Positions 1 to 64,000 of a stretch of 64,000 nt of DNA are shown piece by piece. The stretch is from Maribacter sp. HTCC2170. Its GTDB lineage: Bacteria > Bacteroidota > Bacteroidia > Flavobacteriales > Flavobacteriaceae. Location of the stretch: assembly GCF_000153165.2 (NCBI RefSeq), contig NC_014472.1:1299501-1363500 (forward strand). The letters are read 5' to 3'. The notes beneath the pieces are model-generated. The model was not told the origin of the DNA, made no database searches, and was given only the letters and a program-made list of their open reading frames with translations. Each line of letters begins with the position of its first letter. The first letter of the stretch is position 1. A program made the translations under genes and the position numbers.

Positions 1-293
1 CGCGAAAGGTGGTCCAGTGCATTAAATGGTTTAAAAAAGTCTTTTTCGCTGAGCGATTGCAAGGCCGGTTTGGAGATATTGATTTTGCAAAAAAATTCTG
101 GGAAGATCATATTTCCAATGTAAAGGCCTCTGTTCCAGAGGATAAATTATTGATTTACGATGTGCGAGATGGTTGGGGGCCACTTTGTAAGTTTTTAGGA
201 GTGCCAGAACCCGCAGAACCCCTACCCCATTTAAATAAAAAAGAGAATTTCAAAAAAATGCTGCCTAAGCTTATGAAGGGAGAGATGGTTTAA
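1..293 (+). CDS. Sulfotransferase family protein, C-terminal part (5' end outside window)
   Basis: The reading frame is open to the left edge of the window, so only about the last 96 residues are present. The tail, with the segment DGWGPLCKFLGVPEP followed by PHLNKKENF, resembles the C-terminus of P-loop sulfotransferases of the Sulfotransfer_4 type, where a DVRDGWGPLC(K/R)FL motif is recurrent. Such enzymes transfer sulfate from PAPS to a hydroxyl acceptor. The PAPS-binding N-terminal loop is not in view, so activity and substrate cannot be judged. The GTG at position 9 is an internal codon and not a convincing start. An MFS transporter gene follows after about 20 bases on the same strand; a functional link is not evident. 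Confidence 0.7.
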   Translation, partial: RKVVQCIKWFKKVFFAERLQGRFGDIDFAKKFWEDHISNVKASVPEDKLLIYDVRDGWGPLCKFLGVPEPAEPLPHLNKKENFKKMLPKLMKGEMV

Positions 294-313
294 TTCAGAT
301 TACAATTAAAACT

Positions 314-1480
314 ATGAACCCAGAAAGTAAGCAAGTAAAATTGGCATTATTGTTAGTGAGTAGTTTAACAATAATGTCAATGATAACGATATCGGCGTCT
401 TTACCCGATATGACAGATCATTTTAAATATCTTGATAATAGCGACAAATTGGTGAAATTCACCTTGTCATTTCCTGGTCTTTTTATTGCATTAAGTGCCA
501 TTATCGCAGGTATAGTGATTGATAAGGTGGGAAGGCTGAAACTATTGGGTGCGGCACTTTTTTTATATGCTGTTGGTGGTACGTCTGGATATTGGCTGGA
601 TAATCTATACCTAATATTAGTGGGAAGAGCCTTGTTAGGAATCTGTGTTGGTATATCCATGACCATAGTAACCACCTTAGTTGCCGATTACTACAAAGGG
701 CAAGCCAGACAGCAATTTGCCGGTTTGCAAATAGCGGTTATGTCATTGGGAGGTATTGTATTTATAACCCTTGGTGGCTTCCTGGCCGATGTTAGTTGGC
801 GTGTACCCTTTTTATTATATGCATTTTCCTTGCTTATATTGCCAGTTGCCTATAAGTATTTGAAGGAACCAAAGCGTGATGAACAGATCAATAAGACCAA
901 AGAAACCAAATCGCCGAATATTATCTGGTTTGTTTTCGTTAATGTTATGCTGATGTGGATTTTGTTTTTCATAATCCCGATTCAAATTCCTTTTCATCTC
1001 AAAGCTATTGGGGTTGAGTCAAATGGTTTAATAGGTATTGCTATTGCTTCAAGTACTTTTTTCTCTGCTGTGTCTGCAATAACATACGGCAAAATCAGTA
1101 AGTCATTGAACTTTAAACAAGTGTTTGTCATTGGCTATTTTATCATGGCCTTAGCCTTTCTAGTCTTAGCTTATAGCAATAGTTATTCAATGGTACTATT
1201 GGCTATGTTATTGGGAGGCCTAGGTATGGGCGTTATGATTCCAAATGCCAATGTTTGGGTGATGCAATTAGCCCCTATTGAAATTAGAGGAAGAGAAATA
1301 GGTAGACTTACAACATTCTGGTTTATGGGTCAATTTTTGTCACCATTATTGTTACTTCCCTTGCTAGATATTTTTGATCAAAAACAAATGTTTCTTATGG
1401 TTGCTGGGTTATTGGTGATTTTAAGTTTAATTTTTGTAGCTCTACTTATTACAGTGAAAAACAAGACTAGTCGAAATTAA
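314..1480 (+). CDS. Major facilitator superfamily (MFS) transporter
   Basis: This 388-residue, very hydrophobic protein has about 12 predicted membrane segments, the usual MFS length. The loop between helices 2 and 3 carries the MFS motif A in the form GIVIDKVGRLKLL, and a basic central loop (about residues 185-200, KEPKRDEQINKTKETK) separates the two six-helix halves. It should be an inner-membrane secondary transporter, drug/H+ antiporter-like by overall appearance. The substrate cannot be read from sequence. The ATG start follows the sulfotransferase stop by 20 bases, so the two may be co-transcribed. Confidence 0.85.
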   Translation: MNPESKQVKLALLLVSSLTIMSMITISASLPDMTDHFKYLDNSDKLVKFTLSFPGLFIALSAIIAGIVIDKVGRLKLLGAALFLYAVGGTSGYWLDNLYLILVGRALLGICVGISMTIVTTLVADYYKGQARQQFAGLQIAVMSLGGIVFITLGGFLADVSWRVPFLLYAFSLLILPVAYKYLKEPKRDEQINKTKETKSPNIIWFVFVNVMLMWILFFIIPIQIPFHLKAIGVESNGLIGIAIASSTFFSAVSAITYGKISKSLNFKQVFVIGYFIMALAFLVLAYSNSYSMVLLAMLLGGLGMGVMIPNANVWVMQLAPIEIRGREIGRLTTFWFMGQFLSPLLLLPLLDIFDQKQMFLMVAGLLVILSLIFVALLITVKNKTSRN

Positions 1481-1716
1481 ATATATAATTATGGAACCTA
1501 AAGATCCCAAATGATTTACCAAAAACTGCTCACCTACACCTTAGAAAAGTTGTTCGGTATTATACCATTTTGACCTTGGAACACCGCACATTTGTTTTTA
1601 TTGACTTGAGGCTCGCAATCCAAAAGGCATCACTGGTATTCGAACCAAATACGTTATATTTATCAGCTATGAAATGCCTGCAAGGCTTTCATTTTCCGCA
1701 GCAAACTCTACTATAG
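1481..1716. other. Intergenic stretch without a recognisable gene
   Basis: Together with the relic to its right this is the only stretch of more than 300 bases without an intact gene. I see no ORF of plausible coding character, no RNA gene and no terminator with a T-run. Read on the minus strand, short out-of-frame pieces could be the continuation of the broken lipoprotein gene at 1717-1872: one begins IVEFAAENESL, another reads NVFGSNTSDAFWIASLK. All are interrupted by stops. Confidence 0.4.
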
Positions 1717-1872
1717 TTAATGGTCTTGTCTTATTTTGGAGTACTTATTTGAGGCTGTATTGGGAGGTAAGATATGCTCTTTAGATCTACTATTGGATTT
1801 TTTTTGAGATGTTTTTATTGTCCCACAAGAGATAAACAGAAACGAAATTAAAACAAGGATCATCTTCTTCAT
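1717..1872 (-). pseudogene. Short lipoprotein ORF, probably the 5' remnant of a broken gene
   Basis: On the minus strand an ATG at 1872 opens a 51-residue frame that begins with a clear lipoprotein signal (MKKMILVLISFLFISCG, cysteine at residue 16). It then runs through a polar linker to a stop after KIRQDH. A lipoprotein signal with only about 35 residues of mature chain is unusual. Sequence downstream in other frames gives short coding-like fragments, which fits frameshift decay of a longer lipoprotein gene. The linker is reminiscent of flavobacterial NlpC/P60 lipoproteins, but no catalytic motif remains, so that identity is only a guess. It could also be a genuine small lipoprotein. Confidence 0.35.
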
Positions 1873-1913
1873 ATACGTATTTCTACTTTCTAACGAATAT
1901 AAATTTATAAAAA

Positions 1914-1940
1914 AAGGTCATACTTCAAAAGTATGACCTT
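1914..1940 (-). terminator. Intrinsic terminator downstream of tRNA-Asn
   Basis: This is a perfect 11-bp inverted repeat (1914-1924 pairing with 1930-1940) around a 5-base loop. On the minus strand the hairpin is followed directly by a run of T residues (the plus strand shows AAAAAAA just left of it). It lies 14 bases beyond the 3' end of the minus-strand tRNA gene, where a terminator is expected. Confidence 0.85.
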
Positions 1941-1953
1941 AATTAAAACTTTG

Positions 1954-2027
1954 CTCCCCCTCTTGGACTCGAACCAAGGACCCTCTGATTAACAGTCAGA
2001 TGCTCTAACCAACTGAGCTAAGGAGGA
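1954..2027 (-). tRNA. tRNA-Asn (anticodon GTT)
   Basis: The minus strand folds as a complete 74-nt cloverleaf. The acceptor stem is TCCTCCT/AGGGGGA with discriminator G, the D-arm contains AGCTCAGTTGGTTAGAGC, the anticodon stem is TCTGA/TCAGA around loop CTGTTAA, and the T-arm is CTTGG-TTCGAGT-CCAAG. The anticodon GTT (plus-strand bases 1991-1993) reads AAC/AAU, giving asparagine. The CCA end is not encoded, so it must be added after transcription. Confidence 0.97.
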
Positions 2028-2059
2028 ATTTATGCCGCTTTAATTACCTAAAGCGGGTG

Positions 2060-2090
2060 CAAATATAAATGTTTTTTCAAATACGCCCAA
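2060..2090 (-). promoter_or_regulatory. Bacteroidota-type promoter for tRNA-Asn
   Basis: On the minus strand, TTG (2090-2088) is followed after 20 bases by TATATTTG (2067-2060), a full match to the Bacteroidota -33/-7 pattern TTG...TAnnTTTG. It lies about 33 bases upstream of the tRNA 5' end, in the gap after the rseP stop. A perfect 8-bp inverted repeat (2035-2042 with 2049-2056) sits between promoter and tRNA, in the expected leader. Confidence 0.65.
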
Positions 2091-2106
2091 CAAAAAAATG
2101 CTTTCT

Positions 2107-3462
2107 CTATTTAAATAACCATTTATACAAATCATTACCGTTTGCAAAAAGCAATAATGCAATTAAAATGAAGAAGCCAATCATCTGGGCTGTCTCTAAA
2201 AATTTGTCGCTTGGTTTTCTTCCTGTAACCATTTCATATAGCAAAAATGCAACATGACCACCATCTAATGCAGGTATGGGTAGAATATTCATAAAAGCAA
2301 GAATAATGGATATAAATGCCGTGGTATTCCAGAATACCGGCCAATCCCACTTTTCAGGGAACAACCCTCCAATCGCAGCAAAACCACCTACCTCTTTATA
2401 GGCTCCAGTATCAGGATTGAAAATCTTTTTCATCCCCTTGATATAATTGTTCAAGGTGGTTACACCCTTATCTATACCAGCAGGAATAGACTCCATAAAG
2501 GAATACTTCTTGGTCTCAATATCAAAATATCCTCTTTCTGCAATTTCCTTCATTGTCAATGCCCCCAAAGCAATTCCTAAAGCCCCCTCATCACTAACCT
2601 TCGCAGTTATTGTTTCTAAGTTACCAGCAAGTCTTTTAACTGTAACTGTAATTTCTTTTCCTTTATTCTCTTCTAAAATAGGTTTTACCTCATCAAGGTA
2701 AGCGACATCTACATCATTGATTTTTACAACTTCATCGAATTTCTGAAAATCAATACCTGTGTTGATTGAGCCTTTGGATACTTCTTTAATTATAAAAGGA
2801 ACCCTAAGGTTTATAAATCTTACTTTTTCTTTATCCTCTGAAAGGGTAGATATAAAATCAACAGGTATTTGTTGATCAAACGTCCTACCGTCCCTAACAA
2901 TCGTCATGGTCTCCCCATAAACGATTTCAGGCAAAGTATTTCTAAATTCTTTGATCTTATTGCCGTCAACAGCCAAAATCTGGTCTCCTGTTTGTACACC
3001 AAGTTTATCACCAAGGGTCTTTTCAGTTACCCAAAATCCGTCCTTTAAACTATCAGCAGACACATATTCATCGCCATAGGCAAAAGCCAGTCCAACATAG
3101 ATTATAACAGCTAGTACAAAATTGACAGTAACACCACCCAACATAATAATCAATCGTTGCCAAGCCGGTTTACTTCTAAACTCCCATTCTTTTGGCTCTT
3201 CTTTCATAGCCTCGGTATCCATACTCTCATCAATCATACCGGCTATCTTAACGTAGCCTCCCAATGGTAACCAACCAATACCATAAACTGTCTCACCTAT
3301 TTTCTTTTTGAAAAGTGAAAACTTGATATCAAAGAACAGATAGAATTTTTCTACCCTTGTTTTGAATAATTTCGCAGGAATAAAATGCCCCAATTCGTGA
3401 AGCACAATCAAGAGAGAAAGACTTAAAAAGAATTGTATGACCTGTATAAGTATAGGACTCAT
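2107..3462 (-). CDS. rseP: RIP-type site-2 zinc metalloprotease RseP
   Basis: This 451-residue intramembrane protease has the zinc motif HELGH at residues 22-26 in the first membrane helix. It has a central PDZ region (LGDKLGVQTGDQILAVDG, then a second PDZ-like segment around the KGSINTG motif), and the C-terminal NILPIPALDGG motif supplies the third metal ligand. Length and order match E. coli RseP (450 residues). It cleaves membrane-anchored anti-sigma factors and leftover signal peptides in the inner membrane. A good promoter lies just upstream. The gene stands alone between tRNA-Asn and the divergent SCO gene. Its natural anti-sigma substrate here is unknown. Confidence 0.95.
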   Translation of the reverse strand: MSPILIQVIQFFLSLSLLIVLHELGHFIPAKLFKTRVEKFYLFFDIKFSLFKKKIGETVYGIGWLPLGGYVKIAGMIDESMDTEAMKEEPKEWEFRSKPAWQRLIIMLGGVTVNFVLAVIIYVGLAFAYGDEYVSADSLKDGFWVTEKTLGDKLGVQTGDQILAVDGNKIKEFRNTLPEIVYGETMTIVRDGRTFDQQIPVDFISTLSEDKEKVRFINLRVPFIIKEVSKGSINTGIDFQKFDEVVKINDVDVAYLDEVKPILEENKGKEITVTVKRLAGNLETITAKVSDEGALGIALGALTMKEIAERGYFDIETKKYSFMESIPAGIDKGVTTLNNYIKGMKKIFNPDTGAYKEVGGFAAIGGLFPEKWDWPVFWNTTAFISIILAFMNILPIPALDGGHVAFLLYEMVTGRKPSDKFLETAQMIGFFILIALLLFANGNDLYKWLFK

Positions 3463-3486
3463 TTATATTTTCTAAAATTGAACGAA

Positions 3487-3515
3487 CAAAAGTACACTTT
3501 TACAAGGTCTTACAA
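3487..3515 (-). promoter_or_regulatory. Bacteroidota-type promoter of rseP
   Basis: On the minus strand TTG (3515-3513), an 18-base spacer and TACTTTTG (3494-3487) match TTG-N18-TAnnTTTG. The box ends 24 bases before the rseP ATG at 3462, giving a short leader. Confidence 0.6.
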
Positions 3516-3620
3516 AAAGAAACTATAAGGACCGTTTTCTTTTTAAGAATATTTTAGCAGCTAGGCCTTGTATATTATTTGAAAGCTGAAAAAGTCTGCC
3601 GTACCTTTACAAAAAAGTTT

Positions 3621-4295
3621 ATGGGCTCATTTTTTGCCAAATATAAATTGTTCTTTATTGTATTCTCGATACTATCGATTATTATAATGTATCTTTTCTA
3701 TAATGCGCTACAACCTAAGAAGACATTGACAATTTATCAACCTTCAATGGTGAATGCCGAACTTGTGGACAGCACACTACAGCACGTAAAAAAGTACCAT
3801 ACCATAAGTGATTTTTCTCTTGTCAACCAAAATGGCAATACGATAACCCAAAATGATTATAAGGATAAAATATACATTGCCGATTTTTTCTTCACCACAT
3901 GCCCAACCATATGCCCAATAATGACCAAGAACATGGTCAAAATTCAAGAGCAAATCATAGAAGATGATGAGGTTTTACTACTATCACACTCGGTAACACC
4001 CATTATTGACTCGGTTGCCCAGTTGAAAAAATATGCCCTTGAAAAGGGAGTTATAGATGCTAAATGGAATTTGGTCACCGGTGATAAAAAACAAATTTAC
4101 GAACTTGCTCGAAAATCGTATTTGGCTGTCAAATCTGACGGCGATGGTGGACCTTACGATATGATCCATACCGAAAATTTTATGCTTATTGATAAAGAAA
4201 GAAGAATAAGAGGGTTTTATGATGGGACCAAAAGCGAAGATGTTGAGAAGTTGATGGAAGACCTCGATATTCTTAAAGCCTCATATTCACAATAA
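3621..4295 (+). CDS. SCO1/SenC family copper chaperone, membrane-anchored thioredoxin-fold protein
   Basis: An N-terminal membrane anchor (about residues 7-27) is followed by an SCO thioredoxin-like domain. The copper-binding CxxxC is in FFTTCPTICPIM and the conserved distal histidine is in MIHTENFMLID. SCO proteins deliver copper to, or keep reduced, the CuA site of cytochrome c oxidase on the outer face of the inner membrane. The frame is open further left from a TTG at 3579, but the ATG at 3621 begins right before the anchor helix and is the better start, giving 224 residues. It is divergent from rseP, and the iron operon follows 88 bases later, so this is a metal-handling neighbourhood. 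Confidence 0.9.
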   Translation: MGSFFAKYKLFFIVFSILSIIIMYLFYNALQPKKTLTIYQPSMVNAELVDSTLQHVKKYHTISDFSLVNQNGNTITQNDYKDKIYIADFFFTTCPTICPIMTKNMVKIQEQIIEDDEVLLLSHSVTPIIDSVAQLKKYALEKGVIDAKWNLVTGDKKQIYELARKSYLAVKSDGDGGPYDMIHTENFMLIDKERRIRGFYDGTKSEDVEKLMEDLDILKASYSQ

Positions 4296-4319
4296 ATTCT
4301 TCTCATATTTAGACAGGTT

Positions 4320-4354
4320 TTGCATTCCTATTTCACTTTTTTACTTTATTTTTG
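4320..4354 (+). promoter_or_regulatory. Promoter of the feoAB operon
   Basis: TTG (4320-4322) and TATTTTTG (4347-4354), 24 bases apart, fit the Bacteroidota -33/-7 pattern, though the spacer is at the long end. The box ends 29 bases before the feoA start. A TTTAGACA octamer (4308-4315) and an AATCTAAA octamer (4370-4377), the two halves of the palindrome found at 24458-24473, flank this promoter 54 bases apart. They may be iron-regulator half sites. Confidence 0.5.
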
Positions 4355-4383
4355 TCCTTACTTATAATCAATCTAAATAAAAA

Positions 4384-4620
4384 TTGATAGTAACGGTTGC
4401 AGACCTCAAACGTGGGGAACGAGGAATAATCAAGGAATTTGCTGAAGATATTCTGCCCATAAAACTTCTAGAATTGGGTTGTCTGCCGGGGAATGAGGTA
4501 GAATTGGTTCAAGTTGCACCTTTCAAAGATCCCATCTACATTAATGTCAATGGCTCGCATATAGCCATTAGAAGGTCAGTCGCAATTCAAATTGAATTGG
4601 AAATCATAACCCACGATTAG
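4384..4620 (+). CDS. feoA: FeoA ferrous iron transport protein
   Basis: This 78-residue cytoplasmic SH3-like protein is of normal FeoA length. It shows the family pattern: an N-terminal LKRGERGIIKEF strand-turn, the central LLELGCLPGNEVELVQVAPFKDP segment, and a C-terminal AIRRSVAIQIEL. FeoA binds and modulates FeoB. The start is a TTG; no in-frame ATG or GTG lies upstream before a stop, and the first residues match the family start. It ends 3 bases before feoB, so the two are co-translated. Confidence 0.92.
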   Translation: MIVTVADLKRGERGIIKEFAEDILPIKLLELGCLPGNEVELVQVAPFKDPIYINVNGSHIAIRRSVAIQIELEIITHD

Positions 4621-4623
4621 ACC

Positions 4624-6861
4624 ATGAGCAAACAAATAAATGTTGCACTCATTGGCAACCCAAATACGGGCAAAACTTCTGTTTTTAATCAACTTACGGG
4701 GCTTAATCAAAAAGTAGGTAACTATCCGGGAATCACTGTTGAGAAAAAAGAGGGGATTTGCAAATTACCTAGAGGGGTAAAAGCACACATATTGGATTTG
4801 CCAGGTACTTATAGTCTCAATACAACTTCTCTTGATGAAAGTGTGGCGGTAGAACTTTTGCTGAACAAAAATGACAAGGACCACCCTGATGTTGCTATTG
4901 TAATTTCCGATGTTGAAAACCTAAAACGAAACCTTCTATTATTCACCCAAATAAAAGACCTACAAATACCCACTATTCTTGTTATCAACATGGCAGACCG
5001 TATGTCTCGAAAGGGTATTACAGTGGATATTGAAAAGCTTGAAAAAAAACTCGATACCAAAGTTGCTTTAGTAAGTACCCGAAAAAATTCAGGAATAGAC
5101 AAGTTAAAAGAATTAATCGCAAACTATAAAAACCTTTCAGCAACATCAGTTGTAGACACAACAAAAATAGCCCCAGAATACTTTGAACGGCTAAAAACCA
5201 CATTCCCCAAAGAAGACCTATATAAGCTTTGGCTGGTAATAACCCAGGATGTGAACTTTATGCCCATCGAAAAGAACTTGATCAAAGAACATACTTCATT
5301 CGAGACCAAGTCAAAATCTGAACTAAAAAAGTTACAGCACAAAGAGACCATTTTAAGGTATCAATTTATTAGTTCTGCCTTAAAAAACACTTATAAAGTT
5401 GATGCTAACGCGGCCAAAGGCATAAAGGCAACTCTTGATAAAATATTGACACATAAGGTTTTTGGATATCTTATTTTTTTCGTCATACTACTGACGATTT
5501 TTCAAGCAATTTATGACTGGAGCAGCTATCCAATGGATTTCATTGACGAGTCATTTGCCTCAGCCAGTGAATGGGTCAAAAACTCTTTGCCAGCCGGGAT
5601 GTTAACCAACTTAATTGCCGAGGGAATTCTTTCCGGAATAGGCGGTATCGTAATCTTTATACCCCAAATAGCATTCTTGTTCTTGTTCATTTCATTATTG
5701 GAAGAGTCGGGTTATATGAGTAGAGTGGTCTTTTTAATGGATCGTATTATGCGCCCTTTTGGACTGAGTGGCAAGAGCGTGGTGCCCCTAATTTCGGGAA
5801 CGGCCTGCGCAATACCGGCAGTCATGGCAACCCGAACCATTGAAAATTGGAAAGAACGCCTTATTACTATTTTGGTAACCCCCTTTACTACTTGCTCCGC
5901 AAGGTTACCTGTGTACCTTATTATAATTGCATTGGTAATTCCTGAGGGTCGCTTTTTAGGCCTTAGTTTCCAAGCTTTAACACTAATGCTTTTATATTTA
6001 ATTGGGTTTGGTGCCGCGATTATCTCGGCCATGGTTTTAAACAAAGTTCTAAAAATAAAAAGCCGTACTTTTTTTGTAGTAGAAATGCCAAGTTACAAAC
6101 TTCCTCTTCTTAAAAATGTGGCCTATACAGTTTGGGAAAAAACAAAAAGTTTTGTTTTTGGCGCTGGTAAGATAATATTGGCCATTTCAATTGTTTTGTG
6201 GTTTTTGGGTTCTAACGGCATCACTGACAATTATAAAAACGCAGAATCGATTATTGAAGACAAAATTAATAACGAAGGATTTTCGTCATACAATCAAAAT
6301 GGAATAGAAGCTGAATTAATAGCTTACCAAAATGCATTGAACGACAGTATTGCCAATCAAGCTTATGACATTAACGCTACACAAGTAGCAGACTCAATAG
6401 GTAAATTCAGGAATGAATTATTTAAAAAAGCAAAGAATCAAGAAATAGCAAGTTACAAACTCGAAAACTCTTATATAGGCAATATGGGAAAGGCTATTGA
6501 GCCATTGGTTAAACCTTTAGGGTATGACTGGAAAATAGGCATTGCCCTGATTACGTCATTTGCAGCCAGAGAAGTTTTTGTTAGTACGTTGGCAACAATT
6601 TATAGTGTTGGTAGTGACGAGGAAGACACCATTAAACATCGAATGGCGGCAGAGGTCAACCAAGACAACAAAAAGCCGCTTTTTAATTTAGCCTCTGGTA
6701 TATCTTTATTGCTTTTTTATGCTTTTGCAATGCAGTGTATGAGTACATTGGCCATTGTAAAACGAGAAACAAACTCATGGAAATGGCCGGCTTCACAACT
6801 GGTTTTTATGAGTCTTTTTGCCTATATTGTTGCATTGATAGCTTATCAAATCCTAAAATAA
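4624..6861 (+). CDS. feoB: FeoB ferrous iron transporter with N-terminal G domain
   Basis: This 745-residue inner-membrane Fe(II) permease has a GTPase domain at the N-terminus: G1 GNPNTGKT at residues 11-18, G3 DLPGTYS near 58 and G4 NMAD near 121. A helical spacer domain follows, then two Gate regions (VVPLISGTACAIPAVMATR is in the first). A polar insertion of about 90 residues (from FLGSNGITDNYKNAES to ENSYIGNMGKAIEP) splits the second half, as is common in Bacteroidota FeoB. It works with feoA upstream and the 49-residue peptide downstream. Confidence 0.96.
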   Translation: MSKQINVALIGNPNTGKTSVFNQLTGLNQKVGNYPGITVEKKEGICKLPRGVKAHILDLPGTYSLNTTSLDESVAVELLLNKNDKDHPDVAIVISDVENLKRNLLLFTQIKDLQIPTILVINMADRMSRKGITVDIEKLEKKLDTKVALVSTRKNSGIDKLKELIANYKNLSATSVVDTTKIAPEYFERLKTTFPKEDLYKLWLVITQDVNFMPIEKNLIKEHTSFETKSKSELKKLQHKETILRYQFISSALKNTYKVDANAAKGIKATLDKILTHKVFGYLIFFVILLTIFQAIYDWSSYPMDFIDESFASASEWVKNSLPAGMLTNLIAEGILSGIGGIVIFIPQIAFLFLFISLLEESGYMSRVVFLMDRIMRPFGLSGKSVVPLISGTACAIPAVMATRTIENWKERLITILVTPFTTCSARLPVYLIIIALVIPEGRFLGLSFQALTLMLLYLIGFGAAIISAMVLNKVLKIKSRTFFVVEMPSYKLPLLKNVAYTVWEKTKSFVFGAGKIILAISIVLWFLGSNGITDNYKNAESIIEDKINNEGFSSYNQNGIEAELIAYQNALNDSIANQAYDINATQVADSIGKFRNELFKKAKNQEIASYKLENSYIGNMGKAIEPLVKPLGYDWKIGIALITSFAAREVFVSTLATIYSVGSDEEDTIKHRMAAEVNQDNKKPLFNLASGISLLLFYAFAMQCMSTLAIVKRETNSWKWPASQLVFMSLFAYIVALIAYQILK

Positions 6862-6862
6862 T

Positions 6863-7012
6863 ATGGCCACTCTTCAAGAAATCTTGGTTTACCTTATTGT
6901 ATTCATGGCATTTGGTTTTATTCTCAAGAAATTCTTTTTGCCAAAATCACTTTTTTCTACCAAAAAAGAATCCAAAAAAATCTGTGGGCAAGAAGATTGT
7001 GGTTGCCACTAA
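6863..7012 (+). CDS. FeoB-associated Cys-rich membrane protein
   Basis: This 49-residue ORF begins one base after the feoB stop. It has one membrane helix (about residues 6-22, ILVYLIVFMAFGFIL), a basic linker, and a C-terminal cysteine cluster CGQEDCGCH. Small single-helix peptides with a Cys-rich tail directly after feoB are a recognised family (FeoB-associated Cys-rich membrane protein, similar in position to FeoC in enterobacteria). The cysteines and final histidine could hold iron or sense redox state, which is inference. Position, helix and cysteines together make it a convincing gene despite its size. Confidence 0.85.
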   Translation: MATLQEILVYLIVFMAFGFILKKFFLPKSLFSTKKESKKICGQEDCGCH

Positions 7013-7196
7013 CTTTCCAGGTTTTAAATAAAGTACTTTTCGTTTTTAAATGATGTAACGAATCACAGTTTATATCGTCTACATACTTTGAGCATACTCT
7101 TAAAAAAAAGATAAATCTGTCATAAAGAAAATTAAAATATGACACACTTGATTTTTACTATGCTTTAGTTTGTCAACAACTAATCAATAATCAATC

Positions 7197-8738
7197 ATGA
7201 GCAAAATTATCCTGTGGTTCATCGCCGCTTTAATCTCTGTTGTTTTTAGCACTGTTCAGAGTCAAAGCCTTAGTTCAAGAATTTTGGACTCCACAACTCA
7301 AAAGCCTATTCCGTATGTTACGGTTCAGTTGAAGAAAAAAGGAGTGATAACCAATGAAGAGGGCAGGTTCAACTTTCTATTGGACCAAAATGTTGCTGAG
7401 ATAGATTCGCTTTTTATCTCTTGTATTGGTTACGCATCAATTGGTAAACCACTTAGTGAATTTACAGAAAGTGTAATTTACCTTGCTCCAAAAGCTATTG
7501 AGCTTAATCCCGTCATTGTCACCAATAAAAATTATTCCGCCAAAGAAATCATTGCATTTGTAAAAGACAATTTGGATAAAAACTACAATAAGGATTTAAG
7601 CAAAAAAAGACTATTTTTTAGGGATTCATATTTTCAGAATTTTAGTAAGACCGATTATACTTTCATGAAATCAACCATTAAGGAGCTTAATAAAACTTTC
7701 TTGGACAGCGTACTTGGAACCCTTCCAAAGCAATCCAGCTATTATACAGAGGTTCTATGTGACCTCTATGGAAATCTTGATGAGGGCAATCAAAAAATGG
7801 ACCTCATTAAAGCCTCTGAACTTTATGACAAAAGTAAAGAGCTTGATTACACAAAGCTTGAGGAAAAATTCAATGAAATCATAAAATCAAACATTAAACG
7901 AGACTCCTATTTCAAAATCAAATCTGGTCTTTTTGGCACAAAAGTAAAGGGAGAAGACTTTGATGAAATTTTTGCGTCCGAGATTGACTCAACCGATGCC
8001 GTAGCTCTTAAAAAAGAACTGGAAGAAAAGAAAAAGCAGGAGGAAGAACGTAAGACCAATTTTGCCAAATATAGAAAACGAACTATTGTGGGAATGATGC
8101 AACATCTATTCTTTATGGAGGATTCAAATTTGGATATTCTTAAAAAATCAAGAAAATATAATTTTACCATCAAAGACTTTACCTATATAGGAGAAGATGC
8201 TGTTTATATTTTAGATTTTGAACCTAAAGGATCCGCTGATTATAAAGGTAGTCTCTATATTAATTCGGAAAATTTTGCCATTCTAAGGTTGGATTATGAA
8301 AACACAAAGCCATTGAAAAAATTTAATCTTCTGGGAATTTCAATGAACAATTATTTAGGAAAGGGCAAAATGATCTTCGACAAATCAGTCAATGACAAGT
8401 ATGATCTTCGTTATTTGGAACAGGAAGATGGGAGTAGATTTGGAATAAGAAGACCACTAAAAATTATTGAAAAAAACAAACATGTAAAGGGCAGAAATAA
8501 GCAGAATGAACTGTATGTTAAATTGGATATGGCGACAACAGGTGTGAACAAACATGAACTAATAGTATTTGATAGTGAAACTGTCTCACAAACAACCTAT
8601 GATTCATTTACAGAAAATAACACGATACTACCAACATATATGCCTAATTACAATCCGGAGTTCTGGAAGGGGTATTCTATCATTGAGCCTAATCAGGCTA
8701 TAAGGGAATTCACTTCAGAAGATGAAATAGCTAAATAG
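7197..8738 (+). CDS. Secreted carboxypeptidase-like regulatory-domain protein
   Basis: This 513-residue protein has a signal peptide (cleavage likely after residue 22, VFSTVQSQS). It then has a CarboxypepD_reg-like beta-sandwich (about residues 24-105, with ILDSTTQKPIPYVTVQLKKKG and the NEEGRFNF turn), the domain that also precedes TonB receptors. The rest (about 110-513) has a charged coiled segment (KKELEEKKKQEEERK near 265-280) and a C-terminal beta-rich part similar in style to outer-membrane-associated proteins of unknown function in Bacteroidota. There is no plug or full TonB barrel. It is probably periplasmic or outer-membrane associated; the function is unknown. Confidence 0.75.
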   Translation: MSKIILWFIAALISVVFSTVQSQSLSSRILDSTTQKPIPYVTVQLKKKGVITNEEGRFNFLLDQNVAEIDSLFISCIGYASIGKPLSEFTESVIYLAPKAIELNPVIVTNKNYSAKEIIAFVKDNLDKNYNKDLSKKRLFFRDSYFQNFSKTDYTFMKSTIKELNKTFLDSVLGTLPKQSSYYTEVLCDLYGNLDEGNQKMDLIKASELYDKSKELDYTKLEEKFNEIIKSNIKRDSYFKIKSGLFGTKVKGEDFDEIFASEIDSTDAVALKKELEEKKKQEEERKTNFAKYRKRTIVGMMQHLFFMEDSNLDILKKSRKYNFTIKDFTYIGEDAVYILDFEPKGSADYKGSLYINSENFAILRLDYENTKPLKKFNLLGISMNNYLGKGKMIFDKSVNDKYDLRYLEQEDGSRFGIRRPLKIIEKNKHVKGRNKQNELYVKLDMATTGVNKHELIVFDSETVSQTTYDSFTENNTILPTYMPNYNPEFWKGYSIIEPNQAIREFTSEDEIAK

Positions 8739-8742
8739 GAGT

Positions 8743-9129
8743 TCATACAAAACTCTTGATGAAAGAGTAGAGTAAAAGTCCCCAACCAATCACTAAAAGC
8801 AGACCACCAATCGGCGTTATAGGCCCTAAGAACCTCATATTCTTTCCTTTGGTTTTCCCAATGACCAAGGCGTAAATACTGAATGAAAACAAAAAGATCC
8901 CAAACATGAAACAATAGATCATATATTGTTCCAATGAAGTGTCCAGATTTAAATTAAAACTAAGAACCAACAACAAAATAGCGTGGTACATTTGGTATTT
9001 GACCCCTGTTTCAAAGCTTTTCAATTGATCACTGTTCAATGTTTTTTTCAAGAGGTGCGCACCAAAAGCACCAAATACTATTGCCAGCAAACCAAACAAC
9101 GCACCTATTACCTGAGCTAAAAGAACCAT
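8743..9129 (-). CDS. DUF423 family small membrane protein
   Basis: This 128-residue protein has four hydrophobic segments. It carries the DUF423 (YgdD/TMEM256-like) hallmark GLLAIVFGAFGAHLLKKTL near the N-terminus and the C-terminal segment FLGPITPIGGLLLVIGWGLLL. It is a widespread inner-membrane family without an established biochemical role. It ends 4 bases from the stop of the convergent upstream gene. Confidence 0.9.
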   Translation of the reverse strand: MVLLAQVIGALFGLLAIVFGAFGAHLLKKTLNSDQLKSFETGVKYQMYHAILLLVLSFNLNLDTSLEQYMIYCFMFGIFLFSFSIYALVIGKTKGKNMRFLGPITPIGGLLLVIGWGLLLYSFIKSFV

Positions 9130-9177
9130 ACTTCAAATTTTTGGGCTAAGATAACCAAACTCACCTTTTACCTAGTT

Positions 9178-9606
9178 TCAATTAATATTCTGAATTTTTC
9201 CTTTTAAAAAAGTGAAGAGTTTTTGAGTTTTTAGACTATCAGCATAATTCAGGTAGAGTTTGGCAGAATCATTATAAACTACCTTTATTTTTTTATTTTC
9301 TAGGTTATCTACATACACATGAATCTTCTTATCTGTAAGTGAATCTTTGAATTCTCGAAAAAGTCCTTTTTCTTTTTGTAATGCCGAAAATCCATTGAGT
9401 CTTTCCATAGGAGGAATCTTTTCTATCATTATAACACTATCAATTTCCGAAAAATTCAATTTCTTATAATAAAATCCTGAAAGTATTTTGACCTCATCCT
9501 GTTCTATCTTCGTCCAATTTTTATAATGTATGGTAAAAGCAGTTAAACAAATGACAACCGTTAACACAATTACCACATTCCAAAAACCATGTCTTTTTTT
9601 TGCCAT
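9178..9606 (-). CDS. Hypothetical single-pass membrane protein
   Basis: I do not recognise a family. The 142-residue product starts MAKKRHGFWN, has one membrane helix (about residues 10-27), and then a roughly 115-residue domain of alternating strands and charged loops facing the periplasm. Its ATG directly follows the stop of the prolyl-oligopeptidase-type gene (stop and start are adjacent at 9607/9606), so it is translationally coupled and probably functions with, or is regulated together with, that peptidase. Confidence 0.65.
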   Translation of the reverse strand: MAKKRHGFWNVVIVLTVVICLTAFTIHYKNWTKIEQDEVKILSGFYYKKLNFSEIDSVIMIEKIPPMERLNGFSALQKEKGLFREFKDSLTDKKIHVYVDNLENKKIKVVYNDSAKLYLNYADSLKTQKLFTFLKGKIQNIN

Positions 9607-11652
9607 TTAATTTTTTTCTTCCTCTTTATATTTATCAAACCAAGCCAAAGTATGGGCGATTTTGGTTATTAGATTACTTGGTCTATTCGCGATACCGTGA
9701 CTAGCTCCAGGAATCTCAATAAAAACGGTTTCTTTCTTCCTCAATTTTAGTGCATGATACAACTGTTTTGCTTCACTTGGAGGTGTTCTTAAATCATTCA
9801 TGCCCACCATAACCATAGTAGGGGTCTCAATATTACCAACGAGAGAAAGTGGCGAAAATTTCCAATACCCTTCAAAATTTTCCCATGGCTGTCCTGGGTA
9901 ACGTGAGTTCGCATACCCAAAGTAATTGTCGGCCACCAGTGTTTTACTGATCCAATTCATCACAGGTTTTGCAACAACTGCAGCCTCAAACCTGTTGTTT
10001 TTTCCAATTATCCATGCGGTCATTATTCCACCAGCACTACCTCCTGTAACGAATAATTGATCCTCATGCGCAATGCGTTTGGCGATACAATAATCAACAC
10101 CATCCATAACATCGTTGTAATCATCCCCTGGATAGTTATTGAAAAGAAGGTTTCCAAACTCCTCACCATAACTAGTACTCCCTCTAGGATTTGGATAGAA
10201 AACAATATACCCAGCAGCAGCGTACAATTGCATTTCTACGGAAAAGCGATCACCATAATTCAAAATAGGACCTCCATGATTTTCAATCATGAAAGGATAC
10301 TTTTTAGTTGAATCATATTCAGGCGGATAAACCAACCACCCCTGTATATTTCTTTGATCTACAGATGATTTGTACCAAATTTCTTCAACCTTACCCAAAT
10401 TTCTATGGCTTAATAAACCATTGTTCAAATTGGTGATATTAACTACAGTTTTTCTTTTTTGGTCTACTATTGCCAATTCAGCAGGATGTTCAGGTCTTGA
10501 CTTTGTCATTACTACAACTCCGTTTTTAGAAACGCTAAAACCGCCACTGGAATAAGGGCGGCCTATGGTCGTTCCGCCCATATTATCAGCAATCTTTGAT
10601 ACCTTTCCCTTTATGGTTATATACCCAATTTTACCATTTCCTTTATCATCATAAGAAAAATAAAGTCCCTCACTTTTATCATCCCAAACAATATTGGAAA
10701 TACTTCTATCAAGGTTTTCGGAAATTGCTTTTTTATCACTACCATCTGCATTCATAAGATGTAGTTTACGAACTTGGTAAGTCTGCACCTTGTCATCATA
10801 ACCTATATATGCAATGTATTTGCCATTTGGAGACACTTTGGGGTTACTGTCCGGGCCTTTTCGATCGGTCAAGGCCTTTATCTCTTCGCTTTGGACCCCT
10901 ACCTCATAAACTTCACTATTCCTAAAATTGTACTCCCAATCTTCATTCCGATTGGCCGAGAAATAGATTTTGTCACCGCCTGGTGACCAACTAAGACTTC
11001 CCCTATGGTGATGGTCCCCAGAAGTTATCTGACGAGGTGCTCCTCCCAATGCCGGAACTACAAAAATATGTGTGAATCCAGGTTTTATATAACCTCTGCC
11101 ATCAGCCTCATGATAGAGCCTATCTGTGACCCTCGGAGAATCTGCCCACTTTGCACCCTTTGGTTTTTTTGGCATTTTTGCGATAACCGGGGGTTTCTTT
11201 TCCTTATTCATCGTAAATGCCAATTGATTACCTTTAGGTGACCAAACCAATGAGCTCGGACTAAATGGCAACTGCGATATTTTGGCAATTTTACCAGAAT
11301 TCACCCAGTATATATAGATTTCAGATTCCTCATCCGTATCACTTACAAAGGCCAATCTATCCCCTGAAGGAGACCATTTAGGGCTTGATTCACCGCTTTC
11401 CCGTGAAGTAAGTTTTTGATGTTGGGAACCATCACCCTTCAGCATCCAAAGATTGCCAACGGCTCTGTCTTTCATTACATCCATCCTCATTCTTCGATAT
11501 ACAATCCAATCACCATTCGGAGAAATTTGAGGATCTGATGCATATTGTAAATCATAAAGATCCAAATAAGAAAATAACTTCTTTTCCTGGGTATTTCCTA
11601 TAAAAACGAAACATAAAATAAATGCGGAGATTACTAGAGTTTTTAATTGCAT
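9607..11652 (-). CDS. S9 family prolyl-oligopeptidase-type serine peptidase, secreted
   Basis: This 681-residue protein has a signal peptide (about residues 1-21). It then has a WD40/TolB-like beta-propeller (about 30-410, repeated SPNGDWIVY, SPSGDRLAFVSD, SPGGDKIYFS blades) and a C-terminal alpha/beta-hydrolase domain. The nucleophile motif GGSAGG places Ser at residue 539, followed by a DLRTPPSEA acid region and the ASHG catalytic histidine. The layout is that of dipeptidyl/acylaminoacyl peptidases that trim short peptides in the periplasm. An S9 peptidase call is secure; the exact specificity is not. Confidence 0.92.
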   Translation of the reverse strand: MQLKTLVISAFILCFVFIGNTQEKKLFSYLDLYDLQYASDPQISPNGDWIVYRRMRMDVMKDRAVGNLWMLKGDGSQHQKLTSRESGESSPKWSPSGDRLAFVSDTDEESEIYIYWVNSGKIAKISQLPFSPSSLVWSPKGNQLAFTMNKEKKPPVIAKMPKKPKGAKWADSPRVTDRLYHEADGRGYIKPGFTHIFVVPALGGAPRQITSGDHHHRGSLSWSPGGDKIYFSANRNEDWEYNFRNSEVYEVGVQSEEIKALTDRKGPDSNPKVSPNGKYIAYIGYDDKVQTYQVRKLHLMNADGSDKKAISENLDRSISNIVWDDKSEGLYFSYDDKGNGKIGYITIKGKVSKIADNMGGTTIGRPYSSGGFSVSKNGVVVMTKSRPEHPAELAIVDQKRKTVVNITNLNNGLLSHRNLGKVEEIWYKSSVDQRNIQGWLVYPPEYDSTKKYPFMIENHGGPILNYGDRFSVEMQLYAAAGYIVFYPNPRGSTSYGEEFGNLLFNNYPGDDYNDVMDGVDYCIAKRIAHEDQLFVTGGSAGGIMTAWIIGKNNRFEAAVVAKPVMNWISKTLVADNYFGYANSRYPGQPWENFEGYWKFSPLSLVGNIETPTMVMVGMNDLRTPPSEAKQLYHALKLRKKETVFIEIPGASHGIANRPSNLITKIAHTLAWFDKYKEEEKN

Positions 11653-11749
11653 AGCACAGATATAATTAATATCTAAACTTAAACAATAACAGCCATTCTA
11701 GCAAAGAGAATTCACTATGGTTCAACGTTGTTCTTGAATTAAGAAACGC

Positions 11750-14700
11750 CTATTTAAAATTATATGTCAGCCCTAACTGAAATACATTAGAATAAAAATT
11801 ATCTATGGTATAAAATTCATAGGCTGCCTTTATCGTGGTAAAATCCATTATTCTAAAGGCAAGGTTTCCTGTATATCTTTCAAAAGTTGTGTTATTATTC
11901 TCAGCAAATATTGACGCATCTGCAACAAAATGAAAACCACCATTTTCTTTTCCAAGGGTCATTACAAGCCCACCACCACCGTAAAGACGCTTATCCGCCA
12001 TCCAGTAGGGAAACCCGTCTCTACGATCGACAGTCCCTAAAGTATAGGCCCCCTCAATTAGCGGAGACATATCAAAACCATCATTATTGATTATGGAATA
12101 CTCTATTCTACCCAATAAAGTACCATCAATTTCTTCATCGGAATAGTAATTACTTTCAAGAGAAAAAATCTGTCTTAAATCATCGGTTATTTTAAATTCA
12201 TTATAACTTGCCAATTGAGTTCTATAAATATCCAAAACATGACCTGGGCCATTCCGAACAGGAAAAAAATCAAATGCAAGAGAATTAAAGTTACTTTTTC
12301 CTACCCTATTTACCCCAGCGCCAACTTGATAATACACTTTACTCTCATTGTCTCTTTCTATTCTAGCCCTACCGTTAAAACCAAATTTCTTAGTTGAAGT
12401 TGTTTTAAAACCATATTCAAACCCAAACAATTCTCTTCGTAGATTATCTGAAGTTGGTAAATCGTAGTTAATAGGATACATAATGCTTTGGGTTCCTGAA
12501 ACGCTATGAACATTATAATTTTCATCATACATGTTATAGCTCAGTACATTAGAAATTGTATTTGGTTCTAATTTATCGTTAATGGCATAACTGTTAGTAC
12601 TGACCGAATTGCCCTCGGCCATGCGAATACTTTTGGACATGTCTTTACGAACACCAGAGTATATAATCTTATTGTACTTTCCAAGCATTTCTTTTTTGTC
12701 CGCAAAGCTCAAAGACATTATTTCTTTGTTCAACTCTCTTTTTAGCGTTGAATTTTCAACATCTGAAGGAAGACTCGCGGCTATCTGTGCAGATCTTTTT
12801 ATATCGCCTTCGTACAACATCAATGTTCCCATTAGCAACATAACCTCATAATCCTCTGGATTTTCAGCTATATGAGTATTATAAAGCTGCCTTAGTCTAT
12901 GATATTCTTTAAGTTCATAAAGCCAACCTAACCTCGTAGTGACAGGAATTTTATTGGTGCATTTGGACCAAGAAAGTGCCTCTCGATATAATTTAAAGTT
13001 TGCATATGCGTAAGCAATCTGTGATGCTTTTAATTTTAATTTATTGTCACACGACTCGTATTTCTGAATTTCGGTTAAGGCTTTCTTCTCATCATTGGCC
13101 AAAATCACATCTAAATAATATGAATAATCTGTTTCCTTCAGCTTATCGAATGAATCTGATTTTATCAACCAATCATTGACTGTCTCTTTTTCGATTTCTG
13201 AGCTGCATTCTTGCCATTCGAGAGCCCTATCATATCTAAAACGGTGAGCATATGCCCAAGAAATCGCTGTAGCCATTTCTTTATAATCTTCATCGCAAGG
13301 CTTAATTTTATTCAATTCTTTAATGACAGAATCAAAATCATAATCAATCAAATGTCTTAAGTACTTTTTTATATTTTTTGGCGATGGGTGGTGTTCTTTT
13401 AACCTTTTCAAGGCCCTTGCAACTTGATCCTTATACTCTTCTACATTAAAATAATCAACATATTCTCTAAGAACATCTAAATCTTTTGTACCCCAATTTA
13501 TTTGTCTTTTAAGCCATCTTTCTCTTATTTTTTTCAAAGGATAAGCGGTCTGATATGATATTCTCCTTGAAATTTCGGATAGTTTAATCGATTGATTTTT
13601 CTGATAGACCCTTTCAAGTATTGGCCAAATCTCGGACCCTCTTTTTTGCCAGGTCATATATTTGGCAAAATCACTCCATTGATCTCCTGAAAGGTTAACA
13701 CCTTCATTTATTCTTTGCTCTAGTAAATTTGTTGCCGATTCTAATTCATTGTTACTTACATAGTGCTCTACTAATTGCATTAAAGGCATTAAAACCGTTC
13801 TATCATTTTTATAAGTTCTGTAGTCGCTAAAAGTTTTGGCCACAACCTGTTTGTTATTTCTGTCGGCACCTCTTCCTTTATAATATAAATCTGGCAATTT
13901 TAGAAATGGCTCCCTTGATTCTATAGAATACAGATGCCCGTTCAACATTGAGGACTTTTTATATTCAAGGGCCTCTCCATTCAATGTTTGATCAATTAAT
14001 CTTTGATTTTCTGAACTTACATACAAAAACCAATATTGATTTTCTGAACTTGCCGAGCGAAAATCACTTTCCACAATATAATTACCGTCTTCACGAAAAT
14101 GCGTAAAATAAGAATAACGCCAATCGCGAACTATATTCGATGATTCAGTGGCATTCGGATATCTAACCATAGGATGTCTTTTCCTAAAATCTTCAAGGAC
14201 TTTTTTGAAACTATCGAATAGGCCAACTTTTCCATTTCTTGATCGCCAGTTCAATCCATACTTGTTTCTGTATTCAAAATGTCCGCTTGTGGCTGAATTT
14301 GCTTTAATTGGCAACTGAAAAACATCATCTGGATGTACAAAATGTGTCCAAATTCCAGTAAAAAGGTATAGTGATTCTGCTGTCATCAAATTCACATCGT
14401 CCAGATAATAACCACTTGTAATTCTTGGGTAGTCAAAGAAATAATCGTTAAAAGGTTCAGGGTCAAATTCCCGGTTCCCACCTTCTTTAAGGTCTCCCAA
14501 ATAAGTACTTTGAATATATTTTAAACTTGGCATGCCTTTTTCCAGTTCAGCAAGCCCAAGACTATCGATATAATTTGACGGTGGAACGTACGAAATTGGC
14601 AATTTTTTAAAATCCAAAGTTTTCCATTTCTTGATCCCTGCGTTCAAAGAAGTTCCAATATATTCAGGTTCTGGCCAGTCAGATTTTAACAAGGAAACAT

Positions 14701-15757
14701 GGTTGTAGCCATGAAAACCAAGTTCATGCCCACTTCTAATAATGTCCTGACCCAACCAACTACTTTTCTGGATAACTTTGTCGCCCCTGTTGAATGCATT
14801 ATTATCCCATTCTTTAAAAGTAAAGGGAGGGGTTGTATAGGTGTTATAATCAAATGTGACGTAGGCAGTATATTTTATACTCTCCCTTATAGCTAGTTTT
14901 TTCATGTCTGGCCACCAAACATCAGTGACATACTCGGACATAGTTTTATTCATTTCACTTTTAATCGGCTCTTTATATACATTGTAAAGTGGAGAAGGAT
15001 AATCATCTAGAAATATTGTTGATGTATTGGCAACAGGATATGGGATACCCTCAAGACCTAAAAGTACTTGTGAAAAAAGTAAGCCTCTCAAATTCTTATT
15101 AAAACTTCTTATCGAATTATACAATACCACCCTACCCTTTCCTATCCTGTTTTCAACAATCAATGGGTAATCCTTATTATTGGCACTGGATGCCAAGACA
15201 TTAACATTGCTTGAAAAATTTACACTCTTGAATCCTCTATGGGGAATTTTATCAGAACTTAATGAAAAGCCTGCCATGTCTGGAAAAATAGGCTTCTTAA
15301 AACGAATTCCCATTGCGGTACTATCCAATTCATAACTGGCCTCACTTTTAAAACCCATTAAAAACCCAAGCCTCTGGTCATAATTCTTCTTTGTAATAAA
15401 CAAGGTACCTCCCTTGGCAACAAAACCCAGAAGTGAATCAATTGCAGTGTTATTCAACTCATACGTTTCAGTAACACATAGTACTCTTGTGGTGGGCTCA
15501 ATTTTGAAAGAGGCATTGAAATTTAAGATTGGAATACTTTGATATGGAATCTTAGTATAATCAGCCACTTTTTTTAAATTCCTATGTTCTAAAACATTCT
15601 CATAGCTTGAATTGTCCATAACAAACTCAATTAATGGAGGTTCTTTACTAACCTCAGGCATGCTGAATTCACCTGAAAACTTGTATATATCACGTTGGCA
15701 TCCTAAAACAAGAATAACCAATAACCCTGTGAATATGCCTTTCTTAAGATTTCTCAT
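11750..15757 (-). CDS. Pel-like fusion lipoprotein: PelA-type deacetylase + TPR + outer-membrane beta-barrel (PelB-like)
   Basis: This 1335-residue product begins with a lipoprotein signal (LLVILVLGC, Cys20). Residues about 40-240 form an alpha/beta amidotransferase-like domain. About 245-620 is a DUF2194/polysaccharide-deacetylase-like region with the metal-binding pair FLDDYP (Asp251/Asp252) and the H-x3-H motif in GFHGYNH (His349, His353). About 680-1060 is helical, TPR-like repeat sequence. About 1095-1335 is alternating beta structure ending LGLTYNFK, as in an outer-membrane barrel. In Proteobacteria the deacetylase is part of PelA, and the TPR plus barrel is PelB. The ATG overlaps the upstream stop by 4 bases. 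Deacetylation plus export of a Pel-like polymer is inferred from family and context. Confidence 0.75.
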   Translation of the reverse strand: MRNLKKGIFTGLLVILVLGCQRDIYKFSGEFSMPEVSKEPPLIEFVMDNSSYENVLEHRNLKKVADYTKIPYQSIPILNFNASFKIEPTTRVLCVTETYELNNTAIDSLLGFVAKGGTLFITKKNYDQRLGFLMGFKSEASYELDSTAMGIRFKKPIFPDMAGFSLSSDKIPHRGFKSVNFSSNVNVLASSANNKDYPLIVENRIGKGRVVLYNSIRSFNKNLRGLLFSQVLLGLEGIPYPVANTSTIFLDDYPSPLYNVYKEPIKSEMNKTMSEYVTDVWWPDMKKLAIRESIKYTAYVTFDYNTYTTPPFTFKEWDNNAFNRGDKVIQKSSWLGQDIIRSGHELGFHGYNHVSLLKSDWPEPEYIGTSLNAGIKKWKTLDFKKLPISYVPPSNYIDSLGLAELEKGMPSLKYIQSTYLGDLKEGGNREFDPEPFNDYFFDYPRITSGYYLDDVNLMTAESLYLFTGIWTHFVHPDDVFQLPIKANSATSGHFEYRNKYGLNWRSRNGKVGLFDSFKKVLEDFRKRHPMVRYPNATESSNIVRDWRYSYFTHFREDGNYIVESDFRSASSENQYWFLYVSSENQRLIDQTLNGEALEYKKSSMLNGHLYSIESREPFLKLPDLYYKGRGADRNNKQVVAKTFSDYRTYKNDRTVLMPLMQLVEHYVSNNELESATNLLEQRINEGVNLSGDQWSDFAKYMTWQKRGSEIWPILERVYQKNQSIKLSEISRRISYQTAYPLKKIRERWLKRQINWGTKDLDVLREYVDYFNVEEYKDQVARALKRLKEHHPSPKNIKKYLRHLIDYDFDSVIKELNKIKPCDEDYKEMATAISWAYAHRFRYDRALEWQECSSEIEKETVNDWLIKSDSFDKLKETDYSYYLDVILANDEKKALTEIQKYESCDNKLKLKASQIAYAYANFKLYREALSWSKCTNKIPVTTRLGWLYELKEYHRLRQLYNTHIAENPEDYEVMLLMGTLMLYEGDIKRSAQIAASLPSDVENSTLKRELNKEIMSLSFADKKEMLGKYNKIIYSGVRKDMSKSIRMAEGNSVSTNSYAINDKLEPNTISNVLSYNMYDENYNVHSVSGTQSIMYPINYDLPTSDNLRRELFGFEYGFKTTSTKKFGFNGRARIERDNESKVYYQVGAGVNRVGKSNFNSLAFDFFPVRNGPGHVLDIYRTQLASYNEFKITDDLRQIFSLESNYYSDEEIDGTLLGRIEYSIINNDGFDMSPLIEGAYTLGTVDRRDGFPYWMADKRLYGGGGLVMTLGKENGGFHFVADASIFAENNNTTFERYTGNLAFRIMDFTTIKAAYEFYTIDNFYSNVFQLGLTYNFK

Positions 15758-17736
15758 AAATTGAATATCAAATCATCGAGTTTAGAGGATTTTTTCCTAT
15801 TCACTATTTCGTAAACGGTTAAGTAATCGTCATCAAAGAAAATTTTGATGTTTCGACCTCTTCTTCTCAATATTCTTATTTGGGACAATAATTGTTCTGA
15901 CACCTCTTTTGAAGTTGACAAATTATATTTTGTTTCTAGAGGTTCATTTTTGGTAATGAACACGAAAACACTGTTTGGTAGTATATAATCAGAGTTCTGG
16001 TTTAGAAACTCAGCATTGGTTTTGTTCGCATTAAAAACTGAGTCCCTTTGTACATATTTATCAATAAAAGCAGGGTAATTGATAAAATGATGTTCATTGC
16101 TACTCATATTTTGACCATAACGCTGATTTACCACGGCATAGGAATAAGGCAAATAATCACTTGATAGGGTATGATATACCTCTATAACATCTGTTTTTAG
16201 TTGATTACCATAATGCGGCGAATCAAATTTTAAAAACCCATTCATTGCGAAAGAAGAATAGAGTGCAACAATCAATACAACAGCTAAGCTAATCAACCTC
16301 AAAGCTGGTCTTTTAGGAATTGATATTTTGGAATAGTACTGAAGGCAACCAACAAATAAGCCCACTTGAATTACTATAATCACTGAAAGTGCTTGAAAGA
16401 AAAGGTCCTTATCCAACCACGTTAAATTCAATTTCTTTAAAAGGATGAAAATTGAAACAAAAACTGAAAAGATAAAGGCAGGTGTCCATTTTGCCCTGTT
16501 CTTAAAATATAAGGGCAAAATCGCCAAAAGAGTAATAAATCCAAAAACAAGGTAAATTAGCAATAAATGATCTATCGGAAATATCAGTTGTGGAAAATGC
16601 GTGTATGACTCAACTAGAATCATATTTGACCGTAAGAATGATTGAAATGAAATGTCGTTCAGGTAGCAACCAACAGCATGAAGTGTCAAGGTCAAACCAA
16701 TTCCCAAAGCATAGGCAAAAACACTCCTCAAAGTATAAGGTAAAGTCTTCTTCGTAAAAAAAACAAGCGATAGAAGTAAAAAGAGGGGCAATACAACAAA
16801 AGCAACAAAAAAATTGATGAAGGTAATTGCAGAAAACATAGTTATCATTATAAAAATGTAATTTCTTTTTGAAACATGCAATAACTTGGGAATAACCGTG
16901 AACATCATGGCTGGCAATGCAAAAATCAATGCCAGGTACAAAGAATTATGCTCCAATAGGAGATTAATATTGATAGGTAGGAACCTGTAGAAAAAAGCAA
17001 AAAACAATACGGACAATATTGGAGCAAAGAACTTAGATTTTGATACCTTAACCAGAATCCAGTAAATTACTAACCCCAAAGCAAAATTTTCAATCAGCCC
17101 AAAGGAGTGCATTGCCATTTCTTCACTTAGACCTGTCATTTTTCCATAAAAGCTCATTAAGGCCAGTTCACCCAAAAGATTATTGTCATTAATAAACCAT
17201 ATATTAGAACTGAGTCCCTTAAGAATTTCAAGGTTCTTAGACCACAAACTTGACAAAGTATACATGTCATTTTTCAAAAAGATATAGCGCGATATAAAAA
17301 CAGCCAAAGCGCATATAAATGCCATTGAAAAAACATGGTTTATCTTTTTGGTATGAAATATTTTTAAATTTTTGGCAACAAGTTTCCCAGGACTTAAATT
17401 TTGTTCCATAAGTTTAAAAAAACCAAGCAAAAAGTATCTTCGTTTTTTACGAATCTGCTTTTCAGGATTTTTAAAATGCCTTATCCCTAGATATTTAATG
17501 CCAAGAATTATAAAGAAAATTGCAAGTAAGGAGAAGATGTCATACATATTCAGTTGAATAAGTACAAATATCATTAGCACAACAATGCTACCATAAAAGA
17601 CCAATCGCTTGAGAAGATAGTCAAGGTTATAAGTATTAACCGGTTGTCTAGTCACAATCTGATGCATAAAAAGGACTCCTGCAAATAACAGTAGGATTCT
17701 TAAAGGACCCAATAAAATACTATCAATTAATTGCAT
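15754..17736 (-). CDS. Large polytopic membrane protein of the Pel-like cluster
   Basis: This 660-residue protein has roughly 12-14 hydrophobic helices over residues 1-510. A soluble C-terminal domain of about 150 residues follows (around HHFINYPAFIDKYVQRD to the end, with a basic RRRGRNIKI stretch and an acidic FFDDDYLTVYE). I do not recognise it as PelD or PelE: it has no GAF or GGDEF signature and no TPR. The many-helix body with a terminal soluble domain recalls GT-C-type membrane transferases, but no catalytic motif is certain. It lies 6 bases after the GH114 gene and overlaps the deacetylase/barrel gene by 4 bases, so it is an integral part of the operon. It may take the place of PelD/PelE in the synthase complex. 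Confidence 0.7.
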   Translation of the reverse strand: MQLIDSILLGPLRILLLFAGVLFMHQIVTRQPVNTYNLDYLLKRLVFYGSIVVLMIFVLIQLNMYDIFSLLAIFFIILGIKYLGIRHFKNPEKQIRKKRRYFLLGFFKLMEQNLSPGKLVAKNLKIFHTKKINHVFSMAFICALAVFISRYIFLKNDMYTLSSLWSKNLEILKGLSSNIWFINDNNLLGELALMSFYGKMTGLSEEMAMHSFGLIENFALGLVIYWILVKVSKSKFFAPILSVLFFAFFYRFLPININLLLEHNSLYLALIFALPAMMFTVIPKLLHVSKRNYIFIMITMFSAITFINFFVAFVVLPLFLLLSLVFFTKKTLPYTLRSVFAYALGIGLTLTLHAVGCYLNDISFQSFLRSNMILVESYTHFPQLIFPIDHLLLIYLVFGFITLLAILPLYFKNRAKWTPAFIFSVFVSIFILLKKLNLTWLDKDLFFQALSVIIVIQVGLFVGCLQYYSKISIPKRPALRLISLAVVLIVALYSSFAMNGFLKFDSPHYGNQLKTDVIEVYHTLSSDYLPYSYAVVNQRYGQNMSSNEHHFINYPAFIDKYVQRDSVFNANKTNAEFLNQNSDYILPNSVFVFITKNEPLETKYNLSTSKEVSEQLLSQIRILRRRGRNIKIFFDDDYLTVYEIVNRKKSSKLDDLIFNL

Positions 17737-17742
17737 TTTTAT

Positions 17743-18552
17743 TTATTCAGTGAATTCAGGCTTGGTTTGAAGATCTATATTGGCAATGAAATATCCGAAA
17801 CCAAGTTCTTTTAATTGTGTCTCAATTGTTTTCCTCATAACTTCATTATCAACGTATTCTACAATGATCAAAGGTTTTTTTAAGGATTTTCTGAAGGCCT
17901 TTAGTTCTTTGACGATTTTGGTCCTTTCTTGTTCATATTTATAGCCATACTTTTTATTTTTAAAATCGTAATCTGTAAATACAGATTCGATTACAACAGC
18001 ATCAGTGATGTGCTTCAATTGGTTCGCCACAAACAATCCCGAATTTTGAACTATACATAAGCTTGGGTTTGCTTGCCTTATCCTGCCAATGAGCTTTAAA
18101 AGATTATCTTTTTGCCCTTTAAGCCTTCCCCACTGCGAAGCATTATCAAGGTTATCCAGAAAAAAGCCATCAAGTCCCTTTGATACCAATTCATTTGCTA
18201 TTGTAAGTAATATGTCTTGGGCTTTCTTGTCTGATATATCTATAAAACAACTTCCCCAATTTACATTTTGCCCAAAAGTATACTCCCTTATCTTTTCATA
18301 ATGCGTTGCCGACATGTTAACCTCTGTTACACTTAAATAACCCAACACTTTACTGTTATTGGTCTTGAACAATTCAATCTCTTTTGACGTATAGTGCTGA
18401 GCCTCAAGAACCACGAGTTCATAACCCTGCACCATAGCAGGAGATATCTTACCATAACAAATAAAAAGTTCTTTATCCATTTGAATTTTTTCAGCCATTT
18501 GCGCACTTGTCAAAAACGGCAACACAAAATATATTAGGTTAATAGGCCGCAT
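17743..18552 (-). CDS. GH114-type endo-alpha-1,4-polygalactosaminidase-like protein (PelA hydrolase-domain homologue)
   Basis: The 269-residue product has a weak signal peptide (about residues 1-17) and a TIM-barrel-like GH114 domain. The motif GYLSVTEVN lies at residues 71-79, and the catalytic-type strand GFFLDNLD holds Asp133 and Asp136. A second acidic segment, AVVIESVF, comes further on. In Pseudomonas PelA the N-terminal GH114-type domain cuts galactosamine-rich Pel; here that domain is a separate protein and the deacetylase is in the gene two places downstream. It overlaps the 3' end of pelG by 14 bases. The role is polymer trimming or lysis in the periplasm, inferred from family. Confidence 0.8.
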   Translation of the reverse strand: MRPINLIYFVLPFLTSAQMAEKIQMDKELFICYGKISPAMVQGYELVVLEAQHYTSKEIELFKTNNSKVLGYLSVTEVNMSATHYEKIREYTFGQNVNWGSCFIDISDKKAQDILLTIANELVSKGLDGFFLDNLDNASQWGRLKGQKDNLLKLIGRIRQANPSLCIVQNSGLFVANQLKHITDAVVIESVFTDYDFKNKKYGYKYEQERTKIVKELKAFRKSLKKPLIIVEYVDNEVMRKTIETQLKELGFGYFIANIDLQTKPEFTE

Positions 18553-20146
18553 AATAATAATAGTCTAGATTTTTATAGAATGATTTAATCTCTCTTAAAG
18601 TCAAAGTCATAAAAACAATTGAACCAACCAACATACCAACAACACTGTATTCATAGGCAAATATTCTACTGACAGTAAATCCTACAACAAAGTTCACTAC
18701 ACAAGAAATCATTAACGAACTCAACACTCCATTTGGTTTACTCAACGTAAATAAATAAAGCGCATTCAACATGCCCCAAGTAAGAAATAGATAGCCAATA
18801 CCACCAATTATGCAGACTTTAATACTAAGAACATCAAGGCTTTCATTAAAACTGGCCTCGTACCCCCATGGTTGGGTTATTATCAAATAAATCAAAGTTG
18901 TGGTCACCAATGCTGTAATAACCAATAAAAAAATATGCCCTCTATACATCCTATACATCCTTCTATTAAATTCTTTCCTATTTAAAAAAGGAGTGTTTTT
19001 TTGCTTTATGTCTAAAAATTTGGAGAATGAAGCAATAGCATATTCCAATACACCAGCCAGCATGAAAAAAATAAGGATAGCCAAATCCATACCAATTTCA
19101 TAATCCTTCTCATAGAGAAATACATATTGATGGGTAAGTGTAAAATCGGCTGACCAAGCCAAAATCCTGTCAATAAAAATGAAAATGTAAATTAGGCCGC
19201 CATAGAAGAAATATGGATAATTTCTATAAATTACCATAGACTTACTTGGCGTTACATGAACAGATTCAGTACCAACTCCTTTAACCTTGAAAAACCCCCA
19301 TAAAATTGTTTTAGATAAAAAAATGGCCACCAATACTCCAATCCAATGGGTTAGATATATATGTAAAGAGGAAAACTCTTTTAATGCCAGTGCAAATAAA
19401 GTGGCGATCGAAATAGACAATGTTATTGCCCATCGTTGTCTTATGGTATGAAAAGGAGCTGAAACCAATAAAAGTGTTCCTATAAGCAAAGCATAGGTAA
19501 ACATTACAAGAACAAATGAAAATGGGTAAAGGTTAAAAAAGAAATTGATCATGCCCAATGCCAAAAAGGATAAAAGCATGCCGTTAATTCCTGACTTAAT
19601 CAATTTGTCCATAACCATCCTTGCCTTCGTAAATTCTTCATGGTGCCAATAGAACGAAGCCTGTCTCCCCATTACCTGTACATATCCACCAGAAATAATC
19701 AATCCAAGAATGACTCCAAAAACCACTGAAGTAGATTGAATAATATTAAAACCTACAAAAGTCCAAAGTGAATAACCAAAGAATATAATCGCGGCTACTT
19801 GAAGAAAAATTGGCAGTAAATGAAATAGACCCAAAGGATAAAACTGTGCTAAAAGTTTAGCCTTCATCCAGAGATAACCTGAGACTGGAATTTGGGAATC
19901 ATGCTTTTTTCGTTTTTTGAGCTCATTTATATTGACCAATGTTTCAATCGGTCTAGAAAGCAAATCCTCATAAATATGTATTGCCAAATCCATTATGGAT
20001 ACGAATCCATAATCTTTAAAAACATCTTTTTCCCTGATTCCAAATGACTCAAGCGTAGCCAAAACAACCATAGCACTAACAGGGTTTCCAGATTTTTGGA
20101 TAACCTCAGTGGTGGTTTTTTCTAAATTTTGTTGAATATGGTTCAT
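18539..20146 (-). CDS. pelG: PelG-like exopolysaccharide transporter (Wzx/MVF-type flippase)
   Basis: This 535-residue polytopic protein has about 12 helices after a roughly 95-residue soluble N-terminal extension. The segment YIFIFIDRILAWSAD in the middle and the tyrosine-rich end LDYYYYAAY are typical of PelG, the polysaccharide-transporter-superfamily component that moves Pel across the inner membrane together with PelF, PelD and PelE. It lies 35 bases after pelF on the same strand and overlaps the following GH114 gene. The family call is strong because pelF is adjacent. The soluble N-terminal extension is longer than expected for a plain flippase. Confidence 0.85.
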   Translation of the reverse strand: MNHIQQNLEKTTTEVIQKSGNPVSAMVVLATLESFGIREKDVFKDYGFVSIMDLAIHIYEDLLSRPIETLVNINELKKRKKHDSQIPVSGYLWMKAKLLAQFYPLGLFHLLPIFLQVAAIIFFGYSLWTFVGFNIIQSTSVVFGVILGLIISGGYVQVMGRQASFYWHHEEFTKARMVMDKLIKSGINGMLLSFLALGMINFFFNLYPFSFVLVMFTYALLIGTLLLVSAPFHTIRQRWAITLSISIATLFALALKEFSSLHIYLTHWIGVLVAIFLSKTILWGFFKVKGVGTESVHVTPSKSMVIYRNYPYFFYGGLIYIFIFIDRILAWSADFTLTHQYVFLYEKDYEIGMDLAILIFFMLAGVLEYAIASFSKFLDIKQKNTPFLNRKEFNRRMYRMYRGHIFLLVITALVTTTLIYLIITQPWGYEASFNESLDVLSIKVCIIGGIGYLFLTWGMLNALYLFTLSKPNGVLSSLMISCVVNFVVGFTVSRIFAYEYSVVGMLVGSIVFMTLTLREIKSFYKNLDYYYYAAY

Positions 20147-20181
20147 GTAGGGAGAACTTGACCAATATTATATGGTTGGTT

Positions 20182-21690
20182 TTAAGCAATTTTTTGGCTA
20201 ATCACGGTGTTTTTTATTCTTAAATTTTCATATGTTTTCTCAAATTCGGAAACGAAGTTCTCTATAGTAAAATTCTCAACAACCTTCTTTCTAGCATTTT
20301 CACCCATCCATTTTTTTAGTTTTTCATTCTTTAGAAGTGATATGACACGCTCCCCTATTTCATCATGATCCTTAGGTTTACAAATGAATCCACATTTCTC
20401 ATCCAATGCTTCCGACACGCCACCCACATCTGTCGCCACAACAGGAATCGCACAACTCATTGACTCAATAACGGTATAAGGGAATCCCTCAGAGATTGAA
20501 GTAAGAATCGAAACATCACCTTCTGCATAAATTAATTCCGGATTATTATGAAATCCCATTAAATAAAAGTTGTCCTCCAATTGCAGGTATTTAACCAATG
20601 CCTCGCATTCTTTAGTATATTCGGGAACAGCATCTTTATTGCCATAGACAAAGAACTTTACGTTTGGCACCTTCTTCTTAACGACCTTACAGGTTCTTAT
20701 CATTGTAAGTATGTCTTTTAAATCAAAAATCCTCGCCGCGGCAACAACCGTTGGTGTATTTTTTAAATGCTCAGGTTTAGGCCTTGGTTTAAAAAATGAA
20801 TCATCCACGCCATTATAAATAACATCTATATTGGAAACATTCGCACCATAAAACTTCTCCCAAGAAATATTGAATTTACTAACTGTGGTGATTTTATCTG
20901 CGTAATGATATACTAATCTCGTTATGCACTCCGAGAAGTTTATCAGCATCTTCTTTAAAAAGTATGAATAATCAGCAGAGCTGATTGCAATTATTCTTTC
21001 CCTAATAAAAACTCCATGTTCAGTTGCCAGTATCGGAGTATTATACTTGTATTTTAACGATAAGGCCGGGAGGACCGCGATACCTGAAATAGTTACATGG
21101 GAAATGTCCACTTTAGGGACATCTATAGCAATTGGGATTAGAAAACGATAAATCCATCTCATTGCTATGGTAACATCTTCCAAAGAAACTTTTTCGAGTT
21201 CTTCCTCAGGTACTACCAATTGCAATGTTTCACAAAAGGTATTCCATACAGCCTTGCTGGTCATAGCGGTTTTGTAATCATACTTTTGAAAAAATTGCCA
21301 CATCTTGTAAAAGCAGGTACTCAAAACTTTTAACGAGATTTCCTCTGAATATATCTCGGCAATGAATTTTTTAAAATGAGGTATAAATAATGTTGATGTA
21401 ATTTCTTCTGTGGTGAATTCCCTGGATTTTAGAATATCAGAATACTTGATATCATAATCAACACAATCGAGAGGCTCTTCAGGTGACCACATAGGAACTT
21501 GAATTATCTTTTTGATATTCGTCCCTATGGGGTATCTTGCCTTATGTTCAACTCCTGAATTAATAGAATAGATTGTAAAATCAACATTGGAAACTTTTGT
21601 ACATAAATCATGTGCCCACGTAGATACTCCTCCAAAATTATATGGATATGTGCCTTCAGAAATAAGTAATACTTGTAATTTTTTTTCCAA
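20182..21690 (-). CDS. pelF: PelF-like GT4-family glycosyltransferase
   Basis: This 502-residue cytosolic glycosyltransferase has the PelF N-terminal DUF3492 signature (ISEGTYPYNFGGVSTWAHDL) and a C-terminal GT4 nucleotide-sugar domain (VVAAARIFDLKD, then SEGFPYTVIESMSCAIPVVA with the E-x7-E motif). PelF polymerises a UDP-activated N-acetylhexosamine, UDP-GalNAc/GlcNAc in Pseudomonas. Length matches PelF (about 500). The start is TTG; an in-frame stop lies 15 bases upstream and no ATG precedes the family's conserved beginning. It is the second gene of the minus-strand cluster, before pelG. Confidence 0.9.
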   Translation of the reverse strand: MEKKLQVLLISEGTYPYNFGGVSTWAHDLCTKVSNVDFTIYSINSGVEHKARYPIGTNIKKIIQVPMWSPEEPLDCVDYDIKYSDILKSREFTTEEITSTLFIPHFKKFIAEIYSEEISLKVLSTCFYKMWQFFQKYDYKTAMTSKAVWNTFCETLQLVVPEEELEKVSLEDVTIAMRWIYRFLIPIAIDVPKVDISHVTISGIAVLPALSLKYKYNTPILATEHGVFIRERIIAISSADYSYFLKKMLINFSECITRLVYHYADKITTVSKFNISWEKFYGANVSNIDVIYNGVDDSFFKPRPKPEHLKNTPTVVAAARIFDLKDILTMIRTCKVVKKKVPNVKFFVYGNKDAVPEYTKECEALVKYLQLEDNFYLMGFHNNPELIYAEGDVSILTSISEGFPYTVIESMSCAIPVVATDVGGVSEALDEKCGFICKPKDHDEIGERVISLLKNEKLKKWMGENARKKVVENFTIENFVSEFEKTYENLRIKNTVISQKIA

Positions 21691-21850
21691 TAAAGTAGTC
21701 TTTTCCTATTGCCTGACAATTAAATATCAAACACAAAAAAAACACATTGTATTTAAATGTTAATTTTTATTGGTTAAATAAGTGCATTTAATCTATGAAG
21801 TGTTATTATACCCAACTCTTGAGCCATTCATCAATACTATGTAAGTATAA

Positions 21851-22846
21851 TCAACGATTCTCATAATATTCAAAACCATCTATGATATCAAGGTAGACCC
21901 CATCGAAATCGGAAGCCAATATTTTGTCCAAGTAAGACTCTTCGCTACCTATGATTAATTTTTGCCAATTTGTGTCCCAATATTTCACTTTATAATTTCC
22001 TGCCCAATTCTTATTTTCCTCATCTAACCAAGTTGGTTTGTTTGTTTTCCAATCAGCATCCCAATAATATCTATAATCCTCGGCCTCGCCAATGGACATA
22101 TAACAGATTACCTGCCTTTTACCTCCATTTGCCTTGATTTTTAGGAGATTAATATCTTCAGCGCTAAAAACATAACCATCATTGGCAAAAAGATCTATGA
22201 TAAGGGCATCATGATTACTTTTTGAAAGTCCCTTCATCAAGGAAATTTTCGTTGGATAGTTTTCATAATTCAAAAAAAACAAGAAATTCTTGGCAGCATC
22301 AATTCTTAGAACATCATTACTGTTTTCAGCTCCACATGGTTGAGGTAAATTGGGTATGTTAGTAAGGTCTCTTTCTGTCGCAGCAAACGGTATAAAACGC
22401 ATTTCCGAGTTCTTTCGATAGGAATTCTTAATTTTTTTCTTAGAATCACAATAGTCAGTAATTAAGATAGAGTTCCCAGCATTCTGAGAAACTTTTAATA
22501 ATTCAACTAAATAAGAACTTGTTTTTTTTGAGGTCGATTTGTTATCGCCATTATAACCATAAAATAGATTTTCTTGACCATTTGCATCAATTGCTTCGAG
22601 ATAAGGCAAATTAGGGTTGCCACCTGGTAAGCCACTATCGGTGACCAACTCTATACCATTTTGTGGTATTACAGAAAATCCTGATTTCTTGGACTTGGCG
22701 TAGGTGCTGATATCAATCACAAAATCACGCATGTCTTTTCGGTAGTCACGATTTGCGGAAATCGAATCGGAAACTTGTGTTGAAGAACTGTTATTACAAT
22801 TTAAAAAGAACAATAAAACAAATAATCCATGTTTTAGAAACTCCAT
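21851..22846 (-). CDS. GH114-type lipoprotein (endo-alpha-1,4-polygalactosaminidase-like)
   Basis: This 331-residue protein has an apparent lipoprotein signal (LLFFLNCNNSSS, Cys near residue 17). Its domain has the two hallmarks of the TM1410/GH114 family: CYMSIGEAEDYRYYW and the acidic strand DFDGVYLDIIDGFEYY, which ends almost at the C-terminus. It differs enough from the GH114 protein at 17743-18552 to be a separate paralogue. It is upstream of pelF, 160 bases away, on the same strand, and is probably the first gene of the Pel-like cluster. It may act on the same amino-sugar polymer at the cell surface; this is inferred from family and position. Confidence 0.8.
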   Translation of the reverse strand: MEFLKHGLFVLLFFLNCNNSSSTQVSDSISANRDYRKDMRDFVIDISTYAKSKKSGFSVIPQNGIELVTDSGLPGGNPNLPYLEAIDANGQENLFYGYNGDNKSTSKKTSSYLVELLKVSQNAGNSILITDYCDSKKKIKNSYRKNSEMRFIPFAATERDLTNIPNLPQPCGAENSNDVLRIDAAKNFLFFLNYENYPTKISLMKGLSKSNHDALIIDLFANDGYVFSAEDINLLKIKANGGKRQVICYMSIGEAEDYRYYWDADWKTNKPTWLDEENKNWAGNYKVKYWDTNWQKLIIGSEESYLDKILASDFDGVYLDIIDGFEYYENR

Positions 22847-22928
22847 TTTGTTCGCTTTATATAATTAATCAATGTTAATTTCCATGCTTATAATTAGGCC
22901 TTCATTTTATAAGACATCTCCTTTTTTA

Positions 22929-23750
22929 TCACCCTAAACCAACATCTAGAGTCATCATAATTATAAACCCGCCAATGAATCCTAAGGTTGCAATATCAGT
23001 ATACTTATCTTGCTGCGTTTCCGGTATTACCTCTTCAACTACGACAAAAATCATGGCTCCTGCTGCAAATGAAAGCGCATATGGCAATATTGGTTCAAAT
23101 GTCATTACTGCCCATGCTCCTAATACTGCAGCAAAAGGTTCAACTATTGCCGAGGCCTGACCAAACATAAAACTTTTTGTTCTGGAAAGGCCCTGTCGTC
23201 TTAGTGGCATTGCCACTGCAAATCCCTCAGGAAAGTTTTGTAGACCAATTCCCAATGCTAGGGCCACTGCTCCTCCAATACTCGCGCCATCAAAACCGGC
23301 GGCAACTCCACCAAAAAGTACTCCAACCGCTAATCCTTCAGGTATGTTGTGCAAGGTAATGGCCAATGTTAAAAGGGTAGTCCTATGCCAAGGTGTTTTA
23401 ATACCTTCTTTTTCACTTTCTTTAAAATTAATATGTAAATGTGGTAAAACCTTATCCAAACCAAATAAGAACAAAGCTCCCAGAGAAAAACCTACAGCTG
23501 CTGGAATCACCTTCACGAATCCTTCTCCTGGGCTCATTTCTATTCCTGGGGCTAAAAGACTCCAAAAACTCGCCGCTACCATAACCCCTCCTGTAAAACC
23601 CAACATACCGTCCAAAACTGCTCGGTTCATTCCTTTAAAGAAAAACACTAGCGCTGCCCCTGCAGCAGTTAATCCCCATGTGAAAATAGTCGCGTATAAA
23701 GCCGCTAAAATAGGATTGATCGATTCAAAATAATCTATTATTTCTTGCAT
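22929..23750 (-). CDS. ZIP family divalent metal transporter
   Basis: This 273-residue protein has eight predicted helices. The metal-site motifs of ZIP transporters are visible in helices 4 and 5: HNIPEGLAVG and NFPEGFAVAMPLRR. A short histidine-containing loop (LPHLHINFKESEKEG) lies between helices 3 and 4. It imports a divalent metal (Zn, Fe or Mn) across the inner membrane. It follows the DtxR-type regulator gene by 2 bases, so it should be in the same operon and metal-controlled. Confidence 0.93.
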   Translation of the reverse strand: MQEIIDYFESINPILAALYATIFTWGLTAAGAALVFFFKGMNRAVLDGMLGFTGGVMVAASFWSLLAPGIEMSPGEGFVKVIPAAVGFSLGALFLFGLDKVLPHLHINFKESEKEGIKTPWHRTTLLTLAITLHNIPEGLAVGVLFGGVAAGFDGASIGGAVALALGIGLQNFPEGFAVAMPLRRQGLSRTKSFMFGQASAIVEPFAAVLGAWAVMTFEPILPYALSFAAGAMIFVVVEEVIPETQQDKYTDIATLGFIGGFIIMMTLDVGLG

Positions 23751-23752
23751 AA

Positions 23753-24409
23753 TTATGGTATTAACTTAACATACAAATTTGATGCTATTTGGTTTGATAT
23801 ATTGATTTCTTTTGACTCAAGGAGAATAGCCACAGAGCCATCAAACTCCTCGCGATCAACAACGCTTATGTTTTTTCCTAAAGCAATATTATGTTTATCT
23901 AAATAATTAAGGAATTTTGCTGATGAATCCCGAACACCAATACATGTACCACTTTCACCAATTGCCAAATTACTTAATAACTTTTTTTTCTGAATTATTA
24001 GTTCCCCTTCTTTTGTAGGAATTGGATCCCCATGGGGATCATACTTTGGAAATTTCAACAATTGATCTAACCCATCGATCAATTTCTCACTTTTTATATG
24101 CTCCAATTGCTCAGCAACTTCATGTACCTCATCCCAGGTAAAACCTAATTTCTCCACTAGAAAAACCTCCCAAAGACGGTGCTTGCGTACAAGATTTAAG
24201 GCAGTAACGACTCCTGCCTCTGTAAGGGTAACGCCTTTATATTTTTTATAGTTGACCAACCCTTTGTCCGATAACTTTTGAAGCATATCTGAAACAGAAG
24301 ATGGTTTAGTTTCCATCTTTTTGGCAATCGCATTTGTGCTTACTGAATCCGCTTTTATTTTACCTAAATGATAAATGGCCTTAATGTAATCTTCCTCAGA
24401 TAGGGTCAT
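23753..24409 (-). CDS. DtxR/MntR family metal-dependent transcriptional regulator
   Basis: The 218-residue product has an N-terminal winged helix (residues 1-60, TNAIAKKMETKPSSVSDMLQKL as recognition region). A dimerisation/metal-binding domain follows (HRLWEVFL, WDEVHEVAEQLEHI, DPHGDPIP), then a C-terminal FeoA/SH3-like domain (about 145-218). These are the standard DtxR/IdeR domains. With bound Fe(II) or Mn(II) such proteins repress metal-uptake genes. It is transcribed with the ZIP gene and away from a TonB receptor gene. A 16-bp palindrome between them is the likely operator. Confidence 0.93.
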   Translation of the reverse strand: MTLSEEDYIKAIYHLGKIKADSVSTNAIAKKMETKPSSVSDMLQKLSDKGLVNYKKYKGVTLTEAGVVTALNLVRKHRLWEVFLVEKLGFTWDEVHEVAEQLEHIKSEKLIDGLDQLLKFPKYDPHGDPIPTKEGELIIQKKKLLSNLAIGESGTCIGVRDSSAKFLNYLDKHNIALGKNISVVDREEFDGSVAILLESKEINISNQIASNLYVKLIP

Positions 24410-24457
24410 GGATTTTTAATTTATTCAAAATTACATTTTTATTTGTAAAAACATATT

Positions 24458-24473
24458 TTTAGATTTGTCTAAA
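24458..24473. promoter_or_regulatory. Palindromic operator over the TonB-receptor promoter (probable DtxR-family site)
   Basis: TTTAGATTTGTCTAAA is a perfect 6-bp inverted repeat around a 4-base centre. It overlaps a perfect -7 box TAGATTTG (24460-24467) for the plus-strand receptor gene, so a bound regulator would block that promoter. It also lies 49 bases from the start of the divergent regulator gene, allowing autoregulation. A second box, TAATTTTG on the minus strand (24433-24426), fits the regulator's own -7 element. Assignment to the DtxR protein is inferred from position. Confidence 0.65.
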
Positions 24474-24500
24474 TTTATATTTAATATATTCGAATATTTA

Positions 24501-26819
24501 ATGAAAAACCTGTTTTCGATATTTATTATTTCAATTCTAGAAAGTGTTTTTTGGAACGCGAACGCACAAACTGGAAACATAAGTGGCTCAATAACAGATA
24601 ATGGTAGTGCACTAGCATTTGCGACAGTGCAACTTAAAAGTAAAACCATAAATTTTGGAGGAATCACTGAGGAAAATGGAAATTACGCTTTTATTGATGT
24701 TCCTTTTGGGGAATACACCTTTAGGGTAAGTGCTATTGGATATAAGACAGTATTTAAAAAGATTGACTTTAAATCCGAAAAGTTGAAAATCAATATCAAT
24801 TTAGAAACCGACATCCTAAATCTGGAACAAGTCGTTGTAACTGGGACCCGGACAGATAAGCGTAGAGTAGATTCTCCTGTGATTGTTAACTTAATAAATA
24901 GTGAAACATTAGATAAGGTAGTGGCAACAAACCTTTCTGAAGGTCTACGTTTTCAACCGGGACTTCGAGTTGAAACAGATTGCCAAACTTGTAATTATAC
25001 GCAATTACGAATGAACGGACTTCAAGGCGGGTATTCTCAAATTCTAATTAACGGACGACCAATTTTTAGCCCTCTCACAGGTTTATATGGCCTTGAACAA
25101 ATACCTGTAAATATGATAGAGCGTATTGAAGTGGTACGCGGCGGTGTCTCAGCACTATATGGCTCAAGTGCGATTGGCGGCACCGTGAATGTTCTGACCA
25201 AAATTCCTAAAAAAAATGACTATAATATTTCTTATTCATATCAAAATACCAAGGGCAGTAGCGATAATATTATTCTTGGGAACGCCACAATAGTCAATGA
25301 AGAAGGGAATGCAGGAGCCACATTATTTGTGAACAATAGAAGTAGAGAGGCTTATGATGACAATGATGACAATTTTTCTGAATTACCACTTTTAAGAAAT
25401 AACTCTTTTGGCGCAAATATGTTCTTTCTACCTTCAGAAAATGAAAAATTAGATGCCAGCTTCAGTAGTCTAAATGAATATAGATATGGTGGGGAACTAA
25501 TAGATAACGCAGCTCACACAGCACAGCAAGCAGAAGAACGTACACACAATGTATTAATGGGAAATTTGGATTACCAATTGAACTTCAATGAAAACCAAAA
25601 TTCTTTGATTTTTTATTATGGCTGGCAAAATACCAAGAGGGATCATTACACAGGCATACAGCCTGATAACCCTGAAGAATTGACCGCCTTTCTGGCAAAT
25701 GCCCCTTACGGCACCTCCAATGTCACAACCCATCAAGGTGGAACACAGTACAACCATAGATTCAATGAGTTTCTAAATGGCTCTTTAGTACTTACCTCTG
25801 GTTTAGAATATGTCTATGATGATGTTCTTGATGTGATATCGGCATACAATTATAAAATTGATCAGACAACCAGGAACTTTGCAGGTTTTCTCCAAAATGA
25901 TTGGGATATCACCCCCAAATTAAATTTCCTCTCTGGTTTCCGAATAGATAAGCACAATTTTGTGGACAATGCCGTAGTAAGCCCACGACTATCCTTACTT
26001 TATAAGCCTAATAACACCACCCAATATAGAATTGGTTGGGGAACTGGATTTAGGGCCCCACAAGCTTTTGATACCGACCTTCATATTGCTTTTGCCGCTG
26101 GTGGAATATCTAGAATTTCTTTGAGTAATGATTTAAAGGAAGAGCGGTCAAACAGTCTAACGACTTCGATCAATTTTGATAAAGCTACCGAACATTTCAT
26201 AGCAGGGTTTACATTGGAAGGGTTCTACACCAAACTCAACGATGCTTTTTATTTAGAGCCAATAGGTAGTGATACTTTTGGTGAACGCTTTGAGAAAAGA
26301 AATGGAAGTGGCGCTACTGTAAAAGGATTTACTTTCGAGGCCAGGAGCAACTTCGACTACATTCTTTCCTTAGATGCAGGATTCACTTATCAATCAAGTA
26401 CTTATGACAAAGCTGTTGAAAATATTGAAGGATTACCCTTAAAAAAAGAATTTCTTAGAACCCCCAATGTCTATGGTTTTGCCAATTTAAACTATACCCC
26501 CACCAAAAGTTTTAGTGCAAGCGCAAATGTAGTGCATACTGGTAGTATGGATCTTGTTCATTTTGGAGGTGTGAATACTGGGCAAACAATTGATGTTTAT
26601 ACTAAAACACAAACTTTTACTAATATAAGCCTTCGTATTGGCTATACATTCAAAATGAAAAAGGTAAGTAGTGGTATTGAACTTTTTGGCGGTGTCAAAA
26701 ACATTACCAATGCTTATCAAAATGATTTTGATTTAGGTAAAAACCGAGATAGCAATTATATATATGGACCAAATTCTCCTAGGACAATTTTCACTGGGGT
26801 ACGATTAAAATCATTATAA
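24501..26819 (+). CDS. TonB-dependent outer-membrane receptor with CxxC plug motif
   Basis: The product has a signal peptide (MKNLFSIFIISILE..., cleaved near NANAQ). A carboxypeptidase-regulatory-like domain covers about residues 23-105, followed by the plug (VVVTGTRTDKR, VEVVRGGVSALYGSSAIGG) and a 22-strand-type barrel, about 772 residues in all. The plug contains ETDCQTCNYTQLRMNG with Cys161 and Cys164 as a CxxC pair. The open frame reaches a TTG at 24465, but that codon is within the promoter box; the ATG at 24501 starts the signal peptide and is preferred. It is divergent from a DtxR/ZIP operon and followed 1 base later by a thioredoxin gene, so metal or metal-complex uptake is likely. 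Confidence 0.9.
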   Translation: MKNLFSIFIISILESVFWNANAQTGNISGSITDNGSALAFATVQLKSKTINFGGITEENGNYAFIDVPFGEYTFRVSAIGYKTVFKKIDFKSEKLKININLETDILNLEQVVVTGTRTDKRRVDSPVIVNLINSETLDKVVATNLSEGLRFQPGLRVETDCQTCNYTQLRMNGLQGGYSQILINGRPIFSPLTGLYGLEQIPVNMIERIEVVRGGVSALYGSSAIGGTVNVLTKIPKKNDYNISYSYQNTKGSSDNIILGNATIVNEEGNAGATLFVNNRSREAYDDNDDNFSELPLLRNNSFGANMFFLPSENEKLDASFSSLNEYRYGGELIDNAAHTAQQAEERTHNVLMGNLDYQLNFNENQNSLIFYYGWQNTKRDHYTGIQPDNPEELTAFLANAPYGTSNVTTHQGGTQYNHRFNEFLNGSLVLTSGLEYVYDDVLDVISAYNYKIDQTTRNFAGFLQNDWDITPKLNFLSGFRIDKHNFVDNAVVSPRLSLLYKPNNTTQYRIGWGTGFRAPQAFDTDLHIAFAAGGISRISLSNDLKEERSNSLTTSINFDKATEHFIAGFTLEGFYTKLNDAFYLEPIGSDTFGERFEKRNGSGATVKGFTFEARSNFDYILSLDAGFTYQSSTYDKAVENIEGLPLKKEFLRTPNVYGFANLNYTPTKSFSASANVVHTGSMDLVHFGGVNTGQTIDVYTKTQTFTNISLRIGYTFKMKKVSSGIELFGGVKNITNAYQNDFDLGKNRDSNYIYGPNSPRTIFTGVRLKSL

Positions 26820-26820
26820 T

Positions 26821-27303
26821 ATGACCCATAACAAGTTGATTGTTCACATATTGACATTCCTCTTTGGGGTTTTTTCCATTAGTCAGCTTGTGGCTCAAAA
26901 TGACGAAAAAGTTAATTGGATAACATTTGAGGAATTGGACGATTCGTTGGCAATTAAACCCAAGAAGGTTTTCATAAATTTTTATGCCGATTGGTGTACC
27001 CCATGTCATAAAATGGATCAAAGCACCTATAAAAACACTGAAGTAATAACAACATTGAACAAGGAATACTATGCTGTTAGAATGAACGTAGAGACCAATG
27101 ACACTATCAATTTTGGAAACAAGACATACATAAATAAGAACAAGAACAGACCAAATCCGTTACATCAGATTCCTTTATTAATGGCCGCTCGAAAAGATAA
27201 AGCATTTTCTTTGCCAGCTATTGTACTCTTAAATGAAAAATTTGAAGCCACAGCCCGTTATTTTCAATATATGGATTCAAGTCAGTTATTATCCATACTA
27301 TAG
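26821..27303 (+). CDS. Secreted thioredoxin-fold protein
   Basis: This 160-residue protein has a signal peptide (cleaved near residue 22, SQLVAQN) and one thioredoxin domain. The active site is FYADWCTPCHKM, with Cys59 and Cys62. The conserved cis-proline strand is probably FSLPAIVLLN. It is a periplasmic disulfide reductant or metal-binding thioredoxin. The gene starts 1 base after the TonB receptor stop. Because that receptor has a CxxC in its plug, the thioredoxin may keep those cysteines, or the imported ligand, reduced; this is inference. Confidence 0.85.
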   Translation: MTHNKLIVHILTFLFGVFSISQLVAQNDEKVNWITFEELDDSLAIKPKKVFINFYADWCTPCHKMDQSTYKNTEVITTLNKEYYAVRMNVETNDTINFGNKTYINKNKNRPNPLHQIPLLMAARKDKAFSLPAIVLLNEKFEATARYFQYMDSSQLLSIL

Positions 27304-27359
27304 ATACTATTTTCATGTTCACATAATATCAAAGAGTGTAACATAGTAAAATGCAAGTT

Positions 27360-28376
27360 TTAAAGAGAATTACGTTTTATTAACTTCGTAGGAATTATTA
27401 TTTGGGTGTAATCACCAAATTTTACATGTTGGGCTGTTAATCTTGCCATTTCCTTAAAATCAGTTGAAATTGTAGTAATACCACCAAAGACAATTTCCTT
27501 GGCGACATTATCATCCTGAGAAAGTATTCCAATATTTTGTCCGATTTTATAATTCTTCTGCTCGCAGTCACGTAAAACATCCCATAAAAAGGTATCACTC
27601 AAAATAAAATATAAGTTATCTTTTTTTACCGAGCCCAACTTATACTTGTTCTTTACCTTTCCTTCGATTTTATAATCAACTAAAAATCTTTCGAACGCCC
27701 TTCGAATACTAGGAGGTGAATGATCCGTATCTTTATTTAGTATTAAAATAAACTTTTTATACTTTGTAATTGCCGGAAGTAGTTTTACCAATGATAAATA
27801 AATAGCCTCTTCAAATTCTTGGGCGATAAATGAATATTCAACACCTAAATCTAAATACCTATCTACTAACAATAGTTTTTTTGGTTCAATAGTCTTGAGT
27901 AATGATTTTATACTTGAATGCTGAATAGGGGCAATAACATACATGCCATATTTGCCTTGGATGTTGGCAAGGATTGTTTTGAATATGGCTACATTATTAT
28001 GATGGAAAAAAACGTCTATTTGAAAACGATTCCCCATCTCTTCCCTAAACGTATTGTAAAACTCTTCTTGGAAGCTTTGAAAGGCAAACAATAGTAAGGC
28101 CAATCTTTTGGTCACATTGGTTTCTTGGCTAATTACAAAATAACCCTTTAACTTTCTAGACTCAATTAGCCCTCTATCCTTTAACTCCTCATAAGCCCTG
28201 AAAATGGTTTTTCTGGCATAACCAATTTCATCAACCATATTATTTATCGAAGGTAATTGATGCCCAATTGGTAAAACATTATCATCAATAGCTTCAATAA
28301 CTCCTTGAACCAGATGTTCATGCTTGGAAAGGCTATCGTTTTGCTTTAATCTTACTATTCGTTGAACTACGGGCAT
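27360..28376 (-). CDS. GntR-type regulator with LacI-like sugar-binding domain
   Basis: This 338-residue protein has an N-terminal GntR winged helix (about residues 15-85: LPIGHQLPSINNMVDEIGYARKTIFRAYEELKDRGLIES). A roughly 240-residue periplasmic-binding-protein-like effector domain of the LacI/PurR type follows (QDDNVAKEIVFGGITTISTDF near the end). In Bacteroidota this combination commonly controls a neighbouring SusC/SusD operon in response to a sugar. It is divergent from susC, with 260 bases between them. Confidence 0.9.
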   Translation of the reverse strand: MPVVQRIVRLKQNDSLSKHEHLVQGVIEAIDDNVLPIGHQLPSINNMVDEIGYARKTIFRAYEELKDRGLIESRKLKGYFVISQETNVTKRLALLLFAFQSFQEEFYNTFREEMGNRFQIDVFFHHNNVAIFKTILANIQGKYGMYVIAPIQHSSIKSLLKTIEPKKLLLVDRYLDLGVEYSFIAQEFEEAIYLSLVKLLPAITKYKKFILILNKDTDHSPPSIRRAFERFLVDYKIEGKVKNKYKLGSVKKDNLYFILSDTFLWDVLRDCEQKNYKIGQNIGILSQDDNVAKEIVFGGITTISTDFKEMARLTAQHVKFGDYTQIIIPTKLIKRNSL

Positions 28377-28540
28377 ACTTAATCTGCTAATTCTAAAAGC
28401 GACCCAATATACAATTTAATGTTCGATGAGCAAATTGTAGATGATATCTATATAAATATGATTTTTAGTCATTTTTGTTATTTTTTTTAAATTATTGTGA
28501 ATTATATCAATGATTAACTTTTATAATTAACATTTTATTA

Positions 28541-28575
28541 TATATTTGAACCATGTAGCATAGTGTATCATAGTA
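28541..28575 (+). promoter_or_regulatory. susC promoter -7 box with repeat-containing possible operator
   Basis: TATATTTG (28541-28548) is a perfect -7 box of the TAnnTTTG type; I see no well-spaced -33 TTG. Directly downstream, 28557-28575 holds CATAGT twice, 10 bases apart (one helical turn), within GCATAGTGTATCATAGTA. It sits at the expected transcription start, a fitting place for the divergent GntR-type regulator. The leader to the susC ATG is about 80 bases. Confidence 0.45.
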
Positions 28576-28636
28576 TTAATTGAAAACCAAGGTACCTATA
28601 AAACAGAAATAACTAACAACCTAAGAACCTAAGTTT

Positions 28637-31600
28637 ATGAATTACGAATCAAAATTTAGAAAGAATGGCATATTGCGAAAATGTGCATTCTTAACTACGA
28701 TTTTATTTTTTAGTGGATTACTGATTTCAGCAGTCCAGGCCCAGGAAATTCAAGTTTCTGGTACTGTAACTGCAGCATCAGATGGACAACCCCTACCAGG
28801 GGTATCAATAGTTGATGTTAATGATGCTACCAAAGGAGCGGTAACAGATTTTGACGGAAACTATGTAATTACAGTTGATGGCAATAGTAGCCTACGGTTT
28901 AGTTATATAGGATTTACTCCTGTAGAAATGGCCGTTAACAACCAATCCAGCTTAAGTGTGGCGATGCAAGAAGATGTTGCCAGTCTGGATGAAGTTGTTG
29001 TTGTTGGTTATGGTACCCAGAAAAAAGGAACATTGACTGGTTCTGTTGCAACTGCTTCTGGTGAACAATTGGAAAAATCATCCTCCCCTAACCTTGCTTC
29101 GGCGCTTTCTGGTAAGGTAGCGGGTGTATTTGTCGATACTGGTAGTAATCAACCTGGATCAGACAATTCCGCCATTAGGGTTCGTGGTACGAACACCTTT
29201 AGAAATTCATCAGCACTAATTGTAGTTGATGGTATTCCTAATAGAGCGGGAGGAATCAATAGAATTAATCCAGCTGATATTGAAAGTATCTCGGTTTTAA
29301 AAGATGCTTCAGCTGCTATCTACGGTGCGCGAGCTGCGAACGGTGTAATCTTAATTACCACAAAACGTGGTAAAAAAGGAGCTCCAACGGTTAAGCTTAC
29401 TTCAAACTACGGATGGCAAAGTTTTACCGAACTTCCAGAGATGTTAACAGGTGCAGAATACATGGACCTCGTAAACGTACTTAATGTATACAAGCTTCCT
29501 ACATCAGAGTGGGATGCCGCACATGCTGGTCGTGGCGCACCTTATACACGTGCAGATAATGGTGAGGTTGTTAATCCAACTTTTGGTAATGAGAGAATTG
29601 CTAATACTGAGGCGGGTGATGACCCATGGCAGTATCCTGATACGGATTGGTTTGATGAACTACATCGCAGAAATGCGCCTATAGCTCGTCAAAACATCCA
29701 AATTTCTGGTGGTACAGAGGATATCAATTATTTAGCCTCATTAGGTCACTTTACACAAGAAATCAATTTTGTAGGTGCTCCAAAAGGATTTGAAATGTTC
29801 GATTTACGATTGAATCTTGATGCGAACATCAATGAATACTTGAAAATGGATGTTGGTTTGTACGGTAGACAAGAAGATAATCGTACAGCGACAAGACAAA
29901 ACGTAATTGGTGATTTAATAAGACAATACCCTTGGTTTCCTGCCTATTGGCCCACTGGAGAATTTGGACCTGATATCGAAAACGGGAACAACCCAGCGGT
30001 TAGAGTTACCGAAGGGCCTGGTTATAACGATAATAGCCGTACATATACACAAAGTAATATTGGTCTTACCTTAAAAGTTCCTGGAATTGAAGGTTTACAA
30101 TTAAGAGGTAATGTATCTTTTGACAGATTCAGCTATAAACGTTCACTATGGAACAGGCCTTGGACTTTGTATACCTGGGATGGAGTTAACAGAGACTCTT
30201 CTGGTTTAACAGAAGCGCAACGTGGTCCTGGAGATCCAAGTTTGACTGAAGACCTTACTGATCGTACCGACTTTACGGCAACCCTTAACGCCTCTTATGA
30301 AAAAGAGTTTGGCGATCACTATTTGAAAATTTTAGGAGGGGTAACCAAAGAACAAAATGAGCAGAGTTTCACTAGGGCTTTTAAGCGGTTTTTCTTATCC
30401 AGTGACCTTGCCCAATTGGATTTTGGTGGTACTGAAGGACAATTTAGTCAAGGTAGCGCATTTGAGCGTGCTCGTTTAAACTATTATGGTCGTATTAATT
30501 ACGCCTTTCAAAGTAAATACTTATTGGAATTGTTATTTAGATATGATGGCTCAGACCTTTTCCCTAAAGATACTCGATTTGGATTCTTCCCAGGAATGTC
30601 AGCTGGTTGGGTAGTGTCGGAAGAAGATTTCTTCAAAGAAAGCATCCCTTGGTTAGATTACTTTAAACTTAGAGGTTCATGGGGGCAAATGGGTAACGAC
30701 AACGTTGATCCATATCAATTCAACGCTTCATATGCATTGTCATTTACAAGTCTCGAGAGTATTGTAACTACGGCTAATGAGAACAAAGTAGCCAACCCAG
30801 ACGTTACATGGGAAACGGCAACTTCAACGAATATTGGGTTTGACCTTAAAGCGCTCGATAATAAACTATCCCTTGGTTTTGATTATTTCATCAATAAAAG
30901 AGAGGATATTTTAACCAGACCAAATTTAACTTTACCTGACTATAGTGGTATTACTCCGCCAAACGTAAATATTGGTGAGTTTGAGAACAAAGGATTTGAT
31001 ATTTCCATTGGCTATAATAATACTACATCATACGGACTTAACTATAGTGTAACTGTTAACTTTAGTGACTCGAATAATAAATTGCTCTTCTTTGACGAAC
31101 CAACTTTGGCCGATCGTCCATGGCAAAGACAAACCGGAGGGGAAATAGGAAGACCACTTCTTTACGATTTTGATGGCGTTTTCCGTACACAGGCTGAGAT
31201 CGATTCAGAAACATTGGATTATAGCGAGGTTGCCCCGGTTTTAAAACCAGGTGATGCGCGAGTAGTTGATTTTGACGGTGATGGTAGAATTACCGATGCA
31301 GATAAGCGTCGTACAGGAGGTAGTGCATTTGCAGATACACAGTATGGTATTAACACATCCTTAGACTATAAGAATTTCGATTTTAGTATGTATTGGGCTG
31401 GTGGTGCCGGTGGTTATATCAACTATGAGTGGTCCTTTATGTCAGGTACCTTGGCTAACGTTCAGCGTGATGTTAGAGACAGAGCTTGGTCTTTGGATAA
31501 TATTGACGCCCCTTTACCAAGATTGGCAGATAGAGGTGACCAATGGTATTCAGGACAAACTGATGGATACCTACTTACAAGAGATTATATTCGTTTAAAG

Positions 31601-31870
31601 AATTTGGAATTGGGTTATAGCTTAGATGATGATCTTGCCAGTAAAATTGGAGCTAAAAGCATACGAGTTTCAGCATCAGGTACCAACCTTTTAACCATTA
31701 CTGATTTCCCATTCGATCCTGAAACTTTAGATATTGACAATGGGACACTTAACAACAATGGTATTAACCAAGGTGGATCCCAGATTGGAGTAAGTGGCGG
31801 TAGACAAACTGATGGTAGTGCTTATCCATCATTAAAAACATTTAATCTTGGACTTCAAATAACTTTTTAA
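28637..31870 (+). CDS. susC: SusC/RagA family TonB-linked outer-membrane protein
   Basis: This 1077-residue protein has a signal peptide (about 1-36, ending AVQAQE), a CarboxypepD_reg-like domain (about 38-120) and a TonB-box-like VVVVGYGTQKKGTLTG. The plug has the SusC signature SISVLKDASAAIYGARAANGV, and a large barrel ends in FNLGLQITF with terminal aromatic Phe. Such proteins form the channel through which oligosaccharides captured by the SusD partner are pulled into the periplasm. It lies 5 bases before susD and heads a carbohydrate-use operon. Confidence 0.97.
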   Translation: MNYESKFRKNGILRKCAFLTTILFFSGLLISAVQAQEIQVSGTVTAASDGQPLPGVSIVDVNDATKGAVTDFDGNYVITVDGNSSLRFSYIGFTPVEMAVNNQSSLSVAMQEDVASLDEVVVVGYGTQKKGTLTGSVATASGEQLEKSSSPNLASALSGKVAGVFVDTGSNQPGSDNSAIRVRGTNTFRNSSALIVVDGIPNRAGGINRINPADIESISVLKDASAAIYGARAANGVILITTKRGKKGAPTVKLTSNYGWQSFTELPEMLTGAEYMDLVNVLNVYKLPTSEWDAAHAGRGAPYTRADNGEVVNPTFGNERIANTEAGDDPWQYPDTDWFDELHRRNAPIARQNIQISGGTEDINYLASLGHFTQEINFVGAPKGFEMFDLRLNLDANINEYLKMDVGLYGRQEDNRTATRQNVIGDLIRQYPWFPAYWPTGEFGPDIENGNNPAVRVTEGPGYNDNSRTYTQSNIGLTLKVPGIEGLQLRGNVSFDRFSYKRSLWNRPWTLYTWDGVNRDSSGLTEAQRGPGDPSLTEDLTDRTDFTATLNASYEKEFGDHYLKILGGVTKEQNEQSFTRAFKRFFLSSDLAQLDFGGTEGQFSQGSAFERARLNYYGRINYAFQSKYLLELLFRYDGSDLFPKDTRFGFFPGMSAGWVVSEEDFFKESIPWLDYFKLRGSWGQMGNDNVDPYQFNASYALSFTSLESIVTTANENKVANPDVTWETATSTNIGFDLKALDNKLSLGFDYFINKREDILTRPNLTLPDYSGITPPNVNIGEFENKGFDISIGYNNTTSYGLNYSVTVNFSDSNNKLLFFDEPTLADRPWQRQTGGEIGRPLLYDFDGVFRTQAEIDSETLDYSEVAPVLKPGDARVVDFDGDGRITDADKRRTGGSAFADTQYGINTSLDYKNFDFSMYWAGGAGGYINYEWSFMSGTLANVQRDVRDRAWSLDNIDAPLPRLADRGDQWYSGQTDGYLLTRDYIRLKNLELGYSLDDDLASKIGAKSIRVSASGTNLLTITDFPFDPETLDIDNGTLNNNGINQGGSQIGVSGGRQTDGSAYPSLKTFNLGLQITF

Positions 31871-31875
31871 AAACT

Positions 31876-33765
31876 ATGAAAATGAGAAAGAGTATTTTAA
31901 AATCTACAGCGTTGATCCTGTTCGTTTTTATGGCGATAGGATGTAACGAGGACTTTTTAGACACGACCCCGCTAAATGAAATTGCTGAAGATGCAGTGTG
32001 GGCCGATCAAAATTTGGCTGAAGCTGCAGTACTTGATTTGTATCAAGGTACTTGGGCAGGAACCCTTACAGAAGAGGAAACTTCTGATGCGTATACTGAT
32101 AATGCTGTTTTTACCCACCCTGGTCGTGGTGTAGACGGGTATACTGAAGGAAAAATGACGGCTGCGGGCAATTATTTAGGACGTGACTGGTTAGACAACT
32201 GGGGAGCATTGTACTCCTTTATTCGTGGTGCTAACCTTGCAATTGCCAACCTTACAGCGAATGAAGCTGGTTTTGATCAGGGTTTTGTTGATCAACTATT
32301 AGGTGAAGCCTATTTTATGAGGGCACATTTTTACACTAATTTGGCGAGACAATATGGTGGGTTGATTTTATTGACCGAACCATTGGCTCTAGATAGCGAG
32401 GCAAATAATCCAAGGTCTTCATGGGAAGCTACCGTAAATCTGATTGTTTCAGATTTGAATCAAGCAATTACGCTATTGGATGGTGCTCCTGTTAGTCCTG
32501 CAAGGGCTCACAAGCTTACTGCCCTCGCAATGAAATCAAGAATATTGACACATGCGGCCAGTGATTTATACGACGCAACAAAATCTGCTTCTGTATCCAC
32601 TATTTCTGGTTATGGCAATAAAGATTTGATTCAATATACCAGTGGTACTCAAGATGCTAGATGGACGGCGGCAGCAGCGGCCTCAAAAGCACTATTGGAT
32701 GAGCACCCTGGCTATAAATTGGATTATGCGGCTCCTGCCTCTCAGGAAGAAGCCAAACAAAACTATGACGATATGTGGATCCAAGGTGATGATAATGTAG
32801 ATTTCATCTGGGGTCGTTTGGTCGAAGAGTTTGGTTTTGATTCAAGAACTTATGAAGGTGGTGACGGATGGTCGCAAGGGCCTGGAATGTTCGCATTGAA
32901 CCAAGGACCTAATGGGTATCATGAATGGGCTGGTACAACTCCTACCGAAGCGTTGGTATCAAAATACACAATGTCAGATGGTACTGAGTTCGATTGGGGT
33001 AACCCTGCACATTCAGCAGATCCTTATGCTGATCGTGAAGCTCGTTTTTATTCAACTATTCTTTACGATGGCGCACCATGGAAAGATAGAACAAGTGATG
33101 TAGTCACTCATGATAATTTCAATGAGATACAGACTGGTTTCTATACCTTTACAGATGGTACAGAGTTCAACGGATCACCAATTAAAAATGGTGTGGACAC
33201 ACGTCAGGGTCCTATTGAAGATTGGAACGGTTCAAGGACTGGTTATTATTTCAGGAAATTCTCTGATCCAAACCAACCTGCCTCTTGGCCTAACGATTTG
33301 CAAAAGATAGATTCACCATATCTAAGGCATTCAGAGATTCTATTGAATTATGTTGAGGCTCAGATTGAATTGGGCGATGAAGCTGAAGCCATTTTATGGT
33401 TGAATAAACTAAGGTACAGAAATGGCTTGCCAGGTGTTACGGCAACAGGAGATGCACTTAAGGAATTGTATAGAAGAGAGCGTGACAAGGAATTGGTGAA
33501 TGAAGATGCCAGACTCTTTGACATGAAACGCTGGCTTGAAGGTCCTTATTCTTTGGACAAGCAAGTACAGACAGTCTTGATACAAGCTACACAAACAGGT
33601 CCTGTAACTGAATATAGACGCGATCCTGCGGCATGGGATTATACATATACTCCAACGAATATTGTTTTTGAAAACAGACAATGGTTGGATAAAGTATATT
33701 TCTTGCCAATAGCGCAATCTGAAATCGATAAAGATCCATCTTTAATACAAAATCCAGGTTACTAG
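31876..33765 (+). CDS. susD: SusD/RagB family nutrient-binding lipoprotein
   Basis: This 629-residue lipoprotein has lipobox FMAIGC (Cys23), followed by the SusD start NEDFLDTTPL. It has the helical TPR-like body (GEAYFMRAHFYTNLARQYGG) and the C-terminal RagB region (LRHSEILLNYVEAQIELGDEAEA, then RERDKELVNEDARLFDMKRW). It is the surface lid that captures glycans for the SusC channel encoded 5 bases upstream. It is slightly longer than the family average. Confidence 0.96.
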   Translation: MKMRKSILKSTALILFVFMAIGCNEDFLDTTPLNEIAEDAVWADQNLAEAAVLDLYQGTWAGTLTEEETSDAYTDNAVFTHPGRGVDGYTEGKMTAAGNYLGRDWLDNWGALYSFIRGANLAIANLTANEAGFDQGFVDQLLGEAYFMRAHFYTNLARQYGGLILLTEPLALDSEANNPRSSWEATVNLIVSDLNQAITLLDGAPVSPARAHKLTALAMKSRILTHAASDLYDATKSASVSTISGYGNKDLIQYTSGTQDARWTAAAAASKALLDEHPGYKLDYAAPASQEEAKQNYDDMWIQGDDNVDFIWGRLVEEFGFDSRTYEGGDGWSQGPGMFALNQGPNGYHEWAGTTPTEALVSKYTMSDGTEFDWGNPAHSADPYADREARFYSTILYDGAPWKDRTSDVVTHDNFNEIQTGFYTFTDGTEFNGSPIKNGVDTRQGPIEDWNGSRTGYYFRKFSDPNQPASWPNDLQKIDSPYLRHSEILLNYVEAQIELGDEAEAILWLNKLRYRNGLPGVTATGDALKELYRRERDKELVNEDARLFDMKRWLEGPYSLDKQVQTVLIQATQTGPVTEYRRDPAAWDYTYTPTNIVFENRQWLDKVYFLPIAQSEIDKDPSLIQNPGY

Positions 33766-33800
33766 TTAATTATTCCAAATATTAGCAAATTAGTAGGATG

Positions 33801-33836
33801 ACCTCGTATGATAAATACGGGGTTATTCTTATTTTT
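33801..33836 (+). terminator. Intrinsic terminator after susCD
   Basis: ACCTCGTAT (33801-33809) pairs with ATACGGGGT (33815-33823) around the loop GATAA, giving 9 bp with one T-G pair. A T-rich tract follows. It separates susCD from the next gene, though read-through is possible since the following genes look functionally linked. Confidence 0.6.
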
Positions 33837-33863
33837 ATATTACCATAATTATATTCTACAAAG

Positions 33864-36800
33864 ATGAAAAATGCATTGTTCTTCATTGTTTTTCTAATGT
33901 TGGTGTCTTCATGCGAAAAAAAACACGACACCTTATTTACGAAACTAGATGCCCTAGAAACGGGTGTTGATTTTAAAAATGAATTAAACGAAACCCATAA
34001 ACACAATTATTTTACAAATCCATATATGTATTTGGGTGGAGGGGTTTCCGTAGGTGACATTAACAATGATGGTTTAGAAGATATCTTTTTTAGTGGGAAC
34101 ATGGTGCCTAACAAACTTTACCTTAATAAGGGCAACATGGAATTTGAAGATATTTCAGAAAATGCAGGGATTTTAGGTGATGAACGCTGGTTTACGGGAA
34201 CCACATTTGTAGATATAAACCGAGATGGTTACTTGGACATCTATTGTTCCGTCAATGGGAAATTTCCCCCACACAATAATTTGCTATATATCAACAATCA
34301 AGACAATACTTTTACTGAAAAAGCTTCGGAATATGGGATTGACTGTGATGGGAATAGTATTCAATCAACATTTTTCGATTATGATAAAGATGGGGATTTA
34401 GATCTATATGTAATAAACTATCCTCCAACTAGTTTTATTGCTCCAGTTCCATATTATGCACATAAACTAGAAAACCATGAATTAAGTGAATCTGACCGCC
34501 TTTTCCGTAATGATAATGGACATTTTACCGATGTAACTATTGATGCCGGACTGAGTAATTTTGGATTAAGTCTTGGTGTAGTTGCAGCTGATGTGAATAA
34601 TGATGGGTACACCGATATTTTTGTTTCAAATGATTTCAATGCCCCTGACTTCTTATATATCAATAATCAAGACGGCACTTTTACAAATCAGATAGACACT
34701 AGCCTACAGCAAACCTCATTCTTTGGAATGGGTGCTGAGATTGCTGATTTTAACAATGATGGGCATATGGACATTTTTCAATTGGATATGTCAGCAGCAG
34801 ATCATTTTCGCTCAAAGGCCAATATGTCATCAATGAATCCTGATGCCTTTTATCAATCTGTAAATATAGGGCTGCATCATCAATACATGCAAAACTCACT
34901 TCAATTGAATCGCGGCAATTCTAATGGTGAGCTTCCTGTATTCAGTAACGTTTCACGCTTGGCCGGTGTTTCATCCACTGATTGGAGTTGGGGTGGCTTA
35001 CTTGCCGATTTCGATAACGATGGATGGAAAGACCTCTTTGTTACTAATGGTATTAGACGTGATGTTAACAATAAAGATTTTTATGGCAAATACAGAGCAT
35101 TCTTCGACAAATTGGAAAACTCCCCTGACTACGAAAACAAGGAGGAAGAAGTAGGTCTCTTGAACTATTTAAATGAATTGCCTTCCGAACGTTTGAGCAA
35201 CTATATGTTTCAAAACGATCATGATCTTACCTTTACCAAAAGAACAAAAGACTGGGGCTTTGAAGAAAAAACTTTTTCAAATGGTGTTGCCTATTCAGAC
35301 TTGGATAATGATGGTGATCTTGATTTGGTCATTAATAATTTAGAGGACACTTCCAGTATTTATCGAAACAATAGTTCTGATACAAACCAGCTAACGATTA
35401 ATTTAAATGGGGATGGCAAGGTTTTACCCAATGAAAGCAAGGTTGCTCTCTATACTCCAGACGGAATACAGGTACAAGAGCATAATGTTGTGCGCGGCTA
35501 CATGTCCTCGGTAACACCTCTACTCCACTTTGGATTGGGGTCTACTAACAAAATTGACAGTGTCTTGGTTACCTGGCCAAATGGATCAATAACCAAGATG
35601 GATAATGTAAAAGCAAATCAAAGGTTGACCATTAATTATGATGATTCCAAGGCCTTTGCCCGTAGCTCTGATAAATCTAAAGACATTCCTAAACTCTTTA
35701 ACACCGTTGATGCTCCAGAATTAACTGTTCACGAAGAGAATCCTTTTAATGATTTTGATGTCGAGATTTTGCTTCCACATAAAAATACCACCTTGGGTCC
35801 TGCCCTGGCAACAGGAGATTTAAACAATGATGGATTGGATGATTATATCATTGGCAGTTCAATTGGTAAATCTGCCACAGTTTTTATTCAAGATGATAAG
35901 GGTGAATTTTCTGTTTTGCCCATTGCTGATTTGGTAGATGATAAATATTATGAGGATTTAGGTATTTTAATATTCGATGCTGACAATGATGGCGACAACG
36001 ATTTTTATATTGCCTCGGGCGGTAATGAGTTTGAAGCTGGTTCTCCTGGGTATGAAGATCGTTTTTATGAAAATTTGGGCGATAATAATTTTCGCAGGAA
36101 TGATGATACACTTCCAGATACAAAAATAAGTGGATTGGATGTGAGTGCATCAGATTTTGACCATGATGGAGACCTGGATTTGTTTGTAGGAGGGCGCTTG
36201 ATCCCCAAAAAATACCCTTATCCAGCGGATTCACGAATTTTAGAAAACGTAAGTGATGCCTCTGGACCAAGATTTGTGGAAGTAACAGAAAAGGTATTAC
36301 CAGAATTAAAGTCCCTGGGGCTAGTAACCGCCTCTAGTTGGGTTGATTTTGATAATGACGGATGGGAAGACCTTGTTCTGGTTGGAGAATGGATGCCAGT
36401 AAAATTTTTCAAAAATAATGGCGGATCATTCAAAGATGTATCCAATGAATTATTAAGTGATCCTTTATCCGGTTGGTGGTTCGATATCCAAAAAGGTGAT
36501 TTTGATAACGATGGCGATTTAGATCTTATTGTTGGGAATTTGGGGAAAAACTACAAATACCAAGCTAGCGCCGACAGGCCCTTTAAAATTTATTTGAATG
36601 ATTTTGATAGTAATGACCAAGTAGATATTGTTTTGGCCTACAAAAAAGGTGATATTGAACTTCCTGTTCGTGGCCGACAATGTTCTTCGCAACAAATGCC
36701 AGCGATTAAACATAAATTCAAAGATTATAATTCGTTTGCCAGTGCATCATTGAACCAGATTTATACGAGCAAATTACTTGATGAAGCATTAAGTTACGAG

Positions 36801-37172
36801 ATAACCTCTTTTGCTAGCATCTATCTTGAAAATAATAATGGAGCTTTCACAGCTAAACCGCTTCCCCAATTGGCACAATTTTCAAGTATAAATAAATTCG
36901 TGGTGAAAGACTTTGATTCAGATGGAAATCTAGATGTTGTATTAGCAGGTAACCTTTATAATTCAGAAGTGGAAACGCCAAGAAATGATTCAAGTTTCGG
37001 GCTATTTCTACAGGGAGATGGAGCCGGGAATTTCACTGCACAAACCATGCTTGACACAGGTTTGAAGATAGTTGGAGATGTGCGGGACATGGAGCTGCTC
37101 ACAAAAAATGGCAAAAACCACTTAATGGTCGCTAAAAATAACGCCCAACTGCAGCTTATAGAGATAAACTAA
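33864..37172 (+). CDS. FG-GAP/VCBS-repeat lipoprotein with ASPIC/UnbV-type domain
   Basis: This 1102-residue lipoprotein (lipobox LVSSC, Cys near 17) has many calcium-binding-like FG-GAP blades across its length, for example DINNDGLEDIFFSGN, DFNNDGHMDIFQLDMS and DFDHDGDLDLFVGGR. They form one or more beta-propellers. An ASPIC/UnbV-type segment (near residues 535-590) contains VRGYMSSVTPLLHFGLG and VTWPNGSI. In Bacteroidota such proteins often accompany susCD pairs and are thought to sit at the surface and bind substrate; an enzymatic role is not shown. It precedes the GH-D enzyme gene. Confidence 0.85.
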   Translation: MKNALFFIVFLMLVSSCEKKHDTLFTKLDALETGVDFKNELNETHKHNYFTNPYMYLGGGVSVGDINNDGLEDIFFSGNMVPNKLYLNKGNMEFEDISENAGILGDERWFTGTTFVDINRDGYLDIYCSVNGKFPPHNNLLYINNQDNTFTEKASEYGIDCDGNSIQSTFFDYDKDGDLDLYVINYPPTSFIAPVPYYAHKLENHELSESDRLFRNDNGHFTDVTIDAGLSNFGLSLGVVAADVNNDGYTDIFVSNDFNAPDFLYINNQDGTFTNQIDTSLQQTSFFGMGAEIADFNNDGHMDIFQLDMSAADHFRSKANMSSMNPDAFYQSVNIGLHHQYMQNSLQLNRGNSNGELPVFSNVSRLAGVSSTDWSWGGLLADFDNDGWKDLFVTNGIRRDVNNKDFYGKYRAFFDKLENSPDYENKEEEVGLLNYLNELPSERLSNYMFQNDHDLTFTKRTKDWGFEEKTFSNGVAYSDLDNDGDLDLVINNLEDTSSIYRNNSSDTNQLTINLNGDGKVLPNESKVALYTPDGIQVQEHNVVRGYMSSVTPLLHFGLGSTNKIDSVLVTWPNGSITKMDNVKANQRLTINYDDSKAFARSSDKSKDIPKLFNTVDAPELTVHEENPFNDFDVEILLPHKNTTLGPALATGDLNNDGLDDYIIGSSIGKSATVFIQDDKGEFSVLPIADLVDDKYYEDLGILIFDADNDGDNDFYIASGGNEFEAGSPGYEDRFYENLGDNNFRRNDDTLPDTKISGLDVSASDFDHDGDLDLFVGGRLIPKKYPYPADSRILENVSDASGPRFVEVTEKVLPELKSLGLVTASSWVDFDNDGWEDLVLVGEWMPVKFFKNNGGSFKDVSNELLSDPLSGWWFDIQKGDFDNDGDLDLIVGNLGKNYKYQASADRPFKIYLNDFDSNDQVDIVLAYKKGDIELPVRGRQCSSQQMPAIKHKFKDYNSFASASLNQIYTSKLLDEALSYEITSFASIYLENNNGAFTAKPLPQLAQFSSINKFVVKDFDSDGNLDVVLAGNLYNSEVETPRNDSSFGLFLQGDGAGNFTAQTMLDTGLKIVGDVRDMELLTKNGKNHLMVAKNNAQLQLIEIN

Positions 37173-37246
37173 AATCATAAGTATCTCTAGACTACTGAAT
37201 CGCGAATACTTTATATTCGTAAATCGTCTTATAACAAGATTCAAAT

Positions 37247-39094
37247 ATGAAAAATTGTATAAACACATTGCTAATTGTTTTCTCTTTAGTTGGCCAAGGA
37301 ATTGCTTTCGCGCAACAAAATGAACAAGATTTTGAATTAGCAGGTCACAAGATTCAACTTAAAGGGGATTTCGGTGAATTTGATACGACACTTGAAATTG
37401 AAAAAATAACTCAAGGACTAGAAATAGTAACCATTACCTTAAATCATACTGAAGGTGCACCACCACCAGAATTTTCATTGAATTGGGCATTGCCATCAAG
37501 CGACATTGCAGGGTATTGGAGTACGGGAAGTTTTAATGATAAAACAATTGGCCCAAGTTGGGGGCCATCGGCTGTTAAATCAATGTTGGCGAAACAAGCT
37601 CCTGTAATTACATTATTTGGTCATGATGACTCCAATCGACTTACATTTTCCGCTTCTGAAGCCCTCAATACGACTATCCTGAGCTCAGGAATTATGGAAG
37701 AAGATGGATTGGTCTATAACAAGGTGACCTTTTTCTCAGAAAAATATAGATCCCTTAAAACATATGAGGTTAAAGTGCGCTTTGACACTAGATCTCAATT
37801 GTATTCCAAAGCATTGAATCAAGTAGCCGACTGGTGGGCTTCTTTTGAGCTCTATACGCCGTCACAAGTGCCTGAAGTTGCACGAAAACCTGTTTATTCC
37901 AGCTGGTATAGCTACCATCAGAATGTTACGATGAAAAATCTGCTTGCTGAGTGTAGATTGGCCAAGAAAATGGGCTTTGAATCCATTATTGTAGATGATG
38001 GGTGGCAAACTCTCGATAGCAGTCGAGGCTATGCATATACTGGGGATTGGGAACCAGAGCGTATACCCGAAATGAAAGAATTTGTAGCTGCCGTACATGA
38101 TTTGGACATGAAATTCATGCTTTGGTATGGTGTTCCGTTTGTAGGTGAAAAATCGAAAGCCTATGAAAAAATGAAAGGTAAATTTCTAAGATATTGGGAT
38201 GGGCAAGGCACCTATGTTCTAGACCCAAGATATCCAGAAGTTAGGCAATTCATCATTCAGACCTATATTGACGCTACAGAAGCATGGGACCTTGATGGAT
38301 TCAAATTGGACTTTATTGGTCGATTTAATGCCGGTAATGATACCGAATTAACTAAGGAGAATGGCCGTGATTATGCTTCAGTAAATGAAGCTACAGATGT
38401 ACTGATGACAGATTTAATGAAATCATTGCAAGAGATTAAACCAGACATTATGATTGAGTTTAGGCAACCTTACGTAGGACCGGCCATGAGAAAATATGGC
38501 AATATGTTCAGGGCAACTGATTGCCCCAACCTTGCATCCGTGAATAGAATAAGGACTTCGGACCTTAGATTTTTAAGTGGTAATACTGCAGTACATTCTG
38601 ATATGTTGATGTGGCATTATGATGAACCTGTTGAGGTGGCTGCACTACAAATGTTAAATGTGATGTATTCTGTGCCTCAAATTTCTGTACGATTAGAGGA
38701 TATTCCTGAAGATCATTCTAAAATGATCAAACACTATACTTCTTACTGGCTAAATAATAGTGCGGTACTATTAGATGGCGAGTTCCATGCAATAAGTCCA
38801 TTAACCAATTACCCTGTATTGGAAGGTTGGAACAAAGACAAAAAAATAACTACCGTATTCAATGATCAAGTTGTTGAAATAAATCAAGAGAAATTCACCC
38901 ATATTGATGTATTGAATGCAAAAAGATCAACACGATTGATAATAGCTGCTACTGGAGTCGAAAGAAATTTTGATTATGTTATCAAAAACTGCCTTGGAGA
39001 GATAACAAGTGAAGATACCATTCAGATTACCCAAGGCACCCATACATTCGAGGTGCCGCCTTCAGGTTTAATTTCCTTTACCGCGAAGGATTAA
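37247..39094 (+). CDS. Alpha-galactosidase-like glycoside hydrolase (clan GH-D, GH36/GH27-type)
   Basis: This 615-residue secreted enzyme has a signal peptide near residue 25 (IAFAQQ). An N-terminal beta-sandwich (to about 200) precedes a TIM barrel with the family motifs GFESIIVDDGWQ, GLKLD-type nucleophile strand DGFKLDFI (Asp355), and acid/base strand FRATDCP (Asp425). A C-terminal beta domain follows. Clan GH-D enzymes cleave terminal alpha-galactosyl, and sometimes alpha-N-acetylgalactosaminyl or beta-arabinopyranosyl, residues with retention. Its position after susCD suggests an alpha-galactose-bearing glycan as substrate. Confidence 0.88.
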   Translation: MKNCINTLLIVFSLVGQGIAFAQQNEQDFELAGHKIQLKGDFGEFDTTLEIEKITQGLEIVTITLNHTEGAPPPEFSLNWALPSSDIAGYWSTGSFNDKTIGPSWGPSAVKSMLAKQAPVITLFGHDDSNRLTFSASEALNTTILSSGIMEEDGLVYNKVTFFSEKYRSLKTYEVKVRFDTRSQLYSKALNQVADWWASFELYTPSQVPEVARKPVYSSWYSYHQNVTMKNLLAECRLAKKMGFESIIVDDGWQTLDSSRGYAYTGDWEPERIPEMKEFVAAVHDLDMKFMLWYGVPFVGEKSKAYEKMKGKFLRYWDGQGTYVLDPRYPEVRQFIIQTYIDATEAWDLDGFKLDFIGRFNAGNDTELTKENGRDYASVNEATDVLMTDLMKSLQEIKPDIMIEFRQPYVGPAMRKYGNMFRATDCPNLASVNRIRTSDLRFLSGNTAVHSDMLMWHYDEPVEVAALQMLNVMYSVPQISVRLEDIPEDHSKMIKHYTSYWLNNSAVLLDGEFHAISPLTNYPVLEGWNKDKKITTVFNDQVVEINQEKFTHIDVLNAKRSTRLIIAATGVERNFDYVIKNCLGEITSEDTIQITQGTHTFEVPPSGLISFTAKD

Positions 39095-39154
39095 TAAAAG
39101 GAGACTCTAATTAGGGTCGTCTTATCAAATTATTGCTAGGCTGTATTAAAACTT

Positions 39155-42067
39155 ATGGTACTACAAAAAAAACATATTGGTAATACAAAAATCGTCCACA
39201 TATTATTTGTTTGGATGTTGTGTTCAATTCTACTTTCATGTAAAGATTCCAGGACGGCTTCTTTTGAAACGCCCCAATTGGATTTCAAGACTGGCGATAG
39301 TAACGGTTTTATACTTCCTGAAGAGTGGCAGGTAACACTATGGGCTGAATCCCCAGACCTATACAATCCAACAAATATAGATGTAGACATAAAAGGTAGA
39401 ATTTGGGTTACTGAAGCTGTAAACTACCGTGAATTTAATAATGCTTCCGACAAACGCCTCAGTTTTGAAAAAGGTGATAGAATAATGATTTTGGAAGACA
39501 CCGATGGGGATGGTGTAAGTGATTCCTCAAAGGTATTCGTTCAAGATAAAGACCTAGTAGCTCCCATGGGTATAGCAGTCATAGGTAACAAAGTAGTGGT
39601 TTCTTGCGCGCCAAATCTAATTGTTTATACAGATGAAAATGGTGATGACGTTCCTGACAAAAAGGAAATTTTTCTTACTGGGTTTGGTGGATTCGACCAT
39701 GATCATAGCCTTCATTCCGTTATTGCAGGTCCCGATGGAAAATGGTATTTCAACACTGGAAACGCCGGACCCCACATGGTTACCGACAAGTCAGGATGGC
39801 AGCTTCGGTCAGGAAGTGTTTATACGGGAGGAACTCCTTATAATGACGCTAACACCCCTGCTCAAGTAAGTGATGATGGGCATATCTGGGTAGGTGGATT
39901 AGCATTACGAATAAAAAATGATGGAAATGGGTTGGAAGTTGTAGGGCATAATTTCCGTAATGCCTATGAATTGGCCTTGGACTCTTTTGGTAACATGTGG
40001 CAAAATGACAATGATGATCAGGTAGAAACATGTAGGACCACTTGGTTAATGGAAGGTGGGAATGCAGGTTATTTTAGCCCGGATGGCTCAAGAACCTGGC
40101 AGGCAGACCGCAGACCAGGGCAAGATACATTTACCGCACACTGGCATCAAGATGACCCAGGAATTTTACCCGCAGGAGATAATACAGGTGCAGGATCACC
40201 AACTGGTGTTGTCGTTTACGAAGGAGATGCTTTTGGCTCAACATATAGAGGTGCCCTTATGAGCGCAGATGCTGGTAGAAATGTAATATTTGCATACCAA
40301 CCGAGTATGGACGAATCAGGGTTTAAACTTAAAAGACAGGATTTGATTACCTCAATGCAAGAATCTACAGAGGGGTATATCTGGAACGAGGTAGATGGTG
40401 ACAAGCGCAAATTGTTTAGACCTAGTGATGTAGCAGTAGGAACTGATGGCGCAATTTATATTGCAGATTGGTATGATCCGGTTGTTGGAGGACATCAGAT
40501 GATGGACAGTCTTGGTTATGGAAGAATTTATAGAATAACCCCTAAGAACAATAATTTAAGTATTCCTGATATTGATATAAATACTACAGAAGGGCAGATT
40601 TCGGCACTTTTAAATCCGGCAATAAACGTTAGAAATTTAGGATTTGAAAAATTGTTGAAAAATGGAGATTCTGCATTCGAAGAGGTAATAAAAATATTGG
40701 AAAGTTCAAATCCATATCATAAAGCAAGAGCAATATGGCTTTTGCCCCAATTCGGTGAAAAAGGTAAGAAAACAGTAGAAAAAATATTAAAAAATGACCC
40801 TAACCCCCGCTTAAGGGTTACCGCGTATAGGGCACTTAAACAATTCAAAACCAATTTACTACAATATGCCAGAATAGCCGTTGATGACCCCTCTCCGGCA
40901 GTAAGAAGGGAAGTTGCCATATCCTTAAGGGGTGTCCCTTGGATTAAAAGCAAAGTGCTAATTAATAAGCTAATTAAAAAATATAATGGCACTGATCGTT
41001 GGTATCTTGAAGCTCTAGGTATGGCTTTGGAAGGCAAAGAAGATATTGCCTATAAGAACATATTAAAGCAGTATAAAGACCCTTTGGTCTGGCCCACAAA
41101 CATAGCAAATATTGTATGGAGAATACACCCAAAATCTTCAATCTCTGCTTTGAAGGAGATGGCTATGTCCAAAAAACTAGTTGATAGTTTGAGAGTACTT
41201 GCTGTTGATGCAATTGCCTTTATTCCAGACACAGAAGCAGTTGCTGCCATGCTTGATATTCAAAAAAACGAAGAAGACAACAATATTGGTGAACTAGCTA
41301 AGTGGTGGGTTAGTTTTAGAGAAAATAATGAATGGTTCGCCCATTGGGACTGGAAAAACCTTGATAATAATAGTAAAACTCTGGTGATTCCAGAAGATAT
41401 TGCATTGCTTCAGGATAAAATACTCAGTCGAGGGTTATCTATCCAAGAACGGATAGAAGTAGGCAAGGAAATGGCAAGAAGTTTAATAGGAGCCAGGTTA
41501 CTTATTGGCCTAGCCTCCAATGAGAGTTTGTCCAAAGAAGTTTTAAACGGTATTTCCAGCACAATTCATAACAACCCTGAGTTGGAAATCAGAACATTGG
41601 CCAGCTCATACTTCAGAAAAAAAGACAAAAAGAAAATATCATTAAAAAATATTAATTCGCTAATTGGTGATGTTCATAAAGGTGAAAAACTCTTTATCTC
41701 AAAATGTGCTTCTTGTCATAAAATTGGCGATGTTGGGAATGATATAGGGCCTGTCTTAACCTCTATAGGTGAAAAGCTTGATATGACTGGACTTATTGAA
41801 GCCATCATAAACCCAAGTGCGGCTATCGTTTTTGGCTATGAATCTATAATGGTCAAAACTAAAAGCGGTCAGACATTTTACGGTTTCCTACTTTCAGAAG
41901 GAGAAACTACTATTATTAAAGATATGGCTGGAAATAAAACTGTACTCCTAAAAGCAGATATTGAAAGTAGCCAAAAGATGGGAGTTAGTATTATGCCCGA
42001 TGCTTTAACTTTAAACCTTAAGGAGCAGGAAATCGCAGACATCGGCAGCTACCTACTAAACTTATAG
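39155..42067 (+). CDS. PVC-type haem-binding lipoprotein: beta-propeller + HEAT repeats + cytochrome c domain
   Basis: This 970-residue lipoprotein has lipobox SILLSC (Cys near 29). Residues about 45-450 form a sugar/sorbosone-dehydrogenase-like beta-propeller (PTNIDVDIKGRIWVTEAVNYR, DGAIYIADWYDP). About 470-830 is helical HEAT-like repeat (RAIWLLPQFGEKGKK, DPSPAVRREVAISLRG). A monohaem cytochrome c domain has CASCH with Cys851, and its likely distal Met lies near the C-terminus. This architecture is called PVC-type haem-binding CxxCH protein. It probably oxidises a sugar or alcohol and passes electrons to its own haem. It is last in the glycan operon, which suggests oxidative processing of the released sugar. 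Confidence 0.85.
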   Translation: MVLQKKHIGNTKIVHILFVWMLCSILLSCKDSRTASFETPQLDFKTGDSNGFILPEEWQVTLWAESPDLYNPTNIDVDIKGRIWVTEAVNYREFNNASDKRLSFEKGDRIMILEDTDGDGVSDSSKVFVQDKDLVAPMGIAVIGNKVVVSCAPNLIVYTDENGDDVPDKKEIFLTGFGGFDHDHSLHSVIAGPDGKWYFNTGNAGPHMVTDKSGWQLRSGSVYTGGTPYNDANTPAQVSDDGHIWVGGLALRIKNDGNGLEVVGHNFRNAYELALDSFGNMWQNDNDDQVETCRTTWLMEGGNAGYFSPDGSRTWQADRRPGQDTFTAHWHQDDPGILPAGDNTGAGSPTGVVVYEGDAFGSTYRGALMSADAGRNVIFAYQPSMDESGFKLKRQDLITSMQESTEGYIWNEVDGDKRKLFRPSDVAVGTDGAIYIADWYDPVVGGHQMMDSLGYGRIYRITPKNNNLSIPDIDINTTEGQISALLNPAINVRNLGFEKLLKNGDSAFEEVIKILESSNPYHKARAIWLLPQFGEKGKKTVEKILKNDPNPRLRVTAYRALKQFKTNLLQYARIAVDDPSPAVRREVAISLRGVPWIKSKVLINKLIKKYNGTDRWYLEALGMALEGKEDIAYKNILKQYKDPLVWPTNIANIVWRIHPKSSISALKEMAMSKKLVDSLRVLAVDAIAFIPDTEAVAAMLDIQKNEEDNNIGELAKWWVSFRENNEWFAHWDWKNLDNNSKTLVIPEDIALLQDKILSRGLSIQERIEVGKEMARSLIGARLLIGLASNESLSKEVLNGISSTIHNNPELEIRTLASSYFRKKDKKKISLKNINSLIGDVHKGEKLFISKCASCHKIGDVGNDIGPVLTSIGEKLDMTGLIEAIINPSAAIVFGYESIMVKTKSGQTFYGFLLSEGETTIIKDMAGNKTVLLKADIESSQKMGVSIMPDALTLNLKEQEIADIGSYLLNL

Positions 42068-42078
42068 AAGTAGGTTCA

Positions 42079-43302
42079 TTACTTTAATTGATCTTCTGAA
42101 TATTTACCTATCAAATGTGTTCGAACATAAAAGGAAGTCTCCAAACTATCTTTATTCAACTGAACCATCATCGCCTTGGAGGCTTTTGTAGGCATATGAC
42201 ATGCAATACAGTTGTTGTTCATTTTGAGATTCTCCTCTTCTTGTTCAGAGCATAATGTGCTATTCATATTATGACAACTAATGCATTTAGAATTAAAATA
42301 GGCAGAATTATTTCTTTGATTTTTATGGGGGTCGTGACACGTAGTGCAATCCATGTTTTCGGATTGTTTAAAGCATTCACTACTTGTCAATAATCCATAT
42401 TGATTACCGTGCACGTCTAACTTATCGTTTGAAACCTTAGTTTCATAATTACGGGAATATTCGTTTAAATTTTCACCTGTAAGAAAAGAAAATGGTGTTC
42501 CCTTAATTAATTCTCTTCGTAAACCAGAGTGACATTGTGCACATGCATCTAAACGCTGTTGTCTTGATAAGTCCTTTATTTTAAGCATATATTTTGCTTC
42601 TTTTGCCTCTGGATTGGCTCTATGATAGACGACATGTTTTTTACTAGGTCTATGACATCGTTCACAATCAATACCATAAACCATCTTTTCCCTATTATAT
42701 GTATTATGTTTTTTAGAATTATTATTGTTTGCAAAGGTCATATGACATTTTAAACACGCATCTCCTATTGGTCTTGTATAATGATATGTTGGAAAACTAG
42801 GACTGTTAACCCAATCATCGGTAGGTGTGTAGTAAGAAACATGTAATTGGTAGAGCTCGTTGTTATCCCAAGTCAGGTATGACTGCCCTTTTACTCCAGA
42901 ACCAATTACAATATCAAATTTGGAAGGAAAAGTAGCTAAACTCCTATTTTTGATTTTCGTATGCTGAAATAAACTGTCTTCTTTTATTTTCATCTCAAAA
43001 GAAACGTCTTTGAGGTCCAATAAGTTTGACCCAGTCTTAAAACTTCCTAAGACATTACTGGTATCAGCAATTGCAGAAGTATTAAAATGAGCAGTTTCTA
43101 AATGAGTGCTATAAATTTCTGAATGGCATTCTATACAGGTATCTGAGCCCACAAAATGTTTCCCGCTAAAATGAGTTGCTACTTCCGAGGGATTAAAATA
43201 ATCTGACTCTTCTACAGGGTTCTTACAGTTATAGACAATAAAAACCATCAATACTATTAGTATCGAAAGAAAGATGTTAAGTAATAAGCTGTTATTCCTC
43301 AC
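42079..43302 (-). CDS. Seven-haem c-type cytochrome, membrane-anchored or lipoprotein
   Basis: This 407-residue protein has an N-terminal hydrophobic segment (about 8-25, ending VYNC, a possible lipobox) and seven CxxCH motifs: CIECH, CLKCH, CERCH, CAQCH, CTTCH, CISCH, CIACH. The intervening beta-rich region (about 90-190) is larger than in plain multihaem electron wires. It is a periplasmic or surface electron carrier or reductase; no specific enzymatic signature is recognised. It converges tail-to-tail (11 bases) with the haem-dehydrogenase gene, a plausible but unproven electron-transfer partner. Confidence 0.85.
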   Translation of the reverse strand: MRNNSLLLNIFLSILIVLMVFIVYNCKNPVEESDYFNPSEVATHFSGKHFVGSDTCIECHSEIYSTHLETAHFNTSAIADTSNVLGSFKTGSNLLDLKDVSFEMKIKEDSLFQHTKIKNRSLATFPSKFDIVIGSGVKGQSYLTWDNNELYQLHVSYYTPTDDWVNSPSFPTYHYTRPIGDACLKCHMTFANNNNSKKHNTYNREKMVYGIDCERCHRPSKKHVVYHRANPEAKEAKYMLKIKDLSRQQRLDACAQCHSGLRRELIKGTPFSFLTGENLNEYSRNYETKVSNDKLDVHGNQYGLLTSSECFKQSENMDCTTCHDPHKNQRNNSAYFNSKCISCHNMNSTLCSEQEEENLKMNNNCIACHMPTKASKAMMVQLNKDSLETSFYVRTHLIGKYSEDQLK

Positions 43303-43364
43303 TAATTAAATATAACTCATCTCTAAACATTATAAAAAAAGGAAGCAATAAAAAGAAAAAAATA

Positions 43365-44369
43365 CTAAACTTCCCTCTGCATCAAACTCTCACCAAAACC
43401 TCTTAAAAGCTCTTTTTTTTCATTCGATATATCCAAACTATTAAGCTTCCCAAAGGCCTTCTTGGTGTAGAATTCAATTTGGCTTTTTGTGTGCTTAACA
43501 GCACCAGTCGAGTGAAACATTTCCTTTATGGCCTCAACTTTTTCGCTTGGATCTTTTGGTTGAATGGAATAGAGGTCCAGAAGTTCATTTTTTTGTTCTT
43601 CATCTCCATTTTCCAACGCAGCCAAATACAATACTGTTTTTTTGTTTTCAATAATATCTCCTCCAACTTGTTTTCCAAACGTTTTTGGGTCTCCAAAAGC
43701 ATCTAGATAATCGTCTTGTAACTGAAATGCCAACCCTAAATTCTTTCCAAAATCATAAATGCAATCTTGATCAGTCGAAGAAGCGTTTGCAATTATTCCT
43801 CCCATTTTCATTGCCGCAGCCACCAAAACAGCAGTCTTATATTCAATCATCTTTAAATACTCGGGTACTGTAACATCCTCACGAGTCTCAAAATCAATAT
43901 CGTATTGTTGACCCTCACAGACTTCCAAGGCAGTTTTACTAAATAGTTGGGCCAATTCCCTAAATGTATCACTCTCGTAGTTTTCAAACAATTGGTAGGC
44001 CCTAATCAACATGGCATCCCCTGATAAAATGCCAGTATTTAAGTCCCATTTCTCGTGAACTGTCGGCTTTCCCCTGCGTAAAGGGGCATCATCCATAATA
44101 TCATCATGTACTAATGAGAAATTATGGAATATTTCGATAGCCAAGGCAGCATCCATGGCATTTATATGATCTTTACCAAAAACTTCAGTGGTCATCAAGG
44201 TGAGTACCGGGCGCAATCTTTTCCCACCTAATCCCAAAATATAAGACATCGGTTTATATAGATTAAGTGGCTCTCTGGTTTTGGCGTTTTTTTCCAAATA
44301 GGAAATAAACTCAGTTCTATAAAAATCAATTGAATGCATTACCCTTGTTTTTGCCAAAAATACGTCCAT
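43365..44369 (-). CDS. Polyprenyl diphosphate synthase (geranylgeranyl/farnesyl type)
   Basis: This 334-residue trans-isoprenyl diphosphate synthase shows the first Asp-rich motif DDIMDD (in SLVHDDIMDDAPLRRGKPTVH) and the second, LAFQLQDDYLD. Both bind Mg-diphosphate. The segment GGKRLRPVL is also family-typical. It condenses IPP with an allylic diphosphate to make a longer chain for quinones or carotenoids. Chain length cannot be called. The ATG at 44339 (MHSIDFYR) is an alternative start 10 residues in. A promoter-like TATTTTTG on the minus strand (44423-44416) with TTG 16 bases upstream lies before it. Confidence 0.93.
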   Translation of the reverse strand: MDVFLAKTRVMHSIDFYRTEFISYLEKNAKTREPLNLYKPMSYILGLGGKRLRPVLTLMTTEVFGKDHINAMDAALAIEIFHNFSLVHDDIMDDAPLRRGKPTVHEKWDLNTGILSGDAMLIRAYQLFENYESDTFRELAQLFSKTALEVCEGQQYDIDFETREDVTVPEYLKMIEYKTAVLVAAAMKMGGIIANASSTDQDCIYDFGKNLGLAFQLQDDYLDAFGDPKTFGKQVGGDIIENKKTVLYLAALENGDEEQKNELLDLYSIQPKDPSEKVEAIKEMFHSTGAVKHTKSQIEFYTKKAFGKLNSLDISNEKKELLRGFGESLMQREV

Positions 44370-44415
44370 TTTGACAAAACTCTTTTATCAAATTTGCATT
44401 AGAAATATTATTCTG

Positions 44416-44450
44416 CAAAAATAAAATTGCCAAAAAATGCAATAGTTTTG
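44416..44450. promoter_or_regulatory. Divergent promoter boxes between polyprenyl synthase and sigma factor genes
   Basis: Minus strand: TATTTTTG (44423-44416) with TTG at 44442-44440, spacer 16. Plus strand: TAGTTTTG (44443-44450), 47 bases before the sigma factor ATG, without a well-spaced -33 TTG. The -7 boxes are exact matches to TAnnTTTG; the spacers are suboptimal. Confidence 0.4.
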
Positions 44451-44497
44451 AAAAGCTGCGTCTTTAAGATTGAAGCATTGCTTTTAAGAGCATTGGA

Positions 44498-45037
44498 ATG
44501 AGTGAAAAAACGGACAACTATAATAACCTTAACACCTTCTTTAATGAGGAATATCATTCATTAAAGGCATATGCCCGTTCCAAAATCGATAATGCCGCAG
44601 ATAGGGATGCTGAGGATATAGTTCAAGAAGTAGCACTTAAACTATTTGCTAGGGCCGATAGTACTTCACCGATAAATAATATTGCCGGCTTTGTCTATAA
44701 CTCCTTAAAAAATAAAATAATAGACATTTTACGTACTAAAAGGGAACGTGTTGAGATTGTAAAAGAATTAGAGTCAAAATTGATTGAATTCACAGAGCTC
44801 CTATATGGAGCATCGGACAACAACTATTCAGATTCTTTGAAAAGTGAATTGAAAACTGCCATTATAAATCTAAAACCGCTTTATAAGAACGTAATCCTTG
44901 CCATAGATTTTGAAGGTTTTACCTATAGAGAGGTTTCATTTGAAACCGGAATTCCCATAGGCACATTAATGTCTAGACGTCATAGGGCAATTGCCATATT
45001 GTATAATGAATTAAACACAAAAAGAAATATTAACTAA
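44498..45037 (+). CDS. ECF-type RNA polymerase sigma factor
   Basis: This 179-residue protein has sigma region 2 (YHSLKAYARSKIDN, DAEDIVQEVALKLFAR; about residues 15-85) and region 4 helix-turn-helix (FEGFTYREVSFETGIPIGTLMSRRHRAI; about 125-170). There is no region 1 or 3, as expected for an extracytoplasmic-function sigma factor. The next gene, 12 bases downstream, encodes a small membrane protein that could be its regulator. No self-type promoter can be recognised. Confidence 0.9.
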   Translation: MSEKTDNYNNLNTFFNEEYHSLKAYARSKIDNAADRDAEDIVQEVALKLFARADSTSPINNIAGFVYNSLKNKIIDILRTKRERVEIVKELESKLIEFTELLYGASDNNYSDSLKSELKTAIINLKPLYKNVILAIDFEGFTYREVSFETGIPIGTLMSRRHRAIAILYNELNTKRNIN

Positions 45038-45049
45038 AATAAAAATAGT

Positions 45050-45460
45050 ATGTCAGAATATATTGAACATAGAATTAAAGGAAACGCAGAAAGATTCTTC
45101 AAAGGATTTTTCAAAGTGCTAATTGGGGGAATAATAGTAATTGGTTTGATTTTGCTGTTTGGATACATAACGATGCGCCTATGGAACTGGCTAATGCCCG
45201 AGGTATTTGGGCTTACAACTTTGGGTTATTGGCAAGCCCTTGGAATACTGGTTCTAGCTAAAATATTTTTTGGTGGATTTGGAGACCATAGTTCTAAGAA
45301 AAGGGATAAAAAATTCAAAAACAAATGTAAATCCAAAGATAAAACTTCCTCAAAAAAAGATTTTTCAAACTGGAAATACTACGATCAGTTCTGGCAAGAA
45401 GAAGGCGAAAAGGCGTTTAACAATTATGTAAATCAGAGAAAAGAGAGTAATACTGAATAA
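45050..45460 (+). CDS. Small membrane protein paired with the ECF sigma factor gene
   Basis: This 136-residue protein has an N-terminal amphipathic region, two membrane helices (about residues 20-42 and 58-80) with the motif MRLWNWLMPEVFGL between them, and a lysine-rich C-terminal tail (KKRDKKFKNKCKSKDK). I recognise it as a recurring flavobacterial protein found after sigma-factor genes, but its function is unknown to me. It lacks the zinc-binding HxxxCxxC anti-sigma signature, so an anti-sigma role is only suggested by position. Confidence 0.7.
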   Translation: MSEYIEHRIKGNAERFFKGFFKVLIGGIIVIGLILLFGYITMRLWNWLMPEVFGLTTLGYWQALGILVLAKIFFGGFGDHSSKKRDKKFKNKCKSKDKTSSKKDFSNWKYYDQFWQEEGEKAFNNYVNQRKESNTE

Positions 45461-45529
45461 GCCTAAACTACTTGTAATTAGAGCCATAAAAACTTTAATG
45501 TTAAAAAATTGTAAAACTTTGGAAACTTT

Positions 45530-45561
45530 TTGTGTTTTCTTAGTTTCCGTCCCTATATTTG
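45530..45561 (+). promoter_or_regulatory. Promoter of the TetR-TolC-RND efflux operon
   Basis: TTG (45530-45532), a 21-base spacer and TATATTTG (45554-45561) match TTG...TAnnTTTG exactly. The box ends 21 bases before the tetR ATG at 45583, which also rules out an upstream TTG at 45559 as a start, since it lies inside the box. Confidence 0.75.
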
Positions 45562-45582
45562 CCCGCTAAATGCAAAAGAGGT

Positions 45583-46197
45583 ATGAGAGAAAAGATTCTA
45601 GATAAGGCCAATGATCTATTTCTGAAATTGGGCTTCAAGAGTGTGACTATGGATGAGATTGCTAATGAAATGGCAATTTCTAAGAAAACAATTTATAAAT
45701 ATTTCAATAATAAAGAACAATTGATTGAAGCTTGTGTGATCAATATGCAAGATGCGATCGACAAGATGATAAGTGATGTTTCAACACAGGGAAGAAACGC
45801 AATAGAGGAAAATTTTGCAATAAAGAACGTATTTAATGATATGTTCAAGAAAGCCGAAACATCGCCTATGTATCAATTAAAAAAGTACTACCCAGCCATC
45901 TACGCCAAACTAATGCAAAGAGAGGCTCTTACTTTCAGTCAGTGTATAATGACAAACATAGAAAAAGGAATAGAAGAAAAAATCTATCGGGAGAATATCG
46001 ACAAAGAAATCGTGACCAAAATGTATTTCACCTTGCTTTTTGGAGCCTATGAGAATGAAATGTTCAGTAATAAAATGCAAGATATTTTCTATACCGAAAT
46101 GAAAATCCTAGAATATCATACTAGGGCTATTTCAACATTGTATGGCATTAGTATCCTTGAAAGAGAGTTAGTTAAAAACAATCAAAAAAATCAATAA
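45583..46197 (+). CDS. TetR/AcrR family transcriptional regulator
   Basis: The 204-residue product has an N-terminal TetR helix-turn-helix (KILDKANDLFLKLGFKSVTMDEIANEM, then KKTIYKYFNNKEQLI) and a helical ligand-binding domain. The chosen ATG at 45583 starts MREKILDKAND; a longer frame begins at a TTG within the promoter. Its stop overlaps the TolC gene start by one base, so it is in one operon with the efflux genes and probably represses them until an inducer binds. Confidence 0.92.
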   Translation: MREKILDKANDLFLKLGFKSVTMDEIANEMAISKKTIYKYFNNKEQLIEACVINMQDAIDKMISDVSTQGRNAIEENFAIKNVFNDMFKKAETSPMYQLKKYYPAIYAKLMQREALTFSQCIMTNIEKGIEEKIYRENIDKEIVTKMYFTLLFGAYENEMFSNKMQDIFYTEMKILEYHTRAISTLYGISILERELVKNNQKNQ

Positions 46198-47534
46198 TGA
46201 AATTTAGAGTATTAATCCTAATCCTGCTAATCACAGGGGGCTTATACGCCCAAGAACAACCAAGTAGTTTTACTTTGGATGAGGCCATAGTATTTGCGCT
46301 CGAGAACAACTACACCGCCATTAATGCCGGTCGGGACATTGTGGATGCCCAAAAACAAAAATGGGAAACCATTGCTGATGGTTTACCGCAAATTAGCGGA
46401 GCAATTAGTTATCAAAATCAGTTGAAGCAACCTGTTAGTCTTCTCCCCGGTGAAATAATTGGTGGAGATCCTGGTACTTATATACCTATAATATTTTCAC
46501 AACCTCAGCAAGCCTCAGCAACTGCAACATTGAGACAACAAATATTTGATGGGTCTTATATCGTAGGAGTTCAGGCAACAAAAACGTTTTTGAATTATAG
46601 TGCCAACAATAAAGAAAAAACAGATTTAGAAGTAAGAAAATCCGTTGTTGAAGCCTATGGAAATGTTCTGTTGGCCAATGAGAGTGTTTCTATCCTTGAA
46701 AAGAACCTGGTAACCTTGGAAAAAAATCTATTTGAAACTACCAAAATATTTGAAAATGGTTTAGGTGATGAAGAAAGCGTAGAGCAATTGCAAATCACAC
46801 TCTCATCTATTGAAACCCAGTTAAAACACGCGATACGCCTGAAAGAGATCACTTTACAAATGTTGAATTTGGTTATGGGAATTAGCATAGACTCCCCAAC
46901 CCAATTAACTGATAGTTTGGACAATCTTACATTAAAGAAAATAGATTTAGGTTTATTGGACAGTGCTTTCTCCATAGAAAATAATGTAGATTATAAATTG
47001 GCAGCCAACTTGAACCAACAACGAGCACTAGAGTTGAAGTTAGCTAAAAGTAGGGCATTGCCAACATTGAATGCCTTTGTCAACTACGGAAGTTCATCCT
47101 TTAGCGATTCTTTTAATTTTCTAAGTGGTGATCCAAAGTGGTTCAATTCTTCCATTATGGGATTTGATTTAAATATTCCAATTTTCAGCTCATTAAAAAG
47201 AAGTGCTAGTACACAACGGGCAAAAATTGCGCTTGAAAAGGCTAAAACACAATTCATAGAAGCTCAAGAACAAATTCGCTTGCAATTGGACCGTGCTAAA
47301 AGCGATTACATTTTGGCAATTGAACAATATGAAACTTCAAAACAAAATCTGGGATTGGCAGAACGTATTGAAAGTAAAAATCAAATAAAATATTTTGAAG
47401 GTTTAGCAAGCAGTTTTGAGCTGCGTCAAGCGCAAACCCAATTGTACACAGCACAGCAAGAATACTTACAATCAATGGTAGAAGTTATCAATAAAAAGAC
47501 TGCTTTAGAAACAATAATGAACAACAAGTCTTAA
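46197..47534 (+). CDS. TolC family outer-membrane efflux protein
   Basis: This 445-residue protein has a signal peptide (about 1-18, ending GLYAQEQ) and two repeats of the TolC fold. Each has long coiled-coil helices (around 130-220 and 325-410, e.g. EKAKTQFIEAQEQIRLQLDRAKSDYILAI region) and short barrel strands. It forms the trimeric outer-membrane duct of the tripartite pump encoded by the next two genes; tetR precedes it with a 1-base overlap. Confidence 0.93.
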   Translation: MKFRVLILILLITGGLYAQEQPSSFTLDEAIVFALENNYTAINAGRDIVDAQKQKWETIADGLPQISGAISYQNQLKQPVSLLPGEIIGGDPGTYIPIIFSQPQQASATATLRQQIFDGSYIVGVQATKTFLNYSANNKEKTDLEVRKSVVEAYGNVLLANESVSILEKNLVTLEKNLFETTKIFENGLGDEESVEQLQITLSSIETQLKHAIRLKEITLQMLNLVMGISIDSPTQLTDSLDNLTLKKIDLGLLDSAFSIENNVDYKLAANLNQQRALELKLAKSRALPTLNAFVNYGSSSFSDSFNFLSGDPKWFNSSIMGFDLNIPIFSSLKRSASTQRAKIALEKAKTQFIEAQEQIRLQLDRAKSDYILAIEQYETSKQNLGLAERIESKNQIKYFEGLASSFELRQAQTQLYTAQQEYLQSMVEVINKKTALETIMNNKS

Positions 47535-47560
47535 TCAATCAAACAACTAAACATCAAACA

Positions 47561-48730
47561 ATGAAGAAGGTTATATATACAATCACAGCTACTTTACTCC
47601 TATTTGCTTGTGGATCCGATCAAGGAAAATCAATTGAGGATATTATTGCCCAAGGTGACCTTGAAGCAATTAGAGCTAAGAAGAATGATATTTCTGAACA
47701 ACAAAAGACTCTCGAAATACAAGCTAACCAATTAGATTCTATTATTTCCATTCTGGACAGTAATGAGAAGCTTCCGTTGGTTACTACCTTAACTGCAAAA
47801 ACGGAGAATTTTGTACATTATTTGGAATTGCAAGGTGCAGTTAAGACCAAGCAGAATGTTTTGGTCTACCCTGAAATGCCAGGAACGCTACAGCGCGTAT
47901 ATGTAAAGGAAGGGCAACGTGTCTCTAAAGGTCAAATCTTGGCAAAGATAGATGATGGTGGCGTGGGAAGTCAGTTAGAACAACTAAAAACCCAAGCTGA
48001 ATTGGCCAAAACAACTTTTGAGCGCCAAAAAAGACTTTGGGAACAAAAAATAGGTTCCGAGATTCAATACTTACAGGCAAAAACCAATTTTGTCGCTGCA
48101 GAGAATACAGTAAAACAAGTTCAAAGTCAACTTGGAAAATCAACCATAAGGGCTCCTTTTTCCGGTATTATCGATGATGTCATCAAAGATCAAGGTACAG
48201 TAGTGTCACCTGGTCCTGGCTCAGAGGTTTTTCGTATTGTGAACCTTAGTAATATGTATATCGAGGTTGATGTTCCAGAAACATATTTGGGGCAAATAAC
48301 CAAGGGCAAAGAAGCCGTAGTCTATTTCCCTGTTCTAGGTGATAGTATCAATACCAAGATTCGTGAAACCGGTAATTTTATTAATCCCAGTAACCGGTCT
48401 TTTACTGTCGAGATTCCTGTTCCGAATAAAAAAGGAAATATTAAACCAAACCTTACGGCTAAGGTTAGACTTAATGATTATTCAAATGATAATGCAATTC
48501 TTATACCCCAGAGTATAATATCTGAAAATGCAGTTGGTGACCAATACACTTATGTTAGTTCAGAACCTGATGAAAACAATGAGGCAATAGTTACGAGAAG
48601 CATTATAACAACAGGTAAAACCCAAAATGGTTTTGTTGAAGTTCTATCGGGAATAACCGATGGCAATCATATAATTCAGGAAGGCGCAAGAACGGTGAAA
48701 GACGGTCAAAAAGTAAAAATCCTTAAATAA
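47561..48730 (+). CDS. RND efflux periplasmic adaptor (membrane fusion lipoprotein)
   Basis: This 389-residue lipoprotein (lipobox LLLFACGS, Cys17) has an N-terminal coiled segment (about 30-65), lipoyl/biotinyl halves (YPEMPGTLQRVYVKEGQRVSKGQILAKID and STIRAPFSGIIDDVIKDQGTVVSPG) around a helical hairpin, and beta-barrel and membrane-proximal domains. It links the RND pump to the TolC duct. It is 26 bases after tolC and 13 before the pump gene. Confidence 0.94.
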   Translation: MKKVIYTITATLLLFACGSDQGKSIEDIIAQGDLEAIRAKKNDISEQQKTLEIQANQLDSIISILDSNEKLPLVTTLTAKTENFVHYLELQGAVKTKQNVLVYPEMPGTLQRVYVKEGQRVSKGQILAKIDDGGVGSQLEQLKTQAELAKTTFERQKRLWEQKIGSEIQYLQAKTNFVAAENTVKQVQSQLGKSTIRAPFSGIIDDVIKDQGTVVSPGPGSEVFRIVNLSNMYIEVDVPETYLGQITKGKEAVVYFPVLGDSINTKIRETGNFINPSNRSFTVEIPVPNKKGNIKPNLTAKVRLNDYSNDNAILIPQSIISENAVGDQYTYVSSEPDENNEAIVTRSIITTGKTQNGFVEVLSGITDGNHIIQEGARTVKDGQKVKILK

Positions 48731-48743
48731 AGACGTTAAAGAC

Positions 48744-51700
48744 ATGAGCAAACAGTTAAAAAACGCCAATAAGGAGTTTAGGCTTTCATCTTGGGCGATA
48801 GACAATCCGTCGGTTATCTACGTGATGATTGCAATCTTCCTTTATATCGGGTTCCAATCTTATAATGCAATGCCCAGAGAAGATTTTCCGGAGATTGTTG
48901 ACACCAAGGTATATATAAGCACTCCATATCCAGGTAACACTGCCGAAGATATTGAACGTTTAATTACGGATCCATTAGAGGATAAGTTAAAGAACGTGAG
49001 TAATGTAGTTGACATAATATCTACTTCACAAGAAGATTATTCTATTATCACCGTAGAATTTGATGAGGATATTACTATACAAGAGGCTAAACAAAAAGTT
49101 AAGGATGAAGTTGATGGGGAAAAGGCCAGTGAGGATTGGCCTACATTCAACAACGCCAAGGTAGAACCTAATGTTTTTGATTTAAGCTTATCTGAATCTT
49201 TTCCAATCATGAACGTAAGTTTTACGGGAGATTACCCTACTGAAAAACTCAAGGAATTTGCCGAACATTTACAAGATGAAATTGAAGATCTACCAGAGAT
49301 TAAAGAAGTAGATATTCGTGGTGCGCAAGAAAAAGAGGTTGAGGTTGCTGTGGACATACATCGGATGATGGCGGCCAAAGTTAGCTTTCAAGATGTATTA
49401 AGTGCTATTGGAAATGGTAACATGACCATGTCGGCAGGTAATTTGAAAACTAGTGGTCAACGACGTACAATTCGCATAATGGGTGAAATTGAAAACCCAA
49501 AAAAGTTGGATGAATTTGTTGTTAAATCTGAAAATGGGGCGGTCTATCTAAAAGATATAGCAGAAGTAACATTCGAAGAAGAAGACAAAACCACCTTCGC
49601 AAGAGAATTTGGAGAAAACGTTGTCATGCTAGACATTAAAAAACGTGCTGGCAAAAACATGATTGCCGCTTCTGATAAAATCAAGGACTTGGTCAAAGAT
49701 CAAGCGGAGAATTATTATCCAGCCGATTTATCAATATCAATTGCAAACGATTCTTCAGAAAGAACTTTGAATCAAGTAGATGATTTAGTGAACAATATCA
49801 TTTTCGGAATTCTTCTAGTAGTAACAGTACTTATGTTCTTCCTAGGCTTTCGTAATGCTCTGTTTGTTGGTTTCGCCATCCCAATGTCCATGTTCATGTC
49901 ATTTATGATATTATCAATGTTGGGATATACATTGAATACCATGATATTATTTGGAATGATAATGGGACTGGGAATGTTAGTGGATAATGGCATAGTGGTT
50001 GTTGAAAACGTATATCGTCTTATGAGCGAAGGGATGCCACGCATAGAAGCCACTAAAAAAGGAATTGGGGAAATCGCATTCCCAATTATTATCTCAACAG
50101 CTACCACGGTTGCTGCATTTATACCATTGGGATTATGGCCTGGTATTTTTGGTCAATTCATGATTTTAATGCCAATTACCTTGTCTGTAGTTTTAGGTTC
50201 TTCGTTGTTCGTTGCAATTTTTATGAACTCTATGCTGGTTTCCCGTTTTATGGAAATTGGGGAAAAAGAGTTAACCCTAAAACAATTGATTCGTCTGAGT
50301 ATCATATTAGGTGGTTTTGGACTATTTATTTTAATTGTTGGTGGCGCAATGAGAGGATTGGGGTCGATAATGATAATGACCGCTCTATTGTTTTGGGTCT
50401 ATAAATATGTAATCAAAGGTGCTGCTATCAAATTCCAAAAAAACGTAATGACACGTTTGGAAAATGGGTATGAAAAACAATTAAAAAATGCCCTAAGGGG
50501 AAAAAACGTGTATTGGTATTTTGGCTTAACCTTTTCGTTATTAATTGTTGTTTTCATGCTTTTTGGCAAGTCTGTGGGTAGTGGAAGAACAAAAATCGAA
50601 TTCTTTCCCGATAACAAACCAAATGAGATATATGCATATATCGAATATCCCCAAGGCACATCTATCGAAAAGACCAACGAACTTACCCTTGATATAGAAA
50701 AACGTGTTTATGCAGTAATCAATGAGGACAAGTATAAAAAAGGAGATTTCAATTATTTAGTAGAATCTGCTGTATCTCAAGTGGGTGAAGGTGCGGGCAA
50801 CCCTTTTACTGATGGTGGTTCTGCTGCAGAAATGCCACATCGAGGAAAGATTACGGTATCAATGCGTGAATTTAAACATAGAGGTGGTCGTGATACTGAG
50901 GAACTACGTCTAAATATTCAAAATGCCTTAACGGGCATCTATCCAGGTGTCGCTATTTCAGTTGAAAAGAATGCGGAAGGACCTCCAGCTGGTTATCCCA
51001 TCAATATTGAATTAGAAGGAAAAGACTATGATGAGCTTATCAATACGGCTGAAAACATGCGCAACTTCATTAATGGCAAAAACATTGCTGGAATTGAAGA
51101 ACTTAAAATTGATGTAAACAAAAGTAAGCCGGCCATGGAAGTTGTGGTTGATCGTGAAAAAGCTGGTGAATTAGGCGTATCTGTAGGTCAAGTAGGATCC
51201 CAACTTAGACGTTCATTGTTTGGTGAAAAAGCTGGAATCTATAAAAAGGATGGTGAAGATTATGATATAAATGTTAGGTTCAATGAAGATCTCAGATACA
51301 ACACAAGTGCCTTGTTCAATCAGAACATTATTTTCAGAGACCCTGCGAACGGCCAGATTAAGGAAATCCCCGTATCTGCTGTGGCTTCCCAACGAAACAC
51401 CTCATCTTTTAGTGCTATTAAACATAAGGACAATGAACGTGTTGTCACCGTTTATAGCCAACTAAAACCAGGATTTAGTGATGCTGGTGCCATTGTTGCC
51501 GAAATACAAAAAGAAATGGAAGAGTATAAAAATCTTCCATCAGGCATTAATATTGATTACACAGGACAAATCGAAGAACAGAATAAACAAATGCAATTTT
51601 TAGTTGGTGCATTTTTCTCCGGGTTGGGATTGATTATGTTGATTTTGATTTTCCAATTTAGTGGGATCTCGAAGCCTATCATTATAATGATTGCAATATT

Positions 51701-52250
51701 CTTAAGTTTTATTGGTGTATTTGGAGGGCTTATGATTACAGGGAACGCGTTCGTGATAATGATGACCATGATGGGTATTATCTCATTAGCAGGTATTGTT
51801 GTAAATAATGGCGTGGTATTACTTGATTACACCCAGATTCTTATAGATCGTAAAATGTTAGAATTGGGCCATTCAGAAAATGAACTACTCTCTAAAGAAG
51901 AAGTAACAGAAGCTATTGTTAAAGGTGGTAAAGCAAGATTGAGGCCTGTTCTGTTAACGGCAATCACTACTGTACTGGGGTTGATACCTCTTGCAATCGG
52001 CTTGAATATAGATTTCTTCTCTTTATTTTCAGAATTCGACCCTAAAATTTATATTGGTGGAGACAATGTGGTTTTCTGGGGGCCTTTGGCATGGACTGTT
52101 ATTTACGGATTGATAGTGGCTACATTCCTTACCTTAATCATTGTTCCAGTCTTGTTCAATATTTCCTATAGAATGAAAATTAGGCTTAAAAAATTGCGAA
52201 ACAAAGGAAATGCGACGAGTTCAAGTGAAAAACTAGAAGCGGCCGCATAG
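48744..52250 (+). CDS. RND family efflux pump permease (AcrB/HAE-1-like)
   Basis: This 1168-residue inner-membrane pump has twelve helices and two large periplasmic loops. It is longer than AcrB (1049) because of inserts in the cytoplasmic central part (about 495-585) and near the C-terminus. Family motifs include NAMPREDFPEI, SAGNLKTSGQ and the helix-4 motif GMLVDNGIVVVENVYRLM. By alignment the AcrB proton-relay residues Asp408 and Lys940 correspond to Asn415 and Asn1021 here, while Asp407 is kept as Asp414. Substrate is unknown. Confidence 0.93.
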   Translation: MSKQLKNANKEFRLSSWAIDNPSVIYVMIAIFLYIGFQSYNAMPREDFPEIVDTKVYISTPYPGNTAEDIERLITDPLEDKLKNVSNVVDIISTSQEDYSIITVEFDEDITIQEAKQKVKDEVDGEKASEDWPTFNNAKVEPNVFDLSLSESFPIMNVSFTGDYPTEKLKEFAEHLQDEIEDLPEIKEVDIRGAQEKEVEVAVDIHRMMAAKVSFQDVLSAIGNGNMTMSAGNLKTSGQRRTIRIMGEIENPKKLDEFVVKSENGAVYLKDIAEVTFEEEDKTTFAREFGENVVMLDIKKRAGKNMIAASDKIKDLVKDQAENYYPADLSISIANDSSERTLNQVDDLVNNIIFGILLVVTVLMFFLGFRNALFVGFAIPMSMFMSFMILSMLGYTLNTMILFGMIMGLGMLVDNGIVVVENVYRLMSEGMPRIEATKKGIGEIAFPIIISTATTVAAFIPLGLWPGIFGQFMILMPITLSVVLGSSLFVAIFMNSMLVSRFMEIGEKELTLKQLIRLSIILGGFGLFILIVGGAMRGLGSIMIMTALLFWVYKYVIKGAAIKFQKNVMTRLENGYEKQLKNALRGKNVYWYFGLTFSLLIVVFMLFGKSVGSGRTKIEFFPDNKPNEIYAYIEYPQGTSIEKTNELTLDIEKRVYAVINEDKYKKGDFNYLVESAVSQVGEGAGNPFTDGGSAAEMPHRGKITVSMREFKHRGGRDTEELRLNIQNALTGIYPGVAISVEKNAEGPPAGYPINIELEGKDYDELINTAENMRNFINGKNIAGIEELKIDVNKSKPAMEVVVDREKAGELGVSVGQVGSQLRRSLFGEKAGIYKKDGEDYDINVRFNEDLRYNTSALFNQNIIFRDPANGQIKEIPVSAVASQRNTSSFSAIKHKDNERVVTVYSQLKPGFSDAGAIVAEIQKEMEEYKNLPSGINIDYTGQIEEQNKQMQFLVGAFFSGLGLIMLILIFQFSGISKPIIIMIAIFLSFIGVFGGLMITGNAFVIMMTMMGIISLAGIVVNNGVVLLDYTQILIDRKMLELGHSENELLSKEEVTEAIVKGGKARLRPVLLTAITTVLGLIPLAIGLNIDFFSLFSEFDPKIYIGGDNVVFWGPLAWTVIYGLIVATFLTLIIVPVLFNISYRMKIRLKKLRNKGNATSSSEKLEAAA

Positions 52251-52273
52251 TTCATAAGAAAACTAACATTTAA

Positions 52274-52312
52274 AAGACATTCCTGTAAATTTTATAGGAA
52301 TGTCTTCTTTTA
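52274..52312 (+). terminator. Intrinsic terminator of the efflux operon
   Basis: AAGACATTCCT (52274-52284) pairs perfectly over 11 bp with AGGAATGTCTT (52296-52306) around an 11-base loop. It is followed by CTTTTA, and sits 23 bases after the RND pump stop. Confidence 0.75.
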
Positions 52313-52338
52313 TATGGTCAATACTTCACAATACTTAT

Positions 52339-52346
52339 TAAATTTG
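52339..52346 (+). promoter_or_regulatory. -7 box of aspS promoter
   Basis: TAAATTTG fits TAnnTTTG and lies 19 bases before the aspS ATG, after the efflux terminator. No clear -33 TTG is seen at the normal distance. Confidence 0.45.
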
Positions 52347-52365
52347 CATTTTTAAAATACGATAT

Positions 52366-54114
52366 ATGTACAGAAGTCATAGCTGTGGAGAATTAAGAGA
52401 GTCGAATATTAATGAAGTCGTGACCTTATCAGGTTGGGTTCATAAAACCAGGGATAAAGGATTTGTGGCATGGGTTGATCTACGAGATCGTTATGGTATA
52501 ACCCAGCTCGTTTTTGACGAAAAAAGAACTTCTACCGAACTGCTTGAAAAAGCTAGAAATCTAGGCCGTGAATTTGTGGTACAGGTAAAAGGTAAAGTGA
52601 TTGAAAGAGCTTCGAAAAACAATAACATAGCCACGGGTGATATAGAAGTGCTTGTTCAAGAACTAAACATTTTAAATACTTCAAAGACACCTCCTTTTAC
52701 TATTGAAGACCAAACAGATGGCGGCGAGGATCTTCGCATGAAATATCGTTACTTGGATATTCGTAGAAATCCAGTAAAGGAGAATCTGATTTTTAGAAGT
52801 CAGGTGACCATGGAAGTTCGAAATTATCTCTCTAAAGAAGGATTTATCGAAGTTGAAACTCCATATCTAATAAAATCGACCCCTGAGGGCGCAAGAGATT
52901 TTGTTGTACCAAGTAGAATGAACGAAGGTCAGTTCTATGCCCTACCACAATCTCCCCAAACTTTCAAACAATTATTGATGGTTGGAGGCATGGATAAGTA
53001 CTTTCAAATCGTAAAGTGTTTCAGGGATGAAGATCTACGAGCAGATAGACAACCCGAATTCACGCAGATAGATTGCGAAATGGCCTTTGTTGAGCAAGAA
53101 GACATTCTCAAAGCCTTTGAAGGACTTACCCGTCATCTTTTAAAAGAAATCAAAGGTGTGGAGACCACTGAATTTCCAAGAATGACCTATGATGAGGCAA
53201 TGGCCAAATACGGAAATGACAAACCTGACATTCGTTTTGGAATGGAATTCGGGGAACTAAACTCGGTTGCCCAGCATAAAGATTTCAATGTCTTTAATTC
53301 TGCAGAATTGGTGGTAGGTATTGCTGTTCCAGGAGGTGCTTCCTATACCAGAAAAGAGATTGACAAGCTTGTTGACTGGGTTCGTAGACCACAAGTGGGT
53401 GCTAAAGGAATGGTTTATGTAAAATGTAATGAAGATGGTTCATTCAAGTCCTCTGTAGATAAGTTCTATGACCAGGATGACCTTGGTAATTGGGCAAAGG
53501 CCACAGAGGCAAATCCCGGTGATTTAATTTGCGTACTATCAGGTAATATAAATGAAACAAGGGCTCAACTGAGTGCACTGCGAATGGAACTTGCAGAACG
53601 TTTAGGTCTTCGTAACAATGCAGAATTCGCTCCATTATGGGTAATTGACTTTCCTTTATTGGAGTTGGATGAGGAAACAGGAAGATACCATGCTATGCAC
53701 CATCCATTCACTTCACCAAAACCAGGTCAACTGGAACTATTGGATTCTGAACCAAGTAACGTAAAGGCAAATGCTTATGATTTAGTCTTAAACGGTAATG
53801 AAATTGGCGGAGGTTCAATAAGAATACATGATAAGGATATACAAAGTACCATGTTCAAACATTTGGGCTTTACCCCTGAAGAAGCAAAAGCGCAATTTGG
53901 TTTTTTAATGGATGCCTTCCAATATGGCGCGCCGCCTCATGGCGGTATCGCATTTGGCCTTGACCGTTTGGTATCAATTTTAGGTGGACAAGAAACTATT
54001 CGAGATTTCATAGCCTTCCCTAAAAACAATAGTGGTCGGGATGTAATGATAGATGCCCCTGCCCCTATTGATAGAGAGCAATTGAAAGAACTTAATTTGA
54101 AGTTAGATCTATAG
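52366..54114 (+). CDS. aspS: Aspartyl-tRNA synthetase
   Basis: This 582-residue class II synthetase starts [21 protein letters not shown]-like, with an OB-fold anticodon-binding domain (residues 1-130: [20 protein letters not shown]). Motif 2 ([18 protein letters not shown]) lies near 215-235. The bacterial GAD-type insertion is at about 280-400, and motif 3 ([14 protein letters not shown]) is near 525-540. It charges tRNA-Asp. Length and order match the bacterial enzyme (about 590). Whether it is discriminating or charges tRNA-Asn too is not decidable here. It has its own promoter box and terminator. Confidence 0.97.
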
Positions 54115-54120
54115 TAAAGA

Positions 54121-54147
54121 AAATCCCGCCGAACAGCGGGATTTTTT
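54121..54147 (+). terminator. Intrinsic terminator after aspS
   Basis: AAATCCCGC (54121-54129) pairs with GCGGGATTT (54136-54144) around a 6-base loop CGAACA. T residues continue after the stem. The structure sits 6 bases past the aspS stop. Confidence 0.9.
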
Positions 54148-54171
54148 AATACTTTTAGATAAGAATCAAAA

Positions 54172-55956
54172 ATGTCTACACATAAAAACACATATTTCAC
54201 ACGCTTTTTAAAATGGAGGTATAAACATATCTCCAACAAGACTTTTACCCACATTATGAGTGTAGTGGTGGGTCTGCTTGCAGGTTTGGCTGCCGTTACT
54301 ATAAAAAACATAACCTATTTCATTGAATCACTTACAGAAAAAGGAATCATTTTTTCTGGCAATGAACTTCATTTTATATTACCTATCATAGGACTTACAT
54401 TGGTGTATTTATATGTGAAGTATGTCCACAAAGAGAAATTGCAACATGCCATTTCATCAATTTTATTCGCGCTCTCCAAGAAAAAAGGAATCATTCCATT
54501 AAAAAAAATATGGACGCCATTGGTTACCGCTCCCCTTACTGTCGGCTTTGGTGGTTCAACTGGGTTATTGGGTCCTGCCGTGGCTTCCGGGGCTGCCATA
54601 AGTTCAAATATGGGAGGCCTGTTTCATGTAAATGCAAAAACACGCTCATTATTGATTGCCTGTGCATCGGCAGGGGCAATTGCATCAATATTTCAGTCCC
54701 CTATTGCAGCCATAATTTTTGCCGTAGAGGTTTTTAGTCTTGATCTAACTATGATTTCGATGCTTCCTTTGCTATTGGCATCAATATCAGGTGTGCTTAC
54801 CTCATACTTCTTTTTAGGAAATGAGGTGCTTTTCGATTTTAGTGTAATCCACACTTTTAAGGTAAAAGACACTTTATTCTATGTTGCCTTAGGTATTTGT
54901 ACAGCCTTTATATCCATTTATTTTACACGAATGTATTTTGCTATCCTTAAATTGTTCAAACCATTTAAGAGCCCCAAATACAGACTGTTAATTGGTGGTT
55001 TAGCCATTGGAGCTATGTTATATTTTATTCCTGCACTATATGGCGAAGGTTTCGGTTTTATAAATAGCTTGTTGGAAGGTGACCATTTAAAGGCCTTAGG
55101 GGAAACCCCTTTTAATGAGTACATAGACAACATATGGGTAGTGATTCTTTTACTCTTCAGCATTACCGTTTTTAAGGCAATAGCTACTACAACTACGTTT
55201 GCTGCTGGTGGTGCCGGAGGTATTTTCATTCCGACTATGGTAATGGGTAGTGCGTTGGGAAATATGGTAGCCAAGATTATAAATAATATCGGTTTAGGCT
55301 TTAATGTCTCGGAAAGTAATTTTACCCTTATCGGAATGGCAGGGTTAATCGCTGGTGTAATTCATGCCCCGTTGACAGCAATATTTCTAATTGCAGAAAT
55401 CACTGGAGGATACGAATTGTTCGTTCCATTGATGATAACTGCTTCCATTTCATATTTAATTACGAAGAATGTAGTTGACCACACCATTTATACCAGAGAA
55501 CTGGCCCAACGAGGTGCATTATTGACCCATGATAAAGACCAAACTGTTTTAACCTTGATGCAGTTGGATGAAGTAGTTGAAAAGAATTTTACACCAGTCC
55601 ATCCTGAAACAACTCTTGGCAAAATGGTGCATAGTGTTGTCTCAAAATCATCGAGAAATATATTCCCGGTAATTGATAATAAAGATACTTTGATTGGTAT
55701 TGTCTCTTTAGATGATATTCGAGAATTCATGTTTGATACTACACTGTATGAATCTACGACTGTAGAAACTTTTATGCATTCGGCTCCTGAACATATCTTC
55801 TATAGTACTGATAGTATGCAAAAGGTAATGCAAAAATTTCAGGATAGTGGTGCTTGGAATCTTCCTGTCATTAAAGATGGAAAATACTTAGGTTTTGTTT
55901 CCAAATCCAAACTGTTAACGGCCTACCGTAGAAAGTTGATTAATTTTACAAAGTGA
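54172..55956 (+). CDS. ClC family chloride channel/transporter with C-terminal CBS pair
   Basis: This 594-residue protein has a ClC membrane domain (about residues 25-430) and two CBS domains (about 455-515 and 535-590). The selectivity-region motifs are visible as GFGGSTGLLGPAV (residues 125-137) and GGAGGIFIPTMVMG. In CLC-ec1 the gating glutamate Glu148 lies in GREGP; here the same spot reads GLLGP, with Leu133 in place of Glu. Helix H reads FAVEVF where the exchanger has FIIEEM, so the internal proton glutamate Glu203 appears to be Val. This suggests channel-like rather than coupled H+/Cl- exchange, which is inference. The CBS pair may bind nucleotides. Confidence 0.92.
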   Translation: MSTHKNTYFTRFLKWRYKHISNKTFTHIMSVVVGLLAGLAAVTIKNITYFIESLTEKGIIFSGNELHFILPIIGLTLVYLYVKYVHKEKLQHAISSILFALSKKKGIIPLKKIWTPLVTAPLTVGFGGSTGLLGPAVASGAAISSNMGGLFHVNAKTRSLLIACASAGAIASIFQSPIAAIIFAVEVFSLDLTMISMLPLLLASISGVLTSYFFLGNEVLFDFSVIHTFKVKDTLFYVALGICTAFISIYFTRMYFAILKLFKPFKSPKYRLLIGGLAIGAMLYFIPALYGEGFGFINSLLEGDHLKALGETPFNEYIDNIWVVILLLFSITVFKAIATTTTFAAGGAGGIFIPTMVMGSALGNMVAKIINNIGLGFNVSESNFTLIGMAGLIAGVIHAPLTAIFLIAEITGGYELFVPLMITASISYLITKNVVDHTIYTRELAQRGALLTHDKDQTVLTLMQLDEVVEKNFTPVHPETTLGKMVHSVVSKSSRNIFPVIDNKDTLIGIVSLDDIREFMFDTTLYESTTVETFMHSAPEHIFYSTDSMQKVMQKFQDSGAWNLPVIKDGKYLGFVSKSKLLTAYRRKLINFTK

Positions 55957-55980
55957 AACCAACTTGATTAAATCAAACAC

Positions 55981-56232
55981 ATGAAATATGTCATAACACT
56001 TATTGTTTTAGCATCCATCGCTTCCATATTATATGGTTTTAAAATACAAGAAGATGAAGTTGCTTTGGCAAACAAGTTTATTGGTTTTGGAACAGCTGGA
56101 ATTTTTCTTTTGGCCATGCCCCTATTTCTATTCAAAGAAAGCCAAGGTAAAAAGATGAAAGACTATATGTTGACCGAAGAAAATATTCGAAAAATGCAAG
56201 GGAAAGAATCCGAAAAGCCTGAAAATCAATGA
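55981..56232 (+). CDS. Small two-helix membrane protein of unknown function
   Basis: This 83-residue product has two membrane helices (about residues 3-20 and 37-53) and a charged C-terminal tail (KKMKDYMLTEENIRKMQGK). I recognise it only as a recurrent flavobacterial hypothetical protein. It begins 24 bases after the ClC gene on the same strand and may be co-transcribed with it. Confidence 0.65.
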   Translation: MKYVITLIVLASIASILYGFKIQEDEVALANKFIGFGTAGIFLLAMPLFLFKESQGKKMKDYMLTEENIRKMQGKESEKPENQ

Positions 56233-56324
56233 TTTTTGACAAGAAATAGTGTCCAATTTGTAAAGGTCTGCCATAAAAATTATAAATTAGTATTCTAAAC
56301 ATCTATTATTTAATATCAATTAGA

Positions 56325-56519
56325 ATGACAGGTACAGTTAAATTTTTCAATGAATCCAAAGGATATGGGTTCATTACGAACGACGAGACGGGCAGCGACA
56401 TCTTTGTACACGCAACAGCGTTGAACGGTGTTGAGTTAAAAGAAGGTGACAAAGTAGAATACGAGGAAGAAGAAGGTAGAAAAGGAATGGTTGCAGCACA
56501 AGTGCAGGTAGTCGACTAA
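56325..56519 (+). CDS. Cold shock protein (CspA family)
   Basis: This 64-residue single cold-shock domain has both nucleic-acid-binding motifs: RNP1 as KGYGFITN and RNP2 as DIFVHATAL. The start TGTVKFFNESKG is typical. It binds single-stranded RNA or DNA and melts secondary structure in the cytoplasm. It has its own terminator. The leader from the previous stop is only 92 bases, with no cold-box motif I can identify. Confidence 0.96.
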   Translation: MTGTVKFFNESKGYGFITNDETGSDIFVHATALNGVELKEGDKVEYEEEEGRKGMVAAQVQVVD

Positions 56520-56545
56520 AGTATTGTATTCTCTAAGGTATCTAG

Positions 56546-56572
56546 ACCCTAGCTTCACAGCTGGGGTTTTTT
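56546..56572 (+). terminator. Intrinsic terminator after cold shock gene
   Basis: ACCCTAGCT (56546-56554) pairs with AGCTGGGGT (56559-56567), 9 bp with one T-G pair, around the tetraloop TCAC. A run of six T follows. It may serve the convergent tadA as well, since the stem is followed by A-rich sequence on neither side of tadA. Confidence 0.85.
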
Positions 56573-56584
56573 ATTTACCTCTAA

Positions 56585-57034
56585 TTAGTTTAGATTTCTA
56601 CGTTCGATAAAAAACCGCTTCAATAATTCAGAGGCTTCGTTCTCCATGACACCTCCCGTTATCTTTGTTTTTGGGTGAAGTTTTGTTCCCATTGCACCAC
56701 ATCCTCTCTCCGTGTCTTTAGCCCCAAAAACAATCTTGGAAATCTGACTCCAATAAAGCGCACCTGCACACATCTGGCAAGGCTCTAAAGTAACATACAT
56801 GGTGCAGTTTTGAAGGTATTTACCCCCTAAAAAATTCGCTGCTGCCGTTATGGCTTGCATTTCTGCATGGGCAGTGACATCATTTAATTGCTCGGTCAAA
56901 TTGTGCGCCCTAGCGATTATCCTATCATCGATAACAATAATTGCCCCAATCGGGACTTCCCCTTTTTCATAAGCGGCTTCAGCTTCCTGCAAAGCCTTTT
57001 TCATAAAATATGTATCGTCAAAAGGTAAAATCAT
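56585..57034 (-). CDS. tadA: tRNA-specific adenosine deaminase (TadA-type nucleoside deaminase)
   Basis: This 149-residue zinc-dependent cytidine-deaminase-fold protein has the catalytic HAE motif at residues 56-58 (TAHAEMQAI) and the zinc pair PCQMCAGAL at Cys86 and Cys89. It would deaminate A34 of tRNA-Arg(ACG) to inosine. The GAKDTERGCGAMG segment is common in TadA-like enzymes. A TACTTTTG box on the minus strand (57047-57040) lies only 5 bases before the ATG, so the transcript may be nearly leaderless. It is divergent from dxs. Confidence 0.92.
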   Translation of the reverse strand: MILPFDDTYFMKKALQEAEAAYEKGEVPIGAIIVIDDRIIARAHNLTEQLNDVTAHAEMQAITAAANFLGGKYLQNCTMYVTLEPCQMCAGALYWSQISKIVFGAKDTERGCGAMGTKLHPKTKITGGVMENEASELLKRFFIERRNLN

Positions 57035-57092
57035 GTCATCAAAAGTACAATTTTACCAGAATAGAAAAGAACTGAAATATCTTTAAAAGACC

Positions 57093-57100
57093 TATTTTTG
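57093..57100 (+). promoter_or_regulatory. -7 box of dxs promoter
   Basis: TATTTTTG fits the Bacteroidota -7 box TAnnTTTG and lies 17 bases before the TTG start of dxs. A well-placed -33 TTG is not seen. Confidence 0.45.
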
Positions 57101-57117
57101 CATCTTAACTATCTGAC

Positions 57118-58893
57118 TTGGTCTCACTTCTCGAACATATAAATTCACCATTAGACCTGCGAAACCTTGCTAAAGACGATTTGCCCAAGCTTGCCAAGGA
57201 GCTACGCAAATTCATTATCGATATTATTGCCGTTAAAGAAGGGCATCTCGGTGCCAGTTTGGGAGTGGTTGAATTAACTATTGCCCTACATTATGTTTTC
57301 AATACACCAGATGATAAACTAATTTGGGATGTTGGCCACCAAGCCTATGGTCATAAAATATTGACTGGTAGAAAAAATCTCTTTGAAACGAACCGCCAAT
57401 TGGGAGGAATTAGTGGATTTCCTAATAAATCTGAAAGCAATTATGACCCTTTTGGAACCGGTCACAGTTCTACCTCGATTTCCGCTATTCTTGGAATGGC
57501 AATAGCAGCACAATTAAATGGCGATACGCAAAGAAATCACATTGCAGTAATAGGAGATGCCTCTATTGCCAGTGGCATGGCCTTTGAAGGTTTAAATCAT
57601 GCTGGTGTTACGAACGCCAATATGCTGGTGGTACTCAATGACAATGCCATTGGCATTGACCCCAGTGTTGGAGCTTTAAAAAAATATTTAACCAATGTAA
57701 AAAAGGGTACTGCCAAAGATGAAAACATTTTCGAATGTTTAAATTTTGATTATACTGGACCTATTGACGGTCATAATTTAAATAGCCTACTTCGAGAACT
57801 TGAAAGACTAAAAAATGTATCGGGGCCAAAATTATTGCACATCATTACCACAAAAGGTAAGGGTCTAAAAGAAGCTGAGGAAAATCAGGTCGTATATCAT
57901 GCCCCAGGCAAATTTGATAAACACTCAGGGGTACTGCAGAAAGAATCTGATTTAAATCTTCCTCCAAAATACCAGGATGTATTTGGTCATACAATAGTAG
58001 AGCTAGCAAAAAAGAATAAAAATATAGTGGGTATAACACCGGCCATGCCAACGGGAAGTTCATTAAAATTCATGATGAATGAAATTCCTGAACGTGCTTT
58101 TGACGTAGGTATAGCCGAACAACATGCCGTAACATTATCTGCTGGTATGGCGGCTGAAGGATTAGTGCCTTTCTGTAATATCTATTCAACCTTTTTACAG
58201 CGCGCCTATGATCAAGTAATCCATGATGTTGCCATACAGAAATTACCCGTGGTATTTTGTTTGGACCGGGCAGGTCTTGTAGGGCAAGATGGTGCTACTC
58301 ATCACGGTGTTTATGACCTTGCCTTTTTGGGCTGTATTCCCAATCTTATTATTTTTGCGCCCATGAACGAAGTTGAGCTGCGTAATATTATGTACACTTC
58401 ACAATTGGGATTATCACAACCTATAGCAATTAGATATCCACGAGGCAGGGGAAATTCTACCGGTTGGCAAAAACCTTTTGAAAAAATTGAAATTGGAAAG
58501 GCCACAGAACTCAAAAAGGGTACACAAATTGCGGTTCTGTCAATTGGACATATCGGTAATATGATTTCAGAAACAATTCCTTCGACAAGTAACCCAAACA
58601 AAGTTGGTCATTATGATATGAGGTTTATAAAGCCGCTGGATATGAATTTGCTATTGGAGGTGTTTTCGAGCTATTCAAATATCATAACGGTTGAGGATGG
58701 ATGCAAAGCAGGTGGTTTCGGAAGTTCTGTTTTAGAATTTGCAAATGCGTCAGGTTATAGTGGAAAACTTGATATTCTTGGGATACCTGATAATTTTATA
58801 GAACATGGTACAACTGAGGAGCTCCAAAAAATCGCACAAATAGATAGTCAATCAATCAAAGAACATATTAACAATATCATAAATGCACAGTAG
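57118..58893 (+). CDS. dxs: 1-deoxy-D-xylulose-5-phosphate synthase
   Basis: This 591-residue thiamine-diphosphate enzyme starts the MEP isoprenoid pathway from pyruvate and glyceraldehyde-3-phosphate. The TPP-binding region shows GDASIASGMAFEGLNHAG and ending VLNDN, with an early GHLGASLGVVEL and the histidine motif WDVGHQAYGHKILTGR. A Pyr-like domain (AEQHAVTLSAGMAAEG) and a transketolase C-domain follow. The start is a TTG, since no in-frame ATG lies between the -7 box and the conserved beginning (SLLEHINSPLDLR). It is 30 residues shorter than the E. coli enzyme, as usual in flavobacteria. Confidence 0.96.
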   Translation: MVSLLEHINSPLDLRNLAKDDLPKLAKELRKFIIDIIAVKEGHLGASLGVVELTIALHYVFNTPDDKLIWDVGHQAYGHKILTGRKNLFETNRQLGGISGFPNKSESNYDPFGTGHSSTSISAILGMAIAAQLNGDTQRNHIAVIGDASIASGMAFEGLNHAGVTNANMLVVLNDNAIGIDPSVGALKKYLTNVKKGTAKDENIFECLNFDYTGPIDGHNLNSLLRELERLKNVSGPKLLHIITTKGKGLKEAEENQVVYHAPGKFDKHSGVLQKESDLNLPPKYQDVFGHTIVELAKKNKNIVGITPAMPTGSSLKFMMNEIPERAFDVGIAEQHAVTLSAGMAAEGLVPFCNIYSTFLQRAYDQVIHDVAIQKLPVVFCLDRAGLVGQDGATHHGVYDLAFLGCIPNLIIFAPMNEVELRNIMYTSQLGLSQPIAIRYPRGRGNSTGWQKPFEKIEIGKATELKKGTQIAVLSIGHIGNMISETIPSTSNPNKVGHYDMRFIKPLDMNLLLEVFSSYSNIITVEDGCKAGGFGSSVLEFANASGYSGKLDILGIPDNFIEHGTTEELQKIAQIDSQSIKEHINNIINAQ

Positions 58894-60007
58894 GATTTTA
58901 AGAGAGGTAATTTCGGTATTTATTCTATTTATTTGCTTTAGTTGGGGGTATACACAGGATTCAATTCCTAGATTAAATCAAATTGATTCAACAGTTATAG
59001 ATTCTACGCGTATAGATACTGTGGTAATACGACGTACACTCTTAAAAATAAAATATATACCTCGAGGGGTTAATTTGACCAATCCCATTATTTCATTCAA
59101 TAAAACAAAACCTTTGCTAAATGTATCTAGTAAGTTTAGGGTGCCTTCGTTTTGGACCAAAATAAATAAATTGGGCATAAACCTAAGCGAGGTAGCTTTT
59201 GTAAATTGGAATGCTGGTGGTAATAATTCGGTTTCTGGGTTAGGCAATGCAAGATTTGAACGAAATTACAAGTTCAGGTACATTAAATGGGATAATTATC
59301 TTCAGTTAAAATACGGTCTCAATGCACAAGAAGGACGTAAGCTTCGTAAAACAGATGATGCGATAAGGTTTAGCTCTACCTTCGGATACCGAAGAGATAC
59401 AATAAGTAATTGGTATTATTCGGTAAAAGCCAAATTTAACACTCAATTCGCAAACGGTTACAAATATCCCGACCGTACCACCCCGATTTCTAGATTTATG
59501 GCTCCCGGATATTTCTTTCTAGGTGCAGGTACGTCCTATATTTCAGAAAATCAAAAATTCAACCTTTATGTTTCTCCTTTGACCCAAAAAGCTACATTTG
59601 TTATGGATCAAGATTTAGCCAACAAAGGAGCGTTTGGAGTTAAAAAAGCAATTCTAGATTCCAATGGAAACGTTCTGACCGAAGGAGAAAACCAATTCAT
59701 CGAGCTTGGTTTTCTAATCACAAACAAGTGGGAGACAGCAATTATGGAAAATGTTGGTCTACGTTCTAACCTTAGTTTATACACAGACTATCTCTCTAGT
59801 TTTGGAAATATTGATATTGATTGGGAATTGAATATTAACTTAAAAGTCAATAAATATATAACCACAAGCTTAGGTACGCATTTTATTTATGATGATGATA
59901 TTCTTTTTGATCGCCAAGTAGATGCAAATGGCATTGTCATTGATCCTGGGGAACCCAGATTACAATTCAAACAATTACTTGGTGTGGGAGTGACATATGA
60001 ATTCTAA
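58883..60007 (+). CDS. DUF3078 family outer-membrane-type protein
   Basis: The 374-residue product has a signal peptide (about 1-24, ending WGYTQD) and beta-rich sequence characteristic of DUF3078: NLSEVAFVNWNAGGNNSVSGL, then KFRYIKWDNYLQLKYGLN and a C-terminal LLGVGVTYEF with final Phe, as for an outer-membrane barrel. The family has no known function. It overlaps the dxs 3' end by 11 bases, so it is translationally coupled to it, a layout recurrent in this group. Confidence 0.88.
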   Translation: MHSRILREVISVFILFICFSWGYTQDSIPRLNQIDSTVIDSTRIDTVVIRRTLLKIKYIPRGVNLTNPIISFNKTKPLLNVSSKFRVPSFWTKINKLGINLSEVAFVNWNAGGNNSVSGLGNARFERNYKFRYIKWDNYLQLKYGLNAQEGRKLRKTDDAIRFSSTFGYRRDTISNWYYSVKAKFNTQFANGYKYPDRTTPISRFMAPGYFFLGAGTSYISENQKFNLYVSPLTQKATFVMDQDLANKGAFGVKKAILDSNGNVLTEGENQFIELGFLITNKWETAIMENVGLRSNLSLYTDYLSSFGNIDIDWELNINLKVNKYITTSLGTHFIYDDDILFDRQVDANGIVIDPGEPRLQFKQLLGVGVTYEF

Positions 60008-60030
60008 TTAATGTATAACCTAATATCCTT

Positions 60031-60064
60031 CAAAGGCCCTTCTTAAAGAAAGGCCCTTGTTTTC
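60031..60064 (+). terminator. Probable terminator after the dxs operon
   Basis: An imperfect hairpin, GGCC-C-TTCT (60035-60043) with AGAA-A-GGCC (60047-60055), has one mismatch. It is followed by CTTGTTTTC, between the convergent DUF3078 and DUF5777 genes. The stem contains a direct repeat of AAAGGCCCTT, so fold strength is moderate. Confidence 0.5.
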
Positions 60065-60121
60065 ATAGCAATTTCTCTCATTCCCCAGAGAGGGTGGGTT
60101 AAAAGACATTAAACTAAAGAG

Positions 60122-61000
60122 CTATTTCGTTTTTTTTATTTGAAATGCTCTTGATATATTAAATCCAAAATGGATGTCGCCATTAAAGAAGCCTCCAGTA
60201 GTTTCTGAAATAAAGCCTTTTTCGATCATAGAAACCGCATTTGTAAAAACAAGCTGAAAAATATGCCCGCCAGTTTCTATATCAATGCCCAATGCGAGGG
60301 AATTTTTTACGTCTACCGATTCAAAAGGGTTTATATTATAATAATACTCTCCGTTAAGCGATACACGTTTGCTGATCTTTATGCGAGTGCCAATTCCTAA
60401 GGCGAACATATCATGTGGGTCATTATCGAATGGTACGGTATTAAAATGAACAAATGTGGGCATAACCTGTAAAGAAAGGTTCGGATTCATTTTATGAGCT
60501 AACAATACTTGACCCGTATAAGTAATCCTCTCACTGAATGAAGGCTTGTTTTCTGGCAAATAATCCTTAATCGTTTCTGCGGTAGCACTTCCAAAAAGAG
60601 TAATACTCAAAGGAAAAGGGTTTTTCCCTGTTTTCTGTTGCGCCAACCTATATTTTGCATAAGTATCAAAAGTTTTTTCAAATGAACTTCTACCCAATGC
60701 TATGGTTAGTTTATCAGCGAAAGCATATTCAAAACCAAATCTAATGTTCGATTCGTCCAATCCAAAGAGCTGGTCAAACCCAGAATTGACCCTGCCAAAA
60801 CGATGCGAAATCATAAATTCAAGAATACCTTCTTTCCTAGTTTCTACAGAATGGCCATTCAGTAACCTAGTACCATTGAACGTAGCAAATACCAAATGGG
60901 TAGTATCTGACGATTCCTGCTCTAGAATGGATTCTAAATCTTGAGAATTTCCTCTTAATGAAACAAACAACATAATGACGAATAGCAGAGTGTATTTCAT
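60122..61000 (-). CDS. DUF5777 family outer-membrane beta-barrel protein
   Basis: The 292-residue product has a signal peptide (MKYTLLFVIMLFVSLRGNSQ) and beta-strand-rich sequence of the DUF5777 family, with features like EFMISHRFGRVNSGFDQLFGLD near the start and alternating hydrophobic strands to the end. It is probably a small barrel in the outer membrane. The frame reaches an ATG at 61033 inside the YceI gene, but the ATG at 61000 starts the signal peptide and avoids the 29-base overlap. It is the last gene of a minus-strand operon with YceI and a cytochrome. Confidence 0.85.
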   Translation of the reverse strand: MKYTLLFVIMLFVSLRGNSQDLESILEQESSDTTHLVFATFNGTRLLNGHSVETRKEGILEFMISHRFGRVNSGFDQLFGLDESNIRFGFEYAFADKLTIALGRSSFEKTFDTYAKYRLAQQKTGKNPFPLSITLFGSATAETIKDYLPENKPSFSERITYTGQVLLAHKMNPNLSLQVMPTFVHFNTVPFDNDPHDMFALGIGTRIKISKRVSLNGEYYYNINPFESVDVKNSLALGIDIETGGHIFQLVFTNAVSMIEKGFISETTGGFFNGDIHFGFNISRAFQIKKTK

Positions 61001-61004
61001 AGTT

Positions 61005-61547
61005 TTAATTATAAGGTTCATGATGCAATTCAAAACTCACTTTTATGGTCTTAGCTATATTATTGGCAACAATAGCAGGAATCTTAATATCAAAATCCGC
61101 CACTTCTACCATAAAATCACCGGTGAGAGTAATATTATTATCTGCAATAATTACGGTGACCATGCTGCTGATTTCTTTTTGCTTACCATGAACGGTCAAT
61201 GTCCCAACTATTTCAGCAACCGTATTTGTTTCATCAAGATCGGCAAAATTTTTTATTTCCCCTGAAAATGTGGCCTTGGGAAATTTATACGATTCAACAT
61301 AGTTCTCATTGAAATGTTCACGCATCAATGCCTTCTCGAATATAAAGGACCTCATCAACAATTGAATGGCGATTTTTCCAGTACTCGTATCTACAATACT
61401 TAAAACCTGATTGTTGTCAGCCTTGATATCCTCCACAATTGAGTGTGAAAAAAAAGACACAAACCCTTCTTTGGTTAGATACTTGTCCTGGGCACTAATA
61501 TTATGCATAAGCAAGGTGCCAAAAACTATAAAATAAAATCCTTTCAT
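61005..61547 (-). CDS. YceI family periplasmic protein
   Basis: This 180-residue protein has a signal peptide (about 1-19, ending ISAQD) and the YceI lipocalin-like fold. It shows FEKALMREHFNENYVESYKFPKATF-type strand pattern, a GTLTVHGKQKEI turn and a C-terminal pattern of strands. YceI proteins bind isoprenoid quinones or fatty amides in the periplasm. Here a role in quinone or lipid handling beside c-type cytochromes is possible but not shown. It is 5 bases after the OB-fold-like gene. Confidence 0.88.
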   Translation of the reverse strand: MKGFYFIVFGTLLMHNISAQDKYLTKEGFVSFFSHSIVEDIKADNNQVLSIVDTSTGKIAIQLLMRSFIFEKALMREHFNENYVESYKFPKATFSGEIKNFADLDETNTVAEIVGTLTVHGKQKEISSMVTVIIADNNITLTGDFMVEVADFDIKIPAIVANNIAKTIKVSFELHHEPYN

Positions 61548-61552
61548 ATTGT

Positions 61553-61975
61553 TTATTCAACTAAAATACACCTTACCATCATTACATCGAGGAGATATCC
61601 TGTACAGACTCCTTTAATTGTTACCCTTTGGCCTTTTTTAAGGGTCAATGCCCTTTTATTGTCCTTCGCCTGCATATGACATATAATACTGGAATCAGAT
61701 TCTGGATCTTTTAGCGTAATAACACTGCTTCCCTTTAAAGTTGAAATCTCATGAATATGACCTTCGATTTCAATAATTTGTTCAGTATATTTCTTGTCCG
61801 TACCCAATTCATTTTCCTGATACTCCTTAATGAGATTCTGCGCAGTTAAACTATAAATTGCATCAGATTTTTCAACGTTCACATGTGGTTTATTATAATA
61901 AAATAAAGAAACGATCAAACCGCTAATCACGATTAAAAAGAACCCTATTATTATTCTAAACTTTCTACCTCTCAA
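61553..61975 (-). CDS. Membrane-anchored OB-fold-like protein (tRNA_anti-like)
   Basis: This 140-residue protein has one N-terminal membrane helix (about residues 8-26). It ends in a roughly 75-residue OB-fold-like domain (QIIEIEGHIHEISTLKG, SSVITLKDPESDSSIICHM, LKKGQRVTIKGVCTGYLLDVM), similar to the tRNA_anti-like family of small periplasmic proteins. No function is established. It lies between the cytochrome and YceI genes with gaps of 12 and 5 bases. Confidence 0.7.
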   Translation of the reverse strand: MRGRKFRIIIGFFLIVISGLIVSLFYYNKPHVNVEKSDAIYSLTAQNLIKEYQENELGTDKKYTEQIIEIEGHIHEISTLKGSSVITLKDPESDSSIICHMQAKDNKRALTLKKGQRVTIKGVCTGYLLDVMMVRCILVE

Positions 61976-61987
61976 TTTATTATGATT

Positions 61988-62335
61988 TTAATTATTCAGG
62001 GCTCCTTGATCAACCCAACATTTAATAGCATCTTTCTCGACCTCGGTCAAGCTGCCATTTTTTGGCATGCGACCACTTTGGGTTACATCCTTTATCAAAC
62101 TGGCAATTCCCTGCACCGAATTGTAATTCGTTAAATCCGGTGCAAAAGGAGTATTGCCATCACCATTATGACAAGGCATACAATTTGAATCAATCAATGG
62201 TCGTATGACATTGCCATATGAGACCTCTGTTTCACAAGGATCTATCACCACATCTTCATTTTCAACGTTGTATTCACAGGATGACAAAACAAATGCCAAA
62301 GCCGTAATGGTTATGAATAATTGTATCTTCTTCAT
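61988..62335 (-). CDS. Monohaem c-type cytochrome lipoprotein
   Basis: This 115-residue lipoprotein (lipobox FVLSSC, Cys20) has one haem-binding motif CMPCH in SNCMPCHNGDGNTPF and a potential axial Met in SGRMPKNGSL. The end CWVDQGALNN is typical of the c-type cytochrome domain of this class. It is an electron carrier tethered to a membrane. It is the second visible gene of the operon starting with the secreted-repeat lipoprotein. Confidence 0.85.
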   Translation of the reverse strand: MKKIQLFITITALAFVLSSCEYNVENEDVVIDPCETEVSYGNVIRPLIDSNCMPCHNGDGNTPFAPDLTNYNSVQGIASLIKDVTQSGRMPKNGSLTEVEKDAIKCWVDQGALNN

Positions 62336-62389
62336 ATTTACTGTTTCTCCTAAACTAAGAAATAATTCTAATTAATATAGTTAACTTCT

Positions 62390-63997
62390 CTACTCCAATG
62401 GGGGAGAATCAACATTAAGAATTGGCCATACGCCAGGTGCGGGGAAACTAATACCCTTATTATCACCACGTGCCTCATCTTGCCCAAAATAATAAAGTGG
62501 CCATCCTTTATAAGTAACTTGTGTTCTACCAAAAACATCTATACTTCCAAAATCTGCAGGGTCAAGGATACTTGGTATTTTATCAAGATCCATCTCAAAA
62601 ATGGGCCATACACTGTCATTTGAAAAATCAGAAGAGGTATAATTATTTGTGTCCTTTGTATCTGCTATAAAACCGTATAGCGTTCTTCCTTCAATGTCGG
62701 TTATATAAAATGTCGACCCATCACCTTCTGTGTAATCTCCTAAATAATTTAATCCATCATGACCCATCAGTTGAGCTCTGACATACATTAAAGAATAATC
62801 TGGTTTGGCAATATACCATACATCATTGACCTTATCCCCACTAGTATCTCCAGCAGCATTGTCGCCGGCAAAATAATAAAGTGGCCATCCTTTATAAGTC
62901 GTCTGCATAGCCCCGTCAGTTCTTTCGATTGTAGCAAAATCAGCGGCATCCAATCCGGCGTCAACTATGATGTCTTCTTGGTAAAAAACGGGCCATGCCC
63001 CTAAACATCCGGCACTGGTGCAAGCTGAGTTGTCCTTAGTATCCAACGAGAAGAAATAGAGCGAATTCCCTTCAGCATCGGTCAAAATATTACCAAATGT
63101 GCCATCCTCGGCCAATTTCACGGTACTTTCCGGCTCTGGTGCCATAGGGGTGTCAACATTTGCAATTGGCCATGCTCCAGGGAATGGAAAACTAATTCCC
63201 TTATTGTCTCCACGCGCCATATCTTGTCCAAAATAATACAGTGGCCACCCTTTATAAGTTACTTGTGTTCTTCCAAAAACATCTATACTTCCAAAATCTG
63301 CCATATCCAAAATACTCGGTATTTTGTCAAGATCCATTTCAAAAATGGGCCAAGCCCCGTCATTGGAAAAATCTGAATTTGTAAAGTTATTGGTGTCCTT
63401 TCTATCGTTTATAAATATATATAGCGTATTCCCATCGATATCGGTAATATATGATGTGGCACCATCACCCTCTGTATAATCCCCCAAATAGTTCAAACCA
63501 TCATGGCCAACTAATTGTGTACGTACATACATTAAGGAATAATCTGGTTTGGCCACATACCATACATTGTTAACGTCTTCGCCATTTGTTTCACCCGCTG
63601 CATTATCATTTACATAATAATAAAGAGGCCAGCCTTGGTAGGTAGTTTGTTTTGCCCCATCGGCACGATCGATCGTCCCAAAATCTGAAATTTCCAAACC
63701 AGCGTCAACTGTTATGGTTTCCTCATAGAAAATTGGCCATGCATCTAAGCATGCCGAACTCGTACACTCCGAAGTTTCTTTCGTGTCTAAAGAAAAGTAA
63801 TAAAGAGACATTCCATTAGAATCGGTAAGTATTTTACCTAAAGTGGCATCATCTCCAAGCTGTACTGAATTGACTTCTGGTACAGGGTCATCCATTTGTA
63901 TTGGGTCATCATCGATTTTGGGTGCCGGGTCGTCATCGCTGCTACAACTTTGAAGTAAAAAGGCAGACACAAACAATACTAAAAATATATTTTTCAT
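62390..63997 (-). CDS. Lipoprotein with tandem secreted repeats (COG4315-type), internally duplicated
   Basis: This 535-residue lipoprotein (lipobox FLLQSC, Cys18) has an acidic linker and two near-identical halves of about 248 residues. Each half has two COG4315-type units: one with LTDxxGxSLYxFSLDTK, SxCTSxxCLxAWPIFY and GWPLYYY; the other with ITDIxGxTLY and TQVTYKGWPLYYFGQD. The conserved C-x4-C pair and Trp/Tyr-rich WPLYYF motif suggest stable small domains. The function of the family is unknown. It heads a minus-strand run with a cytochrome, an OB-fold-like protein, YceI and a DUF5777 barrel. The ATG is 3 bases from the window edge, so upstream genes are unseen. Confidence 0.85.
   Translation of the reverse strand: MKNIFLVLFVSAFLLQSCSSDDDPAPKIDDDPIQMDDPVPEVNSVQLGDDATLGKILTDSNGMSLYYFSLDTKETSECTSSACLDAWPIFYEETITVDAGLEISDFGTIDRADGAKQTTYQGWPLYYYVNDNAAGETNGEDVNNVWYVAKPDYSLMYVRTQLVGHDGLNYLGDYTEGDGATSYITDIDGNTLYIFINDRKDTNNFTNSDFSNDGAWPIFEMDLDKIPSILDMADFGSIDVFGRTQVTYKGWPLYYFGQDMARGDNKGISFPFPGAWPIANVDTPMAPEPESTVKLAEDGTFGNILTDAEGNSLYFFSLDTKDNSACTSAGCLGAWPVFYQEDIIVDAGLDAADFATIERTDGAMQTTYKGWPLYYFAGDNAAGDTSGDKVNDVWYIAKPDYSLMYVRAQLMGHDGLNYLGDYTEGDGSTFYITDIEGRTLYGFIADTKDTNNYTSSDFSNDSVWPIFEMDLDKIPSILDPADFGSIDVFGRTQVTYKGWPLYYFGQDEARGDNKGISFPAPGVWPILNVDSPPLE
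62400..63862 (-). repeat. Intragenic tandem duplication of about 744 bp
   Basis: Two copies of about 719 bp each (63862-63144 and 63118-62400) lie 744 bases apart and encode the two halves of the secreted-repeat lipoprotein. Stretches remain almost identical in DNA, for example AAAAACATCTATACTTCCAA at 62531 and 63275. Synonymous positions still differ, so the duplication is either fairly recent or kept alike by gene conversion. Confidence 0.9.
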
Positions 63998-64000
63998 AAT

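Follow-up and report, generated by a model that had tools for sequence, protein, structure and literature searches.

Pel is a well-studied biofilm polysaccharide of partly deacetylated alpha-1,4-GalNAc; in Pseudomonas, c-di-GMP drives its synthesis by way of PelD. The pelABCDEFG clusters of Pseudomonadota, here represented by Pseudoalteromonas (L046) and Caballeronia (L047), have in common with the Maribacter sp. HTCC2170 cluster described below PelF, PelG, a hydrolase and a deacetylase of the PelA type, and a TPR-barrel exporter. Unlike them, however, the Maribacter cluster has no PelC, PelD or PelE found in our searches, its hydrolase is split off, its deacetylase and exporter appear to be joined, and it has gained a protein of predicted GT-C fold and a putatively permuted GH191-type hydrolase. 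The DUF2194 pel clusters of Fusobacteriota likewise share PelF, PelG and a separate gene for a DUF2194-type deacetylase, and that of Fusobacterium (L044) shares the permuted hydrolase as well, whereas its 621-aa DUF2194 protein lacks the exporter part that is fused to the Maribacter one. The pelDEADAFG clusters of Gram-positive bacteria share PelF and PelG too. Both kinds differ from the Maribacter cluster in that they carry a PelD of the GAF type along with a gene the size of PelE, and a GT-C protein was not found in their records that were searched.

The nearest PelF proteins in a plasmid collection (29-31% identity) belong to clusters of Deinococcus, Thermus and Streptomyces, which also lie on the same side of the PelF tree. 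The Streptomyces plasmid PelG shares an N-terminal extension with the Maribacter PelG, but none of these clusters has a GT-C protein; two Deinococcus clusters and one Streptomyces cluster carry sugar-nucleotide genes. In six such clusters on plasmids of Deinococcus, Streptomyces, Thermus and Kocuria (L042, L043, L045, L093, L094 and L097), a gene labelled 'hypothetical' occupies the place of PelG, and the PelD model PF16963 matched nothing. The main text of two pel surveys from 2020 does not contain the string 'Bacteroid' (PMC7112194, PMC7112168), and no earlier description of a Bacteroidota Pel cluster was recognised among the matches listed from the open-access literature.

Layout and distribution of the cluster

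In the window, i.e., the whole 64,000-nucleotide stretch of Maribacter DNA analysed here, the initial annotation had reported a tight minus-strand run of Pel-like genes, and this run was recovered as six ORFs of 331, 502, 535, 269, 660 and 1335 aa (positions 11750-22846; Table 1). Scans against Pfam and NCBIfam agree with that reading, assigning two GH114-type hydrolases, PelF and a DUF2194 protein and leaving two ORFs without a family. The cluster has a GC content of 0.341, compared to 0.369 in the rest of the window.

Table 1. Positions of the cluster features in the window and of HD_5-region genes in loci from other classes
Feature	Position	Strand	Basis
Predicted fusion of a lipoprotein signal, a DUF2194 deacetylase, a TPR part and an outer-membrane barrel (1335 aa)	11750..15757	-	
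Barrel, residues 1051-1333	11759..12607	-	Strands in model
Residues 632-1335, predicted TPR superhelix with 16-strand barrel	11750..13864	-	Model, Foldseek
DUF2194 deacetylase part, residues 55-601	13955..15595	-	PF09960, 9zau_A
Polytopic protein of predicted GT-C fold (660 aa)	15754..17736	-	Structure model, PDB matches
Secreted GH114-type hydrolase, PelA-hydrolase-like	17743..18552	-	PF03537; D133 and E189
PelG-type inner-membrane protein	18539..20146	-	Relatives match PF16933
PelG N-terminal extension, residues 1-66	19949..20146	-	Search of PelGs
PelF, GT4-type polymer synthase, TTG start	20182..21690	-	NF038011, DUF3492
Lipoprotein-like hydrolase, putative circularly permuted GH191 (TM1410-type) barrel	21851..22846	-	Halves swapped relative to TM1410
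Codons of E92 and D320, catalytic-pair counterparts in the lipoprotein-like hydrolase	22571-22573; 21887-21889	-	
HD_5-region genes of other-class clusters	L084:9587-11167; L079:9684-11315; L075:14962-18538		

With PelG as the query, 38 related loci were collected (one genome per species), which by title belong to Flavobacteriaceae or Flavobacteriales, plus one Roseivirga. Rather than being scattered in these relatives, the core genes pelF-pelG-GH114-membrane protein-DUF2194 keep one order on one strand in all 38 loci, with a 14-base overlap between pelG and the GH114 gene in 32 of them. Since a PelG of this type was found in only 2 of 60 relatives (own genome counted), the distribution of the cluster is patchy. 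An independent search for PelF (E ≤ 1e-30) over 395 Bacteroidota genomes yielded matches in 26, and in the 18 neighbourhoods taken from as many of these genomes, the genes for PelF, PelG, DUF2194 and the membrane protein are all present; the GH114 gene lies between those for PelG and the membrane protein in 17 and upstream in L075, and L083 has a short PelG and a GH114 gene broken into two ORFs. The order expected from the window, without recognisable PelD or PelC, is found in the 38 loci and, L075 aside, in the phylum neighbourhoods.

PelF itself exceeds the PelF-specific cut-off of NF038011 (161.5 bits against 100; 3.5e-47) and matches DUF3492 at 2.6e-71, so that it is not just a generic GT4 enzyme. 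In a tree of 62 PelF rows (midpoint root, long branches), the Bacteroidota form a single group (99/98) on the Thermus, Deinococcus and Streptomyces side, apart from the Pseudomonadota and Fusobacterium rows (100/100). The Roseivirga PelF is nested among those of Flavobacteriaceae (96/87), which points to transfer.

Directly upstream of the cluster, on the same strand (window positions 22929-24409), lie genes for a ZIP-type metal transporter and an MntR/DtxR-type regulator. A tie to the cluster was considered; MntR is near the cluster in 12 and ZIP in 11 of 57 stretches (L003-L041, L075-L092), and both are therefore treated as shared neighbourhood.

Proteins of the cluster

At E ≤ 1, neither Pfam nor NCBIfam has a match for the PelG of the window itself, and its identity is read from its relatives, 31 of 38 of which match the PelG family PF16933 at E ≤ 1 (best 3.1e-13), which sets them apart from generic MVF proteins and upholds the annotated PelG. 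Three canonical PelGs used as phmmer queries found no cluster PelG, although they match each other across phyla, and hhalign against the Pseudoalteromonas PelG gave nothing; a link to a Deinococcus PelG-like protein by hhalign was discarded as too weak (E 0.0029, probability 11%). The N-terminal extension is present in 17 of 18 phylum loci, in Streptomyces (8.5e-7) and, weakly, in Kocuria (0.012), and absent from the Pseudomonadota and Fusobacteriota PelGs searched. The Fusobacterium PelG (L044:10415-12733) has about 310 additional C-terminal residues past the PelG match and is followed by a gene for a small outer-membrane-barrel protein, and next to the cluster of Sediminicola, an ORF of 317 aa (L015:6366-7319) is 25% identical to part of PelG.

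The 660-aa protein, initially described as polytopic, is indeed so and belongs to the conserved core; to this a predicted GT-C fold can be added. The best 16 PDB matches of its model (pLDDT 84.5, pTM 0.84) include oligosaccharyltransferase, DPY19, ArnT, AftD, ALG12 and ALG9, and all 16 are GT-C enzymes or complexes containing one, 8 of them at E ≤ 0.001. Because TM-scores by query length are only 0.27-0.37, all below 0.5, these matches are evidence for the fold class that the protein would share with GT-C glycosyltransferases, to which it has no sequence match: no Pfam family matches more than 1 of 37 members (best E 0.018), and the best E against solved chains is 1.6. The protein is thus predicted to represent a GT-C-like family without a name. 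Of the 395 Bacteroidota genomes, its profile matches precisely the 26 that have PelF, such that in this sample it occurs only together with PelF, and it matches none of 11 PelF-bearing plasmid records from other phyla; Deinococcus (716 aa), Streptomyces (715 aa) and Thermus (696 and 650 aa) proteins were rejected as counterparts (hhalign E 0.3-0.88). D442, P254, Y554 and Y561 are present in 56 of 56 rows. D157, a candidate catalytic residue and presumably the acidic one of the first periplasmic loop, is present in 41 of 56, namely all 41 of the window's clade, and replaced in the 15 other-class rows by N (12), H (2) or S (1). The claim of a catalytic role for D157 across the whole family was accordingly dropped, and a noncatalytic role of the protein is conceivable. 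A second, broken GT-C-like copy with two internal stops lies near the intact gene in one genome (G420:C6:85192-86031).

The 1335-aa protein had been read as a deacetylase/TPR/barrel protein, and the individual parts agree. Its DUF2194 part matches PF09960 (9.6e-75) and, along some 510 residues, the solved structure 9zau_A (E 4.3e-74), a molecule named just 'predicted membrane protein'; the DD motif is present in 57 of 57 rows, and HxxxH and HPDD in 56, the remaining row being a gap. A DUF2194 gene also lies within the Cetobacterium pel cluster, alongside those for a GAF protein, PelF and PelG. The model of the remaining part, residues 632-1335 (pLDDT 89.9, pTM 0.53), shows a TPR superhelix followed by a barrel, in which 16 strands were counted manually with one 3-residue strand omitted, and its top five Foldseek matches in the PDB are polysaccharide exporters, i.e., three BcsC structures, PelBC and 4y25 (PgaA). 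The PelB-type exporter is present by fold only: two PelBs gave no sequence match with this part, nor did they match one another. Cys20 is present in 50 of 57 rows and a loose lipobox pattern in 41. The protein is thus a predicted PelA-type deacetylase fused to a PelB-like exporter. PelA and PelB, reported initially as rearranged, appear to have been re-cut, with both PelA domain types present on separate genes and the deacetylase joined to the exporter. The deacetylase of PelA is described as the founder of family CE21 and as being enhanced by PelB, according to passages of the relevant paper (PMC12022489).

Both hydrolases match PF03537 (2.5e-15 and 3e-16). The secreted one retains D133 and E189 in 39 of 39 sequences; PelA queries match ORFs in 56 and 57 of the 57 stretches, and the best matches listed are of this GH114 family. 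The other, annotated as a GH114 lipoprotein, stands as a PF03537 hydrolase but is better read as a permuted GH191-type enzyme. It scores slightly below the cut-off of TIGR01370 (177.7 against 181.25 bits), and a profile of 22 sequences aligns its residues 201-324 with TM1410 34-152 and 30-155 with TM1410 159-281; the two proteins hence share both barrel halves, in the opposite order, and the linear GH191 order is not kept. Passages of the GH191 paper describe TM1410 as a founding structure, with a putative catalytic pair Asp156/Glu225; it showed no activity itself in that work, while another member cut Pel; 'permut' is absent from its main text (PMC12054363). Counting along the alignment, the TM1410 pair maps to D320 and E92, both present in 25 of 25 rows, and the lipoprotein is, judging from these alignments, a circularly permuted GH191-type hydrolase with both putative catalytic acids. 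A truncated gene was rejected, as the end is similar in 22 of 22 aligned sequences and the 'missing' half sits at the front. The loose lipobox pattern occurs in 16 of 25 rows. The gene was found in at least 24 of the 38 loci, upstream flanks being short in some; it precedes the core on the same strand in 13 and on the opposite strand in 9, and lies downstream in 2. The Fusobacterium relative (L044) has the swapped order, and a Thermus relative the usual one.

PelC, PelD, PelE and c-di-GMP

That PelC, PelD and PelE are not recognisable agrees with our searches. Queries from Pseudoalteromonas, Caballeronia, Cetobacterium and Fusobacterium gave no match in 57 stretches with a total of 4612 ORFs (part of the window, L004-L041 and L075-L092); these queries match each other within but not across phyla, so remote homologues could be missed. 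PF16963 found PelD in none of the 26 PelF-bearing phylum genomes but did so in both control records with an annotated PelD GGDEF, the model being blind to PelD without GGDEF. The family scan found no GAF domain in the six window ORFs, and the intergenic gaps of the core are too small for another gene in the 38 loci.

Neither GGDEF nor PilZ nor HD_5 was detected in the Maribacter genome, with positive controls detected in each case. Among the 62 cluster-bearing genomes, 36 of which are possibly incomplete, GGDEF is absent from 59 and present in three (G070, G074 and G299), which makes GGDEF-made c-di-GMP an unlikely switch. These absences suggest control different from that of canonical Pel. 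Passages of a report on Streptococcus intermedius describe a Pel operon without c-di-GMP binding in which PelD is retained (PMC12345266).

Loci outside the window's class carry additional genes. In 14 of the 18 phylum loci, all from other classes, pelG and GH114 are separated by an ORF of 518-543 aa, and there is a short PelF-like ORF of 389-400 aa upstream. In L084, the one set scanned, the inserted ORF is an HD_5 protein, with a response regulator and a hybrid kinase upstream; the window's core has no such insertion. On inspection by eye, the proteins of L084 and L079 have an altered HD-GYP-like motif and the GAF-HD_5 protein of L075 an intact one. L075 carries a SpoIIE-GAF gene in addition to the GAF-HD_5 gene. 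In the other-class clusters, the HD_5 and GAF genes may occupy the place of PelD control.

A probable Pel-type system and its alternatives

We consider it likely that the cluster encodes a Pel-type system that is complete in itself, has been rebuilt in Bacteroidota and makes a galactosamine-containing polymer. The initial proposal of lineage-specific Pel-type synthesis and export is supported at the level of families, folds and gene order, and the system is classified as a phylum-specific variant, because by its parts it would work like Pel at nearly every step while recognisable PelC, PelD and PelE are lacking. The families, predicted folds, motifs, gene order, co-occurrence and absences within the searches, from which we infer the polymer, the order of steps, the GT-C chemistry and the control, were all computed.

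PelF would polymerise UDP-GalNAc in the cytosol, for which GalE, encoded elsewhere in the genome and above its cut-off, is a possible source. PelG would carry the chain over the inner membrane, its extra N-terminal domain perhaps helping in place of PelD and PelE. At the periplasmic face, the GT-C-fold protein would act on the chain; in the window's clade its most likely role is that of a transferase adding or attaching a lipid-linked sugar. The fused lipoprotein would then deacetylate the chain and hand it along the TPR arm into the barrel, both of which belong to the same protein; with the PelA-PelB contact built in, a PelC ring may be unnecessary. The GH114 enzyme and the permuted GH191-type lipoprotein would cut stray or finished chains. 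This reading draws on PelF above its cut-off, PelG by its relatives, the DUF2194 motifs, an exporter fold of the BcsC/PelB/PgaA type, two galactosaminidase-type hydrolases with kept acids (one PelA-related), the order in 38 of 38 loci and the shared occurrence of the GT-C protein and PelF in 26 of 395 genomes. Against it count the failure of canonical PelGs to reach the cluster PelG, the TM-scores of 0.27-0.37, the missing D157 in other classes, the inactivity of TM1410 and a lipoprotein hydrolase in just 24 of 38 loci. A more specific version, in which an undescribed GT-C family, as an obligate additional part, couples the galactosamine chain with a lipid-linked sugar in the periplasm, yielding a decorated or anchored Pel with a c-di-GMP-free switch and a single deacetylase-TPR-barrel lipoprotein as exporter, is put forward tentatively.

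Slightly less probable than that version is a non-enzymatic role, in which the GT-C-fold protein is a membrane scaffold that replaces PelD and PelE and holds PelF and PelG, the polymer being plain Pel. Its constant company with PelF, the replacement of D157 in 15 of 15 other-class rows and the failure to find PelC, PelD and PelE in the stretches searched are consistent with a scaffold, but within the window's clade D157 is retained in 41 of 41 rows, and D442 across the family in 56 of 56, as might be seen in an enzyme, and contact with PelF is an assumption. We regard it as unlikely that the cluster is Pel-like in parts only and that its PelF and PelG relatives use another sugar for a different exopolysaccharide: the identity of PelF to its counterparts in the plasmid collection does not exceed about 31% and PelG is beyond the reach of canonical queries, yet the core and its neighbour combine three types of galactosamine-polymer enzyme, GH114, GH191-type and PelA-type deacetylase. 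Least probable is a canonical system with PelC, PelD and PelE encoded elsewhere or too divergent, which the phylum-bound queries and a PF16963 model blind to GGDEF-less PelD would allow, but against which stand the 26 genomes without a PF16963 match beside two detected controls, the own genome free of GGDEF, PilZ and HD_5, and the core gaps without space for an extra gene.

What is new in the Pel-type system favoured here is the GT-C-like protein, the deacetylase-exporter fusion, the permuted hydrolase and the absence of recognisable PelC, PelD and PelE and, in most cluster-bearing genomes, of GGDEF. A phylum-wide version of Pel without recognisable PelC, PelD or PelE bears on the question of which parts are dispensable, and the 59 of 62 genomes free of GGDEF provide a natural test of PelF switching. 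The putatively permuted hydrolase and the predicted one-piece deacetylase-exporter are subjects for structure and enzymology, and the strongest new item is a family of predicted GT-C fold, without a name, that accompanies PelF throughout the sample.
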